DNA of 64,000 nt from Tardiphaga sp. (lineage in GTDB: Bacteria; Pseudomonadota; Alphaproteobacteria; Rhizobiales; Xanthobacteraceae): the NCBI RefSeq assembly GCF_028290495.1, contig NZ_JAQGJT010000151.1, positions 33,168-97,167 of the forward strand. Direction: 5' to 3'. The notes under the pieces are model-generated. The model was not told the origin of the DNA. It made no database searches and was given only the letters and a program-made list of their open reading frames with translations. Below, in pieces: positions 1 through 64,000 of this stretch. Made by a program: the position numbers and the translations under genes. Within the stretch, counting starts at the first letter, position 1. Each line of letters opens with the position of its first letter.

Positions 1-1003
1 CAATGCGATGGGCGGCGTGCTCGGCCGCAAGATCAAAATCATCCAGGAGGATGGCGCTTCGGACTGGCCGACCTTCGCCGAAAAGGCCAAGAAGCTGCTG
101 GTCAACGACAAGGTCGCTGCCATCATGGGGTGCTGGACCTCGGCGTCGCGCAAGGCCGTGCTGCCGGTGATGGAGCAGTATAACGGCATGCTCTACTACC
201 CGACCTTCTACGAAGGTCTCGAGCAATCCAAGAACGTGATCTACACCGGCCAGGAAGCCACCCAGCAGATCCTCGCCGGCATCAACTGGATCGCCAAGGA
301 GAAGGGCGCGAAGTCGTTCTACTTTATCGGATCCGACTACATCTGGCCGCGCACCTCGAACAAGATCGCGCGCAAGCACATCGAGAACATGCTCAAGCTC
401 AAGGTCGTGGGCGAAGAGTATTTCCCGCTCGGTCACACCCAGTTCAACTCGGTGATCAACAAGCTGAAGCTGACCAAGCCCGACGTGATCTTCACCGACG
501 TCGTCGGCGGCTCCAACGTCGCCTTCTACAAGCAGCTCAAGGCGGCCGGCATCGACCTGTCGAAGCAGACGCTGCTGACGATCTCCGTGACCGAAGACGA
601 GATCGACGGTATCGGCGGCGAGAACATCGCCGGCGCCTATGCCTGCATGAAGTACTTCCAGTCGCTGAAGAACGACAACAACGAGAAGTTCGTGGCCGCG
701 TTCAAGAAGATGTGGGGCGAAAAGACGGTGATCGGCGACGTCACCCAGGCTGCCTATCTTGGGCCGTGGCTGTGGAAAGCCACCGTCGAGAAGGCCGGCT
801 CCTTCGACATCGACAAGGTCGCGGCGGCGTCGCCTGGCATCCAGTTCAAGGGCGCGCCGGAAGGCTATGTGCGGATCCACGAAAACCATCATCTGTGGTC
901 GAAGACCCGGGTCGGCAAGGCCAAGCTCGATGGCCAGTTCGAGCTGGTCTACGAGACCGCCGAGCTGGTCGAGCCGGATCCGTTCCCCAAGGGCTACCAG
1001 TAA
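1..1003 (+). CDS. urtA: Urea/short-chain amide ABC transporter substrate-binding protein, 5'-truncated by window edge
   Basis: Frame open to the window edge; UrtA/FmdD-like sequence (IMGCWTSASRKAVLPVMEQYNGMLYYPTFYEGLEQSKNVIYTG); followed by HAAT-type permeases and ATPases. Confidence 0.9.
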   Translation, partial: NAMGGVLGRKIKIIQEDGASDWPTFAEKAKKLLVNDKVAAIMGCWTSASRKAVLPVMEQYNGMLYYPTFYEGLEQSKNVIYTGQEATQQILAGINWIAKEKGAKSFYFIGSDYIWPRTSNKIARKHIENMLKLKVVGEEYFPLGHTQFNSVINKLKLTKPDVIFTDVVGGSNVAFYKQLKAAGIDLSKQTLLTISVTEDEIDGIGGENIAGAYACMKYFQSLKNDNNEKFVAAFKKMWGEKTVIGDVTQAAYLGPWLWKATVEKAGSFDIDKVAAASPGIQFKGAPEGYVRIHENHHLWSKTRVGKAKLDGQFELVYETAELVEPDPFPKGYQ

Positions 1004-1096
1004 GCCTCACTCTCTCCCTGACGCGGACGACCTATCCGCGAAACACCACCCCGCGTCGCTTGCGACGCGGGCCCTTTTCCTGACGGAGGACGGACC

Positions 1097-2023
1097 ATGT
1101 TCGGCGACTATTCGATTGGCGATCTCGGCGCCATTTTCGCAATGCAGGGGTTTGCCGGGCTGATCCTGTTTTCGGTCTATGTGCTGATGGCGCTTGGGCT
1201 GGCGATCATCTTCGGCCAGATGGGCGTCATCAACATGGCGCACGGCGAATTCATGATCCTGGGCGCCTACGTCACCTGGCTCACCTCAAGCTTTTTCCAG
1301 AACCATCTGCCGTCGCTGTTCTCCGGCTATTTCTTTGTCGCCATGATTCTGGCCTTCATCGCTTCCGGCGCGCTGGGGATGCTGGTGGAATGGGCGCTGA
1401 TACGCCATCTCTACAAGCGCCCGCTCGATACGCTGCTCGCTACATGGGGCCTCAGCCTAATCCTGCAGCAGGCCTATCGCTCGATCTTCGGCGCCCGCGA
1501 AGTCGGCGTCGAGCTGCCGCAGTGGATGATGGGCTCCCAGCAGATCACCGACAGTATCGAAGTCCCGATCAATGGCATCTTCGTGATGTGCCTGACGCTG
1601 CTCATCACCATGGCGGTCGGCTGGATCATGTACAAATCGCGCTGGGGCCGCCAGGTCCGCGCCGTCGTGCAGAACCGCGTCATGGCGGGCGCCGTCGGCA
1701 TCAATACCGCGCGGGTCGATTGCTACACCTTCGGGCTCGGCTGCGGCATCGCCGGGATCGCCGGCTCCGCCTTCACCATGATCGGCTCGACCAGCCCGAC
1801 CTCCGGCCAGCTCTACATCGTCGATACCTTCCTGGTCGTGGTGTTCGGCGGCGCCGCCAGCCTGGTCGGCACCATCGCCTCCGCCTTCACCATCTCGCAG
1901 GCGCAGTCGACGATGGAATTCTTCATGTCGGGGTCGATGGCCAAGGTGCTCACGCTGCTTGCCATTGTCGGAATTCTGATGCTGCGCCCGCAGGGACTGT
2001 TCGCCCTCAAGGTCCGCAAGTAG
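1097..2023 (+). CDS. urtB: Urea ABC transporter permease (LivH-like)
   Basis: 308 aa branched-chain-type permease (GLAIIFGQMGVINMAHGEFMILGAY), operon position. Confidence 0.9.
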   Translation: MFGDYSIGDLGAIFAMQGFAGLILFSVYVLMALGLAIIFGQMGVINMAHGEFMILGAYVTWLTSSFFQNHLPSLFSGYFFVAMILAFIASGALGMLVEWALIRHLYKRPLDTLLATWGLSLILQQAYRSIFGAREVGVELPQWMMGSQQITDSIEVPINGIFVMCLTLLITMAVGWIMYKSRWGRQVRAVVQNRVMAGAVGINTARVDCYTFGLGCGIAGIAGSAFTMIGSTSPTSGQLYIVDTFLVVVFGGAASLVGTIASAFTISQAQSTMEFFMSGSMAKVLTLLAIVGILMLRPQGLFALKVRK

Positions 2024-2044
2024 CAAACAAAAAGGGCTCAAGCC

Positions 2045-3190
2045 ATGTCCGACAATGCACGCCTCGTTAACCGGCCAGAGCTACTCGGCATCGTCGCGCT
2101 CGCGGTGCTGCTGGTGGTGATCCTGCCGCTCAGCCTCGATGTCTTCAGGCTCAATCTGGTCGCGAAATATCTGACCTACGCCTTTGTCGCGGTCGGGCTG
2201 GTGATCTGCTGGGGCTATGGCGGCATTCTCAGCCTCGGACAGGGTGTGTTCTTCGGCCTCGGCGGCTACTGCATGGCGATGTTCCTCAAGCTGGAGGCCT
2301 CCAGCCCGGCGAACACCAAGATCCAGTCGACCCCCGGCATCCCGGATTTCATGGACTGGAATCAGATCACCTCGCTGCCGTTCTTCTGGAAGCCGTTCCA
2401 TAGCCTGACGTTCACGGTGATCGCGATCATCCTTGTGCCGGCGTTCTTCGCCTTCGTCATTGGTGCCGCGATGTTCAAGCGCCGCGTCGGTGGCACCTAT
2501 TTCGCAATCATCACCCAGGCGGTAGCGGCGATCCTGACCATCCTGATCGTCGGCCAGCAGGGCTACACCGGCGGCATCAACGGCATGACCGACTTGCGCA
2601 CGCTGAACGGCTGGGACATCCGGCCGGATCACGCCAAGGTCGTGCTGTACTTCTTCGAGGTGGCCTGCCTGTTTGGCTGCATCTTCATCGCGCAGTTCAT
2701 CCGCCGTTCCAAGCTCGGACGTATCCTGGTGGCGATGCGCGACAAGGAGGACCGCGTGCGGTTCTCCGGCTACAGCGTCGCCAACTTCAAGATCTTCGCC
2801 TTCTGCGTCGCTGCGATCTTCGCCGCGATCGGTGGCGCCATGTTCGCGCTGCAGGTCGGCTTCATGTCGCCGTCGTTCGTCGGCATCGTTCCCTCCATCG
2901 AGATGGTGATCTACACCGCGGTCGGCGGCCGGCTGTCGATCCTCGGCGCGGTTTACGGCACGCTGCTGGTGAACTTCGCGAAAACCAGCTTCTCGGAGTC
3001 CTTTCCTGAACTCTGGTTGTTCGGCCTCGGCGGGCTGTTCATCGCGGTGGTGCTGGCCTTCCCGAACGGGCTCGCCGGAATCTGGAGCGACTACGTGCAG
3101 CCGCAGGTCGACAAGCTGCTGCGCAAGAAGGGTTCGAAGAAGAACGGCTGGACCGACGCCTCGGTCGCCGACGGCGCCCCGGCGGAATAG
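2045..3190 (+). CDS. urtC: Urea ABC transporter permease (LivM-like)
   Basis: 381 aa LivM-type permease (GYGGILSLGQGVFFGLGGYCMAMFL). Confidence 0.9.
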   Translation: MSDNARLVNRPELLGIVALAVLLVVILPLSLDVFRLNLVAKYLTYAFVAVGLVICWGYGGILSLGQGVFFGLGGYCMAMFLKLEASSPANTKIQSTPGIPDFMDWNQITSLPFFWKPFHSLTFTVIAIILVPAFFAFVIGAAMFKRRVGGTYFAIITQAVAAILTILIVGQQGYTGGINGMTDLRTLNGWDIRPDHAKVVLYFFEVACLFGCIFIAQFIRRSKLGRILVAMRDKEDRVRFSGYSVANFKIFAFCVAAIFAAIGGAMFALQVGFMSPSFVGIVPSIEMVIYTAVGGRLSILGAVYGTLLVNFAKTSFSESFPELWLFGLGGLFIAVVLAFPNGLAGIWSDYVQPQVDKLLRKKGSKKNGWTDASVADGAPAE

Positions 3191-3199
3191 GAGACGATC

Positions 3200-3955
3200 A
3201 TGCTGATAGGTCACCAGCCCAAGGATTTCCTGCTCGCGGTCGAAGGACTGACGGTCTCGTTCGACGGCTTCAAGGCGGTCAACGACCTCTCCTTTTACGT
3301 CGAGGAAAACGAGATCCGCGTCATCATCGGCCCCAACGGCGCCGGCAAGACTACCGTGCTCGATCTAATCTGCGGCAAGACCAAGGCGACGTCGGGGGCC
3401 ATCCATTTTCGTGACAAGGACCTCACGAAGATGAAGGAGAACCAGATCGTGCAGGCCGGTGTGGGGCGCAAGTTCCAGACGCCGTCGATCTATGACGATC
3501 TCACCGTGTTCGAGAATCTGGAGATCTCCTTTCCGCGCGGCCGCTCGGTGTTCGGTGCGCTGACCTTCAAGCGCGACGCCGTGGTGCGCGACCGCGTCGA
3601 GGAAGTCGCGGAGATGATCTTCCTCAAGGACCGCCTCAACATGTCGGCCGAGCTGCTCAGCCACGGCCAGAAGCAGTGGCTGGAGATCGGCATGCTGCTG
3701 ATCCAGGACCCGGATCTTTTGATGCTCGATGAGCCGGTCGCCGGCATGAGCGTCAGCGAGCGCATCAAGACGGCGGAACTGCTGAACAGGATCATCAAGA
3801 ACCGCTCCGTGCTGGTGATCGAGCACGACATGAAATTCGTCGAGGATATCGCCCACAAGGTCACGGTGCTGCATCAGGGCCAGATCCTGTCGGAGGGCAC
3901 GATGGAGAAGGTCAAGAACGACCCGAAGGTCATTGAAGTGTATCTCGGCCACTAA
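3200..3955 (+). CDS. urtD: Urea ABC transporter ATP-binding protein
   Basis: Walker A GPNGAGKTT, LSHGQKQWLEIG signature, LLMLDEPVAGM Walker B. Confidence 0.9.
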   Translation: MLIGHQPKDFLLAVEGLTVSFDGFKAVNDLSFYVEENEIRVIIGPNGAGKTTVLDLICGKTKATSGAIHFRDKDLTKMKENQIVQAGVGRKFQTPSIYDDLTVFENLEISFPRGRSVFGALTFKRDAVVRDRVEEVAEMIFLKDRLNMSAELLSHGQKQWLEIGMLLIQDPDLLMLDEPVAGMSVSERIKTAELLNRIIKNRSVLVIEHDMKFVEDIAHKVTVLHQGQILSEGTMEKVKNDPKVIEVYLGH

Positions 3956-3984
3956 TTTCTCAGCGGCGCTGAAGGACCATCATC

Positions 3985-4674
3985 ATGCTTGCCATTAACG
4001 ATCTGCACGTCGCCTACGGCCAGAGTGAGGTGCTGCACGGGCTCAACATCGCCGTACAGCCCAACGAGATCGTCGCGATCATGGGCCGCAACGGCATGGG
4101 CAAGACCACGCTGATGAAATCGCTGATGGGCATCGTGCCGACCAAAAGCGGGTCGGTGACGATGGAAGGCACCGAGATCAACGCGTTGAAGAGCTATGAG
4201 CGCGTCGCCAGGGGCCTCGCTTACGTGCCGCAGGGCCGCATGATCTTCTCGCACATGACGGTGAAGGAAAACATCGAGACCGGCCTCGTCGTCTCCGGCG
4301 AGAAGAACGTGCCCGGCGATCTCTACGAGTTGTTTCCGGTGCTGCTGGAGATGAAGGACCGCCGCGGCGGCAATCTATCCGGCGGCCAGCAGCAGCAGCT
4401 GGCGATTGCGCGGGCACTCGCCACCAAGCCGAAGGTGCTGCTGCTCGACGAGCCGACGGAAGGCATCCAGCCCTCGATCATCAAGGAGATGGCGCGGACG
4501 CTGAAGCGGATCCGCGACACCAAGGGGCTCTCGATCATTGTTTCCGAACAGGTGCTGAGCTTTGCACTTGATGTCGCCGACCGCGTGCTGGTGATCGAGA
4601 ATGGTGAAATCGTTAGCGACGAGATGCGCGACGGCATCGATGCCGGCCAGATCGCCAAATACCTGTCGGTCTAG
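3985..4674 (+). CDS. urtE: Urea ABC transporter ATP-binding protein
   Basis: Walker A GRNGMGKTT, LSGGQQQQLAIARAL, LLLDEPTEGIQPSII. Confidence 0.9.
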   Translation: MLAINDLHVAYGQSEVLHGLNIAVQPNEIVAIMGRNGMGKTTLMKSLMGIVPTKSGSVTMEGTEINALKSYERVARGLAYVPQGRMIFSHMTVKENIETGLVVSGEKNVPGDLYELFPVLLEMKDRRGGNLSGGQQQQLAIARALATKPKVLLLDEPTEGIQPSIIKEMARTLKRIRDTKGLSIIVSEQVLSFALDVADRVLVIENGEIVSDEMRDGIDAGQIAKYLSV

Positions 4675-4715
4675 AGTTTCCAACCACCAAGCAGAGTAAC
4701 TGAGGGGAGCAATAT

Positions 4716-5945
4716 ATGGCGGATACACTGATCAAGGTCGATCTCACGCAATCGGCCTACGACAACGACATGATTCACAACCGCTGGCATTCCGACATTC
4801 CGATGGTGGCGTGGGTCAATCCGGGCGATGACTTCATCGTTGAGACCTATGACTGGACCGGCGGCTTCATCAAGAACAACGATTCTGCCGACGACGTGCG
4901 CGACATCGACCTGTCGATCGTGCACTTCCTGTCCGGGCCGATCGGCGTCAAAGGCGCGGAGCCTGGCGATCTCCTCGTGGTGGATCTGCTCGACGTCGGC
5001 CCGATGAAGGACTCGCAGTGGGGCTTCAACGGCTTCTTCTCCAAGCAAAACGGCGGCGGATTTCTCACCGATCACTTCCCGCTGGCGCAGAAGTCGATCT
5101 GGGACTTCAAGGGCATGTACACCTCGTCGCGCCACATTCCCGGTGTGAACTTCGCTGGGCTGATTCATCCCGGTCTGATTGGCTGCCTGCCGGATCCGAA
5201 GCTGCTGGCGACCTGGAACGAGCGCGAGCAGGCGCTGATCGACACCAACCCGACCCGTGTGCCCGGCCTCGCCAATCCGCCGTTCGGCCCGACCGCCCAT
5301 ATGGGTCGGCTAAAGGGCGAAGCCCGTGACAAGGCGGCGTCCGAAGGAGCGCGCACCGTGCCGCCGCGCGAGCACGGTGGCAATTGCGACATCAAGGATC
5401 TGTCGCGCGGGTCGAAAGTGTACTTCCCGGTCTACGTGCCCGGCGGCGGCCTCTCGATGGGCGATCTGCACTTCTCGCAGGGCGACGGCGAGATCACCTT
5501 CTGCGGCGCCATCGAAATGGCCGGCTGGCTGCACATCAAGGTCGATATCATCAAGGACGGCGTGTCGAAATACGGCATCAAGAACCCGGTGTTCAAGCCG
5601 TCGCCGATGACGCCGAACTACAATGACTACCTGATCTTCGAGGGCATCTCGGTCGACGAGGCCGGCAAGCAGCACTACCTCGATGTCCACATAGCCTATC
5701 GCCAGGCCTGCCTGAACGCCATCGAGTATCTCAAGAAGTTCGGCTATTCCGGCGCGCAGGCCTATTCGATCCTCGGCACCGCGCCGGTGCAGGGCCACAT
5801 CTCCGGCGTGGTTGATGTACCCAACGCCTGCGCCACGCTTTGGTTGCCGACGCAGATCTTCGACTTCGACATCAATCCGTCCTCGGCAGGCCCGATCAAG
5901 CACATCGACGGCTCGATCCAGATGCCGCTGTCGCCGGACAAGTAA
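4716..5945 (+). CDS. fmdA: Formamidase / acetamidase (FmdA/AmdA family)
   Basis: 409 aa; RHIPGVNFAGLIHPGLIGCLPDPKLLATWN and PREHGGNCDIKDLSRGSKVYFPVYVPGGGLSMGDLHFSQGDGEI motifs. Confidence 0.93.
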   Translation: MADTLIKVDLTQSAYDNDMIHNRWHSDIPMVAWVNPGDDFIVETYDWTGGFIKNNDSADDVRDIDLSIVHFLSGPIGVKGAEPGDLLVVDLLDVGPMKDSQWGFNGFFSKQNGGGFLTDHFPLAQKSIWDFKGMYTSSRHIPGVNFAGLIHPGLIGCLPDPKLLATWNEREQALIDTNPTRVPGLANPPFGPTAHMGRLKGEARDKAASEGARTVPPREHGGNCDIKDLSRGSKVYFPVYVPGGGLSMGDLHFSQGDGEITFCGAIEMAGWLHIKVDIIKDGVSKYGIKNPVFKPSPMTPNYNDYLIFEGISVDEAGKQHYLDVHIAYRQACLNAIEYLKKFGYSGAQAYSILGTAPVQGHISGVVDVPNACATLWLPTQIFDFDINPSSAGPIKHIDGSIQMPLSPDK

Positions 5946-6019
5946 CGCCTTGGGCTGCGGGACATCACGTCGCCGTCCCGCAGCCTCTTTTCTTTCATCG
6001 CATTGAATCGAGCAAGCTC

Positions 6020-6361
6020 ATGCCGGTCTATGAATATCTCTGCAACGATTGCGGCCCGTTCACCGAGATGCGGCCGATGGCGGAATGCGACGAGCCGCAT
6101 GATTGCCCGGGCTGCACCGTCGAGGCGCCGCGCGTGATCCTGACGGCGCCGGCGTTCTTCTGCATGCCTTCCGACAAGCGCAAGGCCCACGCCACCAACG
6201 AGCGCAGTTCGCACGCGCCGAAGACCTCCGCCGAGTACAAGGCGTCGCACGGCGCCGGCTGCGGATGCTGCTCGAGCAAGAAGCCGTCGCGGCTGGTGAA
6301 GCAGAGCAAGAGCGGCGCGAAGAGTTTTCCGACCGCGCGGCCGTGGATGATCAGCCATTGA
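6020..6361 (+). CDS. fmdB: FmdB family zinc-ribbon protein
   Basis: MPVYEYLCNDCGPFTEMRPM ... CPGC N-terminal zinc ribbon; directly follows formamidase. Confidence 0.88.
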   Translation: MPVYEYLCNDCGPFTEMRPMAECDEPHDCPGCTVEAPRVILTAPAFFCMPSDKRKAHATNERSSHAPKTSAEYKASHGAGCGCCSSKKPSRLVKQSKSGAKSFPTARPWMISH

Positions 6362-6371
6362 TCCCATCGCT

Positions 6372-6558
6372 CTCATTCCGGGATGCGCTTTCGTCGGCGA
6401 GCCCGCGGGAGCGCAGACCCGGAATCCCGAGGTGTTCATCGCCATCTCGATTCCCCCCGCTCCAATCGGAGCGGCTGAGGTTCGCTCGCAGCTTGCGCTG
6501 CTCCCTCCCCGGAATGACGTCGGACGTGAAGGTCGGCGCGTTCGCTGTGCGAACGCGC
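6372..6558. repeat. Palindromic intergenic repeat (CATTCCGGG...CCCGGAATGACG type) plus GGCGCGTTCGC-TGT-GCGAACGCGCC hairpin
   Basis: Noncoding; inverted CATTCCGGG / CCCGGAATG blocks and an 11-bp hairpin at 6536-6558; related sequence at 50453-50564. Confidence 0.65.
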
Positions 6559-6659
6559 CCGAGATGACGAGAAAGAGCGAGCCCCGCGACATCGCTCCCA
6601 AAATCCGCTAGACACTGATCCCGGTCGCCAGATTGCGGTCGCGGGCAGCGGAGGCTCTG

Positions 6660-7496
6660 GTGCGACAGCAGAAATTCGGCAACGGCCCGAACGTCTCCGT
6701 GATCGGGCAGGGCACCTGGTACATCGACCGCGGCGATCGCGCAGCCGCCACCGCCGCGTTGCGTGCCGGCCTCGACCTCGGCATGACGCATATCGATACC
6801 GCCGAGATGTATGACGACGCCGAGCTGGTGATCGCCGAAGCCATCAAGGGGCGGCGCGATGAGGTGTTCCTGGTGTCCAAGGTGCTGCCGGGCAACGCCT
6901 CGAAGCGTGGCACCATCAACGCCTGCGAACGCTCGTTGCAACGGCTGCAGACCGACCGGCTGGATTGCTACCTGCTGCACTGGCGCGGCCAGACGCCGCT
7001 CGCCGAAACGGTCGCCGGCTTCGAGGAGTTGAAGCGCGCCGGCAAGATCCGCTCGTGGGGCGTCAGCAATTTCGACGTGGATGATCTGGCCGCGCTCTCC
7101 AAGGTGGCAGGGCGTGGCGCCATCGCCTGCAACCAGGTGCTGTATCATCTGCAGGAACGCGCGATCGAGCATCGCGTGATCCCGTGGTGCGAGCAGAACG
7201 GCGTCGCCGTGGTGGCCTATTCGCCGTTCGGCCACAATGATTTCCCGGGGGCCCGCTCGGCGGCCGGGCAGGTGCTGGCGAAGATCGCCGCCGCGCATGG
7301 TGCGACCCCGCGCCAGGTCGCGCTGGCGTTTCTGACGCGAAGCGTCTCGGTGTTCGCGATCCCCAAGGCGTCGTCAGCGGTGCATGCCGCCGACAATGCA
7401 GCGGCAGGCAAGCTGACACTCGACGAGGACGAGTTGGCGGAGATCGACAAGGCCTGTCCGCTTGGCCGCGAGCCGTCCAGCCTGCCGATGCTGTAA
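6660..7496 (+). CDS. Aldo/keto reductase
   Basis: AKR motifs (GLDLGMTHIDTAEMYDDAELV, YLLHWRG, RSWGVSNFDVDDL); GTG start preceded by GGAGG. Confidence 0.9.
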   Translation: MRQQKFGNGPNVSVIGQGTWYIDRGDRAAATAALRAGLDLGMTHIDTAEMYDDAELVIAEAIKGRRDEVFLVSKVLPGNASKRGTINACERSLQRLQTDRLDCYLLHWRGQTPLAETVAGFEELKRAGKIRSWGVSNFDVDDLAALSKVAGRGAIACNQVLYHLQERAIEHRVIPWCEQNGVAVVAYSPFGHNDFPGARSAAGQVLAKIAAAHGATPRQVALAFLTRSVSVFAIPKASSAVHAADNAAAGKLTLDEDELAEIDKACPLGREPSSLPML

Positions 7497-7549
7497 GGCA
7501 GCGCCCTCGCTGCAACGCACTATGGCATGACATCCGGCCGCGATCGCCT

Positions 7550-8617
7550 GTGCATGATAGCTCCCTGATATCGTCACTTGTCGCGGAACCGCGATCGTCG
7601 TTTGGTGCCTTCGCCTTTGATTCGGGAGCCGTACTGCACGGGGCCCCGCCAGCACTCGATCGGTCCCCCCCTGTGACGAGCCATGTTCCGCCGCCGAAAA
7701 ACGCTGTCGCCGCTGTGCTGACCGGCCACGCCGATCGGCCTTTCCGGGGCATCGTGATGGTGATGGCCTCGACGATCTTCCTGGCCTCGTCGGATTCCAT
7801 GGCCAAATATCTGTCGCGCGGACTGCCGGCGGTCGAGATCGCGTGGCTGCGCTTTGCGTTCTTCGTCTTGATCATGCTGCCCGTGGTGCTGGCGACGCCG
7901 GGCGCGATGCGCTCGACGCGCCCCGGCGTCCAGGTGCTGCGCGGCGTGGCGATGCTGGCGTCGTCGATCCTCTTCATCTACGGGCTTCGCTTTTTGCCGA
8001 TTGCGGAGGCGACCGCGACCGCCTTCGTGGCGCCGATCTTCGTCACCGGCCTGTCGATCGTGTTTCTCGGCGAGAAGGTCGGCCTGCGGCGCTGGGCTGC
8101 GACCATCGTCGGGCTGATCGGCGTTCTGGTGATCGTGCGACCGGGCAGCGCCGCGTTTGACCCGGCTGCGATCCTGCCGATCCTCTCCGCGCTGGGATGG
8201 GCCGGTGCGCTGGTGCTGACGCGGCGTATCGCTGGACATGACAGCGCCGTCACCACCATGGCGTTCGCGGCACTGGTCGGCTTCCTGATCCTGTCGGTGT
8301 TTGTGCCCTTCGTCTGGGTCACTCCGAGCTGGCCCGAAATCGGCATCGGCTGTGCAATCGGCGTGTCATCGACCATCGGTCACTGGATCGTGGTGCGCGC
8401 ATTTCGTTATGCGGATGCCTCGGTACTGGCGCCGTTTTCCTACAGCCAGCTGTTGTGGGTCACTATCCTCGGCTACCTGATTTTCGGCGAACTGCCGGAC
8501 CTGTGGACGCTCGGGGGGGCGGCGATCATCATCTCCAGCGGTGTCTACACCGCCCACCGCGAACGCGTCAGGCGCGCGGCCATCGCAATGCCGGCAGAGC
8601 CCTATCCGGGGGCGTAG
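7550..8617 (+). CDS. DMT superfamily (EamA-type) transporter
   Basis: About 10 hydrophobic segments, two EamA-like repeats; start codon uncertain. Confidence 0.85.
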   Translation: MHDSSLISSLVAEPRSSFGAFAFDSGAVLHGAPPALDRSPPVTSHVPPPKNAVAAVLTGHADRPFRGIVMVMASTIFLASSDSMAKYLSRGLPAVEIAWLRFAFFVLIMLPVVLATPGAMRSTRPGVQVLRGVAMLASSILFIYGLRFLPIAEATATAFVAPIFVTGLSIVFLGEKVGLRRWAATIVGLIGVLVIVRPGSAAFDPAAILPILSALGWAGALVLTRRIAGHDSAVTTMAFAALVGFLILSVFVPFVWVTPSWPEIGIGCAIGVSSTIGHWIVVRAFRYADASVLAPFSYSQLLWVTILGYLIFGELPDLWTLGGAAIIISSGVYTAHRERVRRAAIAMPAEPYPGA

Positions 8618-8946
8618 GTCGCCGCTGTCTTCGACAGGGTCGCAGCGAGCACCGATGCTGTCCCGGCAGCTTTGGTGGCCTATATATTTTGGGTTGTAAT
8701 TTAATATTTATATTCGTTTGGCGTGCGAAAAAGCGCGGCCTGTGCTCGATGGCTGCGACGGCCGCGGTAGTTAAATCCGAACCCGTCGTATGATGCTACG
8801 CACTGACGGGCGGTGCTGCCTTTCGCTGCGTGCGATTTAGTGAAGCTTAAGAATAACCTGCGCTCCCTGCCGTTTTGCGGTGAAGCTTAAGTATTGCGAG
8901 CGATGCTTGCGCTACGTTGGACGGGAAACGTCACGCGTTGGTGGGC

Positions 8947-11355
8947 ATGCTGAGAATTTGGAATTGCATTGAGACGCAGCATGACTGGTGGCTGGTGCTG
9001 CTGGCGGCGACTGTGTGTTTTCTCACCAGCCTGACGGCGATCACGCTGTTTCAGCGCGCGCGCCGGGTACGAAATCGACCCCGCATTGTCTCGTTGATTG
9101 TCGCCGGCACGGTGACGGGTTTCGGCGTGTGGGCTACCCATTTCATCTCGATCCTGGCCTATACGCCGGGCTTTCCCGTGCAATACGATCCGATGATCAC
9201 CGCCTGCTCGCTGATCGCGGCGACGGTGATCACGACTGCCGGCTTTGCCGTCGCGCTGTTTGCGGAAACGCGACAGGGTGGGGTGGCCGGCGGCGCGCTG
9301 GTCGGCGCTGGAATCGGCTGCATGCATTATATGGGCATGGCGTCGCTGCGGATTCCCGCGGTCATCGTCTGGCAATCCGGTCTGGTGCTGGCCTCGATCC
9401 TGATCGGCGTGCTGTTCGGTGCGATGGCGATGATGGTCGCCCAGCGCCGCGCCACGCCGCTCAACGTAACCGCCGCGGCGTCACTGCTGGGGCTGGCGAT
9501 CATCCTGCATCACTTCGTGGGAATGGGCGCGATCGATCTGGTCCGTCAGGCCGGGATGTTCGACGATATGCGCCTGTTGTCGCCGGTCGCGCTGTCGGCG
9601 GCGATCGCCGCCTTCACGGCCGCGGTGGTGATCACCGGCCTGATCGGTGCGATGTCCGACCGTCGCAACCGGCGCGGTATGACCAAGCGCAACATGCAGC
9701 TCGACGCTGCGCTCAACAATATGGGCCAGGGCCTTTGCATGTTCGACGCGCAAGGTCGGCTCGAATTGTGGAACGACAGTTTCGTTCGGATGTATCGGTT
9801 GCCGCCGGGCGGACTGTTCGTCGGCGCTACGGTCGAGCAGGCGATGGCGGCGCGGCGTGCCGCGGGTATGCAGTTCGTCAATATGGACCGTTATGTCGAG
9901 CTGTTGAGCGGTGCGATCGGCGAACGCGTGCCGAGCAGCCAGACCGCCGAATTGTCCGACGGCCGCATTATCAACGTTCGCTACCGCCCGATGACATCAG
10001 GCGGATGGCTGGCGACCCATGCCGACATCACCGAGCGCAAGCTGAGCGAAGCCCGCATCGTGCACGTGGCGCGGCACGATCTTCTCACCGATCTGCCCAA
10101 CCGCATCGCCTTGAACGAGCATCTGGCGCAGATATTCATCGAGGCCTCCGCAGGGCAGAATTCATTTGCGGTGGCTCGGCTGGATATCGACCGCTTCAAG
10201 GAGATCAACGACGCCTTCGGGCAGGCCACCGGAGACGCCGTGATCGCGGAGCTGGCGAAGCGGCTGAAGAATGCGTGCAACGGCGCATTCCTGGCGCGGC
10301 CCGGCGGCGACGAGTTCTGTATCGTGTCCCTGCTCGGCGCTGAGCCGCGGACCGCGGAGGATCTGTGCGCCCGGCTGTCGGCGGTGCTGAACAATGTGAT
10401 GCAGATCCACAGCCGCTCGATCCAGGTCAGTTGCACCATCGGCATCAGTATTTTCCCGCAGGACGGCGATGATGTCGAAAATCTGGTCGCGCATGCTGAT
10501 TTCGCGCTGTACCGCGCCAAAGAAGCCGACCGTGGCACCATTCGCTTCTTCGAGGCGCAGATGGATCAGGACATCCGCGAGAAACGCCTGCTGCAGCGCG
10601 ACCTCGTGGTGGCGATCGAGAACAAGCAGTTTGAACTCTACTACCAGCCGCAGGCGACGATTGACGGCGTCATCGTTGCCTTCGAGGTGCTGATCCGCTG
10701 GCATCATCCGGAGCGCGGCCTGGTGTCGCCCGGCATCTTCATTCCGATCGCGGAGGAGACCGGATTGATCGGCGCGATCGACGAATGGGTGCTGCGCGAG
10801 GCCTGTCGCGAGGCGGCGAGCTGGGCCAATGACCTGTCGATCGCAATCAACCTGTCGCCGGTGGATTTCCGTCGTGGCGATGTCGTGGCCATGCTGATGA
10901 ACGTGCTGATGGAGACCGGTCTCAGCCCGGAGCGTGTCGAGATCGAGATCACCGAAGGCGTGATGATCGAGGATGTCGGCCGCGCGGTCTCGATCCTGCG
11001 CCGGATCAAGGAACTCGGCGTCCGCGTGGCGATGGACGATTTCGGCACTGGCTATTCGTCGCTGAGCTACCTGCAGTCGTTTCCGTTCGACAAGATCAAG
11101 ATCGACCAGACCTTTGTCGCCAAGATCGACAACAACCCGCAATCCGCCGCGATCATCCACGCCATCATCGGGCTCGGCCGCTCGCTGCATCTGCCGGTGA
11201 TCGCAGAAGGCGTCGAGACCGAGGGGCAACTGGCGTTCCTGGCTGCGGAAGGCTGCGCGGAGGTCCAGGGCTACCTGATCGGCCGCCCGCAACCGATCGC
11301 GCACTACCGCAACGTGGTGGTCGGCAAGGATACCAGGGTGAAGCGCGCAGGATAG
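8947..11355 (+). CDS. MHYT-PAS-GGDEF-EAL bifunctional c-di-GMP enzyme
   Basis: MHYMGM and related MHYT repeats in N-terminal membrane region; degenerate GGDEF (RPGGDEFCI) and EAL-type (FEVLIRWHHPERG, DDFGTGYSSLSYL) motifs; alternative upstream start 8917. Confidence 0.93.
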   Translation: MLRIWNCIETQHDWWLVLLAATVCFLTSLTAITLFQRARRVRNRPRIVSLIVAGTVTGFGVWATHFISILAYTPGFPVQYDPMITACSLIAATVITTAGFAVALFAETRQGGVAGGALVGAGIGCMHYMGMASLRIPAVIVWQSGLVLASILIGVLFGAMAMMVAQRRATPLNVTAAASLLGLAIILHHFVGMGAIDLVRQAGMFDDMRLLSPVALSAAIAAFTAAVVITGLIGAMSDRRNRRGMTKRNMQLDAALNNMGQGLCMFDAQGRLELWNDSFVRMYRLPPGGLFVGATVEQAMAARRAAGMQFVNMDRYVELLSGAIGERVPSSQTAELSDGRIINVRYRPMTSGGWLATHADITERKLSEARIVHVARHDLLTDLPNRIALNEHLAQIFIEASAGQNSFAVARLDIDRFKEINDAFGQATGDAVIAELAKRLKNACNGAFLARPGGDEFCIVSLLGAEPRTAEDLCARLSAVLNNVMQIHSRSIQVSCTIGISIFPQDGDDVENLVAHADFALYRAKEADRGTIRFFEAQMDQDIREKRLLQRDLVVAIENKQFELYYQPQATIDGVIVAFEVLIRWHHPERGLVSPGIFIPIAEETGLIGAIDEWVLREACREAASWANDLSIAINLSPVDFRRGDVVAMLMNVLMETGLSPERVEIEITEGVMIEDVGRAVSILRRIKELGVRVAMDDFGTGYSSLSYLQSFPFDKIKIDQTFVAKIDNNPQSAAIIHAIIGLGRSLHLPVIAEGVETEGQLAFLAAEGCAEVQGYLIGRPQPIAHYRNVVVGKDTRVKRAG

Positions 11356-11380
11356 TCGGCGGGGGAGGCGACGTGCGCCA

Positions 11381-11842
11381 TCACACCGGCAGGGCGATCG
11401 AGTATTTTACCTGGCTGAGCGCGAAGCTCGATTCGATCGAGGCGATGCCGTCGAGCCGGGTCAGCTTGGTCTTCAGGAACGTCTCGTAGGACGACAGGTC
11501 CGCCGCCACCACGCGCAGCAAATAGTCGCGGTTGCCGGTCATCAGATAGCATTCCAGCACTTCCTCCCAGCCGGAGATCGCTTTGGCGAAACGTTCGAGG
11601 TCCTCTTCCTTCTGCCGGACCAGCTTGATCGAGATGAACACGCTGACGTGCAGCCCAAGCGATTTCTGGTCAACCAGCGCCATGTAGCGCGTGATGACGC
11701 CGCGCTCCTCCAGCAGCTTGACGCGGCGGTGGCACGGCGAAACCGACAGCCCGACCTTCTCGGCGAGCTCCTGCATCGTCATGCGGCTGTCGGCCTGGAG
11801 CTGGGCCAGAATCTTGCGGTCGATGGCATCAAGCGCGGGCAT
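11381..11842 (-). CDS. Lrp/AsnC family transcriptional regulator
   Basis: MPALDAIDRKILAQLQADSRMTMQELAEKVGLSVSPCHRRVKLLEERGVI. Confidence 0.95.
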   Translation of the reverse strand: MPALDAIDRKILAQLQADSRMTMQELAEKVGLSVSPCHRRVKLLEERGVITRYMALVDQKSLGLHVSVFISIKLVRQKEEDLERFAKAISGWEEVLECYLMTGNRDYLLRVVAADLSSYETFLKTKLTRLDGIASIESSFALSQVKYSIALPV

Positions 11843-11890
11843 TGGGATGAATCCGGGAAATGGAAGCTTGAACCATCCATTTATCCCAAT
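11841..11890. promoter_or_regulatory. Nested inverted repeat, candidate Lrp operator in divergent promoter
   Basis: ATTGGGAT-N9-AAATGGA-N11-TCCATTT-ATCCCAAT, both arm pairs perfect complements; overlaps lrp-type gene start. Confidence 0.5.
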
Positions 11891-11979
11891 ATAGCTGCCT
11901 TTGTCGCGTGTCTTTGAGAAGTTTCGCCCGGGGGCGCTGCTAGACTGCGGGTAATCAACACGCAGCAAGCGAGAGCGCC

Positions 11980-14337
11980 ATGCCGATCGAGCCCCAACGT
12001 CTGCAAACCCTGACGGCATTGGCGCGCAAGGCGCTGTGGCTGTCGTCCTGGACCATCCACAACGCCAACCACATCCGCCCCAACGCCGACGGCCTCAAGG
12101 TCGGCGGCCATCAGGCTTCATCCGCGTCGCTCGCAACGATCATGTCGGCGCTGTACTTCTCTGTGCTGAAGCCGGTGGACCGCGTCGCGGTGAAGCCGCA
12201 CGCCTCGCCGGTGTTCCACGCCATCCAGTATCTGTTCGGCCACCAGACCCGCGAGAAACTGGAGAATTTCCGGGGCTTCAAGGGCGCGCAGAGCTATCCG
12301 TCGCGCACCAAGGACATCGACGACGTCGATTTCTCCACCGGCTCGGTCGGGCTCGGCGTCGCGCAGACGCTGTTTTCCTCCCTGGTACAGGACTACGTGT
12401 CCGCGCACGGCTGGATGAAGGACCGGCCGGAAGGCCGCATGATCGCGCTGGTAGGCGACGCCGAGATGGACGAGGGCAATATCTTCGAGGCGCTACTGGA
12501 AGGCTGGAAGCACGGCTTGCGCAATACCTGGTGGATCGTCGACTACAACCGCCAGAGTCTGGATGCGGTGGTCCGCGAAGGCCTGTGGGAGAAGTTCGAA
12601 TCCATGTTCCGCAATTTCGGCTGGGACGTGGTGATCGTGAAATACGGCCGGCTGATGCAGTCGGCCTTTGCCGAGCCCGGCGGCGAGGCGCTGCGCCACT
12701 GGATCGATCACTGCCCGAACGCGATGTATGCGGCGTTGTGCTTCCAGGGCGGCGCGGCGTTCCGCAAGCGGCTCAACGACGAGATCGGCGATCAGGGCGC
12801 GGTGTCCCGGCTGATCGAGGCGCGCAGCGATGAGGAATTGCTGGCGCTGATGTCCAATCTCGGTGGCCACGACATGGCCAGCATGATCGAGGCGTTCGAG
12901 GCGATCGACCATGACCGCCCGGTGTGCTTCATCGCCTACACCATCAAGGGCGTCGGCCTGCCGTTCCAGGGCCACAAGGACAACCATGCCGGCCTGATGA
13001 CGCCGGCGCAGATGGAAAAATGGCGCGAGGCGCAGAACATCCGCCCCGGCCATGAATGGGACAGATACGAGGGCCTGACGCAGGACGCTTCGACGCTGGA
13101 TGCGTTCCTCGACGCCGCGCCGTTCAACCAGCAGGGCAAGCGGCGGCTGAGCGCAGATGCCATCGAGGTGCCCGCGCATCTCGCCTTCAAGCCGGCGCCG
13201 TCGATGTCGACGCAGCAGGGCTTTGGCCTGGTGCTGAACGAACTGGCGCGCGGCGATACGGAACTGGCGTCGCGCATCGTCACGGCCTCGCCGGATGTCA
13301 CGGTCTCGACCAATCTCGGCGCCTGGGTAAACCGCCGAGGGCTGTTCGCGCGCGCGGAGAAGGCCGACCTGTTCCGCAGCGAGAAGATTCCCTCGACTTT
13401 CAACTGGGACTTCTCGCCGAAGGGTCAGCACATCGAACTGGGCATTGCCGAGAGCAATCTCTTTCTGCTGATGTCGGCGCTCGGCCTGTCGTCGTCGATC
13501 AACGGCGTCCGTCTGCTGCCGATCGCGACCCTGTACGATCCCTTCATCAGTCGCGCGCTCGATCAGCTCAACTACGCCTGCTACCAGGATGCCCGTTTCA
13601 TGGTGGCGGCGACGCCGTCCGGCGTCACGCTGGCGCCGGAAGGCGGCGCGCACCAGTCGATAGCCACGCCCTTGATCGGCATCGCGCAAGACGGGCTGGC
13701 GTCGTTCGAGCCGGCCTTTGTCGATGAACTCGCCGTCATCATGGGCTGGGGTTTTGCGCATATGCAGGCGGAGGACGGCGGCGCGGTCTATCTGCGGCTG
13801 TCGACGCGGACCATCGAACAGCCCGCCCGCATGATGACGCCTGAATTGCAGCAGGGCATCACTGACGGCGCCTACTGGCTGCGCCAACCGGGCGCCAATT
13901 GCGACCTCGTCATTGCCTATACTGGCGCGCTGGCGCCGGAGGCGATCGAGGCCACCGGCCTGCTAGGCGACAGCCACCGCGACATCGGCCTGCTGGCGAT
14001 CACCTCGGCGGACCGGCTGCACGCCGGCTGGACCGCCGCGCGAAAAATTCGCCGCGACAGGCGCAACCCGCAGCACCGCAGCCACATCGAGCAACTGCTG
14101 GCGCCGCTGCCGCGCGATTGCGGCATCGTCAGCGTGATCGATGGCCATCCGGCGACATTGGGCTGGCTCGGCAGCGTCGGCGGTCACAGGCAGGAAGCGC
14201 TCGGCGTCGAGCATTTCGGCCAGACCGGCACGCTGCAGGATCTCTACCGTCACCACGGCATCGACGCCAACGCTATCATCGACGCGGCGGAGGGCCTCAG
14301 CGGCGTGCCGGTACTGCACCGGAAGATGGCGGTGTAG
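11980..14337 (+). CDS. Homodimeric pyruvate dehydrogenase E1-like / MdeB-like 2-oxoacid dehydrogenase (transketolase-fold TPP enzyme)
   Basis: 785 aa; SSASLATIMSALYF, ALVGDAEMDEGNIFEALLEG, NTWWIVDYNRQSLD, GVGLPFQGHKDNHAGLM motifs as in AceE-type E1. Confidence 0.85.
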   Translation: MPIEPQRLQTLTALARKALWLSSWTIHNANHIRPNADGLKVGGHQASSASLATIMSALYFSVLKPVDRVAVKPHASPVFHAIQYLFGHQTREKLENFRGFKGAQSYPSRTKDIDDVDFSTGSVGLGVAQTLFSSLVQDYVSAHGWMKDRPEGRMIALVGDAEMDEGNIFEALLEGWKHGLRNTWWIVDYNRQSLDAVVREGLWEKFESMFRNFGWDVVIVKYGRLMQSAFAEPGGEALRHWIDHCPNAMYAALCFQGGAAFRKRLNDEIGDQGAVSRLIEARSDEELLALMSNLGGHDMASMIEAFEAIDHDRPVCFIAYTIKGVGLPFQGHKDNHAGLMTPAQMEKWREAQNIRPGHEWDRYEGLTQDASTLDAFLDAAPFNQQGKRRLSADAIEVPAHLAFKPAPSMSTQQGFGLVLNELARGDTELASRIVTASPDVTVSTNLGAWVNRRGLFARAEKADLFRSEKIPSTFNWDFSPKGQHIELGIAESNLFLLMSALGLSSSINGVRLLPIATLYDPFISRALDQLNYACYQDARFMVAATPSGVTLAPEGGAHQSIATPLIGIAQDGLASFEPAFVDELAVIMGWGFAHMQAEDGGAVYLRLSTRTIEQPARMMTPELQQGITDGAYWLRQPGANCDLVIAYTGALAPEAIEATGLLGDSHRDIGLLAITSADRLHAGWTAARKIRRDRRNPQHRSHIEQLLAPLPRDCGIVSVIDGHPATLGWLGSVGGHRQEALGVEHFGQTGTLQDLYRHHGIDANAIIDAAEGLSGVPVLHRKMAV

Positions 14338-14340
14338 GCT

Positions 14341-14419
14341 GTCGTGGCCGGGCTTGTCCCGGCCATCCACGATGTCCTGCGAGAACGTGGATGCCCGGCA
14401 CAGGGCCGGGCATGACGAC
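14341..14419. repeat. Palindromic intergenic repeat (GTCGTGGCCGGGCTTGTCCCGGCCATCCACG...CGTGGATGCCCGG...CCGGGCATGACGAC)
   Basis: Imperfect inverted repeat in noncoding gap between convergent genes. Confidence 0.7.
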
Positions 14420-14439
14420 CTCAAAGTCCGTGCTCGATC

Positions 14440-14676
14440 TCAAAACGCCTTGAAGGTGATGATCGTATGGGTGTCCTGGATGCCCGGGATGGTCTGCACC
14501 TTTTCGTTGACGAAATGGCCGATATCGGTGGCGTTATCGACGTAGAATTTCACCAGCAGGTCGTAGTGGCCGGCGGTGGAATAGATTTCCGAAGCGATTT
14601 CGGCTTCGGCCAGTGCATTGGCGACGGCATAGGACTGGCCAAGCTTGCACTTGAACTGGACAAAGAAGGGGACCAT
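14440..14676 (-). CDS. Stand-alone Lrp/AsnC ligand-binding (RAM) domain protein
   Basis: 78 aa, MVPFFVQFKCKLGQSYAVANALAEAEIASEIYSTAGHYDLLVKFYVD...TIPGIQDTHTIITF; no HTH. Confidence 0.88.
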   Translation of the reverse strand: MVPFFVQFKCKLGQSYAVANALAEAEIASEIYSTAGHYDLLVKFYVDNATDIGHFVNEKVQTIPGIQDTHTIITFKAF

Positions 14677-14829
14677 CGGGATTCTCCGGAGATATGCGAT
14701 TTGGCCGCCATCAAGCCCAAAACAGGGGGCCGTGGCAAGCCGGCCAGCCGGCGTGGTTGCCGCTCCATGCAGGGCGGGCTAGGACTGCCGGATCAGGCGG
14801 CATCCGCCGGGGTTCATGCGAGTTTGCCG

Positions 14830-15630
14830 ATGTCCACGCCCGTTGCGCTCACCATTGCCGGTTCGGATTCCTCGGGCGGCGCCGGCATTCAGGCCGATCT
14901 CAAGACTTTCGCCGCGTCGGGCGTCTATGGCGCCTCGGTGATCACCGCGCTGACCGCGCAGAACACGCGCGGCGTCACCGGCGTGCATCCGGTGCCGGCC
15001 GGCTTTGTCACCGAACAGATCGATGCGGTGTTCGACGATCTCGACGTCGGCGCCGTGAAGATCGGTATGGTCGCGCAGCGCGACGTAATCGCGGCAATTG
15101 CCGCCGGGCTGAGGCGCTGGACGCCGAAGCATGTGGTGCTCGATCCGGTGATGGTTGCCACTTCAGGCGATCGTCTGCTGGCGCCCGAGGCGATCGAGGC
15201 TTTGCGAACAACGCTGATTCCGCTGGCCGACATCATCACGCCGAATCTCCCGGAAGCCGCCGCTTTGCTCGACGAGCCGATCGCCGTCAGCGAAGCTGAC
15301 ATCGCAGCGCAGGGCCAGCGCCTGCTGGCGCTCGGTTGCAAGGCGGTGCTGATCAAGGGCGGCCACGGGACCAGTGCGCAGAGCATCGATTATCTCGTGA
15401 CGCGCGACAAACTGGTGGCGCTGCCGGCGCAGCGCATCGCGACATCAAACACCCACGGCACCGGCTGCACGCTGTCTTCCGCCATCGCCGCGGCGCTGGC
15501 GAAGGGCGGCGAGATGGAAGTCGCGGTGAATTTTGCCAAGGCCTATGTCACGCAAGCCATCGCCGAGGCCGATCGTTTCAGCGTCGGACACGGCCACGGC
15601 CCGGTGCATCACTTCCACGCTTATTACTGA
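14830..15630 (+). CDS. thiD: Hydroxymethylpyrimidine / phosphomethylpyrimidine kinase
   Basis: MSTPVALTIAGSDSSGGAGIQADLKTFAASGVYG...KGGH...NTHGTGCTLSSAIAA. Confidence 0.95.
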   Translation: MSTPVALTIAGSDSSGGAGIQADLKTFAASGVYGASVITALTAQNTRGVTGVHPVPAGFVTEQIDAVFDDLDVGAVKIGMVAQRDVIAAIAAGLRRWTPKHVVLDPVMVATSGDRLLAPEAIEALRTTLIPLADIITPNLPEAAALLDEPIAVSEADIAAQGQRLLALGCKAVLIKGGHGTSAQSIDYLVTRDKLVALPAQRIATSNTHGTGCTLSSAIAAALAKGGEMEVAVNFAKAYVTQAIAEADRFSVGHGHGPVHHFHAYY

Positions 15631-15831
15631 AGCCGACCGCCGCTGATCGGCGTCGGTGCTGCAACTCAACGCGCCCATCTGCCGAGCTTCGACTCGAAAA
15701 GGATTGCTATTGCACCTACAAGTTGCGACTGTGTGCATCTCGGTTAGCGAGATTTGATCTGCCTTTCGCTTCGCTTTTTCATTTCGATACTATTGAACAA
15801 AAACGCATTTTTGAAGGATAGGCGGTGATTT

Positions 15832-16854
15832 ATGCGCCTGAAACCTGCGTTAGAGTCGGTTGCCCGACTGGTGCTTGTGCTAGGTGGAAGCCTCACGTTG
15901 CTCATCTCCGGAAACGCGTGCGCACAGGCGCCGAACGTATCTGCGCCGTCGGCAACGCCGCCACCGGAATCGATCCTTTTCTGGGCCTATCCGTGGGATA
16001 CTACTTTCAATCCGCCGCCTGCCGATGACGTGTTGCAGCGTCTTCCGGGAAGCGCGGCGGCGTACAGTTCGGTGCAGTCCCGCAATCTGTTCCTGGCGCC
16101 GGACTGGCATCCCGACGATCATCCGCCGATGCCGGAGATCGTCGCGCTGGGACGCAAGCCCGACGTTCGGGCGTGCGGATCGTGTCATCGTGCGGACGGT
16201 GCGGGAGGGCCCGAAAACGCCAGCCTCGCCGGGTTGCCCGCGGCCTATATGGTTCAGCAGATCGCCGATTTCAAAAATGGCACGAGGAAATTCTCCGGTC
16301 CGCCGAGGACGGCTGTGACGCTGATGGTCGCGGTGGCCAAGGCCATGACTGAAGCCGAATCGCAAACTGCGGCGGACTATTTTTCAGCGCTGACGCTCAA
16401 GAAGAATATCAAGGTCATCGAAAGCGATTCCGTGCCCGAGACCTACGTTGCCCGGCTGTTTTTCGCCAAGCAGCCGGCTGGCGGCACCGAGCCGCTCGGT
16501 CCGCGCATCATCGAAGTGCCTGACGATGTCGTGCAATTTGAACTCCGCGACACGCGATCGCAATTCACCGCTTATGTACCTGTTGGAAGCATCAAACGGG
16601 GGAAGGCTCTGGCGGCTGTCGCAAACGGCGCCGTCCAGCCCTGTGCCACCTGCCACGGCGAGGACCTCAGAGGGGTTGCCGATATTCCCAGGATTGCAGG
16701 GCGGTCGCCGAGCTATCTGGCGCGTCAGCTGTACGACTTCCAGCACGGGGCCCGGACGTCAGACCTGAGCGCGTTGATGAAGCCAATGGTCGAGGGGCTG
16801 TCGCAAGACGACATCGTTTCGCTGGCCGCTTACGTGGCGTCGCTCGATCCCTGA
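15832..16854 (+). CDS. Diheme cytochrome c family protein
   Basis: Signal-peptide-like N-terminus and two CxxCH motifs (CGSCH, CATCH). Confidence 0.88.
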   Translation: MRLKPALESVARLVLVLGGSLTLLISGNACAQAPNVSAPSATPPPESILFWAYPWDTTFNPPPADDVLQRLPGSAAAYSSVQSRNLFLAPDWHPDDHPPMPEIVALGRKPDVRACGSCHRADGAGGPENASLAGLPAAYMVQQIADFKNGTRKFSGPPRTAVTLMVAVAKAMTEAESQTAADYFSALTLKKNIKVIESDSVPETYVARLFFAKQPAGGTEPLGPRIIEVPDDVVQFELRDTRSQFTAYVPVGSIKRGKALAAVANGAVQPCATCHGEDLRGVADIPRIAGRSPSYLARQLYDFQHGARTSDLSALMKPMVEGLSQDDIVSLAAYVASLDP

Positions 16855-17007
16855 AGCGCGGCCTTTGTCAAATCTGCCATCGACCACGGAACTGGCCTCG
16901 TCATTGATATCTGCGACATCCTGTCGTCGATATGTCGCACGGACTTGATACCACCCGATCAGCATCGAATTGTCCGATTCTTCCGGACCTGCTGAACGGG
17001 TGGCCGC

Positions 17008-17664
17008 ATGGCGACGCTGGATCTCGATACTTCCGTAGTGGCGAACGCCTATGCCAAATGGGCGCCGATCTATGACGCGGTGTGCGGGCCGGTGATGCTG
17101 AAGGGCCGCCGTGCGGCGGCCGCGGCAGCACGCGGGGTCGGCGGCAGAATCCTCGAAGTTGGCGTCGGCACCGGATTGTCGTTCGACGATTACGACGCGA
17201 CCACCGAAATTACCGGCATCGACCTCAGCGCGCCGATGCTGGACAAGGCCCGCGCCAAAATGGCGAGCGGACGTTATCCCTGGGTCAAATCGGTGCAGCA
17301 GATGGATGCGCATGCGATGGCGTTTGCGGATGCGACGTTCGACTGCGTCGTCGCGCAGTTCGTCATCACGCTGGTGGAAAATCCCGAGCAGGTATTGTCC
17401 GAATGCCACCGCGTGGTGCGACCGGGTGGCCGGATCATTCTGGTCAACCACCTCTATTCGGAAACCGGCCTCGCCGCTGCGGTGGAGCGCTGGGCCGCGG
17501 TCAAGACGCGCGCGATGGGGCTGCGGCCCGAGTTTCCGTTCGCGCGGCTGCAGGCCTGGTCGCAGTCCCATTCGGAATCGATCCTGCTGGAACGGCGCAA
17601 GCTGGCGCCGTTCGGTATCTATACGCTGGTGACTTTTGAACGCGCGGCCGCGCTTGCGGCGTAG
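17008..17664 (+). CDS. pmtA: Class I SAM-dependent methyltransferase, PmtA-like phosphatidylethanolamine N-methyltransferase
   Basis: 218 aa; ILEVGVGTGLSFDDY SAM motif, VRPGGRIILVNHLYSE. Confidence 0.8.
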   Translation: MATLDLDTSVVANAYAKWAPIYDAVCGPVMLKGRRAAAAAARGVGGRILEVGVGTGLSFDDYDATTEITGIDLSAPMLDKARAKMASGRYPWVKSVQQMDAHAMAFADATFDCVVAQFVITLVENPEQVLSECHRVVRPGGRIILVNHLYSETGLAAAVERWAAVKTRAMGLRPEFPFARLQAWSQSHSESILLERRKLAPFGIYTLVTFERAAALAA

Positions 17665-17704
17665 CGTCATCAAGGCGTCATGAGGCTCTGTTAGTCGCTC
17701 CAAT

Positions 17705-18514
17705 ATGGAAACAGACGTGATGAGTGAAGGCAACGAACGACGCTTTCGCACCTTGTTTATCTCCGACGTGCATCTGGGCGCCCGGGGTTCGCAAGCCGAC
17801 CGGCTGCTGGATTTTCTCCGCACCCACGACGCAGACACCATCTATCTCGTCGGCGACATCGTCGATGGCTGGGCGCTGAAGTCGGGCTGGCACTGGCCGC
17901 AATCCCACAATGACTTCGTGCAGAAGATGCTGCGCAAGGCGCGCAAGGGCGCCAAGATCATCTACGTGCCCGGCAACCACGACGAATTCCTGCGCAATTA
18001 TTACGGCACGCATTTCGGCGGCATCGACGTGGTCGAGACCGCGATCCACGAGGGCGTTGATGGCAGGCGCTATCTGGTGATCCACGGCGACATCTTCGAT
18101 CTCGTGGTGCAGAACGCGCGCTGGCTCGCCCATCTCGGCGATAAGGCCTACGATTTCGCGATCCAGATGAACCGTCTCGTCAATGCCTTCCGGAAATGGT
18201 TCGGCGTTCCGTACTGGTCGCTGTCGCAATGGGCCAAGCTGAAGGTCAAGAACGCCGTCAACTTCATCGGCGCGTTCGAGGAGACGCTGGCCACCGAAGC
18301 CCGCCGGCAAGGCGCCGACGGCGTCATCTGCGGCCACATCCACTATGCGACGATCCGCGACGAGCACGGCATCCGCTACATGAATTGCGGCGACTGGGTC
18401 GAGAGCTGCACGGCGCTCGTCGAGCATGAAGACGGCCGCTTCGAGATCATCACCTGGACCGATCCGTTGCACCGTGCCGCGCCGGTGCGCGCCGTCGCCG
18501 CAAAGGCCGCGTGA
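17705..18514 (+). CDS. UDP-2,3-diacylglucosamine diphosphatase-like metallophosphoesterase
   Basis: FISDVHLG, YLVGDIVDGW, YVPGNHDEF, CGHIHYATI metallophosphoesterase motifs. Confidence 0.85.
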   Translation: METDVMSEGNERRFRTLFISDVHLGARGSQADRLLDFLRTHDADTIYLVGDIVDGWALKSGWHWPQSHNDFVQKMLRKARKGAKIIYVPGNHDEFLRNYYGTHFGGIDVVETAIHEGVDGRRYLVIHGDIFDLVVQNARWLAHLGDKAYDFAIQMNRLVNAFRKWFGVPYWSLSQWAKLKVKNAVNFIGAFEETLATEARRQGADGVICGHIHYATIRDEHGIRYMNCGDWVESCTALVEHEDGRFEIITWTDPLHRAAPVRAVAAKAA

Positions 18515-19563
18515 TGCGCATTCTCGTCGCCACCGATGCCTGGCACCCGCAGGTCAACGGCGTGGTGCGAACCCTGACGATGATGGCGGAAGCCGCCAGG
18601 GGTTTCGGCGTCGAGGTGAGTTTTCTCACGCCGCAATCGTTTCGCACCTTTGCACTGCCGAGTTACGCCGATCTGCGCGTTGCCTTTCCCGGCCGTCGCG
18701 AGATCGCGGGGCTGATCGAGAAAGCGCGGCCCGACAATATCCATATCGCCACCGAAGGCCCGATCGGCATGGCCGTGCGCGGCTATTGCCGGCGCCGCGG
18801 GATTCCGTTCACCACGAGCTTCCACACCCGCTTTCCGGAATATATCTCGGCGCGGTTGCCAATCCCGGAATCCTGGATCTGGGCGGCGCTGCGTCGTTTC
18901 CACGGTGCCAGTTCCGCGGTCATGGCGGCGACGCCGGCGTTGGTCCATGAATTGCGCAGCCGCGGCTTTCGCAACGTGGTGCTGTGGTCGCGCGGCGTCG
19001 ATGCTTCGATGTTTCATCCGCGCAAGGTCGATCTGGGTTTTCCGAAGCCAGTGTTCCTGTCGGTCGGTCGCGTCGCGGTCGAGAAAAATCTCGAAGCCTT
19101 CCTCGAACTCGATCTGCCCGGCAGCAAGGTCGTGGTCGGCGACGGCCCGGCGCGCGCTGCGCTGCAGGCGAAATATCCCAAAGCGTTCTTCCTCGGCGCG
19201 TTGCAGGGCGAGGCTTTGGCCGCGGCCTATGCCGGCGCTGACGTATTCGTGTTTCCGAGCAAGACCGACACGTTCGGCCTGGTGCTGCTGGAGGCGCTGG
19301 CGAGTGGCGTTCCGGTGGCAGCATTTCCGGTGACGGGACCGCGCGACGTGATCGGGGCGGCTCCGGTCGGCGTCCTCAGCGAGGATCTGCAGGAGGCCTG
19401 TCTCGGTGCGCTGAAATTGCTGCCGCAGGCCTGCCTGCGGTTTGCCGCGAGTCACACATGGGAAGCCTCCGCGCGGGCTTTTGTCAGCAATATCAGCCGG
19501 GTGCGCGCCGAACTCAGCGGCGACCCGGAAGCGCTTGCAAAGCAGCCCTCCGCCGCGACTTGA
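18514..19563 (+). CDS. Glycosyltransferase family 4-like protein
   Basis: MRILVATDAWHPQVNGVVRTL...; SVGRVAVEKNLEAFL; FPSKTDTFGLVLLEALASGVPV; TGATG overlap with upstream gene. Confidence 0.88.
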   Translation: MRILVATDAWHPQVNGVVRTLTMMAEAARGFGVEVSFLTPQSFRTFALPSYADLRVAFPGRREIAGLIEKARPDNIHIATEGPIGMAVRGYCRRRGIPFTTSFHTRFPEYISARLPIPESWIWAALRRFHGASSAVMAATPALVHELRSRGFRNVVLWSRGVDASMFHPRKVDLGFPKPVFLSVGRVAVEKNLEAFLELDLPGSKVVVGDGPARAALQAKYPKAFFLGALQGEALAAAYAGADVFVFPSKTDTFGLVLLEALASGVPVAAFPVTGPRDVIGAAPVGVLSEDLQEACLGALKLLPQACLRFAASHTWEASARAFVSNISRVRAELSGDPEALAKQPSAAT

Positions 19564-19594
19564 TCGCCCGCAGTGTCGCGCGATACAACGCGGG

Positions 19595-20584
19595 ATGACA
19601 AATTCCCCTCTGCCGATTTCAGCCGCCGATATCGATGCCGCCGCTGCCGTCATCGCTCCCTATGCGGTGCGCACGCCGCTGCTGACGTCCCCCTCGCTCG
19701 ATGCGCTGACCGGTGCACGGGTATTCCTGAAGCCCGAAGTGCTGCAGCGAACCGGCTCGTTCAAGTTCCGCGGCGCTTTCAACAAGCTGTCGTCGATTCC
19801 GCAGGCCGAGCGCGCCGGTGGCGTGGTGGCGTTCTCGTCGGGCAATCACGCGCAGGGCGTCGCCGCCGCGGCGCAGATCCTGGGTATGCACGCGACCATC
19901 GTAATGCCCGCGGATTCGCCGCTCTCGAAGCGCGAGCGCACCAAGGGCTACGGCGCGGAAGTCGTGCTGTACGATCGCTATACCGAAGACCGCGAAGCCA
20001 TCGCCGCCGCCATCGCCGGCAAGCGTGGCGCGACGTTGGTGAAGCCCTATGACGATCCGTTCGTGATGGCCGGGCAGGGCACCGTCGGCCGCGAGATCGC
20101 GCAAGACATGGCTGCACTGGGGCTTACGCCCGACATCGTCGCGGCGCAGGCCTCCGGCGGCGGATTGGTCGCGGGCATCGCGATGGCCGTGAAGGCGAAG
20201 TTTCCCGATACCGCGATCATCGTCGCCGAGCCTGCCGGCTTCGACGATCACACGCTGTCGCTGCGCGCCGGCCGACCGGTGGCGCATAGCAACGAGGGCA
20301 AGACCTTCTGCGACGCACTGATGGCCCTGATGCCCGGCGAACTCACTTTCGCGGTCAACAGCCGCCTGCTGGCCGGTGGCGTCAGCGCGACGGATGCGGA
20401 AGTAGGCAGAGCGATGGCGTTTGCGTTCCGGGATCTGAAGCTGGTGGTCGAACCCGGCGGCGCCGTGGCGCTGGCGGCGCTGATGACCGGCAAGATCGAC
20501 GCACGCGGCAAGGTAGCGGTGATCGTGTTGTCCGGCGGTAACGTCGATGCGGATCTGTACGCGAAGGTTATCAACGCTGGCTGA
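19595..20584 (+). CDS. PLP-dependent threonine dehydratase/serine racemase-like
   Basis: LQRTGSFKFRGAFNKL PLP-lysine motif, SSGNHAQGVA, PLP glycine loop ASGGGLVAGIA. Confidence 0.88.
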   Translation: MTNSPLPISAADIDAAAAVIAPYAVRTPLLTSPSLDALTGARVFLKPEVLQRTGSFKFRGAFNKLSSIPQAERAGGVVAFSSGNHAQGVAAAAQILGMHATIVMPADSPLSKRERTKGYGAEVVLYDRYTEDREAIAAAIAGKRGATLVKPYDDPFVMAGQGTVGREIAQDMAALGLTPDIVAAQASGGGLVAGIAMAVKAKFPDTAIIVAEPAGFDDHTLSLRAGRPVAHSNEGKTFCDALMALMPGELTFAVNSRLLAGGVSATDAEVGRAMAFAFRDLKLVVEPGGAVALAALMTGKIDARGKVAVIVLSGGNVDADLYAKVINAG

Positions 20585-20694
20585 AGTGCAGGGCCGGGCT
20601 CAGGCCGAGCCCTCCCTCGCTCTTGCTTGGGTCCGGACACTGTCAAAGCTGGTAGTGGCGACGCCGAAGTTCTTGGCGAGCGGTGAATTGAACT

Positions 20695-21903
20695 CTACGA
20701 AAAGAACGCGATCTTTTCGGCCTGGGTCATGCGGCGGATCGGGGCGAGGGGATCGGCGGCCGGCGCGTTGGGATTCGAGATCACGCCATTGGCGATCAGC
20801 GCTGCGCCCAGCGAGGGATGATAGGCCAGTTCGGGCTGCGGTTCCGGCACGACGGCTGCGATTTGTACAGCCGGAGCCGAAGCGATGGCTGCCGACGTTG
20901 CCGCCGGCGCGGCGTAAGTTGGCGTCACTTCCGTCTCGGCGGGATGCAGCCCGCTGATTTCCGGCTCGTCCATCACCGGTTCGTCGATTTCCAGCTCCGC
21001 CGTCTCGGGCTCGCTGAAATCCTGCACGGCCATTTCCATCGCCACCAAGTCGAGCACGGCGAGGTCGTGGGCTTCGGCGTCAAGCGCAGCGGTCTCTGGC
21101 GCGGAAATCTCTGTCTCGGAAATCCCGGGCTCGGCGATCGCCACTTCTTCGACCGCCTGGGCCAATGATACTTCGGCGATGATGGCGGCGATTCCGGTGG
21201 TTGATTCCGCGATCGGGGCTGCGGCTTCAGCGGGCTTCGGTGCCACGGCCTGTTCGACGACCGGCTCCGGCGCCTTGAAGAGCGGCGTCACCGAGGCGCG
21301 CGCTTCCGCGGCCGGCGGCACGGGCTTCTCAGTCGCGGGCGGCGTTTCCGCCTTTGCGCTCGTCGCACTGCCATCGACGAGCTGTTCGATCCGCTGCATC
21401 AGCAAGTCATAGCTGGCGAGCACGGTCTCTCGGCCGTCGCTGTTGGCGTTCTGCTGGCCGGCCTCGATCGCCTTGACCTGGGTGTCCAGCAGATCGCAGA
21501 TTCGGGCGTCCGCGCCGCATTCGCGCAAGGTCCAGGCGATCTCGCGCACGATCCGCGCGCCGTTGTGGGCTGCGGTCAGGGTGTCGTCGGCCTCGGGCCG
21601 CGGCAGCGATTCGATGGCGGTGGCCTTGGCCTGGCGTATCGCGGTGCGGATTGCGCCGAGGGCGTCGCTGAGGCTGACAGCTTTGGGGGCCTGCTTCTCC
21701 GCCTTGAGGCTGGCTTCGATGCGCGCCACGGCTTCCATCACCATGCCGGTGTCGGTGTGGCGGTTGCGCTTGGCGTATTCGTTGAGGAACCAGCGGCCGC
21801 GCGCCGTCTCCATGAAGGCTTCACGGATCGCGTCATAGTCCGCTTCGCCCGGCACGTTGGGGCGGGCGGAAATCGGCGACAGGGCAAATGCTTCTTCGGG
21901 CAT
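20695..21903 (-). CDS. Hypothetical protein with acidic Ala/Glu/Pro-rich low-complexity C-terminal half
   Basis: MPEEAFALSPISARPNVPGEADYDAIREAFMETARGRWFLNEYAKRNRHTDTG; consistent codon bias. Confidence 0.75.
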   Translation of the reverse strand: MPEEAFALSPISARPNVPGEADYDAIREAFMETARGRWFLNEYAKRNRHTDTGMVMEAVARIEASLKAEKQAPKAVSLSDALGAIRTAIRQAKATAIESLPRPEADDTLTAAHNGARIVREIAWTLRECGADARICDLLDTQVKAIEAGQQNANSDGRETVLASYDLLMQRIEQLVDGSATSAKAETPPATEKPVPPAAEARASVTPLFKAPEPVVEQAVAPKPAEAAAPIAESTTGIAAIIAEVSLAQAVEEVAIAEPGISETEISAPETAALDAEAHDLAVLDLVAMEMAVQDFSEPETAELEIDEPVMDEPEISGLHPAETEVTPTYAAPAATSAAIASAPAVQIAAVVPEPQPELAYHPSLGAALIANGVISNPNAPAADPLAPIRRMTQAEKIAFFS

Positions 21904-21977
21904 GGATAAACTCGCGGCGCAGATCGCTGCGCGGTATGTACGGTCAGCACGACCCCCAGCGAATCGCACTGGAACTG

Positions 21978-23192
21978 ATGATAGCCGAATCCGCTGCCCT
22001 GATCGCTTCGCAAATGCCGGGTCGGCGGTTCGCCGCACGGCTGGCGCTGTTCTATGCCGCGGTGTTCGGCACGGTCGGCACCTATCTGCCGTTCTTTCCG
22101 GTATGGCTGAAGGCGGTCGGCATCGATCCCTCCTGGATCGGTCTGATCACAGCGGTGCCGTCGGTGACGCGCTTCACGGTGCTGCCCTTCATCACGGGCC
22201 TCGCGGAAAAGCATCGTGCGCTGCGCGGCGCGATGATGGCGACGGCGTTTCTCGCTGCGCTCGGCTTCTCGGTGATCGGCTTGCTCGATACGCCCGTGCT
22301 GATCCTGATCGCCTTTGCGCTCACCGCCTGTGTCTGGACGCCTTTGGTGCCGTTGACCGACGGCTACGCGCTGAAGGGCGTGGCGCGCTATGGCCTGAAC
22401 TACGGGCCGATGCGGCTGTGGGGATCGGCGGCCTTCGTGGTCGGCGCGCTGGCCTGCGGGCTGCTGGTCGAGGTGATCGCGGCCAAGCACCTGATCTGGA
22501 TCATCGCCGGCATGGCGACGGTCGGCGCGCTGTCCAGCCTGCGGCTGCAGCCGATTTCGGCACCGGGGCCGGCGCGCGTAATGCTCCCTGCCACGTCGTT
22601 GCTGCGCGAGCGGGGCTTCCTCACCATCATGGCGGCGTCGGCGCTGATCCAGGGCAGCCACGCGACCTATTACACCTTCGCATCGATCAGCTGGCAGGGG
22701 GCGGGGGTGGGCGGGCTGACCATCGCGGGATTATGGTCACTTGGCGTCATCGCGGAGATCGTGGTGTTCGCCCTGTCGCCGCGCTTCACGCTGTCGCCGG
22801 CGCTGCTGGTGGTGCTCGGCGGCCTCAGCGGCCTGACGCGCTGGGTGATCACGGCGCAGCAGCCGGATATCGCGGTGCTCTCGGTGATCCAGTTGATGCA
22901 CGGCCTGACCTACGGGCTGACGCAGGTCGGCATCATGGGTCTGCTGGTGCGCCACGTGCCCGGCCACCTCACCGCCACCGCGCAGGGCTATCTCACCGCC
23001 TGCACCGGTATCGTGATGAGTTCGGCGGCGGTGGTCTCCGGGCTGATCTATGCGCGTTATGGCGAGGGCGCCTATTACGCGATGGCGGTGCTGGCGCTGG
23101 CCGGCGCCGCCACGATGTGGTTCGGCCGGCACCGCGCGGATACGCCCTATGCCGCAGCCGATCAGCCCCAGAGCGTGGCGTCCGGCGGATAG
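21978..23192 (+). CDS. MFS transporter, PPP/HcaT-like family
   Basis: 12-TM-like profile; YAAVFGTVGTYLPFFPVWLKAVGIDPSWIGLI; LNYGPMRLWGSAAFV. Confidence 0.85.
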   Translation: MIAESAALIASQMPGRRFAARLALFYAAVFGTVGTYLPFFPVWLKAVGIDPSWIGLITAVPSVTRFTVLPFITGLAEKHRALRGAMMATAFLAALGFSVIGLLDTPVLILIAFALTACVWTPLVPLTDGYALKGVARYGLNYGPMRLWGSAAFVVGALACGLLVEVIAAKHLIWIIAGMATVGALSSLRLQPISAPGPARVMLPATSLLRERGFLTIMAASALIQGSHATYYTFASISWQGAGVGGLTIAGLWSLGVIAEIVVFALSPRFTLSPALLVVLGGLSGLTRWVITAQQPDIAVLSVIQLMHGLTYGLTQVGIMGLLVRHVPGHLTATAQGYLTACTGIVMSSAAVVSGLIYARYGEGAYYAMAVLALAGAATMWFGRHRADTPYAAADQPQSVASGG

Positions 23193-24166
23193 ATCGTGCT
23201 GTCGTCGTAGCGCAAGCCGCCGTCGCGATCCCCGGCGAGCAGCAGCGGGCCGTCGAGATCGACGAAACGCGCCTGTTGCGCGATCAGCATGGCCGGGGCC
23301 ATCGACAGCGAGGTCGCCACCATGCAGCCGACCATGATCTCGAAGCCCATCGCGTGTGCGGCGTCGGCCATCGCCAGCGCCGCGGTCAAGCCGCCGGCCT
23401 TGTCGAGCTTGATGTTGATGGCGTCGTAGCGGCCGCGCAGGCCGAGCAGCGAGGACAATTCATGCACGCTCTCGTCAGCGCAGACCGCCATCGGCCGGCG
23501 GATTTCGGCCAGTGCGTCGTCCTGTCCGGCCGGCAGCGGCTGCTCGACAAGGGTGACGCCGGCTTCCTCGCAGGCGGCGAGGTTGCGTTCGAGATTTTCC
23601 GGCGTCCAGGCCTCGTTGGCATCGACGATCAGCTCGCACTCATGCGCTTCCCGGCGCACGGCCTTGATGCGGGCGGCGTCGCCTTCGCCGCCAAGCTTGA
23701 TCTTGAGCAGCGGGCGGTAGGCGGCTTTCGCCGTCGCCGCGGCCATCGCATCGGGTGTGCCGAGCGAGATCGTAAAAGCGGTGGTGCAGGGGTGTGGGGC
23801 GACCCGTCCGAGCAGGTCCCAGATACGCCGTCCGGCCGCCTTGGCTTCCAGATCGAGCAGGGCGCAATCCAGCGCGTTGCGGGCGGCGCCCGCCGGCATC
23901 AGCACCTGCAAGGCCTGACGGTCGATGCCCCCCCTGAAGCGATCCTGCATGGCCAGGATGGCGGCCAGGGTCGCTTCCGGCGTCTCGCCATAACGCGCAT
24001 AGGGCACACATTCGCCGCGGCCGGTAAAATCGCCGCGGCTGATCTCGGCGACCACGGTGACCGCTTCGGTCTTGGCGCCGCGGCTGATGGTGAAAGCGCC
24101 GGCGATCGGCCAGCGTTCGATTCGGGCGCTGAGGAGGGCGGGGGCCGGTATTTTGAGGTCAGGCAA
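23162..24166 (-). CDS. Dipeptide (L-Ala-D/L-Glu-type) epimerase, enolase superfamily
   Basis: LLKIKLGG, LIVDANEAW, VTLVEQPLPAG, ADESVHE enolase-superfamily motifs; start (TTG 24166) uncertain. Confidence 0.85.
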   Translation of the reverse strand: MPDLKIPAPALLSARIERWPIAGAFTISRGAKTEAVTVVAEISRGDFTGRGECVPYARYGETPEATLAAILAMQDRFRGGIDRQALQVLMPAGAARNALDCALLDLEAKAAGRRIWDLLGRVAPHPCTTAFTISLGTPDAMAAATAKAAYRPLLKIKLGGEGDAARIKAVRREAHECELIVDANEAWTPENLERNLAACEEAGVTLVEQPLPAGQDDALAEIRRPMAVCADESVHELSSLLGLRGRYDAINIKLDKAGGLTAALAMADAAHAMGFEIMVGCMVATSLSMAPAMLIAQQARFVDLDGPLLLAGDRDGGLRYDDSTIYPPDATLWG

Positions 24167-24329
24167 GGGAATGTCTCGTGGTGCCAGAGGCGGTGTATCG
24201 GACCACCTTTGCGTTAACAGAATAGAACCGTAGCTGCGTATAAGACTATCAGGACCGGTCGAACTTGTTTGAGTCGCATTATCAGTGTCTGACAGGTCTG
24301 GAATCGAGCCAGGAAGGCCGGTTGCGCGG

Positions 24330-25490
24330 ATGCGCGGCCAGATGCAGGAGCAAGGTGTGAACGGCGGCCCGATACTTGAACAGATCGCCAAGGGCGATGG
24401 TCTGGCGTTGTGCGCTTCGGGGTCGTGGACGGCACGTTTCGCGCCGGCGCTCGAGCAGATCGTGTCCGATGCCGAGAAGCTGACCGGCAGCCGCCCCCAT
24501 ATTTTCATCGACGTCTCCGAAGTCTCCAAACTCGACACGTTCGGCGCCTGGCTGATCGAGCGGCTGCGCCGTAGCCTGACGAACGGCGGGGCCGAGGCCG
24601 AGATCGCCGGTCTGTCGGCGAATTATTCCAGCCTGGTCGACGAGGTGCGTCGCGTGCAGCCGGCGACGGCGCCGCAGGCGAAACCGTCGCCGCTGACCGG
24701 CACGCTCGACCTGATCGGCCGCAGCGTGTTCGGCGTCGGCGCGACCGTTATCGCGCTGGTCGGCATGATCGGCGCGGTGCTTGCCGCACTGGCGCGCGTG
24801 ATCCGCAATCCGTCGCGTTTCCGTTTCACCTCGATGGTGCACCACCTCGAACAGGTGTGCTGGAATGCCGTGCCGATCGTGGTGCTGATCACCTTCCTGA
24901 TCGGCTGCATCGTGGCCCAGCAGGGCATCTTTCATTTCCGCCAGTTCGGCGCCGACGTGTTCGTCGTCGACATGCTGGGCGTGCTGGTTCTGCGCGAACT
25001 CGGCGTGCTGCTGGTGGCGATCATGGTCGCCGGCCGCTCCGGCAGCGCCTACACTGCCGAACTCGGCTCGATGAAAATGCGCGAAGAGATCGATGCGCTG
25101 CGCACCATGGGCTTCGATCCGATCGAAGTACTGATCCTGCCGCGCATGATCGCGCTGGTGATCGGCCTGCCGATCCTGACCTTCCTCGGCGGCATCGCTG
25201 CGCTGTATGGCGGCGGGCTGGTGGCATGGACCTATGGCGGCGTCGATCCGGAAGCGTTTTTGGCGCGGTTGCGCGATGCGATCTCGATCAACCACTTTAC
25301 CGTCGGTATGCTGAAGGCGCCGGTGATGGCTGCCGTGATCGGCATCGTCGCCTGCGTCGAGGGACTGGCCGTGCAGGGCAGCGCGGAATCGCTGGGCCAG
25401 CACACCACCTCGTCGGTGGTGAAGGGAATCTTCTTCGTGATCGTGATGGACGGCGTGTTCGCGATCTTCTTCGCCGCGATCGGGATCTGA
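24330..25490 (+). CDS. mlaE: MlaE/YrbE-type ABC lipid transporter permease with N-terminal STAS-like domain
   Basis: N-terminal ~110 aa STAS-like (HIFIDVSEVSKLDTFGAWLIERLRR) followed by MlaE permease (GRSGSAYTAELGSMKMREEIDALRTMG). Confidence 0.9.
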   Translation: MRGQMQEQGVNGGPILEQIAKGDGLALCASGSWTARFAPALEQIVSDAEKLTGSRPHIFIDVSEVSKLDTFGAWLIERLRRSLTNGGAEAEIAGLSANYSSLVDEVRRVQPATAPQAKPSPLTGTLDLIGRSVFGVGATVIALVGMIGAVLAALARVIRNPSRFRFTSMVHHLEQVCWNAVPIVVLITFLIGCIVAQQGIFHFRQFGADVFVVDMLGVLVLRELGVLLVAIMVAGRSGSAYTAELGSMKMREEIDALRTMGFDPIEVLILPRMIALVIGLPILTFLGGIAALYGGGLVAWTYGGVDPEAFLARLRDAISINHFTVGMLKAPVMAAVIGIVACVEGLAVQGSAESLGQHTTSSVVKGIFFVIVMDGVFAIFFAAIGI

Positions 25491-25492
25491 CC

Positions 25493-26263
25493 ATGCTGGC
25501 TGCGACGAAAGACCCGATCATCCGCGTCCGCGACCTCACGGTCGCCTTCGGCGAACGGCGTGTGCTCAAAGGCCTCGATCTGGAGGTTAGCCGCGGTGAG
25601 ATTCTCGGCTTCGTCGGCGCGTCCGGCGCCGGCAAGTCGGTGTTGATGCGGACCATCATCGGGCTGGTGCCGAAGGTCTCTGGCAACATCGAGGTGTTCG
25701 GCATTGATCTCGATGCCACTGATACCGTGGAGCGTCGCGGCGTGGAGCGGCGCTGGGGCATTCTGTTCCAGCACGGCGCGTTGTTCTCCTCGCTCAGCGT
25801 GCGGCAGAACGTGCAATTCCCGATCCGCGAATACCTCAAAGTATCCGAGCGACTGCTCGACGAGATCACGATTGCCAAGCTGGCGATGGTCGGTCTGAAG
25901 GCCGACGTCGCCGACCGGATGCCGTCGGAACTGTCGGGCGGCATGATCAAGCGCGTGGCGCTGGCGCGGGCGCTGGCACTCGATCCTGAAATCGTGTTCC
26001 TCGACGAGCCGACCTCCGGGCTCGACCCGATCGGCGCCGGCGAGTTCGACGAACTGGTGCGCACGCTGCAGCGAACTTTGGGCCTGACCGTTTTCATGGT
26101 AACCCACGATCTGGACAGCCTGCATACTGCCTGTGACCGGATCGCGGTTTTGGGCGATGGCAAGATCATCGCACACGGCACGATGGACGACATGCTGGCT
26201 TCGCAGCATCCCTGGCTACAGGAATACTTCCACGGCAAGCGCGCGCGCGCCGTCCTCGCTTAG
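25493..26263 (+). CDS. mlaF: MlaF-type ABC transporter ATP-binding protein
   Basis: GASGAGKSVLMRTIIGL, ELSGGMIKRVALARAL, VFLDEPTSGLDPI. Confidence 0.92.
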   Translation: MLAATKDPIIRVRDLTVAFGERRVLKGLDLEVSRGEILGFVGASGAGKSVLMRTIIGLVPKVSGNIEVFGIDLDATDTVERRGVERRWGILFQHGALFSSLSVRQNVQFPIREYLKVSERLLDEITIAKLAMVGLKADVADRMPSELSGGMIKRVALARALALDPEIVFLDEPTSGLDPIGAGEFDELVRTLQRTLGLTVFMVTHDLDSLHTACDRIAVLGDGKIIAHGTMDDMLASQHPWLQEYFHGKRARAVLA

Positions 26264-26282
26264 TTATACTGGAGTTGGTTTG

Positions 26283-27173
26283 ATGGAAACGCGGGCGAAC
26301 TTCGTCCTGATCGGAACTTTCACGCTGGCGGTGGTTGCCGCGGCGTTCGGCTTTGTCCTCTGGTTCCAGAATCTGCACTCGACCAAGCAGCGCGCTCCGC
26401 TGCGCATCGTGTTCGAAGGCTCTGCCTCCGGCCTGCGCAACGGCGGCAGCGTCACCTTCAACGGCATTCGGGTTGGCGAGGTGGTCTCGGTGAAGCTCGA
26501 CAATCCGCGTCGCGTGGTCGCGCTGACGATGGTCGAGAACAGCGCGCCGATCCGCAAGGACACGTTGGTCGGCCTCGAATTCCAGGGACTGACCGGCGTT
26601 GCCGCGATCTCGCTGAAGGGCGGCGACGAGAGCGCGCCGGCTACCCCGCTGGATGCCGACGGCGTCCCCGTGCTCACCGCGGATCCGGATTCCGTGCAGG
26701 ACATTTCACAGGCCATCAAGGCGACGCTGCTGAACGTCAACCGCATGGTCAACGAGAACCAGGAGTCGCTGAAGAACTCGATGCGCAACGTCGAGACCTT
26801 TACCGCGACGCTGGCGCGCAACTCCGAAGTCATCGACGGCATCATGCTGAAGATCGACAGCGTGATGGGCAAGACCGACGGGATCATGGGCAAGGCGGAC
26901 AGCGTGGTGGCGCGCACCGACAACATCCTGCTCGGCCTCGATGCACTGGCCGGCGGCAAGGACGGCGGCGAACTCACGGCAGCCGTGAAATCGTTTCATG
27001 AGCTGACCGAGAATCTCGACAGGCGGTCCGGCGCACTGATCCTCGATGGCCGCCGCACGCTGAGCGATATCAGTCGCGCCGTGAATAATCTTGACCGCAA
27101 CCCGACGCGTCTGCTGTTTGGCGCCGGCAACGGCAGCACGCCGGCCCCCGCGCCCGAGCAAAAACGGCGGTAG
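26283..27173 (+). CDS. mlaD: MlaD/MCE-domain protein
   Basis: METRANFVLIGTFTLAVVAAAFGFVLW; MCE domain (GSASGLRNGGSVTFNGIRVGEV). Confidence 0.92.
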   Translation: METRANFVLIGTFTLAVVAAAFGFVLWFQNLHSTKQRAPLRIVFEGSASGLRNGGSVTFNGIRVGEVVSVKLDNPRRVVALTMVENSAPIRKDTLVGLEFQGLTGVAAISLKGGDESAPATPLDADGVPVLTADPDSVQDISQAIKATLLNVNRMVNENQESLKNSMRNVETFTATLARNSEVIDGIMLKIDSVMGKTDGIMGKADSVVARTDNILLGLDALAGGKDGGELTAAVKSFHELTENLDRRSGALILDGRRTLSDISRAVNNLDRNPTRLLFGAGNGSTPAPAPEQKRR

Positions 27174-27203
27174 TGACCGGGGGGCGACGCATGGATGGCA
27201 TCT

Positions 27204-28079
27204 ATGGATGACATGGACCGTCACACCATCGGCAATGGGCGCATCACCGCAACCATCAAGGCGGACGGCGCCGAACTCTGCTCGCTGAAGAATATCCACG
27301 GCCATGAAGTGATGTGGCAGGCCGGCCCCGAATGGCCCCGCCACGCGCCCATCCTGTTTCCGATCGTCGGTCGCCTCAAGGGCGACGTGCTGCGTCACCG
27401 CGGCCAGTCCTATGCAATGACCCAGCACGGCTTCGCCAGGGACCAGCGCTTTGCCTGGGCCGGGCAGGGGCCGGCTTCCTGCGCGTTGTCGCTGAGCGAC
27501 AATGAATCCAGTCGCGCCAGATATCCTTTCGCGTTTCGCCTCGACGTCGCTTACGCGACCGAAGGCGACTATCTCGTCATTCGCTACGCGATCACCAATA
27601 GCGGTGACGAGATGATGCCGGCCTCGATCGGCACCCATCCGGCGTTCAACTGGCCGCTGGTCGCGGGCGCCGACAAGGAAGACCACAGCATCGTTTTCGG
27701 CGTGGCCGAGCCGGCGCCGATCCGCCGTCTCGATGGTGGGCTGCTGCGTGCGCAGTCCGAACCCTCGCCGGTGCAGGGCGGCGCGCTGGCGCTGTCGGAG
27801 GCGCTGTTTGCCGAGGACGCTGTCATCATCGACCAACTCGCCTCGACCTCGCTGAGCTATAGCGGGCCGGGTGGGCCGACCATTGCGATGGACTGGCAGG
27901 GTTTCCACGAACTCGGCATCTGGTCGAAGCCATCCGGCGCGCCGTTTCTATGCATCGAGCCGTGGCAGGGCTGGGCGAGCCCCGCGGATTTCGACGGCGA
28001 ATTCGCCGACAAGCCCGGCGTGATGCATATCGCGGCCGGGCAAACCCGCCATTTCGTGCAGCGCATTGGCTTTTTGTAG
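27204..28079 (+). CDS. Aldose 1-epimerase family protein
   Basis: GHEVMWQAGPEWPRHAPILFPIVGRLKGD...; ASIGTHPAFNWPL; CIEPWQGWASP. Confidence 0.85.
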   Translation: MDDMDRHTIGNGRITATIKADGAELCSLKNIHGHEVMWQAGPEWPRHAPILFPIVGRLKGDVLRHRGQSYAMTQHGFARDQRFAWAGQGPASCALSLSDNESSRARYPFAFRLDVAYATEGDYLVIRYAITNSGDEMMPASIGTHPAFNWPLVAGADKEDHSIVFGVAEPAPIRRLDGGLLRAQSEPSPVQGGALALSEALFAEDAVIIDQLASTSLSYSGPGGPTIAMDWQGFHELGIWSKPSGAPFLCIEPWQGWASPADFDGEFADKPGVMHIAAGQTRHFVQRIGFL

Positions 28080-28125
28080 GCGCGGTTGGCGCTAATATTT
28101 CAGGTGCAAGCGTTGCCACGGGCGC

Positions 28126-28294
28126 CGTCTCTTTTCCCTCCCCCTTGCGGGGAGGGTGGCCGGCCGAAGGCCGGTCGGGTGGGGGTGCCGCAGGCGCCGG
28201 AGCCCGCGGCACTCCCACCCCGGCCTCCACTCCGAACGATGCTGTCGCATCGTCCTCCGTTCGGCCGACCCTCACTGCAAAGGGGAGGGAGACC
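28126..28294. repeat. Composite palindromic intergenic repeat with GTCTC...CCCTCCCC / GGGGAGGGAGAC ends
   Basis: Outer arms and internal GGGGAGGGTGGCC/GGTCGGGTGGGGGTG modules in noncoding gap. Confidence 0.65.
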
Positions 28295-28334
28295 ATTGGC
28301 CGCCGGGCGTCACACGTTTCCGACATCAACTACA

Positions 28335-28370
28335 CAAAAAAACGGAGGCATCGCTGCCTCCGCTTTTTCG
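28335..28370. terminator. Bidirectional rho-independent terminator between convergent genes
   Basis: AAAAAAACGGAGGCA-TCGC-TGCCTCCGCTTTTTCG hairpin with A and T tracts. Confidence 0.8.
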
Positions 28371-28388
28371 TTCTGATATGCGCCGAGC

Positions 28389-31300
28389 CTATCCGAGGCG
28401 TCCTGCGGAGTGCGCGAGCAGGGTGTAGACCAGCCCGGTTTCCGAGGTCAGGTGGCCGCGCAGCGCCGCCGGGCCGCGTTCGTCGCGGGCGACTTCGTCG
28501 AGCAGTCGTTCGAACTCGGTGATGTACCGGTCCACCGTCTGCTTGAACGGGCGGTCGGAACGATACTTGCGGCTGACTTCGTCGAAGGCTTTCTGGCCAG
28601 CCGGCGTGTAGAGCCGCTTGCTGAAGGCCTTGCGCTCACCGCGCTGGTAGCGATCCCACATCTCGGCAGCCAGCGTGCGGTCCATCAGCCGGCCGATGTC
28701 GAGCGACAGCGACTCCAGCGGATTGGCCGAGGCTGCGGGCTGCGGAGCGGGCGCGCGGCGCTGCGGTTCGCGGTCTTCCTCGTCCTGGTCGGCGCGGCCG
28801 AGCAGGTCCGACAGCCAGCCATCGCGGCCCTGGTCGGAACCGGCGGGGGCCACCGGCGGCGCTTCGGTGCGGCGCGGGCTGCCGATATCCGGCATCGGCA
28901 GGCTCGACGCGCTGCCGATCGGGGCGCGAGGGGCGGGACGCGGCGCCGACTCTTGGCGTGCAACCGGTTCGCTGCGCGCGCTCTGTTCGCTACGCGAGCT
29001 CTGTTCGCTGCGCGAGCTTGCCGTCGCCATCATGGGCTCTTCCTCACGCACCACGCTGGCGCGGTTGGTCGTGACCACGTCGACGCCGCGGCCGTGCCGG
29101 GCAACGATCCGGTTCAGCTCGGCCAATGCCTCGATCTGGTCGACGATCACCTTGCGCATCTGCGCAGTGCTCTCGGCGGCCTCCTGCGGCATCTCGAACA
29201 CGCCACGGCGCAATTCGCCGCGGGTGTTTTCCAGCTCGTTGTGCATCTCGGCAGCCATCGACTTCATGCTCGCCACCATCGAGGCGAACTTGTCGGCCGA
29301 CTGCTTGAACATCGCATCGGCTTCCTGGGTGCCCTGCTGGTAGATCTCGTTCATCGACTGCGAGGTCAGGCGACGCTCTTCCTCGGCGGCCGTGCGCACA
29401 GCCTCGAACTGGCGGGTGATCGCCGTCGAGCCGGCGCCAGCGGTTTCGGCGACGATGCGGGCGATGTCGCGGGCGCGTTCTTCGGCCGCGGCCAGCGAGT
29501 CGTCGAGCAGGCCCGTGAAGCGGGTCAGGCGCTCATCGAGATCGTTGGTGCGCGCGTCGATGGTGGTGACCAGCGATTCCAGTGCGGACTTGCGTTCGTT
29601 GACCGAGACCGTGGTGTTGCGGTTGCTCTGTTCGACCAGGGCCGAGGCATCAACCAGCGCGCGGCCGTGGCTTTCGAATTCAGTCGACAGCGAGCCGAGA
29701 TCTTCCAGCGCACGGGAGGTCTTGGTGGTGAACACCGTGAGCTGGTCTTCCAGCGTCTGCGTCGCCAGACCGTTGCGCGAGGTCACGTCGTTCATCGTCG
29801 ACACGAAGTCGGCGACGCGGGTGACGAGTGCGCGCTCCAGCGAGTTGAGGTTGTCGTGGGCGCCGGTGAGGACTTCCTGCAGCAGGATGTTGCCCTCGCG
29901 CAGCCGCTCGAACAGAGCGACGGTGTCGGTGCGCAGGATCTTGCTGGTTTCCTGCATCTCGGTGACGGCCGCGATCGAAACCTGTCGCGACTGCTCGATG
30001 GCCGAGCGCGAGCTGGCTTCGAGATCCTTCAGCGACTTGTTGACGGCGCCGGAGGCCAGTTCGCCGGCGGTGGTGATGCTGCGGGCGACATCCGAGGAGT
30101 TGGTGACCATCGTCTGGGCGAAGGTCTGGCCGCGGCTCTCGATCGCCTTGAGCGCATCGGCGGTGACGCGGTCGATATCGACGGTGAGCTGATTGGCCTT
30201 GGAGCCCAGCGCATCGACCAGCGAACCGCGCTTGGCATCGACCATCTGCGACAGACGATCGGTCTGCTGCTGCACATAGGTGACGATCTCGTCGGTCTTG
30301 CCGGTCATCGTGGTGCCGAAGCTGCCCGAGGCGGCGAACACCGAACGCTCGATCTCCGACGACGTCGTCTTGATCTTGGTGGTGATCTCGTTGGAGACCG
30401 CGACCAGCGAGGTCTGCGCGGCAAGCGCGCTGGCCTGGATGTTCTCGGTGGTGTTGGCGGTGACGGCCGTCAGCGAACGCTCCATATCGGCGGAGATCGC
30501 CTTCATCTGGCTGGCGCTGTCTGCTGACGACGAGGTCAGCGAGACCTGCACTTCGCGGGCGCTGCCGAGGATCGCTGCGGCGGCGTCGGCGCCCGCAGCC
30601 GTCAGGCTGCGTTCGACGTCGGTGGCCAGTGACTTGACCTGGCTGGTGGCATCCGCGGAAGCATTGACCAGCGTGGTCTGCGCTTCGCGGGCGCCAGCGA
30701 CGATGGACTCGGCGGTAGCGTTGCCGGCGGCGGTAAGGCTGCGTTCGACATCCGCGGTGAGGTTGCGGACGTGGTCGGCGGCTTCGGTCGAGACCGCGGC
30801 CAGAGTGGACTGCGCTTCACGGGCGCTGGCGATGATCGCGTCGGCGGTGGAGCTGCCGGCGCTGGTCAGGCTGCGCTCGACATCGGCTGCGAGATTGCGG
30901 ACGTGGGTGGAGGCTTCCGACGAGGCGTCGATCAGCGACGACTGCACGTTGCGGCTGCTGGCCAGGATCGACTCCGCGGTGGCGGTGCCGGCGGCGATCA
31001 GCGTGCGTTCGACATCCGCGGCAAGGCTGCGGATCTGCTGCGAGGCGTCGTTGGAGGCCGAGACCAGCGTGCTCTGCGCGGCGCGGGCGCCGGCGAGAAC
31101 GGAGTCGGCGGTCGCCGAACCGGCGGCGGTGAGCGTGCGCTCGACGTCGGCCGACAGCGACTGGATCTGGTTGGCGACCTCGGTCGAGGTGGCCAGCAGG
31201 GTCGACTGGGCTTCGCGGGCGCCGGTCGTGAAGGAGGCTGCGGTGTTGGTACCGGCCAGGGTGAGCGTGCGCTCGAGGTTGGCGGACAGCGATTCGATCT

Positions 31301-34076
31301 GGCCGGCGACTGCGGTGGAAGTGGCCACCAGCGTCGACTGCGCGTCGTGTGCCCCACCGAGCATCGAGGCCGCGGTGGCGGCGCCGGCAGCGATGAGGGT
31401 GCGTTCGACATCGGCCGACAGCGACTTGATCTGCAGCGATGCCTCGGTGGAGGAGTCGATCAGCGTGGTCTGGGCTTCGCGGGCGCTCGACAGGATCGAA
31501 CTGGCGGCGTTGGCGCCGACCGCGGTCAACGTGGCCTCGACTTCGCTCGCGGTTTGCTTGAGCTGGCCGCCGACATCGCCGGAGATGGAGAGCAGCGATT
31601 CCTGCGCGGCACGGGTGCCGGCCTGAATGGTCTCGCTGGTCGAGACGACGAGATGCGTGAGCGAGCGTTCGGCGTCCTCGACGTGGCTCTTGATGCCGGA
31701 CGAGAGTTCTTCGGCACGCGCCATCAGCGAATCGCTGGCGCTGCGGCCGGACGTCTCGATGCGGCCGGCGACGGCCTCGATGCGCGAGCCGAGCAGGTCC
31801 TCGAACTGGCCGACGCGGGTGTCGATCTCGCCGGCGACGACGCTGACCCGGGTCTCGAAGCCCTGATGGATGGACTGGAAGCGCGCGGTGATGCTGTCGG
31901 TCAGGTAGTTGCTGCGGTGGTCGATCGCTTCGGTCACATCGCCGATGCGGCGGTCGATCGCGTCGATGGCCTGCGTGGTGCCTTCGGTCAGCGTCGTGGT
32001 GAAGTAGCTGAGGCGGTCGTCGATCGCGTGGATCGCCTGCACGGCGCCTTCGGTCAGCGACGACGTCAGGTGGGTGAGGCGGGCGTCGACCGTGCTGACG
32101 GCCAGGTTGGCGCCGTCGGTCAGGGTGGACGCGAGATGGGTGAGACGGGCATCGACCGAATTGACGGCCTGGACCGCGCCGTCCGACAGCGACACCGAGA
32201 GGTTCTCGAGCCGGTCTTCAATGGTTGCGGTGACCGACTGCGCGCGGGCGTCGAAGGCCTGTTCGAGGTTCTTGAGGCGACCATCGACGCTCTCGTCGAA
32301 CGTCTTGATCTTGTCGTCGAGCGACGTGTCGAGCGTGGAGACGCGCGAGCCGAACGTGGTTTCGAATTCGACCAGGCGCGCATCCAGCGAGGCGCTGATG
32401 GCGCCGCTGTTGGAGGTCACGCGGGTGTCGAAGGTGTCGACATAGCTCTTCAGCGTATCGTTGATGTCCTGGGTACGCTGGCCGAGGCGATCGACGACTT
32501 CGCCGCCGAAGGTCTTCACGGTGCGGTCGAATTCCGAGATGTGGCGGGTGATCAGCGCGCCGAGCGTACCGCTGTCGCGCGAAAACTTCTCGGCGAGTTC
32601 CGAGCCCTGGTCGCGGACCAGTTCGTCGAAGGAGTTCATCTGCAGCGCGAGCGTGTCGTGCGCGGTTTCGGTCTGGCTGGCGACCCTGGCGACCAGCGCG
32701 TTGACGGTGACGTCGAGCGCTTCGGAGGCCTTGTCGCCGCTGTTAAGGATGCGGGTGGCCAAGCGATTGCCGGCGTCGTCGATCTTGCTGACCAGATCGC
32801 TGCTGCGCAGTTCCAGTTCGAGCAGCAGGGAGTCGCTGGAATTCTTCAGGGAGTCGTGGACCTGCTCGGTGCGATCCGAAACGCGATCGACGATGCCCGC
32901 GGAACGCGCCTCGAAATCGTTGGTGATGCGGTCGATGCGGTCGTTCAGCATCTCGTGGACGCGGTCGGCGAGATCGACGAATTCGTCGTGGACATGGCCG
33001 GTCTTGAAATTCAGGCTGGTGGTCAGGCGTTCGCTGGCATCGAGCACCGCACGGGTGGTTTCCGCGCTGGCTTCTTCGAGCCGGTCGAGCAGGTCACCGC
33101 CGCGTTCGCCGAGCGCCAGGATCATGTTGTCGCCGGCATTGCTGAGCGCATTGGTGATGTGGGAGCCGCGCTCTTCGAGAGCGCCGGTGATCGACTTGGC
33201 GACTTCATCGACGCGCGAGGCGATCGCATCTGAAATCAGTGCGATGTCGTGGCGCAGATCGATCTGCACGCCGGAGATGGCGCTGCGGACCTGCTCGGCC
33301 TGGCCGACCAGATTGTCGCGTTGATGCGCGATGTCCTGCAGCAGCGCGCGGATGCGGACTTCGTTGTCGGAGTAGGCGCGTTCCAGTGCGGAGACTTCGT
33401 TGGTGACGAGGGCCTCGAGTTCGCCGGCGCGTGCGATCGCGCGCTCGACGCCATCGCCCATCGCCGCGACTTCGCGGCGGATCGCCTGACCGACGGTGAC
33501 CATCGAATCGCTGGCCGCGCCCTCGGGCTCGGAAAAGCGGATCGCGACCTGCGCCATCGACTGCGCGATCATGCGCAGTTCCTGGCCGCGCCAGGCGAGG
33601 CTGGCGAGGAAGTAGAACAACAGCACGGGTGCAAAGAACAACACGGCGAGGCCGGCCAGCGCCAGCGTGCCGCCCGAGCCCTGGCCGATGAAGGCCTGCA
33701 GCGACGGCAGGAACGCGATGGTGAGCAAACCGGCGCCGACAATCCAGACACCGGCGAACAGGGTGGCGAGCGTGTAAACGTTGCGGGCGGGGCGGCCCTT
33801 CTGGATTGCTTGCAGGATCTGGCCGATGGTTTCGCGGTCGTCATTGGCCGGGCGGCGCGAGAAGCGCGCTTCGTCGGGCGTGTCGAAACTCGGACGGTCG
33901 GTGATGCGCGCCTCGAAGGCGCTTTCGTCATAGGCCGTGCTGGAAACCGTATTGTCGTGGCGAACAGCGGATGGATCGCGATCGGTCATCGGTGCATCGC
34001 TGATGTTCAGTGCTTCCTGAATGGCAGACAGCGCAACTTCCGTCGGATCCTTGGCCTTCTTTGTAATGTTTGCCAT
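28389..34076 (-). CDS. Very large (1895 aa) membrane-anchored coiled-coil protein with 44-aa and 22-aa repeats
   Basis: Single long ORF; two N-terminal hydrophobic segments (TLFAGVWIVGAGLLTIAFL, LALAGLAVLFFAPVLLFYFLASL); long helical repeat region; C-terminal S/R/E/P-rich linker and small helical domain. Confidence 0.9.
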   Translation of the reverse strand: MANITKKAKDPTEVALSAIQEALNISDAPMTDRDPSAVRHDNTVSSTAYDESAFEARITDRPSFDTPDEARFSRRPANDDRETIGQILQAIQKGRPARNVYTLATLFAGVWIVGAGLLTIAFLPSLQAFIGQGSGGTLALAGLAVLFFAPVLLFYFLASLAWRGQELRMIAQSMAQVAIRFSEPEGAASDSMVTVGQAIRREVAAMGDGVERAIARAGELEALVTNEVSALERAYSDNEVRIRALLQDIAHQRDNLVGQAEQVRSAISGVQIDLRHDIALISDAIASRVDEVAKSITGALEERGSHITNALSNAGDNMILALGERGGDLLDRLEEASAETTRAVLDASERLTTSLNFKTGHVHDEFVDLADRVHEMLNDRIDRITNDFEARSAGIVDRVSDRTEQVHDSLKNSSDSLLLELELRSSDLVSKIDDAGNRLATRILNSGDKASEALDVTVNALVARVASQTETAHDTLALQMNSFDELVRDQGSELAEKFSRDSGTLGALITRHISEFDRTVKTFGGEVVDRLGQRTQDINDTLKSYVDTFDTRVTSNSGAISASLDARLVEFETTFGSRVSTLDTSLDDKIKTFDESVDGRLKNLEQAFDARAQSVTATIEDRLENLSVSLSDGAVQAVNSVDARLTHLASTLTDGANLAVSTVDARLTHLTSSLTEGAVQAIHAIDDRLSYFTTTLTEGTTQAIDAIDRRIGDVTEAIDHRSNYLTDSITARFQSIHQGFETRVSVVAGEIDTRVGQFEDLLGSRIEAVAGRIETSGRSASDSLMARAEELSSGIKSHVEDAERSLTHLVVSTSETIQAGTRAAQESLLSISGDVGGQLKQTASEVEATLTAVGANAASSILSSAREAQTTLIDSSTEASLQIKSLSADVERTLIAAGAATAASMLGGAHDAQSTLVATSTAVAGQIESLSANLERTLTLAGTNTAASFTTGAREAQSTLLATSTEVANQIQSLSADVERTLTAAGSATADSVLAGARAAQSTLVSASNDASQQIRSLAADVERTLIAAGTATAESILASSRNVQSSLIDASSEASTHVRNLAADVERSLTSAGSSTADAIIASAREAQSTLAAVSTEAADHVRNLTADVERSLTAAGNATAESIVAGAREAQTTLVNASADATSQVKSLATDVERSLTAAGADAAAAILGSAREVQVSLTSSSADSASQMKAISADMERSLTAVTANTTENIQASALAAQTSLVAVSNEITTKIKTTSSEIERSVFAASGSFGTTMTGKTDEIVTYVQQQTDRLSQMVDAKRGSLVDALGSKANQLTVDIDRVTADALKAIESRGQTFAQTMVTNSSDVARSITTAGELASGAVNKSLKDLEASSRSAIEQSRQVSIAAVTEMQETSKILRTDTVALFERLREGNILLQEVLTGAHDNLNSLERALVTRVADFVSTMNDVTSRNGLATQTLEDQLTVFTTKTSRALEDLGSLSTEFESHGRALVDASALVEQSNRNTTVSVNERKSALESLVTTIDARTNDLDERLTRFTGLLDDSLAAAEERARDIARIVAETAGAGSTAITRQFEAVRTAAEEERRLTSQSMNEIYQQGTQEADAMFKQSADKFASMVASMKSMAAEMHNELENTRGELRRGVFEMPQEAAESTAQMRKVIVDQIEALAELNRIVARHGRGVDVVTTNRASVVREEEPMMATASSRSEQSSRSEQSARSEPVARQESAPRPAPRAPIGSASSLPMPDIGSPRRTEAPPVAPAGSDQGRDGWLSDLLGRADQDEEDREPQRRAPAPQPAASANPLESLSLDIGRLMDRTLAAEMWDRYQRGERKAFSKRLYTPAGQKAFDEVSRKYRSDRPFKQTVDRYITEFERLLDEVARDERGPAALRGHLTSETGLVYTLLAHSAGRLG
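30350..31560 (-). repeat. Tandem 132-bp (44-aa) coding repeats within the coiled-coil gene
   Basis: About nine units of L(S/A)ADVER(T/S)L-AAG-ATA-SI-A-AREAQSTL---S-EA--Q(I/V)(R/K)S, 44 residues each by count. Confidence 0.88.
31900..32250 (-). repeat. Tandem 66-bp (22-aa) coding repeats within the coiled-coil gene
   Basis: IEDRLENLSVSLSDGAVQAVNS / VDARLTHLASTLTDGANLAVST / VDARLTHLTSSLTEGAVQAIHA / IDDRLSYFTTTLTEGTTQAIDA. Confidence 0.85.
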
Positions 34077-34252
34077 GTTCTGTCCCACGCCCCTTGTTTA
34101 CGCATCCGGAAACACCGCCCGATCACTCGCTACACAAGGGAACTTGCCCTGGTGTACCCCGCGAGAATCGTTACGAACTGCCGGTCGCTCGGCTTGTCCG
34201 CTACTTCCGCAAACATCCTATTGGCTTGGTCGCGCGAATGAAATGGATTCGG

Positions 34253-34278
34253 TTAAGACATTCTTAATCATCGTTAAC
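34253..34278. promoter_or_regulatory. Candidate CtrA-binding site(s)
   Basis: TTAA-GACATTC-TTAA (TTAA-N7-TTAA) overlapping TTAA-N6-TTAAC; lies between divergent coiled-coil and Hpt genes. Confidence 0.6.
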
Positions 34279-34465
34279 AGCGCAGGCCGGTAACACCTTG
34301 CTGCTACTTAAATAACCGGGGTTCTTCGTTCAACCGTGGCGAAACTTCGTCAAAAACACGTCGAACCGACGTCATGTACGCGAAACGTTCCGTTAACCAA
34401 TTCTGTGGTTGGCTGCCGAAAATCGCCGCCGGATCGCCCGGCGGACGGTCATCTGGGTCATCATC

Positions 34466-34834
34466 ATGGCGTTGCACATCGAACAGGTTCAATGGATGCC
34501 GTCGCCGCCGCTCGCTCCCGATGATGGTCCGATCGACCGTGCGCATCTGCATCGCATGACGCTCGGCGATGCCGCGCTGGAGCGCGAGGTACTGGCGATG
34601 TTCGCGGCGCAAGCCGTCGGTCTGCTGGATGAACTGTCCAGCCTCCCATCCAATGTCGCCGCCCTGACGCACAAGCTGAAGGGCTCGGCGCAAGGTGTCG
34701 GCGCGTTCCGTGTCGCGGAAGCCGCCGAATGGCTTGAAACCGCAGGAAGCGATGCCGGGCAGGCCCTGATGGCGCTGAACGACGCGGTGGCCGAGGCGCG
34801 CTCGGCGATTGACGGTATTCTCAGGCGCTCCTGA
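34466..34834 (+). CDS. Hpt domain-containing protein
   Basis: 122 aa helical; LTHKLKGSAQGVGAFRVAEAAEWLE phosphotransfer-histidine motif. Confidence 0.88.
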   Translation: MALHIEQVQWMPSPPLAPDDGPIDRAHLHRMTLGDAALEREVLAMFAAQAVGLLDELSSLPSNVAALTHKLKGSAQGVGAFRVAEAAEWLETAGSDAGQALMALNDAVAEARSAIDGILRRS

Positions 34835-34933
34835 ACGCCGCGCTTCGCCCAGCTTTTCGCGCCGGCCCGCTGGCGCGATCCGGATCGAGCCGTTATAGGA
34901 CACCGGTATCTTCCTTCCGGCAGCGCGAGCATC

Positions 34934-35254
34934 ATGGCCAAGATAAACTTTGTCGATCATTCCGGTGAAACCCGCACCATCGAAGCCGAAACCGGCTCGA
35001 CCGTGATGGAAGTGGCGATCCGCAATTCGATTCCGGGCATTGAAGCCGAATGCGGCGGCGCCTGCGCTTGCGCGACCTGCCATGTCTATGTCGATGAAGC
35101 CTGGCGCGAGAAGGTCGGCGCGCCGACCCCGATGGAAGAGGACATGCTGGACTTCGGCTACGACATCAAGCCGAACTCGCGGCTGTCGTGCCAGATCAAG
35201 ATCACCGATGCGCTCGATGGCCTCGTGATCATGACGCCGGAGCGTCAGGCCTAA
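34934..35254 (+). CDS. [2Fe-2S] ferredoxin (adrenodoxin/FdxB-type)
   Basis: [14 protein letters not shown] Cys motif, SRLSCQIKI. Confidence 0.93.
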
Positions 35255-36354
35255 CGCGCGACGGGCTTCGGCGCGAGCCGGTCGTCGGTCGCGTAGATCG
35301 AACAATTCCCCGAATATTTGCCGCAGGCGGCCAACGCCTCGGCTTCCGCCTCTGCCGGGCTGCGCATTCCGGTGCGGAACGCAAACGCGCCCTTCGGCGA
35401 TACCGCGAAGGCCTTGTGCGGACCGCTGCGCAGATAGGTCGCAAAGTTGGCGCGGCCATTGTCGCTGAGATGTGCCGGTGGCGTCAGATTGACGACGGGC
35501 AGGGAGATCAGGTCGCGGGTGCCGAGATTCTGTTCACGCAGAAAACGATCGACCATCGGCGTCCATATTCCAATTCCGGTTGCCGAAAACAGGAAATGCC
35601 CGTCGCTGCCAAAGGCCGGCGCATCGATGAATTGCGCGCGGCCACCTGAGGCTGTGAAGGCGCCGTGCAGCCGGTGAGCGAGGTCGGGGCCGAAGAACTT
35701 GTCGTTCGCCGCATAAATCCACAGCATCGGCGCGCGCGCCGTCCGGCCGTAGCTGGCGAAGGCCTCGACCAGCGCCGCTTCGCTGCAGACGTCGTTGTCG
35801 GCGCGCGAGCCGCGGCCGCCGGCAAAGTTGATCACCGCGGCCAGACCCTGCGGCGGATCGGCGGCGAGCGCCACGCTGGCGAATCCACCGGCGGAGACGC
35901 CGACCGCGATCATGCCCTGTGTCGTGACATCGGCGCGCTGCCCCATCGCAGCGATCGCCGCCCGCAGATCCGTCGCGGACGCCTTGCCGGCGATCATGTA
36001 GTTGCGGCGGTCGCACGGGCCGCTGTTCTCGGCGTAGGTGCCGTCGGACTGGCCGTAGCCGCGCCGCATCACCACCAGCGCGGCAAAGCCGCGGCGGGCG
36101 AATTCGGCGGCCTGCGAATAACTGCGGGAGGGCGTCATGCCGGCGCGGTCGGCGACGTCGCGCGGCGCGCCGTGGCTGATCAGCGCCAGCGGATAGCGTC
36201 CGCTGCCGGATGGCCGCAACAGCATCGCTTCAAGGCCGCGCGGGCCTGCGGCGGCCATCGGAATCCGCAGGTCCTCGCGGTGCAGTTCATCGGCCCGCAC
36301 GGCCTGTATCGCCCCGCAGAGGATCGCGCAGGCGAGCAGCGCGCGGCTGATCAT
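35251..36354 (-). CDS. Secreted alpha/beta hydrolase (dienelactone-hydrolase-like)
   Basis: [21 protein letters not shown] signal; [23 protein letters not shown] nucleophile elbow (GVSAGG). Confidence 0.82.
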
Positions 36355-36803
36355 GGCGCCATCGTCTCGCGCAGCATCCAGGGCTGGAACCGCGCGATTA
36401 CTTCGTCGGAAATGGCCGTCGGCGCGCGGCTTTCGAGGCCGACCATCACGGTAGTCGAGGTTGCCGAAGCCACGCATTTGCCTTCCGAGAACACCACCTG
36501 CGAGAACGTCGCCGAGGTGCGGCCGAGTTTGCTGACGCCGAGGCCGAGTTCGATCGTACCGGGCCAGTGCAGTTCGGCGCGATAATGGATATCGAGGCGG
36601 ACCAGCACCCAGCTCAGCCCCGTCGGCATCAGGCCGTTGCGCAAGTCCTTCACCAGCATCACCCGGCTGGTCTCGAAATAGCTGGCATAGACCGCATTGT
36701 TGACGTGCTGATTCGGATCGAGATCGGCGAAGCGCACATTGTCGGTGAGGCGGTAGGGATAGTTCTCAAGCAAGGGCTGCGGCGAGCGGGCGGGTGCGTT
36801 CAC
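36351..36803 (-). CDS. Acyl-CoA thioesterase (4HBT hotdog fold)
   Basis: [30 protein letters not shown] overlap with downstream gene. Confidence 0.9.
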
Positions 36804-37009
36804 GAATGGGTCTCCGGGTTTACCGACCGTACCGCGCGATTGCGCGAGATGCCATGCGGCTCGTCACCGTGTTGTGGCAAATGTGGCAGCTGTCACAATC
36901 GGAAATCTGCGGCAATCTTGCAAAAGCCACTAAAGCTCGGCACGCTGCAACAAGCGTGGATGATGGATGCAACCGCATGAATGTGATTGCGCTTTTCCAG
37001 GGGACGACG

Positions 37010-37612
37010 ATGGTACGGGCTCATTCCAGACTGGCGATCACGGTGGCTTCGGGTCTCGCCGTTCTGGCGGCACTCTCCAGTCCGCTGAAAGCGGCCGAGC
37101 CGAGCGCGGCCGGGCTCTGGCAGAAGGTCGAAAAGGGCAAGCCTGTGGTCTGGGTCCTGATGCTGGACCGCGGCGGCGTATTTGAAGGCGCCATCGCCAA
37201 GACCTTCCCCAGTCCGGACGAGCCGGCCAACGACACCTGCGCCAAATGCGTCGATGACCGCAAGAACGCGCCGGTGCTCGGTATCTCCTTCATCCGCGAC
37301 ATGAAGCAGGACGGCCTGAAATACGAGAACGGCAACATTCTCGATCCGCGTGACGGCAAGATCTACAAGGCCAAGATGAGCGTCAGCGAGGACGGCCAGG
37401 AACTCACCGTGCGCGGTTACTGGGGGATTGCGCTGCTCGGCAAGAACGAGGTCTGGTACCGGCTGCCCGACACCATGACCGCGCAGCTCGATCCCGCCGT
37501 GATCACCAAATACCTGCCGGCCCAGGCCGCCGCGATGAAACCGGTCGCGCCTGCGAAGCCGACGGTCGCCGTGGCGAAGAAGAACACCGCGCCCGGTCCT
37601 GTTCCGCACTAA
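37010..37612 (+). CDS. DUF2147-like secreted protein
   Basis: Signal peptide; AAGLWQ...[15 protein letters not shown]...CAKC...[36 protein letters not shown]. Confidence 0.85.
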
Positions 37613-37629
37613 GTTCGTAGCCATCGTTG

Positions 37630-37689
37630 AAACGCCGCTGTCCTTTCTTTCTCCCAAGTACAGATGAGGGAGAAAGGACAGCGGCGTTT
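37630..37689. repeat. Long hairpin downstream of DUF2147 gene
   Basis: AAACGCCGCTGTCCTTTC[TTTC]TCCC...GGGAGAAAGGACAGCGGCGTTT: 22-bp complementary arms with one 4-nt bulge. Confidence 0.85.
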
Positions 37690-37742
37690 GCCGTTCGCTA
37701 CAGCATCTTCGTTTTGAGATGGGCCATTCTCTCCGCAAGAAT

Positions 37743-37878
37743 TCCTCATCCTGAAGAGAGGTCGTCTTCGACCGCGTCTCCAGCGAATGGCAACGCCATT
37801 CGCTGGAGACGCGCGACAAACGCTTCATGGTTCGAGACGCGCGCCAAATGGTGCGCTCCTCACCATGAGGACGGCGAG
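37743..37878. repeat. Palindromic intergenic element containing a perfect 19-bp stem
   Basis: CGCGTCTCCAGCGAATGGC-AAC-GCCATTCGCTGGAGACGCG (37773-37813) nested inside CCTCATCCTGAAG...CTCCTCACCATGAGG. Confidence 0.78.
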
Positions 37879-37911
37879 TAGGCTAAATCCAAAAACCTCT
37901 AAACCGTGAAT

Positions 37912-39858
37912 CTATCGCAGTTGCGCCGGCGCGCCCAACGGCTCGCTGGTGACCTCCGCCTCGGCGCCGAGGCGCAGCACGGCGGTGGCGGCCGGCAGAG
38001 CCGCGTCGGCCATCGCGGCGTGGCCTTCGGCGGTCGGATGAATCGCGCCGCCATAGACGGCGGAAAGGATGCCCCAGGTGGCGTCATGGATATCGGACGG
38101 CTGAATCGCCGCCGACATGGCCTGCGGATAGGTCATCGCCGAGAAGTAGCTGTCATTGGCGTCGCGGATCCAGCGGGCGCGCGGCAGATACGGGCGGAAC
38201 TGACTGGCGCCAAGGCCGCACAGCATCGGCTGCGATGCCGCCGCCACGATGTCCGGATCGAAGCTCTGGCCCTTGGCGGAGAAGCAGGCGCGGTCGAACT
38301 CCGGATCGGACGCCGCGCGCGCGCAAAACCCGTGCATGGCGAAGGTCTGCTGATGCGCATCGACATAGGTCATGCGATCGGTTTCGGGATTGCGGCACAG
38401 AACGCCGCCCTGGCACAGCGCGATCGCCTTCAGTTGCGGCAGGAATTCGTTTTCGACGAAGTTGGCGACATTCGCCAGCCGCCGCGGATTGGCGTTGAAG
38501 GACGGGTGCACGTCGAAGCCGGCGGGGCCGCCGGGGCAGGGCGCGCCGTTGGAGAAGGTCGGATTGGCGTAGGCCGTGAAGATCACGTGCGACAGGTCGC
38601 CTGACAGCATCGGCTTCAGCGCCTCGCGTAATTTGCCGAAGCCGGCCGGCAGGTCGCGGGTCAAGGCGCTGCGGGAATCGTCCACCGAGCCGAGAATGCC
38701 GCTACGCTTGAACAGCGCGCGTTCTGTGTCGTTGTCGACGATGACATCGGCAACAAGATTGGAGAAGCCGATATCATTGGCGCCGACCGAGAGCAGCACG
38801 AGGTCGAGCTTGCGGTTTGGCTGGCGCTTTCGTGCGGCAGCCATCGCCTCGCGCAGTTCGATCATCTGGGCGTTGACGCTGCCCTGGCAGTTGGTCGCAG
38901 TCTTCGTGGTAAGGCACTCTTTGGCCTGCTGCTTGCCGAGCAACCCTTCAGCGATGGTGGCGCCCGAACAGGCCAGCGGCAGGTAGGTCACGGCGATATG
39001 CGGGTACTGCACGGCCATCGCGAGCGCGGTACGGGTCTGGTAGCTGTACAACGAGCGATGGCAGGGCGAACTCAGCCACTGCGCCCCCTGTGCCTGCCAG
39101 GCCTGCAGGGAATCATAGGTTTCGCAGGCACGGCCACCCTTGAAGCCGGCGCGGCTCGGCCGATAGAACTGGCCGACATCCGAACCGATATAGGAGCGGA
39201 AGCAGAAGCCTTCGTCGGACAGCGCCACCGGGCGGTCGGGGTTGCCTTCACCCGAGGCGATGGAATCGCCGAGGCCTGCGATCAGCACGTCGCGCACCGC
39301 GATTTCGGTGGACACGCGCACCGGCGCTTCGGCGCCGCTGGTGACGTCAACGATGGCCACCGTGCGCTTGCCGTAGGCGGCGCGGAAATTGACCGGCTCG
39401 GCGCAGTCGAAATTGGATTGCCGCGGGCCGTCGCCATCATCGAAGGTCCATGCGCAGACCGCGCCAACCGGGACTTCGCCGGTGAGCCGCACCGTCACCG
39501 GATGCTCGGTCGGCGTCAGGTAGCTCTCCTTGACGGCGTCGCGCGTGCAGGGCTCGCTGACCTTGCCGGCCATGTCGATGCACAACCTGTTGACGGTGTT
39601 GCGTGCCCAGCCGCGGCCGTCGCTCTGCACGCCCAGCGCCTGTTCCGAGGCCAGGATCGTGCGGTTGCGCAGCGTGTCGGCGTGGAGCTGGAAGTCGCGC
39701 TCCTCGCGAAATAGCCGGAAGCGGTTGCGGACCTCCCAGCTGATCTGCAGGGGGCCGTTGACCGCCTGCGCTGCGGCCCAGTCGGCCGGCAGGGCGCCGA
39801 AGGCGGCAAGCAACAAAGCGGAGCGGGTGAGGAGGCGTAGGATGCGTTGACAGATCAT
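37912..39858 (-). CDS. Secreted GDSL/SGNH-type hydrolase
   Basis: Signal peptide; GLGDSIASGEGNPD, LVLLSVGANDIGFSNL motifs. Confidence 0.8.
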   Translation of the reverse strand: MICQRILRLLTRSALLLAAFGALPADWAAAQAVNGPLQISWEVRNRFRLFREERDFQLHADTLRNRTILASEQALGVQSDGRGWARNTVNRLCIDMAGKVSEPCTRDAVKESYLTPTEHPVTVRLTGEVPVGAVCAWTFDDGDGPRQSNFDCAEPVNFRAAYGKRTVAIVDVTSGAEAPVRVSTEIAVRDVLIAGLGDSIASGEGNPDRPVALSDEGFCFRSYIGSDVGQFYRPSRAGFKGGRACETYDSLQAWQAQGAQWLSSPCHRSLYSYQTRTALAMAVQYPHIAVTYLPLACSGATIAEGLLGKQQAKECLTTKTATNCQGSVNAQMIELREAMAAARKRQPNRKLDLVLLSVGANDIGFSNLVADVIVDNDTERALFKRSGILGSVDDSRSALTRDLPAGFGKLREALKPMLSGDLSHVIFTAYANPTFSNGAPCPGGPAGFDVHPSFNANPRRLANVANFVENEFLPQLKAIALCQGGVLCRNPETDRMTYVDAHQQTFAMHGFCARAASDPEFDRACFSAKGQSFDPDIVAAASQPMLCGLGASQFRPYLPRARWIRDANDSYFSAMTYPQAMSAAIQPSDIHDATWGILSAVYGGAIHPTAEGHAAMADAALPAATAVLRLGAEAEVTSEPLGAPAQLR

Positions 39859-39937
39859 GGCGCGATGAACGTCACATATGGGGCGGAAGTAAGAGGTTGA
39901 AGCGAGGGCCGTGCGCTTGTCTGGCACAGCCTCATGG

Positions 39938-41011
39938 TCAGCGCTGCGCCTGGCGCTTCACCGGCCGGGTCGTCACGCTGCGGGCTGCCGCTGCGGCGAG
40001 CTCTTCGGCCTGCGCGGTGGCGCGGCCCTTCTGCCAGGGAATGACGACATTGAGCCAGAGTTCGCGGACGCCCATGATGCCGATCGCGACGGCGAACGGA
40101 ATCATGAAATACAGGATGCGGAACATCACCAGCGTCGCCACCAGTTGCTCCCTGCCGAATTGCGGCAGCGCCACCAGCATCGCGGCGTCGAACACGCCAA
40201 GGCTGCCCGGCGCATGGCTGGCGAAGCCGAGCAAGGTGGCGAGAATGAACACCACGGCCAGCGAGACGAAATCGATGCCGGGATCATTCGGCATCAGCAG
40301 ATACATCGCCAGCGCGCAGAAGCCGAGATCGACCACACCGATGGCAATCTGCAATAGCGTCAGCCGCGCCGAGGGCAGCACGACCTTCCAGCCGTTCTGG
40401 CCGAGTTCGCGACGGCGCTTGCCGACCGACAGCCAGACCAGATAGGCAGCGATGCCGGCGAGGCCGGCGAAGCCGATCAGACGATTGATCGCGTCGGGCA
40501 ACAGGTCCATCGCGGATGCTGCCTGCGGGTGCCAGATCATGCCGATGCCGAGCACGAAGGTGTTGCCGAGCCAGAACGTCAGGCCGGAGATGAAGCAGAT
40601 CTTGGCGACGTCGATCGCGCTGAGCCCGTAGTCCGAATAGATCCGGAACCGGATCGCGCCGCCGGTAAAAACCGTGGCGCCGAGATTATGGCCGATGGTG
40701 TAGCTGGTGAAGGAGGAAAGCGCGGCAATGCGGTAGGGGACGTGGGTCTTGCCGATCGTCCGCAGCGCGAAGAAATCGTAAAACGTCAGGGTGCCGAAGG
40801 CGCCGAGCACGCACAGAGCGGCCAGCGCGATCTGGTGCGGCGGCTTCTCGGCCATCGCGGACAGGATGACGCCCATGTCCACGCCCTTCAGGGTGCGGAC
40901 CAGATGGGAGATCGCCAGGCCGATGATCGCGATGCTCGCCACCACACCGAGCCGCTTCCAGCCGATGTAATGCCTGAAACCGCGCCCGAGCACGGTCATC
41001 ATACGTTGCAT
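39938..41011 (-). CDS. Lysylphosphatidylglycerol synthase-TM/UPF0104-like integral membrane protein
   Basis: Multiple TM helices; FTSYTIGHNLGATVFTGGAIRFRIYSDYGLSAIDVAKI, FASHAPGSLGVFDAAML. Confidence 0.8.
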   Translation of the reverse strand: MQRMMTVLGRGFRHYIGWKRLGVVASIAIIGLAISHLVRTLKGVDMGVILSAMAEKPPHQIALAALCVLGAFGTLTFYDFFALRTIGKTHVPYRIAALSSFTSYTIGHNLGATVFTGGAIRFRIYSDYGLSAIDVAKICFISGLTFWLGNTFVLGIGMIWHPQAASAMDLLPDAINRLIGFAGLAGIAAYLVWLSVGKRRRELGQNGWKVVLPSARLTLLQIAIGVVDLGFCALAMYLLMPNDPGIDFVSLAVVFILATLLGFASHAPGSLGVFDAAMLVALPQFGREQLVATLVMFRILYFMIPFAVAIGIMGVRELWLNVVIPWQKGRATAQAEELAAAAARSVTTRPVKRQAQR

Positions 41012-41295
41012 TCGTCCTCCCGTCGGAGCGCGAACAGGTGGAAAGCCGATCGGGTCAGAAGATGGCAATGGGCGACCAATTCACTTTACGCGAAGTTCAT
41101 ACATGTTGGGAAACCCTTACGGCAAAAACAGCGCCGTGTGCAGCCCTTGACAAGCCCGGGGATGGTACCGCGCGGCGCGCCATCTTGCCGCTGCCGCCGA
41201 TCTCCTATGGACATATAGGCGCCCAGGACAAATTTTCCATGACGCACATCAAGAGGCGGGAACGGCAGGTTCCCGGATAGCCGCGCAGGTCAGCC

Positions 41296-41742
41296 TTACG
41301 CTTTTCGCAGCGCGAAATGCGCGCCGCAGAAGGCCATCACTCCGCCGAGCAGCAGCGCGGCAACACCCGCGACAACGCCGGCGACGGTGGGGACCGGGCT
41401 TGGCGCGGAGGCGGCTTGTCCGGCGCCGGCAAGCACCAGGACACCGACCGCAATCAGGAACTGGCGCATCCGCGGCGGGATCGCGCCGGAGGCGGCACTG
41501 TGCAGCAGCGTCGCGGTGACGTAGCCGCCGACGAAGCCCATCGCAGCAATCAGCCACCACGCGATCGCGGCGCCGGCCGGCATGAATTCCTGCGCATCGC
41601 TGCGCCACAGACTGCCGAGGTCCAATCCGAAGCGCTGGCCGAGCATATGCACGGCAAGCGCCAGTAGAAGTCCCGACATCATCGCGCCGGCGAGAATCAG
41701 GCGGCGCGGGAAATAGCTGGTTTCGGCCATCGATGATCCCAT
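41296..41742 (-). CDS. Small integral membrane hypothetical protein
   Basis: 148 aa, four hydrophobic segments. Confidence 0.65.
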   Translation of the reverse strand: MGSSMAETSYFPRRLILAGAMMSGLLLALAVHMLGQRFGLDLGSLWRSDAQEFMPAGAAIAWWLIAAMGFVGGYVTATLLHSAASGAIPPRMRQFLIAVGVLVLAGAGQAASAPSPVPTVAGVVAGVAALLLGGVMAFCGAHFALRKA

Positions 41743-41890
41743 GCTGCGGCGCTGCGGCGCGGTGTCTTGCGCACGCGGGCGTCTCCGTGGCTTGTAAGGG
41801 ACACCGGGGCAGCCGCGCAAGCAAGCGCCTGTCGGTGGCTGGCGAGGACACGCTCTGTTCAGGACGCTTTTCAAGGGACGCAACGCGCCG

Positions 41891-42466
41891 GTGGCCGCCG
41901 CCGCCGCGCCGGACCATGCCTACGCCTACAAGGCGTCGCTTGTCGGCGCCGCGCATCTCTATGAACTTGCCGCGGACGGGCTGTCGTGGCGCACCGGGCG
42001 CAAGGCCGGGCTATGGCGCTATCGCGACATTGCGGAAGTGCGGCTGTCGTACCGGCCGATGGGGATGCAGGCCAAGCGGTTTCGCTGCGATCTCCGGCAT
42101 GAAGACGGCAGCCGGATCGTCATCATGTCGACCTCGAAGCAGACCGTGGCGCTGATGCAGCCGCAGGCCGGCTATCGCGGCTTTATCCTCGAACTGCATC
42201 GGCAGATGGAAGCGGCCGGCAGCGATGCGTCGCTGCATGGCGGGCTGCGGCCGGGGCTGTACTGGACCATCGTGGCCGCGCTGGTTCTGGTCGGCGTGGC
42301 GATGGTGGCGCTGCTGGTCCGCGCGCTCGTCACCGGCGAATTCGCCGGTGTCGCGTTCATTATCGGCTTTGCCGTGTTCGCCACCTGGCAGCTTCGCGGC
42401 GTGCTTCGCCGCAACCGGCCGCGCGACTACACTTTTGCAGATGTGCCCGCAGACCTGCTGCCGTGA
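41891..42466 (+). CDS. Hypothetical membrane protein
   Basis: 191 aa; soluble N-terminus then two TM helices (YWTIVAALVLVGVAMVALLV, GVAFIIGFAVFATWQL). Confidence 0.7.
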   Translation: MAAAAAPDHAYAYKASLVGAAHLYELAADGLSWRTGRKAGLWRYRDIAEVRLSYRPMGMQAKRFRCDLRHEDGSRIVIMSTSKQTVALMQPQAGYRGFILELHRQMEAAGSDASLHGGLRPGLYWTIVAALVLVGVAMVALLVRALVTGEFAGVAFIIGFAVFATWQLRGVLRRNRPRDYTFADVPADLLP

Positions 42467-42475
42467 TCGCGGGTG

Positions 42476-42813
42476 TCAGACCGCGCCGCGTCCGACGCCC
42501 TCATACACAAACCCCGCCGCCGCCATTTCTTCCGGCCGGTAGATGTTGCGCAGGTCGACCACGATCGGCTGCTTCATCGCCAGTTTCAGGCGCGACAGGT
42601 CAAGCGCGCGGAACTGAACCCATTCGGTGACGATCACCACCGCGTCGGCGCCCTCGGCGCAGTCATAGGCGTCCGTGCAATAGGTGATCTCGGGCAGCTC
42701 GCGTTTCGCCGCCTCCATGCCGACCGGATCGAAGGCGCGCACATGGGCGCCCATGTCGAGCAGGCCGGTGACGAACGGGATTAACGGCGCTTCGCGCATG
42801 TCGTTTGTGTCGG
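42476..42813 (-). pseudogene. Displaced 3' fragment of ugd (UDP-glucose 6-dehydrogenase)
   Basis: Translates to TDTNDMREAPLIPFVTGLLDMGAHVRAFDPVGMEAAKRELPEITYC...GVGRGAV, about 109 residues matching the C-terminus of the intact Ugd at 46343-47653; homology stops abruptly upstream of TDTND. Confidence 0.92.
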
Positions 42814-42887
42814 TGCCGCAATTGAGTAATTCAACTAAAAGTAGCGAAAATTGCAAACTGTCGTACAACTGAGGCGAGGAGAATCAC

Positions 42888-44597
42888 ATGTATTCCGCCG
42901 CGCTCTCCGATGTCGAAATCATCTCCCGCTGTCAGTCTGGAGCTTTACTCGATGACATCGACCGCTTCGATATCGATGGAATCGAGGCTTCGCTTCTCGA
43001 TCGCTCCGTTTCTCTTCACAATGCTGGCCAGATCGACTTGCTTGCTCTAACGCAAACCGCGCAGTTCAATTCACTCTCCACGTCTGAATTTTTTGTAAGA
43101 CAGGACTTTTTCTGCAAGGCGATTCCTCGGCTGCAGACTCAAGCGCTTCTGTTGATGCAAGCGGTGAAGGCTTTGGTCGTGAGGGGTGGTGCCGATTTAA
43201 TGGCGAACCGACCCTATGAAGCGTTTCGCGACTGGTGTGCTGCCGATCGCACTCGATCCGATGCAATAATCGCCGCAGCTGAAGCCGGCGACGTTCAAGC
43301 CTCCGCCTTTGTCACCTTCGCGTTTACAGCCTTGGGCGATGCGACGTTGGCGCGTTCGTTCGTTGAGAAACACTCCGACGAGAGGCGGTTATCAGCGATG
43401 TTCGCTCTTGGCCGCATTAAACCAGTCGACGTGGTAGATGCCGAAGACAGCATTAGCGTTTTGTTGCCATTTGTCGATGCTGCTTATGATGAAACCCCGC
43501 GATACAATGCTCTAATGTCGCTGCTTAATATCTGTTGTCAATATCTTGATTTGGCCGCAGTCTATCTACCAAAGGCGATCGTTGCAGCAACGGTATCGCC
43601 GACGCCCGGTCTGCAGTTCAATCTAGCGCGAGCCCTCTGGCTACACGCTAAGCTCTTCGATCGTTCCTCTATAAAGTACATGTTGGACGCGTTGAAGACG
43701 GTCGACCCGGCGCTAGGGGGCGTAGTAAATGAAGTCGACCAGGCATTAAAAACGCTGCTAGAAACTCCAAATGGAGATCTGGCTCTACATTTTCTCTGTG
43801 AAATCCTCGCGCGTGATGACGGTTTTGAGCTGAAACAATTCAAGAGTGTAAGGCACGATTTGGCAAGCGGCGATCGGGATCGCCTGTTTAGGCTACTGGT
43901 ACGTTGGCTTAGCACCGACAACTCTAATTTGGGCGTAGCTGCTCAGCAGATTGTGACTGCTGGCGAGCATGCCGCTCCATTCCAAAACACCACAGGTGAT
44001 CTCGGATTGAACGGAGCGGATCACATTTTTCTCGCTTACAAAACACTAGGATGGCTGTTTCTTAACGATGTCGTTGCCGCCTCCATACTTGTTGCTTGTC
44101 TACGTGGGTGTGACCGAGCAACAGCAAAAATCATCGGAAGTTTGCTGTTCGATCCGTTGTTATTGAACTACGGCGGAAAGGCGTTCGAGTACCTAAAGAC
44201 TATCAAGAATGGTGACTTAGCCCACGGTCCAGTCAAGGCTGCGCTTAAAGCTGCAGCCGCCTATGCTAAGGGTCTTGAAATAGACCAGCCGATCAAGGAG
44301 TTGCGCCCCTCCGAGTATCAGCGCAGCGTTGAGCGGCGGCACGCGCATGATGTAATGAGAAAAATCCGAAAAGACGCCGAGAAACATTCGGTATTATTCA
44401 ATCTGGTGCACCGCTCCGTTCTTCTATACGGGCGTCGCTCTATCACCTATGTACAGGAGCCGGGCAGAAAACGGCGTCCTGTAAGTATGGACCTGCATTC
44501 CTTCAGCCATTCCTTCGAGCTACCAAGGTGTGAGGTCATCGATCCAGTTGGCCTAAGTGTAATGCTTCTTACCCTTCGGAGCGTAAGGCGCAAATGA
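42888..44597 (+). CDS. Uncharacterised 569-aa predominantly helical protein, first gene of low-GC cassette
   Basis: Long ORF with no competing ORFs, GAGGAGA RBS upstream, 4-bp ATGA overlap with next gene; no family recognised. Confidence 0.88.
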   Translation: MYSAALSDVEIISRCQSGALLDDIDRFDIDGIEASLLDRSVSLHNAGQIDLLALTQTAQFNSLSTSEFFVRQDFFCKAIPRLQTQALLLMQAVKALVVRGGADLMANRPYEAFRDWCAADRTRSDAIIAAAEAGDVQASAFVTFAFTALGDATLARSFVEKHSDERRLSAMFALGRIKPVDVVDAEDSISVLLPFVDAAYDETPRYNALMSLLNICCQYLDLAAVYLPKAIVAATVSPTPGLQFNLARALWLHAKLFDRSSIKYMLDALKTVDPALGGVVNEVDQALKTLLETPNGDLALHFLCEILARDDGFELKQFKSVRHDLASGDRDRLFRLLVRWLSTDNSNLGVAAQQIVTAGEHAAPFQNTTGDLGLNGADHIFLAYKTLGWLFLNDVVAASILVACLRGCDRATAKIIGSLLFDPLLLNYGGKAFEYLKTIKNGDLAHGPVKAALKAAAAYAKGLEIDQPIKELRPSEYQRSVERRHAHDVMRKIRKDAEKHSVLFNLVHRSVLLYGRRSITYVQEPGRKRRPVSMDLHSFSHSFELPRCEVIDPVGLSVMLLTLRSVRRK

Positions 44598-46336
44598 AAC
44601 TCCTAATTCGCGACTATGTGGCGTCCCTCAAAGAGCGCGAAGAGCTTGATGCCATTTTGCCAGATCTCCTGAGCGAACTCGGCTTTAACGTAATTTCTCG
44701 CCCAGGGCGTGGTACTGCCCAACGCGGTGTCGATGTTGCTGCAGTTGGTAAGGACGCCAACGGCAAGAAAAAGCTATATTTGTTTACTGTAAAGCCTGGC
44801 GATCTGACGCGCCAGGAATGGGATGGTAATTCCCAAAAAGTGCGTTCTTCGCTCAATGAAATTATTGATGAATACATTCCCGTCCGGATACCGGCTCCAT
44901 ATCAGAGCCTGAAGATTGTGATCGTTCTTTGCTTTGGTGGGGACGTTCATGAAAGTGCTCGCTCGCTACTATCCCAGTTCACTAAGCGGCATACCAAAGG
45001 AAAGATTTCGTTCGAAGAGTGGAATGGAGATAAAATTGCGGAACTGCTCCTTACCGGAGTTTTAAGGGAAGAGTTGCTACCCAAGCCGCTGCGGTCGAGT
45101 TTCCAGAAGGCCGTCGCGATGGTCGATCAGCCTGAGATTTCTTACGAGCATTTTGCGCGACTGCTTAAGGCTCTAAGAACTGGCTTCAAGACAGAGAAGG
45201 GAGCCGTAAGAGCCGCGCGACAAATGTACATTTGTCTTTGGGTGCTGTTTGTCTGGGCCCGCGATATTGACAACCTTGACGCACCCTATCGCAGTAGCGA
45301 ATTGGTGCTGCTTAATTTATGGGAAATGGTCAAACCCTTCATCGACAAAAGAACTGCGAATGCGAGAGCCGTCGTTACCGTCGTCCAGCATGCCATCAAC
45401 CTCCACATTCAGATTGGTGCGCTGTTGATGGACAAAAAAATTCTGCCGTATGTTGGTCGCCGTCATACTCTATCAGTTGCGGTAGTTACCCGCACATCAG
45501 TTGATGTAAATCTTAAAATGTTCGACATGTTGGGTCGGCTGGCTATGACAGGGCATTGGATGCTCTGGGCTGGCTCCCTCGGCCGTCCGACGGATCCCAA
45601 GTTGCAAGCTGCTCTGGACGGACTGGTCAATGCCGGCATGGAGATGATCAACAATAATCCCGTACTGTTCTTGCCGCTTCTAGATGAGCAGGCGATTGAA
45701 GTGGGGCTGTTCTTGATGTTTGCCGTACGCAGTGGTGCGTCCAACCGCGATATCCACGCTTGGCTTCAGGAGATGGCTCAAAGGCTTGACTTAGCGGTGC
45801 GCTCGAGCGGCCGATATCCATGCAGATTCACGGACTATCAGGATCTGATTGATCATCCAAAAAACTCAACCAAAGAATATCGCGAGGACGCCTTGCAGGG
45901 TAGTGTTCTTATTCCACTTCTGGCTGCCTGGCTCGCCGCTTTCAAGGACCGTAAATCGCTAGACCTGCTTACTGCTCTAAAGGTGGGTGGTTTGCAGCAT
46001 TGCACTCTGCAACTTTGGCTTCCGGAGAAGGAAAGCGAAGATTATCTGTATCTGAACGATGATAGCCATGGTGCCGCACTGGTCGATCTTCCGCTTGCTG
46101 GGGATGGAAGTGAGCTACTGCAAACGATTTCCGAAGCCTGCCAATCCAGCGAAGGTTTTGCCGCCCTGAGCGCGAACAAATCTGGCTATTGGCCGGTGGT
46201 GCTAACAGCCTGTCGACATTATCGGTTGCCGGTCCCGCCGCAATTTTGGATCGCGTCTCTGATCGATCCCACGCCAGCCACTCCGCTTACTGTTGAAGGT
46301 ACATCAAAGTTAGAATCTGAGAGCACCGACTCTTGA
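44594..46336 (+). CDS. 580-aa protein with N-terminal PD-(D/E)XK/Mrr-like nuclease-type domain and helical C-terminus
   Basis: LPDLLSELGFNVISRPGRGTAQRGVDVAAVGKDANGKKKLYLFTVKPGDL (GVDV...TVK) and ISFEEWNGDKIAELLL resemble restriction-endonuclease-fold domains; the E/Q of (E/Q)xK appears to be T. Confidence 0.75.
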   Translation: MKLLIRDYVASLKEREELDAILPDLLSELGFNVISRPGRGTAQRGVDVAAVGKDANGKKKLYLFTVKPGDLTRQEWDGNSQKVRSSLNEIIDEYIPVRIPAPYQSLKIVIVLCFGGDVHESARSLLSQFTKRHTKGKISFEEWNGDKIAELLLTGVLREELLPKPLRSSFQKAVAMVDQPEISYEHFARLLKALRTGFKTEKGAVRAARQMYICLWVLFVWARDIDNLDAPYRSSELVLLNLWEMVKPFIDKRTANARAVVTVVQHAINLHIQIGALLMDKKILPYVGRRHTLSVAVVTRTSVDVNLKMFDMLGRLAMTGHWMLWAGSLGRPTDPKLQAALDGLVNAGMEMINNNPVLFLPLLDEQAIEVGLFLMFAVRSGASNRDIHAWLQEMAQRLDLAVRSSGRYPCRFTDYQDLIDHPKNSTKEYREDALQGSVLIPLLAAWLAAFKDRKSLDLLTALKVGGLQHCTLQLWLPEKESEDYLYLNDDSHGAALVDLPLAGDGSELLQTISEACQSSEGFAALSANKSGYWPVVLTACRHYRLPVPPQFWIASLIDPTPATPLTVEGTSKLESESTDS

Positions 46337-46342
46337 TCGATG

Positions 46343-47653
46343 TCACACCTTCCCGCGTCCGACGCCTTCATAGATAAATCCGGCGGTGGCCATTTCTTCC
46401 GGCCGGTAGATGTTGCGCAGGTCGATCACGATCGGCTGCTTCATCGCCAGTTTCAGGCGCGACAGGTCGAGCGCGCGGAACTGAACCCATTCGGTGACGA
46501 TCACCACCGCGTCGGCGCCCTCGGCGCAGTCATAGGCGTCATCGCAATAGGTGATCTCGGGCAGCTCGCGTTTCGCCGCCTCCATGCCGACCGGATCGAA
46601 GGCGCGCACATGGGCGCCCATGTCGAGCAGGCCGGTGACCAGCGGGATCGACGGGGCCTCGCGCATGTCGTCGGTGTCCGGCTTGAAGGTGAGGCCGAGC
46701 ACCGCGACGGTCTTGCCGCGGATATTGCCGCCCAGCGCATGCGAGACCTTGCGCGCCATCGCGCGCTTGCGGTTGTCGTTGACCCCCAGCACGGCCTCGA
46801 CGATGCGCAGGGGTGCGTCGTGGTCGAGCGCGATCTTGACCAGCGCGCGGGTGTCCTTGGGAAAGCACGAGCCGCCGAAGCCGGGACCAGCGTGCAAAAA
46901 CTTCGAGCCGATGCGGTTGTCCATACCGATGCCGCGGGCGACGTCCTGCACGTCGGCGCCGACCTTTTCGGCGAGATCGGCGATCTCGTTGATGAAGGTG
47001 ATCTTGGTGGCGAGGAAGGCGTTGGCGGCGTATTTGATCAGTTCGGCGGTGCGCCGCGCGGTGTACATCACCGGCGCCTGGTTCAGCGACAGCGGCCGGT
47101 AGATCTCGCCGATCGCCTTGCGGGCGCGCTCGTCGGAGGTGCCGACCACGATGCGGTCGGGAAACTTGAAGTCGCGGATCGCTGCACCCTCGCGCAGGAA
47201 TTCCGGATTGGAGGCGACCGCGACATCGGCCGCCGGATTGGCCTCCAGGATCAGCCGCTCGACCTCGTCGCCGGTGCCGACCGGGACGGTCGACTTGGTG
47301 ATGACGACAGTGAAGCCCTTCAGCACGGCGGCGATCTCGCGCGCGGCGGCATAGACATAAGACAGGTCGGCATGGCCGTCGCCGCGCCGCGACGGCGTGC
47401 CAACGGCGATGAACACAGCGTCGGCCTCAGCCACGGGGCCGGTGAGGTCGGTGGTAAAATCCAGCCGGCCGGCCTTCACATTTGCGGCGACCAGCGCGTC
47501 CAGGCCGGGCTCGAAGATCGGGATCTCGCCGCGGTGCAGGGCGTCGATCTTGCTGGCGTCCTTGTCGACGCAGGTGACGTAATGTCCGAAGTCGGCAAAG
47601 CAGGCGCCGGACACCAGGCCGACATAGCCGGTGCCAATCATCGCGATACGCAT
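46343..47653 (-). CDS. ugd: UDP-glucose 6-dehydrogenase
   Basis: MRIAMIGTGYVGLVSGACFADFGHYVTCVD..., GPGFGGSCFPKDTRAL active-site motif. Confidence 0.96.
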   Translation of the reverse strand: MRIAMIGTGYVGLVSGACFADFGHYVTCVDKDASKIDALHRGEIPIFEPGLDALVAANVKAGRLDFTTDLTGPVAEADAVFIAVGTPSRRGDGHADLSYVYAAAREIAAVLKGFTVVITKSTVPVGTGDEVERLILEANPAADVAVASNPEFLREGAAIRDFKFPDRIVVGTSDERARKAIGEIYRPLSLNQAPVMYTARRTAELIKYAANAFLATKITFINEIADLAEKVGADVQDVARGIGMDNRIGSKFLHAGPGFGGSCFPKDTRALVKIALDHDAPLRIVEAVLGVNDNRKRAMARKVSHALGGNIRGKTVAVLGLTFKPDTDDMREAPSIPLVTGLLDMGAHVRAFDPVGMEAAKRELPEITYCDDAYDCAEGADAVVIVTEWVQFRALDLSRLKLAMKQPIVIDLRNIYRPEEMATAGFIYEGVGRGKV

Positions 47654-47768
47654 GGAAAAACCTGTGTCTTGAGAGTGCGGGCAGGGTCGTTGCGTTGGGT
47701 CATAGTCATAGCAGATGTGGAAGACTCGCACACGACGGTGTGGGCCCAAATCAGGCTGGATATCATTG

Positions 47769-47814
47769 GTGGGCAGAGCGTGCTAAGGAGTGGGCCAGAC
47801 ATCATTCTGCCCAC
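47769..47814. promoter_or_regulatory. Inverted repeat upstream of methyltransferase-like gene
   Basis: GTGGGCAGA-N28-TCTGCCCAC, 27 bp before ATG at 47841. Confidence 0.4.
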
Positions 47815-47840
47815 TTTCCCCGCCCTGAGAAGTCCGCCTC

Positions 47841-49196
47841 ATGAAACACGACCAGCTGCTCGGCCAGATCCAGGACTATTGCCGCCAGGTCGATATGGCG
47901 GAATCGACGTTCGGCCGTCATGCCGTCAATGACGGCAAGCTGGTCAATCGACTGCGCGAGGGCAAGCGCATCACGATCGATACGCTGGACCGCATCCACG
48001 CTTTTATCGCCGCCTCGATGCCGGAGGGCGCGCCGCCGCCGCGCCGGCTCGATATGCCGCTCGAGCGCCGCGATCCGCGCAGTAATTTCCGGTTTTTCGA
48101 AAACCGCCAAAAGTACCTGCTGTTCGTCCACACCTGCTCCGAAAAGCGCGTGATCGCCGAGCGGGTCGGGCTCGAACTGGGCAGCATCCATCCGCGGCCG
48201 CCGGCCTTGCGGGTATTCGATGCCGGCGTCGGCGACGGCACCGTTCTGGCGCGGGTGATGCGCACGATGCACGGCCGGTTTCCGCATATGCCGTTCTACA
48301 TCGCCGGCAAGGAATTGAGCCTCGAGGACGTCCGGCTGACGCTGGACAAGGTTCCGGACCGGCTGTTCGAGCACCCGGCTACGGTGTTCGTGCTGACCAA
48401 CATGCACTACGCCGAAGCGCCCTGGCTGACGCCTGCATCGCCCACGGCGGCGGCCGGCATGATCTGGCACGAGGTGGCGCTGCGCGGAGCCTCCTCCGGC
48501 GAGTTCGAGACGCAGATCGCCGAACTTGGAGCGTTTCTTGAGGATAACTGGCGCGCCAGCATCAACCCGCGATCGGGCATGCCGACCTATGAAAGGCCGG
48601 TGGCGCTGGTGGTTTACCGCGAGGATCACCGCTTTTTGCTGGATTCGATCATCCCGCGGGCCGGCCGCACCGAGGCCAATTTCGACCTGGTGATCGCCTC
48701 GCAGCCCTACCGGGCGAAGTCTTCGGTGACGTTTCGGGCCAAGCGGATCATCGCGCCGTTGGCGCGGGCGCTGCGGGCCGGGGGGCGCCTGATCGGTATC
48801 CATTCGCATGGGCAGGACCCCGGGATGGAGATCGTCCAAGCCGTCTGGCCCAAAGAAAACCCTTTCGCTGTGAGCCGTCATGAGCTATTGCGCGCAGTGA
48901 AATACGAGTTGGGCTCCGCGGGGCGCGATCTGAACTTCAATGCCTATTCCGACCACCGGTCGATTTTTCGGTACGCGATGGAAGCGTTGCCGAACGAGGT
49001 CACCGGCCTGATCGGAACTTCGACGGCTTTTGCAGCGTGGAACGCGGCCGTTTACGTGGCCCAGATTGAGGATGATCGCTTGACGGAAGTCACCCAGAGC
49101 GGTCGCTACCTGGATGCCACCAGGGACGTTCTGCGCAAGCATAACGGGCTCTGGTTCTATGATGAGTCCTACGTCATCTCGCGGCGTCGCGACTGA
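47841..49196 (+). CDS. Methyltransferase-like (Rossmann SAM-binding) protein of unknown specificity
   Basis: 451 aa; [22 protein letters not shown] motif-I-like loop; directly upstream of metK. Confidence 0.65.
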
Positions 49197-49248
49197 CATT
49201 CCTGATCATTCGATGAAAGGCCGCCACGGGCGGAAAAGGGGTTGCTTG

Positions 49249-50445
49249 ATGCGCGCGTCTTATTTGTTCACCAGTGAATCGGTTTCCGAAGGTCATCCCG
49301 ACAAAATCTGCGACAGGATCTCCGACGAGATCGTCGATCTGTTCTTCCGCGAAGGCGCGAAGGCCGGCATGGACCCCTGGGCGATCCGTGCCGCCTGCGA
49401 AACGCTGGCCACCACCAACAAGGTCGTGATCGCCGGTGAAACCCGCGGTCCCGCTTCCGTCACCAATGACCAGATCGAGGCCGTCGTGCGCGCCGCGATC
49501 AAGGACATCGGCTACGAGCAGGCCGGCTTCCACTGGAAGACCGCCGATATCGAAATCCTGTTGCATCCGCAGTCGGCCGATATCGCGCAGGGCGTCGATG
49601 CACTGCAGCCCGGCACCAACCAGGAAGAGGGCGCCGGCGACCAGGGCATCATGTTCGGTTACGCCACCAACGAGACCGCCGAGCTGATGCCGGCCCCGAT
49701 CCATTACGCGCACAAGATCCTGCGCCTGATCTCGGAAGCCCGTCACGCCGGTATCGAAAAGGTGCTGGGTCCGGACTCCAAGAGCCAGGTCACCGTGCAG
49801 TACGAGAACGGCAAGCCGGTCGGCGTGCGCGAGATCGTCGTCTCGCATCAGCATCTGGTCGAGGACATGACCTCGCAGCAGGTTCGTGACTGCGTCGAGC
49901 CCTATGTGCGCAAGGCGCTGCCGGACGGCTGGATCTCCGACAAGACGATCTGGCACATCAACCCGACCGGCAAGTTCTTCATCGGCGGTCCCGATGGCGA
50001 CGCCGGCCTGACTGGCCGCAAGATCATCGTCGACACCTACGGCGGCGCAGCCCCGCACGGCGGCGGTGCGTTCTCCGGTAAAGATTCCACCAAGGTCGAT
50101 CGCTCGGCGGCCTATGCCGCGCGTTACGTCGCCAAGAACATCGTTGCGGCCGGCCTCGCCGACCGGGCGACGCTGCAGCTCGCTTACGCCATCGGCGTGG
50201 CGCGTCCGCTGTCGATCTATGTCGACACCCACGGCACCGGCAAGGTTGCCGACGATGTGATCGAGAGGGCGGTTGCCGACTCGATGGACCTGACGCCGCG
50301 CGGCATCCGCAAGCATCTCGACCTCAACAAGCCGATCTACGCCCGCACCTCCGCCTATGGCCACTTCGGCCGTACCCCGGACGCGGACGGCGGCTTCTCG
50401 TGGGAAAAGACCGACCTCGTCGACGCGCTCAAGAGCAACGTCTGA
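49249..50445 (+). CDS. metK: S-adenosylmethionine synthetase
   Basis: [61 protein letters not shown]. Confidence 0.97.
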
Positions 50446-50452
50446 TTCATCC

Positions 50453-50564
50453 GTCGTTCCGGGTTCGCATGCGCATTCTTGCGCATGCGAACCCGGAACC
50501 CAGAAGTAACTATCATGTCGAGATTCCGGGTTCGCTCGCGAAGGCGCGCGCGCCCCGGAACGAC
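50453..50564. repeat. Palindromic intergenic repeat between metK and ahcY
   Basis: Perfect 19-bp arms TTCCGGGTTCGCATGCGCA-TTCT-TGCGCATGCGAACCCGGAA (50457-50498); outer GTCGTTCCGGG...CCCGGAACGAC. Confidence 0.85.
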
Positions 50565-50585
50565 AACTCCAACAAGGATTACCCC

Positions 50586-52007
50586 ATGACCGCGCCCAAG
50601 GGCTTCACCGACTACATCGTCAAGGACATCGCGCTCGCGCCGTTCGGCCGCAAGGAACTTTCGATCGCCGAGACGGAAATGCCGGGCCTGATGGCCACCC
50701 GCGAGGAATACGGCCCGAAGCAGGTGCTGAAGGGCGCCCGCATCGCAGGCTCCCTGCACATGACCATTCAGACCGGCGTGCTGATCGAGACGCTGGTTGC
50801 GCTCGGCGCCGACGTGCGCTGGGTGTCCTGCAACATCTATTCGACGCAGGACCATGCGGCAGCCGCGATCGCCGCCGCCGGCATTCCGGTGTTCGCGATC
50901 AAGGGCGAGAGCCTTACCGAATACTGGGACTACACCGCCAAGATGTTCGACTGGCACGGTGGCGGCTATCCCAACATGATCCTCGATGACGGTGGCGACG
51001 CCACCATGTACGTGCATCTCGGCCTGCGCGCCGAGAACGGCGACACCGCCTTCCTCGACAAGCCGGAGTCGGAAGAAGAGGAAGTGTTCTACGCGCTGCT
51101 CAAGAAGCAGCTCAAGGAGAAGCCGAAGGGCTACTTCGCGGCCGTCGCCGAATCCATCAAGGGCGTCTCGGAAGAGACCACCACGGGCGTGCATCGCCTG
51201 TACGACATGCAGAAGGCCGGCAAGCTGCTGTGGCCCGCGATCAACGTCAACGACAGCGTCACCAAGTCGAAGTTCGACAACCTGTACGGCTGCCGTGAAT
51301 CGCTGGTCGACGGCATCCGCCGCGGCACCGACGTCATGATGTCCGGCAAGGTTGCGATGGTCGCCGGCTTCGGCGACGTCGGCAAGGGTTCGGCCGCGTC
51401 GCTGCGCCACGCCGGCTGCCGCGTGCTGGTGTCCGAAGTCGATCCGATCTGCGCCCTGCAGGCCGCGATGGAAGGCTATGAAGTCGTCACGATGGAAGAC
51501 GCCGCACCGCGCGCCGACATCTTCGTGACCGCGACCGGCAACAAGGACATCATCACGATCGAGCATATGCGCGAGATGAAGGACCGGGCCATCGTCTGCA
51601 ACATCGGCCACTTCGACAACGAAATCCAGATCGCCACGTTGAAGAACCTGAAGTGGGACAACATCAAGCCGCAGGTCGACGAGATCACCTTCCCGGATGG
51701 TCACCGCATCATCCTGCTGTCGGAAGGCCGCCTGGTGAACCTCGGCAACGCGACCGGCCATCCGTCGTTCGTGATGTCGGCTTCCTTCACCAACCAGACG
51801 CTGGCGCAGATCGAACTCTACGCCAACAACAAGGATGGCAAGTACAAGAAGGAAGTCTACGTGCTGCCGAAGTCGCTCGACGAGAAGGTTGCGCGTCTGC
51901 ATCTCGCCAAGATCGGCGTCAAGCTTTCCACGCTCAGCAAGGAGCAGGCGAGCTACATCGGCGTCAAGCAGGAAGGTCCGTTCAAGAGCGATCACTACCG
52001 CTACTGA
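50586..52007 (+). CDS. ahcY: Adenosylhomocysteinase
   Basis: [62 protein letters not shown]-type C-terminus ([10 protein letters not shown]). Confidence 0.97.
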
Positions 52008-52042
52008 GCGCGACCGCTTCGGCGAACCAACGCTGCCAATAC

Positions 52043-52077
52043 AAAAGCCCCGGAGCAATCCGGGGCTTTTTGTTTTC
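52043..52077 (+). terminator. Rho-independent terminator after ahcY
   Basis: AAAAGCCCCGGA-GCAA-TCCGGGGCTTTTTGTTTT. Confidence 0.9.
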
Positions 52078-52154
52078 GACAAGCGTGTTGCACGTGCCGT
52101 CGGCCACTACACGCGAAAGTCCGAGCATAATCCGGGCTTCATCAGGCAGCGATC

Positions 52155-52856
52155 TCATACAACCGCGTCTGCCTGTTCCGACATCGTCACCCGGTTCTTG
52201 ACGCTGGGACGCGCCTGCATCTTTGCCCACCATGCCTGAAGCGCCTCGCACTCCGCCGGTATCCGCAACTCCACCAGCCCCGCAAAAATCAGGCCGCCGA
52301 TCACCGTGATGTCGGCCATCGAGAATTCGCCACCGGCTACGAACGGCCGGGTTTTCAGAACGCCATCGAAGTAGTGCATGCCCCGCAGCGCCTTGTCGCG
52401 CTGACGAAAACCCCACTCGGCGTTCTGATAGGTCTCGACATCGGGTCCAAGCCCCGGTGTGGCGTGGTGGAAATAGACGCTGATGGCGTCGAGCAGCTCC
52501 AGCTCGGCGCGCTTGTTCATCATGTGGATCACGCCCTTTTCGCGCGGCGTCGTGCCGGTGAGCGTGGGCGTGCCGTCGAGCGCGTCGAGATATTCGGTAA
52601 TGGCCGTGCACTCGCCGATGAAGGTGCGGTCGTCGAGTTCGAGCACCGGCAGCGTGCCGGAGTAGTTCCTGGCGAGGTGCTCGGCCTTCTTGTGCTCGCC
52701 GCTCCACAGATTGACGCTCACAAACTCGACGCGCGATCGCAGGTTCTTCTCCGCCAGGGCGATACGGACGCGAGCCGGATAGGGACCGGTGGGCCAATCG
52801 TAAATCGTCATTTTGGCTGGTCCTGTCGCGTCGAAACCGAGGATCTCTGTACTCAT
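52155..52856 (-). CDS. Glutathione S-transferase family protein
   Basis: MTIYDWPTGPYPARVRIALAEKNL...GTLPVLELDDRTFIGECTAITEYLD. Confidence 0.92.
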   Translation of the reverse strand: MSTEILGFDATGPAKMTIYDWPTGPYPARVRIALAEKNLRSRVEFVSVNLWSGEHKKAEHLARNYSGTLPVLELDDRTFIGECTAITEYLDALDGTPTLTGTTPREKGVIHMMNKRAELELLDAISVYFHHATPGLGPDVETYQNAEWGFRQRDKALRGMHYFDGVLKTRPFVAGGEFSMADITVIGGLIFAGLVELRIPAECEALQAWWAKMQARPSVKNRVTMSEQADAVV

Positions 52857-52866
52857 AATCAATTTA

Positions 52867-52946
52867 CCTACCTGCCAGTTGATAGGTGATCAATAGAGCT
52901 TTGAAATCCTGCTGTCAACGTCTATCTATCACTTGGTAGGTTGCGA
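52867..52946. promoter_or_regulatory. Candidate paired TetR operators between divergent GST and TetR genes
   Basis: ACCTACCTGCCAGTTGATAGGTGA and TCTATCTATCACTTGGTAGGTTGC are related half-site-containing sequences in inverted orientation. Confidence 0.5.
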
Positions 52947-52960
52947 TATTGAGGCGGCAA

Positions 52961-53524
52961 ATGAGTTCGAATTCCAAAGAGGCCATTTTGGCAGCCGCCC
53001 GGCGGACCGCGCAGGCGCATGGCTATAACGGCCTGAATTTCCGCGATCTCGCGGCCGAAGTCGGCATCAAGGCTGCCAGCATCTACCATTACTTCCCGAG
53101 CAAGGCCGATCTCGGCGCCGCGGTCGCGAAGCGCTATTGGCAGGATACCGCGACTGCCCTGGAGACTCTGTTGGCCGATTCCCCGGATCCGCTCCGCGCG
53201 CTGCGGCGATATCCCGAGACGTTTCGCTGGGCGCTTGAGCGCGATAATCGCATGTGCCTCGGCAGCTTCATGGCCGCCGAAGTGGATGACCTGCCGGAAG
53301 CCGTGAAGAAAGAGGTCCAGACCTTTGCCGACGTCAATGTGGCGTGGCTGAGCAAGGTTCTGGCTGCCGCGGTCGTGGTGAGTTCCGGGGATAGCGAAAG
53401 ACGCGCGCGCGCCATCTTCGCCGCGATCGCCGGCGCGCAGCTGATGGCGAGGAGCCGTTCGGATATCGCGCTCTATGACGCGCTGATCGACAGCTATCGC
53501 ACGGCCGGTCTGCTGCCGGCGTAA
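52961..53524 (+). CDS. TetR/AcrR family transcriptional regulator
   Basis: AILAAARRTAQAHGYNGLNFRDLAAEVGIKAASIYHYFPSKADL HTH. Confidence 0.94.
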   Translation: MSSNSKEAILAAARRTAQAHGYNGLNFRDLAAEVGIKAASIYHYFPSKADLGAAVAKRYWQDTATALETLLADSPDPLRALRRYPETFRWALERDNRMCLGSFMAAEVDDLPEAVKKEVQTFADVNVAWLSKVLAAAVVVSSGDSERRARAIFAAIAGAQLMARSRSDIALYDALIDSYRTAGLLPA

Positions 53525-54298
53525 TCAGCGCACGATGCGCGGCTTCATCGCGGGGAGGGGTGCTTTGGCCGCAATCTCCGGGCTCTCGTCGGCATAGGGC
53601 GCCAGCACGTCGAGCAGGTCGCGGCCGCGGGCCGGGGTCGGCGTCACCAATGCGCGGTTGGCGACGAGGTCGAGATGCGAATGCATCAAGGCCACCGCGC
53701 CGGCCGCGTCGCCGCGCTCCAGCGCGTCGATGATCGCCATGTGCTCGGTGACGCCGCATTCGGCCGAATGCGGCCGGCTGTACAGCGACAGCGTCAGGCA
53801 GCAGCGATAGGCGATCTCGCTGACGTAACGGAGCAGCACCGGACTGTTGGTCATGGTCGCCAGCAGCACGTGGAATTCGGTAGCGAGCCGGATCGAGACC
53901 GGGTTGGGGCCGTCGCGGGCGACGCTCTCGGCCTCGACATGGGCCTTGAGGCGCGCGACCTGGGCCTTGCTCAGCCGCCCGGCGAGCTGCCGCACCACCA
54001 GCCGTTCCAGTTCCATCCGGATATCGAAAGTATCGCGGGCGTCCTGCCAGCTCGGCGTCACCACCACCGCGATGCGGTTGCGGCGCAGCTCGACCAGCCC
54101 CTCGGAAGCCAGCTGGCCCAGCGCGTGGCGGGCGATGGTCCGGCTGACGCCAAAACGTTCGCCGAGCGCGTCCTCGGGCAGTTTGGCGCCGGGCTCCAGC
54201 GCCTGCTCAATGATCGCGCGCCGCAACGCGCGGCAGATCGTCCCGACTTTGTCGGCTGATTTCAATGGCTTCGTCGTATCCAAGTCCATAGGCTCCAC
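53525..54298 (-). CDS. GntR family (FadR/FCD) transcriptional regulator
   Basis: ICRALRRAIIEQALEPGAKLPEDALGERFGVSRTIARHALGQLASEGLVELRRNR wHTH. Confidence 0.94.
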   Translation of the reverse strand: MEPMDLDTTKPLKSADKVGTICRALRRAIIEQALEPGAKLPEDALGERFGVSRTIARHALGQLASEGLVELRRNRIAVVVTPSWQDARDTFDIRMELERLVVRQLAGRLSKAQVARLKAHVEAESVARDGPNPVSIRLATEFHVLLATMTNSPVLLRYVSEIAYRCCLTLSLYSRPHSAECGVTEHMAIIDALERGDAAGAVALMHSHLDLVANRALVTPTPARGRDLLDVLAPYADESPEIAAKAPLPAMKPRIVR

Positions 54299-54331
54299 GA
54301 TAGCGCCGCGGGCTGGAAGGCCATGCGCCCG

Positions 54332-54470
54332 AATTGCATGCAGGTTGACCCTGCGATGCCCAAAGAACTTTCACTACGCACAGCGTTATTCCGAAACGAT
54401 CGGAAATTCCAGCGGGGCGGAGCTGGCACCGCAATTGCATGCACTTTGTTCCATGAACAGTATGCAAATT
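54332..54470. promoter_or_regulatory. Repeated AATTGCATGCA sites between GntR gene and ABC/amidohydrolase operon
   Basis: AATTGCATGCA at 54332-54342 and 54433-54443; related TATGCAAATT at 54461-54470. Confidence 0.5.
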
Positions 54471-55337
54471 GTTGGCGAACCCGCGGCTGCCCCGACCAAG
54501 GCGCAGACGGCGATTGAACTGTCGGCCACCTCGGTCACGTTCGGGCGCGGCCCGACCGCGACCCCGGCGCTGGCCGAAACGAACCTGTCGATCCCCGACG
54601 GCGAGTTCCTCGCGCTGGTCGGGCCGTCCGGCTGCGGCAAGTCGACCATCCTGCGGCTGGTGAGCGGGCTGGTGCGGCCGACGTCCGGCGTGGTGGTCGT
54701 CGGCGGTCGCGAGGTCGCGGCAAGGGCGCTGCGCGTCGGCATGGCGTTCCAGAATCCGACCATGCTGCCGTGGCTGACGATCGAGCAGAACATCATGCTG
54801 CCGCTCAAGATCGTCGAGCCGTTCCGCTCGCAGTTCAAGAAGCAGCGCAAGCTCGCCTTCCGCGACAAGGCCCATGCACTGCTGGCGCAGGTCGGGCTGA
54901 AAGGCTTCGCGAACAAGTTTCCCTGGCAACTCTCCGGTGGGATGCTGCAGCGGGCCAATCTGTGCCGCGCGCTGATCCACGAGCCGCGGATGCTGTTGCT
55001 CGACGAGCCGTTCGGCGCGCTCGACCAGTTCACCAAGGAAGAACTGTGGACCATCCTGCAGAACCTCTGGCTGGCCCATAAGCCCACGGTGCTGCTGGTC
55101 ACCCACGATTTGCGCGAGGCTGCATTCCTCGCCAGCCGGATCTGCGTGATGAGCCCGCGGCCGGGCCGGGTGATCGACGACAGCGCGGTGACCTTTGCGC
55201 GGCCGCGTACCATCAAGATGACCTTCGAGCCGGAATTCGTGGCGCTCAACCAGCGGCTTCGCGATCTGATCGTCGATATCAGAGGTGTCGAATCCTCGGA
55301 TGATCCCTCCGACGCAAGCCTGGAGGGCACGTCATGA
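54453..55337 (+). CDS. ABC transporter ATP-binding protein (SsuB/TauB/NrtD type)
   Basis: GPSGCGKSTILRLVSGLV, LSGGMLQRANLCRALIHEPRMLLLDEPFGALD. Confidence 0.93.
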   Translation: MNSMQIVGEPAAAPTKAQTAIELSATSVTFGRGPTATPALAETNLSIPDGEFLALVGPSGCGKSTILRLVSGLVRPTSGVVVVGGREVAARALRVGMAFQNPTMLPWLTIEQNIMLPLKIVEPFRSQFKKQRKLAFRDKAHALLAQVGLKGFANKFPWQLSGGMLQRANLCRALIHEPRMLLLDEPFGALDQFTKEELWTILQNLWLAHKPTVLLVTHDLREAAFLASRICVMSPRPGRVIDDSAVTFARPRTIKMTFEPEFVALNQRLRDLIVDIRGVESSDDPSDASLEGTS

Positions 55338-56110
55338 TGAATCTCGCTCTGCGCCAGAAGATCTGGTCGTTCGCGCTGATCGCGATCTTCTTCATTGGCT
55401 GGCAGTTGTTCTGCATGGCGTCGGGCGTCTCGGATCTGGTGCTGCCGAAGCCGACCGAGATCATCGCAACCCTGATCGCCAAATTCCCGATCCTGTGGCC
55501 GCATATCCTGCAGACGCTGGGCACCACGATGGCCGGCTTCGTGCTCGGCGTCGGTCTCGGCGTCGCGCTCGGCGCGATCATCGGCGTATCGAAAGTGGCC
55601 TACGACACGGCATATCCGCTGCTGGTCGGCTTCTCCTCGATCCCGAAAGTGGCTGTGGTGCCGATCTTCGTGCTGTGGTTCGGCTCCGGCACGGTGCCGG
55701 CGATCCTGACGGCGCTGTCGATCTGTTTCTTCCCGATCGTCGTCAACATCGCCACGGGGCTTGCGACCACCGAGCCCGAACTCGAGGACGTGCTGAAGGC
55801 GCTCGGCGCCAGCAAGCTCGACATCCTGTGGAACGTCGGCCTGCCGCGCACCATGCCGTTCTTCTTCGCCTCATTGAAGGTCGCCGTCAGCTACGCCTTT
55901 GTCGGCGCGGTGCTGGCGGAAACGGTGGCGTCGAACCGGGGCATCGGCAACGTGATGATGAGCGCGTCGTCGAACTTCAACGTGCCGCTGGTGTTCGCGT
56001 GCCTGTTCATCCTCGCGATCCTCGGCGTCGCGCTCTACGTCATTTTCTCTCTGATCGAGGCCCGCGTCACCGGTTGGGCCACACGCAAGAACGATCTCGT
56101 CGTCACCTAA
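55334..56110 (+). CDS. ABC transporter permease (SsuC/TauC type)
   Basis: 258 aa BPD-type permease; VGFSSIPKVAVVPIFVLWFGSGTVPAIL. Confidence 0.92.
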   Translation: MMNLALRQKIWSFALIAIFFIGWQLFCMASGVSDLVLPKPTEIIATLIAKFPILWPHILQTLGTTMAGFVLGVGLGVALGAIIGVSKVAYDTAYPLLVGFSSIPKVAVVPIFVLWFGSGTVPAILTALSICFFPIVVNIATGLATTEPELEDVLKALGASKLDILWNVGLPRTMPFFFASLKVAVSYAFVGAVLAETVASNRGIGNVMMSASSNFNVPLVFACLFILAILGVALYVIFSLIEARVTGWATRKNDLVVT

Positions 56111-56139
56111 CTCTCACCTTCACCAAGCAGGAGAATGTC

Positions 56140-57165
56140 ATGTTAAAGCGATTGAGTGCGGTTCTGGTCGGCAGCGTCCTGCTTTCGGGCGCGGCCTTCG
56201 CCCAGGAAACCACGATCAAGTTCACTCTGGGCTGGAAGACCCAGGGCAGCGACGCAGCGTTCTTCTACGCCAAGGACAAGGGCTACTTCAAAGAAGAAGG
56301 CCTCAACGTCATCATCGACCAGGGCGAAGGCTCCGGCGCCACCGTGACGCGCATCATGTCCGGCGCATGGGATGCCGGCTTCGGCGACGTCAACGCCATC
56401 ATCCAGAACGCCTCGACGCGTCCGCAGGATGCCCCGGTCATGGTCTACATGATCTGGAACCAGCCTCCCTTCGCCATCGTCGCCAAGAAGACCAGCGGCA
56501 TCAACTCGATCAAGGATTTCGAGGGGCATACGCTGGGCGGTGCGCAGGGCACGCCGACGACGCGGCTGCTGCCGATCTTCATCCGCAACAACAAGCTGGA
56601 AGGCGAGAAGATCAAGGTGACCAACATGGCGCCGAACCTTCAGGAGCCGATGCTGATCAAGGGCGACATCGACGCCGCTCTGGTCTTCAACATCACCAGC
56701 TACTTCAACCTCGTGCTGAACCGCCAGGACCCCGACAAGGACTTCAAGTGGTTCGCATTCGGTGACTACGGCATGGACCTGTACTCCAACGGCGTCATGG
56801 TCTCGCAGAAGATGATCGCGCAAAATCCGAAGGCCGTCGCCGGTCTGGTGCGCGCTATTAACAAGGGCATGATCGCAGTTGCCAAGGACCAGAACGCCGC
56901 GATGGCCTCGGTCGTCAATTTCGACAACCTGGTCGATGTGCCCGTCGAGAAGCGCCGCCTGCAGTATTCATTCGACAAGCTGATCGTGTCGCCGGAGATG
57001 AAGGAAATCGGCGTCGGCGACATCAAGGATGAGCGCATGACCCGCGCCATCGGCATGGTGGTCGAAGGCTACGACCTCAAGCGTGTCCCGAGCACCAAGG
57101 AAGTGTTCTCGCGAGAGTTCCTGCCGGCGCGCACCGAGCGTGAACTGACCTACACCGCGAACTGA
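56140..57165 (+). CDS. ABC transporter substrate-binding protein (NMT1/THI5-like)
   Basis: Signal peptide; FTLGWKTQGSDAAFFYAKDKGYFKEEGLNVIIDQGEGSG. Confidence 0.92.
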   Translation: MLKRLSAVLVGSVLLSGAAFAQETTIKFTLGWKTQGSDAAFFYAKDKGYFKEEGLNVIIDQGEGSGATVTRIMSGAWDAGFGDVNAIIQNASTRPQDAPVMVYMIWNQPPFAIVAKKTSGINSIKDFEGHTLGGAQGTPTTRLLPIFIRNNKLEGEKIKVTNMAPNLQEPMLIKGDIDAALVFNITSYFNLVLNRQDPDKDFKWFAFGDYGMDLYSNGVMVSQKMIAQNPKAVAGLVRAINKGMIAVAKDQNAAMASVVNFDNLVDVPVEKRRLQYSFDKLIVSPEMKEIGVGDIKDERMTRAIGMVVEGYDLKRVPSTKEVFSREFLPARTERELTYTAN

Positions 57166-57179
57166 GACGGCGTTTCGGA

Positions 57180-58616
57180 ATGACGCAGCGTTTGTTGGCG
57201 ACCAACATCTTTACCGGCACCGATCGCGGCGTCGTGGCTCGGGCAGCCGTCCATCATGACGGCGGCCTGATCACGGACATCGCGGCAGATGCCGGGGAGA
57301 TTTCGGCCAACACGCTGGTCATTCCGGCGCTGATCAATGCCCACGACCATGCCCGGCCGTCGATGACTTCGTTCGGCGCGTCGGGCATGCCGCTGGAGAC
57401 CTGGATCGCGCGCTCTGCGTTCGGCACGCCGCCGGATCCCTATCTCGCGGCGGCGGTGTCGCTGGCGCGCTCGGTGCGGGCAGGCTGTGGCGGTGCGATG
57501 ATCCACTACACACGACCGAGCGGCACGATGCCGATCGTGGAGGAAGCGATAGCCATCGCGAGGGCGGCAGGCGATGTCGGCGTGCGGCTGGCCTTCGCGC
57601 TGGCGGTGCGTGACCAGAACCCGATCGTCTATGGCGACGAGACAGACGTGCTGTTGTCTCTGCCGGCAGCCGATCGCAGTACGATCGAAAAAATGTTCGT
57701 CCGCCCGGCGATGCCGCCGGCGGATTATATTGCGCAGGTCGAGGCGATCGACGCGGCCATTGCCGGGCCGATGGTCGATGTGCAGTTCGGCCCGGCCGGC
57801 GTGCAATGGTGCTCGCAGCCGTTGCTGGAGGCGATTGCCGAGCGCTCCGCCGAAACCGGCCGTCGGGTGCACATGCACCTGCTGGAGACGATCTACCAGC
57901 GCGCCTGGGCCGACCGTGCCTTTCCCGGCGGCATGGTGCGTTACCTCAAGGAGATCGGCCTGCTGTCGCCGCGGCTGACGCTGGCGCATTGCATCCACGC
58001 GCGGCCCGACGAACTCGATCTGATCGCGGAATCCGGCGCCACCATCGTCACGAATTTCTCCTCCAATCTTCACTTGCGCTCCGGCCGGGCGCCGATTGCG
58101 GATGCGCATCGCCGCGGCTGCCCGGTCACCTTCGGCATCGACGGCGTGGCGCTGGACGAGGACGACGACGCGATCCGCGAGATGCGGCTGGTGCGGATGG
58201 CGCATGACGGGCAGGGCTTCGAGCGCACCTGGAGCAACGAGGAATTTCTGGCGCTCGCGGTGCGCAACGGCCGTCGCGCGATTGGCGCGCCCGGCAGCGG
58301 TGCACTGCAGGCCGGTGCGCCGGCGGATTTCACCGTGCTGGATATCGGCCAACTTGACCGCGACGCGATCATGCCGGTCGACCCGCTCACGATGCTGTTT
58401 GCCCGCGGTAACGCCAGCTGCGTTCGCGATGTCGTCGTCAACGGCCGAACCATCAGCCGCGATGGAAAGCCTACCGGCGTCGATCTCGACGCAATGGAAA
58501 TCGAGCTGCGCGCGATGTACCGTAGCAATGTGCCGCGATACCGTGAGCTGGAACACGCCTGGAAACCGTTCGAGCGCGCCGTGTCGCAATGGTTTTGCAC
58601 CCAGGGTTGCTGCTAG
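57180..58616 (+). CDS. Amidohydrolase family protein
   Basis: VIPALINAHDHARPS metal motif; HMHLLE; LTLAHCIHARPDELDLIAESGATIVTNFSSNLHL. Confidence 0.88.
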   Translation: MTQRLLATNIFTGTDRGVVARAAVHHDGGLITDIAADAGEISANTLVIPALINAHDHARPSMTSFGASGMPLETWIARSAFGTPPDPYLAAAVSLARSVRAGCGGAMIHYTRPSGTMPIVEEAIAIARAAGDVGVRLAFALAVRDQNPIVYGDETDVLLSLPAADRSTIEKMFVRPAMPPADYIAQVEAIDAAIAGPMVDVQFGPAGVQWCSQPLLEAIAERSAETGRRVHMHLLETIYQRAWADRAFPGGMVRYLKEIGLLSPRLTLAHCIHARPDELDLIAESGATIVTNFSSNLHLRSGRAPIADAHRRGCPVTFGIDGVALDEDDDAIREMRLVRMAHDGQGFERTWSNEEFLALAVRNGRRAIGAPGSGALQAGAPADFTVLDIGQLDRDAIMPVDPLTMLFARGNASCVRDVVVNGRTISRDGKPTGVDLDAMEIELRAMYRSNVPRYRELEHAWKPFERAVSQWFCTQGCC

Positions 58617-58644
58617 CTAGTTTGTTCATTCAGGAGAATCGATC

Positions 58645-59076
58645 ATGCCCGAACCGATCACAATGCTGGCGACGCCGAGCGAGGAAACTGCGCAGGCTGC
58701 CGATATCGTCGAACGTTATCTCGTTGCTTCGATGATCCCCGATCCGGAAACGGCGGCCGGCTTCATGACCGATGACGTCGTCATCACCTTTACCGGCGGG
58801 CGGAAAATGTCGCATCCGCGCGAGACCGCGGGCTTCAACGCCAAGCGCTACAAGTGGGTGAAGAAGAAGATGGAGCGCAGCGACGTCGCTCCCGGCAATG
58901 GCGAAACCATCGTCTACAATATCGGCACGCTGTATGGCGAATGGCCGGACGGCACGCCGTTCGAAGGCAACCGCTATGTCGATCGCTTCGTCGTGCGGGG
59001 CGGCAAGATCGTCGAGACCGACGTCTGGAACGACAGCGCCGAACGCATCCTCACCCGTCACGGCATCGACGGCTGA
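58645..59076 (+). CDS. SnoaL/NTF2-like protein
   Basis: 143 aa; YLVASMIPDPETAAGFMTDDVVITFTGGRKM...RYVDRFVVRGGKIVETDVWND. Confidence 0.8.
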   Translation: MPEPITMLATPSEETAQAADIVERYLVASMIPDPETAAGFMTDDVVITFTGGRKMSHPRETAGFNAKRYKWVKKKMERSDVAPGNGETIVYNIGTLYGEWPDGTPFEGNRYVDRFVVRGGKIVETDVWNDSAERILTRHGIDG

Positions 59077-59103
59077 CGCTTCAACCGCATAGATAGGCTT
59101 TAC

Positions 59104-60348
59104 ATGTTGTTCGACTACGTCCTGCGCAACGGGCGCATTGCCGGCGCGGGCGCCGATCCCGTCGATATCGGCGTGCTGGATGGCCGCGTTGCTGCGATCC
59201 AGCCGCGCTCCGATATGGCGGCGCGCGAAGCCTCGCGCGATATCGCGCTCGATGGCCGGCTCCTCGTGCCCGGCTTCATCGAGACGCATATCCATCTCGA
59301 CAAGTCCTGCATCTCGGAGCGCTGCACCTGCCGCACCAACACGCTGCAGCAGGTGATCGCCTCGGTCGCCGCCGCGAAACGGGATTTCACCGAGGACGAC
59401 ATCTATGCGCGCGGCAAGCGCACGCTGGAGAAGGCGATCGTGCAGGGCACGACGCGGATGCGCACCCATGTCGAGGTTGATCCGCGGATCGGCCTGAAGG
59501 GTTTTAACGCCGTTGCGAAGCTGAAGCGGGATTTTGGCTGGGCGATCGATCTCGAACTCTGCGTGTTTCCGCAGGAGGGCCTGCTCAACGACCCCGGTTG
59601 CGACGAACTATTGGTCGAGGCCTGCGAAAACGGCGCCGGCTCGATCGGCGGCGTGCCCTATATCGACTCCGACCCGAACGGTCAGATCGCGCGCATCTTT
59701 GAACTTGCGGGGCGTTACGACCTCGATATCGATTTCCATCTCGATTTCGATCTCGATCCTAGCTGGATGCATCTCGACGAAGTCTGCCGGCAGGCCGATG
59801 CCTCCGGCTGGGGCGGTCGGGTGGCGATCGGCCATGTCAGCAAGCTCTCGGCACTCGATGCGGCGGCGCTCAAGACCGTCGGCATGAAGCTGGCGCGCTC
59901 CGGCGTTGCCGTCACGGTGCTGCCGGCGACCGATCTCTATCTGATGGGGCGCGATGCCGACCATCTGGTGCCGCGCGGCGTGGCGCCGGCGCATCTGCTG
60001 CTGGCCGATGGCGTGACCTGTTCGATCTCCACCAACAACGTGCTCAACCCGTTCACGCCGTTCGGTGACTGCTCGCTGGTGCGGATGGCCAACCTCTACG
60101 CCAATGTCGCGCAGGCAGGCCAGGCCGATGAACTGGCGGCGTGCCTCGACATGGTGACGTCGGGGCCGGCGAGACTGATGAACCTGAAGGACTATGGGAT
60201 TGTGGTCGGCAACCCGGCCGATATCGTCGTGCTGGATTGTGCCAGCGCCTCCGCCGCAGTCGCCGAACTGGCGCAGCCGCTGATGGCCATGAAACACGGC
60301 CGCATCAGCTTTTCGCGACCGGTGCCGGAGATTTACTGGCCGGAATGA
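59104..60348 (+). CDS. Cytosine deaminase-like amidohydrolase
   Basis: LVPGFIETHIHLDKSCISERC; AIGHVSKLSAL; CSISTNNVLNPFTPFGDCSLVRMANL. Confidence 0.9.
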   Translation: MLFDYVLRNGRIAGAGADPVDIGVLDGRVAAIQPRSDMAAREASRDIALDGRLLVPGFIETHIHLDKSCISERCTCRTNTLQQVIASVAAAKRDFTEDDIYARGKRTLEKAIVQGTTRMRTHVEVDPRIGLKGFNAVAKLKRDFGWAIDLELCVFPQEGLLNDPGCDELLVEACENGAGSIGGVPYIDSDPNGQIARIFELAGRYDLDIDFHLDFDLDPSWMHLDEVCRQADASGWGGRVAIGHVSKLSALDAAALKTVGMKLARSGVAVTVLPATDLYLMGRDADHLVPRGVAPAHLLLADGVTCSISTNNVLNPFTPFGDCSLVRMANLYANVAQAGQADELAACLDMVTSGPARLMNLKDYGIVVGNPADIVVLDCASASAAVAELAQPLMAMKHGRISFSRPVPEIYWPE

Positions 60349-60387
60349 TGTGGTCTCGTTCCCCGGAGGCGGTGCACTACGTCGCCT

Positions 60388-60525
60388 GACGATGCGTAGC
60401 ATCGTTGGGGCGGCGTGGTGCTCCGCAGATCCGGGGCCGGGTCAATCGAGAGCGTTCGTGACGATCCCGGATCTGCGGTACAGCAGCGATGCTGCGCATC
60501 GCCACTGCACCGCGTCCGGGAAACG
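60388..60525. repeat. Palindromic intergenic repeat (ATGCGTAGCATCGTTG...GATCCGGGG.../CCCGGATCTGCGG...CAGCGATGCTGCGCAT)
   Basis: Imperfect nested inverted repeats in noncoding gap between convergent genes. Confidence 0.65.
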
Positions 60526-60533
60526 GTCGAGCT

Positions 60534-61232
60534 TTACTTCGCAGCAGCGATCTCGAACTTCAGCGTGCCGATGCCGTCAACGCCGCATTCGACCTTGTCG
60601 CCGGGCAGCAACGCCGCGACGCCGGCCGGGGTGCCGGTCAGGATGACGTCGCCGGCGGCGAGTTCGACCTGCAGCGACAGTTTCGCGATGATCTCGGCGA
60701 TGTTCCAGATCATCTCGGACAGATCACCCTTCTGCCGCTCGGTGCCGTTCACCGACAGCCAGATCTTGCCCTTCGAGGGATGGCCGACCTTTGCGGCCGG
60801 CACCAGCGCGCCGGTGGGCGCCGACATGTCGAACGACTTGCCGATCTCCCAGGGCTGCTCTTTCTTGCGCGAAATGGTCTGCAGATCGCGGCGGGTGAGA
60901 TCGACGCTGACGCCGTAGCCCCAGACGTGGTCGAGCGCCTTGTCGGCGGAGATGTTGAGGCCGCCGCTCTTCAGCACAACGACCAGCTCGACTTCGTGCT
61001 GCATGTCCTTGGTCAGGGTCGGGTAGGGGATCGTGGAGCCGTCCGGCACGATCATGTCGGCATGCTTGGCGAAGAAGAAGGGAGGGTTGCGCTCGTCATT
61101 GCCGAGTTCGCGGATGTGCTCGAGGTAATTGCGGCCCACGCACCAGACGCGGCGCACCGGGAATTTCTTGTCGTCGCCCTGAACGGCGATGGCGGCCTGC
61201 GGCGGAGGGGCGATAACGAACGATGCGGTCAT
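60534..61232 (-). CDS. Fumarylacetoacetate hydrolase family protein
   Basis: RRVWCVGRNYLEHIRELG...HEVELVVVLKSGG...GDVILTGTPAGVAALLPGDKVE. Confidence 0.92.
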   Translation of the reverse strand: MTASFVIAPPPQAAIAVQGDDKKFPVRRVWCVGRNYLEHIRELGNDERNPPFFFAKHADMIVPDGSTIPYPTLTKDMQHEVELVVVLKSGGLNISADKALDHVWGYGVSVDLTRRDLQTISRKKEQPWEIGKSFDMSAPTGALVPAAKVGHPSKGKIWLSVNGTERQKGDLSEMIWNIAEIIAKLSLQVELAAGDVILTGTPAGVAALLPGDKVECGVDGIGTLKFEIAAAK

Positions 61233-61264
61233 GGACGGCTCTCAAAGGGTTGAACGACACTCAC

Positions 61265-61352
61265 CGTCATTGCGAGGAGCGAAGCGACGAAGCAATCCAG
61301 TTCTTGTAATGCGGGCTAGCTGGATTGCTTCGCTTCGCTCGCAATGACGACG
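61265..61352. repeat. Palindromic intergenic repeat (CGTCATTGCGAGGAGCGAAGCGACGAAGCAATCCAG...CTGGATTGCTTCGCTTCGCTCGCAATGACG)
   Basis: Near-perfect long inverted repeat in noncoding gap. Confidence 0.88.
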
Positions 61353-61359
61353 ACAGGTG

Positions 61360-63162
61360 TTACGCCGGAGCGTCGAGCGGGGCCAGCGGACTGGCATCAC
61401 GATGTTGCAATTTGAAGAACGAGGCATAGCGACCGCTCTGGCGCAGCAGGTCGTCATGACGACCGCGCTCGACGATCTCGCCACCCTCGATCACGAGGAT
61501 GGCGTCGGCATGCATGATGGTGTGCAGGCGGTGCGCGATGACGATGGTGGTGCGGTTGCGGCAGAGATGCTCGATGGCTTCCTGCACCGATTTTTCCGAC
61601 TCGGAGTCGAGCGCCGCGGTGGCCTCGTCGAGCAGGATCACCGGCGCGTTCTTCACCAGCGCGCGTGCGATGGCGACGCGCTGGCGCTGGCCGCCGGAGA
61701 GCTGCGCGCCGTGCTCGCCGACCGGCGTCTGGTAGCCGAGCGGAAAGCCCATGATGAAATCATGCGCGCAGGCAGCCTTGGCGGCGGCGACGATCTCGTC
61801 CTCGGTGGCGCCGACCTTGCCGAACGCGATGTTCTCCAGAATCGTGCCGCGGAACAGATAGACGTCCTGACCGACATAAGCGGTCTGCTGCCGCAGCGAG
61901 CGGCGCGAGACGTTGGAGATCGACTGGCCGTCGATGGTGATATCGCCTTCGGTGACCTCGTAGAGCCGCAGCAGCAGCGCCAGCACGGTGGACTTGCCGC
62001 CGCCGGACGGGCCGACCAGCGCGGTCACACGGCCGGGCTCGGCGACGAAGCTCATGCGGTTCAGCACGATTTCGTCGGGGCGGTAGCGGAACGTGACGTC
62101 GTGCAACTCGACGCGTGCGTCGGTGAGCTTGAGCGGTGGCTTGTCGTCGTCGTTCGGCTCGGAGGCCGGGCTATCGACGATCTCCAGCAACATCTGTGCG
62201 CCGATCAGGCTGGAATTGAGGTCGATGTTGAGCCGCGCCAGCCGCTTGGCCGGTTCATAAGCGAGCAGGAAGGCGGTGACGAAGGAGAAGAACTGGCCGG
62301 GCGTGGCGCCCATCGCCACCACGCTGTAGCCGCCATACAGCAGCGAGCCGGCGATGGCGAAGCCGCCCAGCGTCTCCATCAGCGGACTGGAGCGGTTCGA
62401 GACTCGCGCCATCTTGTTGGCGTTGCGCTCCACCGCGGTGATGCTGGCTTCCATGCGCTCGCGCATGGTCTGTTCCAGCGTGAATGCCTTCACGGTGCGG
62501 ATGCCCTGCAGCGATTCCTGCATGGTCTCCATGATGTCGGCGGTCCCGGTGAACTGGTTGTGCGCGAGACCCTTGATGCGCTTCACCAGCTTGCGCAGCA
62601 CCAGCATCGCCGGCGGCGCCACCAGGAATCCGAGCAGCGCCATATAGGGGTCCTGCATCAGCATCACGCCGACCAGCGCGATCAGCGACAGCAGATCGCG
62701 GCCCACCGCGTTGATCAGCAGGCTGAGCACCTGCGTCACCGAATTGGCGCCGGCGGTGAGCCGCGCCAGGAATTCCGACGAATGCCGCTCGGAGAAAAAG
62801 CCGATGCTCTCGTTCATCAGCTTGGCGAACAGCCGGCGCTGGTTGTTGGCGAGGATTGCGTTGCTGATCTGCGACAGGATCACGGTATGACCGTAGGTCG
62901 TCACGCCCTTGATCAGGAAGATCAGCACGACGACGCCGGAATACAGCGCGATGCGGTTGATGTCCTTGTCGACATAGGCCTGGTTGATGACCTCGCCGAG
63001 CATGTAAGCGGCGCCAGCGGTCGTGGCGGCCGAGATCGCCATCAGCGCAAACGCGATCACATAGCGGCGCCAGTAGGCGGCCGCCTGTTCCGTGATCAGG
63101 CGGCGGATCAGCGCCCAGGCGCCGGTGGGGTCGTCGGTGATTTTGCGAGGAATATCGGCCAT
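61360..63162 (-). CDS. ABC transporter ATP-binding/permease (MsbA/lipid-exporter-like)
   Basis: 600 aa; N-terminal TMD, GPSGGGKSTVLALLLRLY, LSGGQRQRVAIARALVKNAPVILLDEATAALD. Confidence 0.93.
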   Translation of the reverse strand: MADIPRKITDDPTGAWALIRRLITEQAAAYWRRYVIAFALMAISAATTAGAAYMLGEVINQAYVDKDINRIALYSGVVVLIFLIKGVTTYGHTVILSQISNAILANNQRRLFAKLMNESIGFFSERHSSEFLARLTAGANSVTQVLSLLINAVGRDLLSLIALVGVMLMQDPYMALLGFLVAPPAMLVLRKLVKRIKGLAHNQFTGTADIMETMQESLQGIRTVKAFTLEQTMRERMEASITAVERNANKMARVSNRSSPLMETLGGFAIAGSLLYGGYSVVAMGATPGQFFSFVTAFLLAYEPAKRLARLNIDLNSSLIGAQMLLEIVDSPASEPNDDDKPPLKLTDARVELHDVTFRYRPDEIVLNRMSFVAEPGRVTALVGPSGGGKSTVLALLLRLYEVTEGDITIDGQSISNVSRRSLRQQTAYVGQDVYLFRGTILENIAFGKVGATEDEIVAAAKAACAHDFIMGFPLGYQTPVGEHGAQLSGGQRQRVAIARALVKNAPVILLDEATAALDSESEKSVQEAIEHLCRNRTTIVIAHRLHTIMHADAILVIEGGEIVERGRHDDLLRQSGRYASFFKLQHRDASPLAPLDAPA

Positions 63163-63288
63163 CCGCGTTCCAGCGACGGCGCCGGGCAGGGATTTGCCGG
63201 GGCGTCAGAGTCGGCTTGCGAAACAGCCGTCTCATTGCCCGCTAAATGGGGGTATTTCAAGCCAAAATCGGTCCAGGGAAGGCTGGCG

Positions 63289-64000
63289 TCAGGCCGATTT
63301 GGCCAGCAATTCAATGCCATGGCGCTCGCGGGCGAGCTTCTCTTCCCAGGCCAGCGCGTGCCGGGCGATGGTTTCGAGATCGTCATATTGCGGCGCCCAG
63401 TCCAGCGTGGCGCGGATCCGGCTGGTGTCGGCGATCATGGTCATGATGTCGCCGTCGCGGCGGGGGGCATATTGAACCGCGAAATTGCGGCCGGAGGCGT
63501 GCCGGACCGCCTCGATGGTTTCCAGCACCGAGTAGCCGCGGCCGTAGCCGCAATTCAGGGTGGTCGAGGGGCCGCCATCGCGCAGGTAGGCCAGTGCTGC
63601 ACGGTGCGCCTGGACGAGGTCACTGACATGGATGAAGTCGCGGATGCAGCTACCGTCCGGAGTCGGGTAATCGGTGCCGAACACGTCGATCTTGCTGCGC
63701 CGCCCGGTGGCGGCTTCGACGGCGATCTTCAGCAGATGCGTCGCGCCCATGGTGGCGAGGCCGGTGCGGCCCTGCGGATCGGCGCCGGCGACGTTGAAAT
63801 AGCGCAGCACGACGAATTCCATGCCATAGGCCGGCGCGATGTCGTGCAGCATGATTTCGGTCATCAGCTTCGAGGCGCCGTACGGCGACAGCAGCCGCGT
63901 CGGTGCGTCTTCGGCGACCGGCGTGGAATCGGGATTGCCGTAAACGGCCGCGGTCGAGGAGAAGATGAAGCGCTTGACGCCGCACTTGACCGCGGCGCTG
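63289..64000 (-). CDS. galE: UDP-glucose 4-epimerase, 5' part beyond window
   Basis: YGASKLMTEIMLHDIA, LRYFNVAGADPQGRTG, DGSCIRDFIHVSDL; frame stays open to position 64000. Confidence 0.92.
   Translation of the reverse strand, partial: SAAVKCGVKRFIFSSTAAVYGNPDSTPVAEDAPTRLLSPYGASKLMTEIMLHDIAPAYGMEFVVLRYFNVAGADPQGRTGLATMGATHLLKIAVEAATGRRSKIDVFGTDYPTPDGSCIRDFIHVSDLVQAHRAALAYLRDGGPSTTLNCGYGRGYSVLETIEAVRHASGRNFAVQYAPRRDGDIMTMIADTSRIRATLDWAPQYDDLETIARHALAWEEKLARERHGIELLAKSA

What the first reader, a model, noticed from the sequence alone, without database searches (positions are those of the whole stretch)
42888..46336. Candidate undescribed defense (or toxin-like) operon: 569-aa helical protein plus PD-(D/E)XK-like 580-aa protein
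Sequence: the genes overlap by ATGA (44594-44597), implying translational coupling and a functional pair. The second protein's N-terminus (about 44620-45130) has a restriction-endonuclease-fold pattern: helix ending SELGF, then GVDVAAVGKD, then KKLYLFTVK, then a downstream EEWNGDKIAELL. Established knowledge: PD-(D/E)XK/Mrr-type domains are frequent effectors in anti-phage systems, often paired with a large helical sensor protein. Inference: the first protein is a helical sensor/scaffold and the second an effector. I recognise neither as part of a named system.
Basis: partly seen in the sequence, partly recalled or inferred. Interest (0 to 1): 0.88.

Follow-up and report, generated by a model that had tools for sequence, protein, structure and literature searches.

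The report
Olokun anti-phage gene pair (oloA-oloB)
The two-gene cassette is real but not undescribed: it is a full-length, horizontally acquired copy of the already named bacterial anti-phage system Olokun, whose second protein probably carries an unusual nuclease-like domain and whose mechanism is still unknown.

Summary
In detail: two same-strand genes, 569 and 580 codons, overlap by ATGA at 44594-44597, and the quoted N-terminal motifs are there. The claim 'no named system' does not hold. PADLOC identifies the pair, nearly full length, as OloA (E 1.4e-84) and OloB (E 1.2e-194) of Olokun. OloA lies next to OloB in 80 of 83 related genome and viral loci; relatives also occur on plasmids and in 14 of 5,426 E. 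coli genomes. OloA is modelled as a HEAT/ARM-like solenoid. OloB residues 1-157 are modelled with a PD-(D/E)XK-like topology, followed by helices. Asp47 and Lys67 are invariant in 77 relatives, but the usual acidic or Gln residue two before the Lys is Ser/Cys/Thr in 76, so catalysis is plausible and unproven. The cassette is foreign (third-position GC 0.53 against about 0.85) and wedged into the end of ugd: the complete ugd abuts oloB, and a displaced 3' fragment of ugd remains on the far side. Similar displaced ugd ends occur in three other species of the genus. Best reading: an ordinary new member of Olokun. Interest is modest and lies in the variant active site and the ugd insertion pattern.

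The parts
42888..44597 (+). oloA: 569-aa helical protein; residues about 8-465 HEAT/ARM-like alpha-solenoid, then lower-confidence helices and a C-terminal beta hairpin
   Evidence: PADLOC OloA PDLC03925 E 1.4e-84, residues 32-568; AlphaFold2 mean pLDDT 90.1; ARM/HEAT hits in PDB sequences E 7.5e-13 and Foldseek
44594..46336 (+). oloB: 580-aa protein, N-terminal nuclease-like domain plus helical C-terminal region
   Evidence: PADLOC OloB PDLC03926 E 1.2e-194, residues 1-553; AlphaFold2 mean pLDDT 87.9
44594..45064 (+). OloB residues 1-157: modelled alpha-alpha-beta-beta-beta-alpha-beta-alpha-beta-alpha, PD-(D/E)XK-like topology
   Evidence: secondary structure of the model; weak profile match to Mrr_cat in the right register
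44732..44734 (+). codon of OloB Asp47 of the GVD motif
   Evidence: D in 77 of 77 homologs
44786..44794 (+). codons of OloB Thr65-Val66-Lys67: the SxK-type variant of the (D/E/Q)xK motif
   Evidence: K in 77 of 77; position 65 is S 65, C 6, T 5, V 1
44594..44597 (+). ATGA overlap of oloA stop and oloB start
   Evidence: the same 4-nt overlap in 51 related loci
42813..42887 (+). AT-rich leader of oloA between the end of the ugd homology and the start codon; probably holds the promoter (inference, no consensus site found)
   Evidence: sequence; promoter scan found none on the + strand
42476..42812 (-). displaced native 3' end of ugd, truncated at its 5' side
   Evidence: PF03720 match; 300-nt direct repeat with 46341-46640 at 94%; its final codons match the ugd end of the closest relative G017
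46343..47749 (-). complete ugd (UDP-glucose 6-dehydrogenase), convergent with oloB, 6 nt between the two genes; its last about 60 nt differ from close relatives
   Evidence: PF03721/PF00984/PF03720; alignment of ugd ends

Best explanation
The cassette is an intact, horizontally acquired Olokun anti-phage system. Shown here: gene content, order and overlap, full-length family match, foreign composition, and conservation of the putative catalytic D and K. Inferred: OloA, a HEAT/ARM-like solenoid, acts as scaffold or sensor that binds OloB and recognises an infection-specific ligand; OloB is then released or activated to cut nucleic acid through its N-terminal PD-(D/E)XK-like domain, with Asp47 and Lys67 in the active site and another carboxylate (candidates Glu14, Glu17, Glu89) in place of the missing acidic residue at position 65. 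The cassette most likely entered next to ugd on DNA that carried a related ugd 3' end, by homologous recombination within ugd on one side and non-homologous joining on the other, leaving the native ugd end as a fragment. My confidence is 0.97 for 'is Olokun', about 0.6 for 'OloB is an active nuclease effector' and about 0.5 for the entry route; the value given is for the joint core claim, Olokun pair with OloB as the nucleic-acid-cutting effector.
For: PADLOC OloA and OloB near full-length matches. Same pair and order in 80 of 83 related loci, in E. coli and on plasmids. The E. coli pair matches the same profiles (OloA E 7.8e-181, OloB E 2.4e-249). AlphaFold2 models. D47, K67, R73, W76, Q81, E14 and D19 invariant in 77 homologs. 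Profile-profile match of OloB 1-165 to Mrr_cat, P 4.8e-4, with GVD aligned to GVDG. GC and third-position GC shift. ugd end duplication with native and incoming ends told apart. Only carrier among 300 sampled genomes of its family.
Against: No activity was tested. The residue two before Lys67 is never D, E or Q in 77 homologs. Pfam finds no nuclease in any of 74 members; Foldseek on the whole model found no nuclease, its matches being to helical repeats; the Mrr_cat profile match is weak (probability 32%; one control segment reached P 0.017). PADLOC's two models also hit an apparently unrelated pair in G282, so the name should not rest on the E-value alone. No integrase or transposase lies at the cassette, so the entry route is inferred.
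Confidence: 0.6

Rival explanations
1. OloB's N-terminal domain is a degenerate nuclease fold that only binds nucleic acid (or OloA), and the large helical region of OloB or OloA carries the effector function.
For: The acidic residue two before Lys67 is replaced by S/C/T in all but one of 77 sequences (V in that one) and by Ile in the Klebsiella plasmid variant. Conservation in OloB is spread along the whole protein, including invariant W221, N227, W243, N306, N355, P361, D364, Q473 and W475.
Against: D47 and K67 are both strictly invariant, more than a mere binding fold would need. SxK active sites with a migrated Glu are known in enzymes such as Cfr10I and NgoMIV (from memory, not tested here).
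Confidence: 0.28
2. The pair is a genuinely new system that only resembles Olokun.
Against: Near full-length matches for both proteins, same gene order and overlap, and the window pair falls inside one alignable family with the E. coli pair.
Confidence: 0.03
3. Toxin-antitoxin pair with no specific anti-phage role.
For: Two overlapping genes, one with a nuclease-like domain; mobile distribution.
Against: Both proteins are large (569 and 580 aa), the first is a solenoid unlike known antitoxins, and the family is a named anti-phage system.
Confidence: 0.05
4. On the insertion only: the ugd duplication arose from a site-specific integrative element that carried a replacement ugd end and has since lost its integrase.
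For: A complete gene on one side and a displaced 3' end on the other is the pattern left by integrases that use a gene's 3' end.
Against: Breakpoints of the displaced ugd ends differ among G000, G003, G008 and G012, which speaks against one fixed crossover site; no integrase in the cassette.
Confidence: 0.25

Closest known systems
Olokun anti-phage system, OloA + OloB (Millman et al. 2022, Cell Host Microbe, as cited in PMC10855318 and PMC10121019)
   Same: Both proteins match nearly full length, same order, overlapping genes
   Different: Nothing of substance; sequence is divergent from the E. coli pair (OloA 24%, OloB 40% identity), which is within the spread of this family
Mrr-like PD-(D/E)XK nucleases (Pfam Mrr_cat, PF04471)
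   Same: Order of secondary structure, GVD motif, strand ending in Lys, and a W-N-G-D block at the end of the domain that resembles the I-D-G block of Mrr_cat
   Different: S/C/T instead of Q (or D/E) two before the Lys; no significant Pfam match
Hachiman HamAB (abstract of PMC12278908)
   Same: Two-gene system in which a protein of formerly unknown function proved to be the effector nuclease, held in check by its partner
   Different: HamB is a helicase; OloA is a helical solenoid with no ATPase match, so this is an analogy only
Short-OloA Olokun variant on Klebsiella plasmids (L194, L195)
   Same: OloB homolog (26% identity) preceded by a 4-nt overlapping OloA-related gene
   Different: OloA is only 300 aa, matching profile positions 360-589 of 596, and OloB has Ile at position 65

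Membership tests
Olokun | OloA homolog, near full length | tested here: met
   PDLC03925 E 1.4e-84, residues 32-568 of 569 to 42-594 of 596
Olokun | OloB homolog, near full length | tested here: met
   PDLC03926 E 1.2e-194, residues 1-553 to 1-551 of 556
Olokun | two adjacent same-strand genes, oloA then oloB | tested here: met
Olokun | direct homology to the experimentally tested proteins | not testable with these tools
   the tested sequences and the original paper are not held; link is through PADLOC models and the E. coli pair
Olokun | protection against phage | not testable with these tools
   needs a plaque assay
PD-(D/E)XK / Mrr-like nuclease domain in OloB | core alpha-beta-beta-beta-alpha-beta topology | tested here: met
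   AlphaFold2 model, residues 18-143; no structural superposition could be made
PD-(D/E)XK / Mrr-like nuclease domain in OloB | conserved Asp at the start of the second strand and Lys at the end of the third | tested here: met
   D47 and K67 in 77 of 77; strands 48-53 and 59-67
PD-(D/E)XK / Mrr-like nuclease domain in OloB | D, E or Q two residues before the Lys | tested here: not met
   S 65, C 6, T 5, V 1 of 77
PD-(D/E)XK / Mrr-like nuclease domain in OloB | significant sequence or profile homology to a nuclease family | tested here: inconclusive
   no Pfam match; hhalign to Mrr_cat P 4.8e-4, probability 32%
HEAT/ARM-like solenoid in OloA | tandem helical repeats | tested here: met
   HEAT_2 hits in 19 of 71 members at E<=1, best 2.3e-4; ARM/HEAT chains in the PDB; model

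The most novel reading that the evidence does not exclude
OloB uses a PD-(D/E)XK-type site in which the second metal-binding acid has moved elsewhere (SxK type), a form not assigned to any defence effector known to me, switched on by a HEAT-like solenoid sensor; and the 3' end of ugd is a recurrent capture site for small cargo in this genus.
Probability: 0.35. Interest if true: 0.5.

Novelty: new member of a known kind. Interest (0 to 1): 0.25.

Why it matters
Olokun is still listed as uncharacterised (PMC12926258, PMC12592470). The 77-sequence alignment and the models name the exact residues to mutate (D47, K67, E14, E17, E89 in OloB) and a domain boundary (about 157/160), which makes the mechanism directly testable. 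The Klebsiella variant with a 300-aa OloA hints at which part of OloA may be dispensable. The ugd pattern suggests how a defence cassette can arrive without an integrase of its own.

Tried and rejected
Pfam, NCBIfam and PHROGs scans of both proteins: nothing useful. PDB sequence search with the OloB profile: nothing. Foldseek of the whole OloB model: only helical repeats, rmsd too large to mean anything. Apparent neighbourhood enrichment of 'mad8' near Olokun: rejected, the model is a promiscuous one that rings in all 14 control genomes. First Mrr_cat profile comparison was spoiled by wrong-strand translations and redone. Idea that the G282 pair (L075) is a distant Olokun with a swapped nuclease: not supported, my profiles do not find it. 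Idea that ugd travels with Olokun generally: rejected, no ugd near any of the other Olokun loci. No other defence gene next to the cassette in the window. Megablast of a Citrobacter pair to E. coli found nothing; the distant search did.

Full report
Check of the observation. The cassette has GC of about 0.50 in a region of about 0.65, and third-position GC of 0.53-0.54 against 0.82-0.89 for ugd, metK and the adenosylhomocysteinase-like gene nearby. It is therefore most likely foreign DNA in a core chromosomal neighbourhood.

Identity. PADLOC names the first protein OloA (E 1.4e-84) and the second OloB (E 1.2e-194), each over nearly its whole length. These are the two proteins of Olokun. The library papers attribute Olokun to Millman et al. 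2022 (PMC10121019, PMC10855318; the original is not held). PMC10855318 files Olokun under nuclease activity in a table, citing that paper. PMC12926258 and PMC12592470 describe it as of unknown mechanism or not thoroughly characterised. No Pfam or NCBIfam model matches, which fits the annotation of such genes as hypothetical proteins, including in E. coli.

Distribution. A scan of one genome per species gave 79 loci, IMG/VR 4, plasmids 34, GenBank phages none, and E. coli 14 of 5,426 genomes by a distant DNA search. In the E. coli example the pair follows prophage tail-fibre genes, and in G081 (L072) it sits among prophage-like genes (gene identities there are my reading of the translations). 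A Phaeobacter conjugative plasmid carries it between transfer genes. OloA was detected next to OloB in 80 of 83 loci; the exceptions are cut or broken. The window genome is the only carrier among 300 sampled genomes of its family, which include 17 other members of its genus.

Structure. OloA, predicted with 71 homologs, has mean pLDDT 90.1: a helical solenoid to about residue 465, then lower-confidence helices and a beta hairpin. Its profile hits repeat proteins of the ARM and HEAT kind (E 7.5e-13 to a designed fusion, and natural ones such as coatomer gamma at 3.5e-10), and Foldseek agrees on the class, though with low TM-scores. OloB, predicted with 74 homologs, has mean pLDDT 87.9: residues 1-157 are two helices, three strands, helix, strand, helix, strand, helix, and the rest is mostly helical. 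The first part is the order expected of PD-(D/E)XK domains.

Putative active site. In 77 OloB sequences D47 and K67 never vary; E14, R15, D19, R73, W76, Q81 and D146 do not vary either. The residue two before the lysine, which should be D, E or Q, is S in 65, C in 6, T in 5 and V in 1. In a divergent Klebsiella plasmid version it is I. So either another acid completes a metal site, as in some restriction enzymes with an SxK motif (from memory), or the domain binds without cutting. Profile comparison with 24 Mrr_cat domains gave P 4.8e-4 with the GVD motifs in register, but a probability of only 32%; six control segments gave 0.017 to 0.41. I treat the fold as likely and catalysis as open.

Insertion at ugd. 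The cassette lies between a complete ugd (46343-47749, minus strand) and a second copy of its last about 335 nt (42476-42812); the repeat finder reports a 300-nt direct repeat at 94%. In the closest relative, G017, ugd is followed after an 874-nt low-GC spacer by the same downstream genes that follow the fragment in the window. The last codons of the fragment match the G017 ugd end, while the last about 60 nt of the complete copy differ. So the fragment is most likely the native gene end, and the complete gene received its end with the cassette. Displaced ugd ends are also present in G003, G008 and G012, with different breakpoints; in G003 and G012 the cargo between is different. This argues for a recurrent capture site that does not rely on one fixed crossover point. 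No ugd lies near Olokun in the other genomes examined, so the link is local to this genus.

Mechanism. The most likely scheme is a solenoid sensor or scaffold (OloA) bound to a nuclease-like effector (OloB), kept together by translational coupling. Only the anatomy is shown; sensing, activation and target are inferred. The short-OloA version in Klebsiella (300 aa, matching only the C-terminal 40% of the OloA profile) suggests that the C-terminal part of OloA is what OloB needs, and that the solenoid adds recognition. That is inference.

Caution on the library. The PADLOC OloA and OloB models also match a pair in G282 (L075: 862 and 486 aa; E 2.3e-45 and 8e-43), which profiles built from the family found here do not recognise for OloB and barely for OloA. 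The models may mix two families. This does not touch the window pair, which aligns end to end with the main family.

Verdict. A confirmed observation with a partly right interpretation: a defence pair, but an already named one. Novelty: a new member of a known kind.

Noticed in passing
window 42474-42812 and 46341-46678; G003:C332, G008:C4, G012:C1 7221958-7259272: The 3' end of ugd is duplicated around the cassette, and displaced or internal ugd fragments with differing breakpoints occur in three other species of the genus around other cargo (G012 has four fragments plus the complete gene). The ugd 3' end looks like a recurrent capture site.
   Followed up: partly
L042 11975-12848 (G017): At the same ugd-downstream site G017 has an 874-nt low-GC insert whose reading frames look like a frame-shifted PIN-domain (toxin-like) gene, judged by eye only.
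   Followed up: no
L194 3096-5686, L195 3096-5674 (Klebsiella plasmids): Divergent Olokun with a 300-aa OloA in place of about 570 aa, still with a 4-nt overlap; 19 of the 34 plasmid hits are from Klebsiella.
   Followed up: partly
L075 6491-10484 (G282): A pair of 862 and 486 aa hit by PADLOC's OloA and OloB models but not convincingly by profiles of the family found here; the second has a C-terminal D...ELK pattern like a standard PD-(D/E)XK nuclease. The PADLOC models may be mixed, or this is a separate HEAT-plus-nuclease pair.
   Followed up: partly
L117 and L122 (Pseudomonas marginalis PgKB35): Two divergent Olokun pairs on one contig, about 50 kb apart.
   Followed up: no
L196 724-5740 (Tolypothrix plasmid): An oloA-like gene (679 aa) and oloB are separated by two pieces of an ISAs1 transposase gene.
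   Followed up: no
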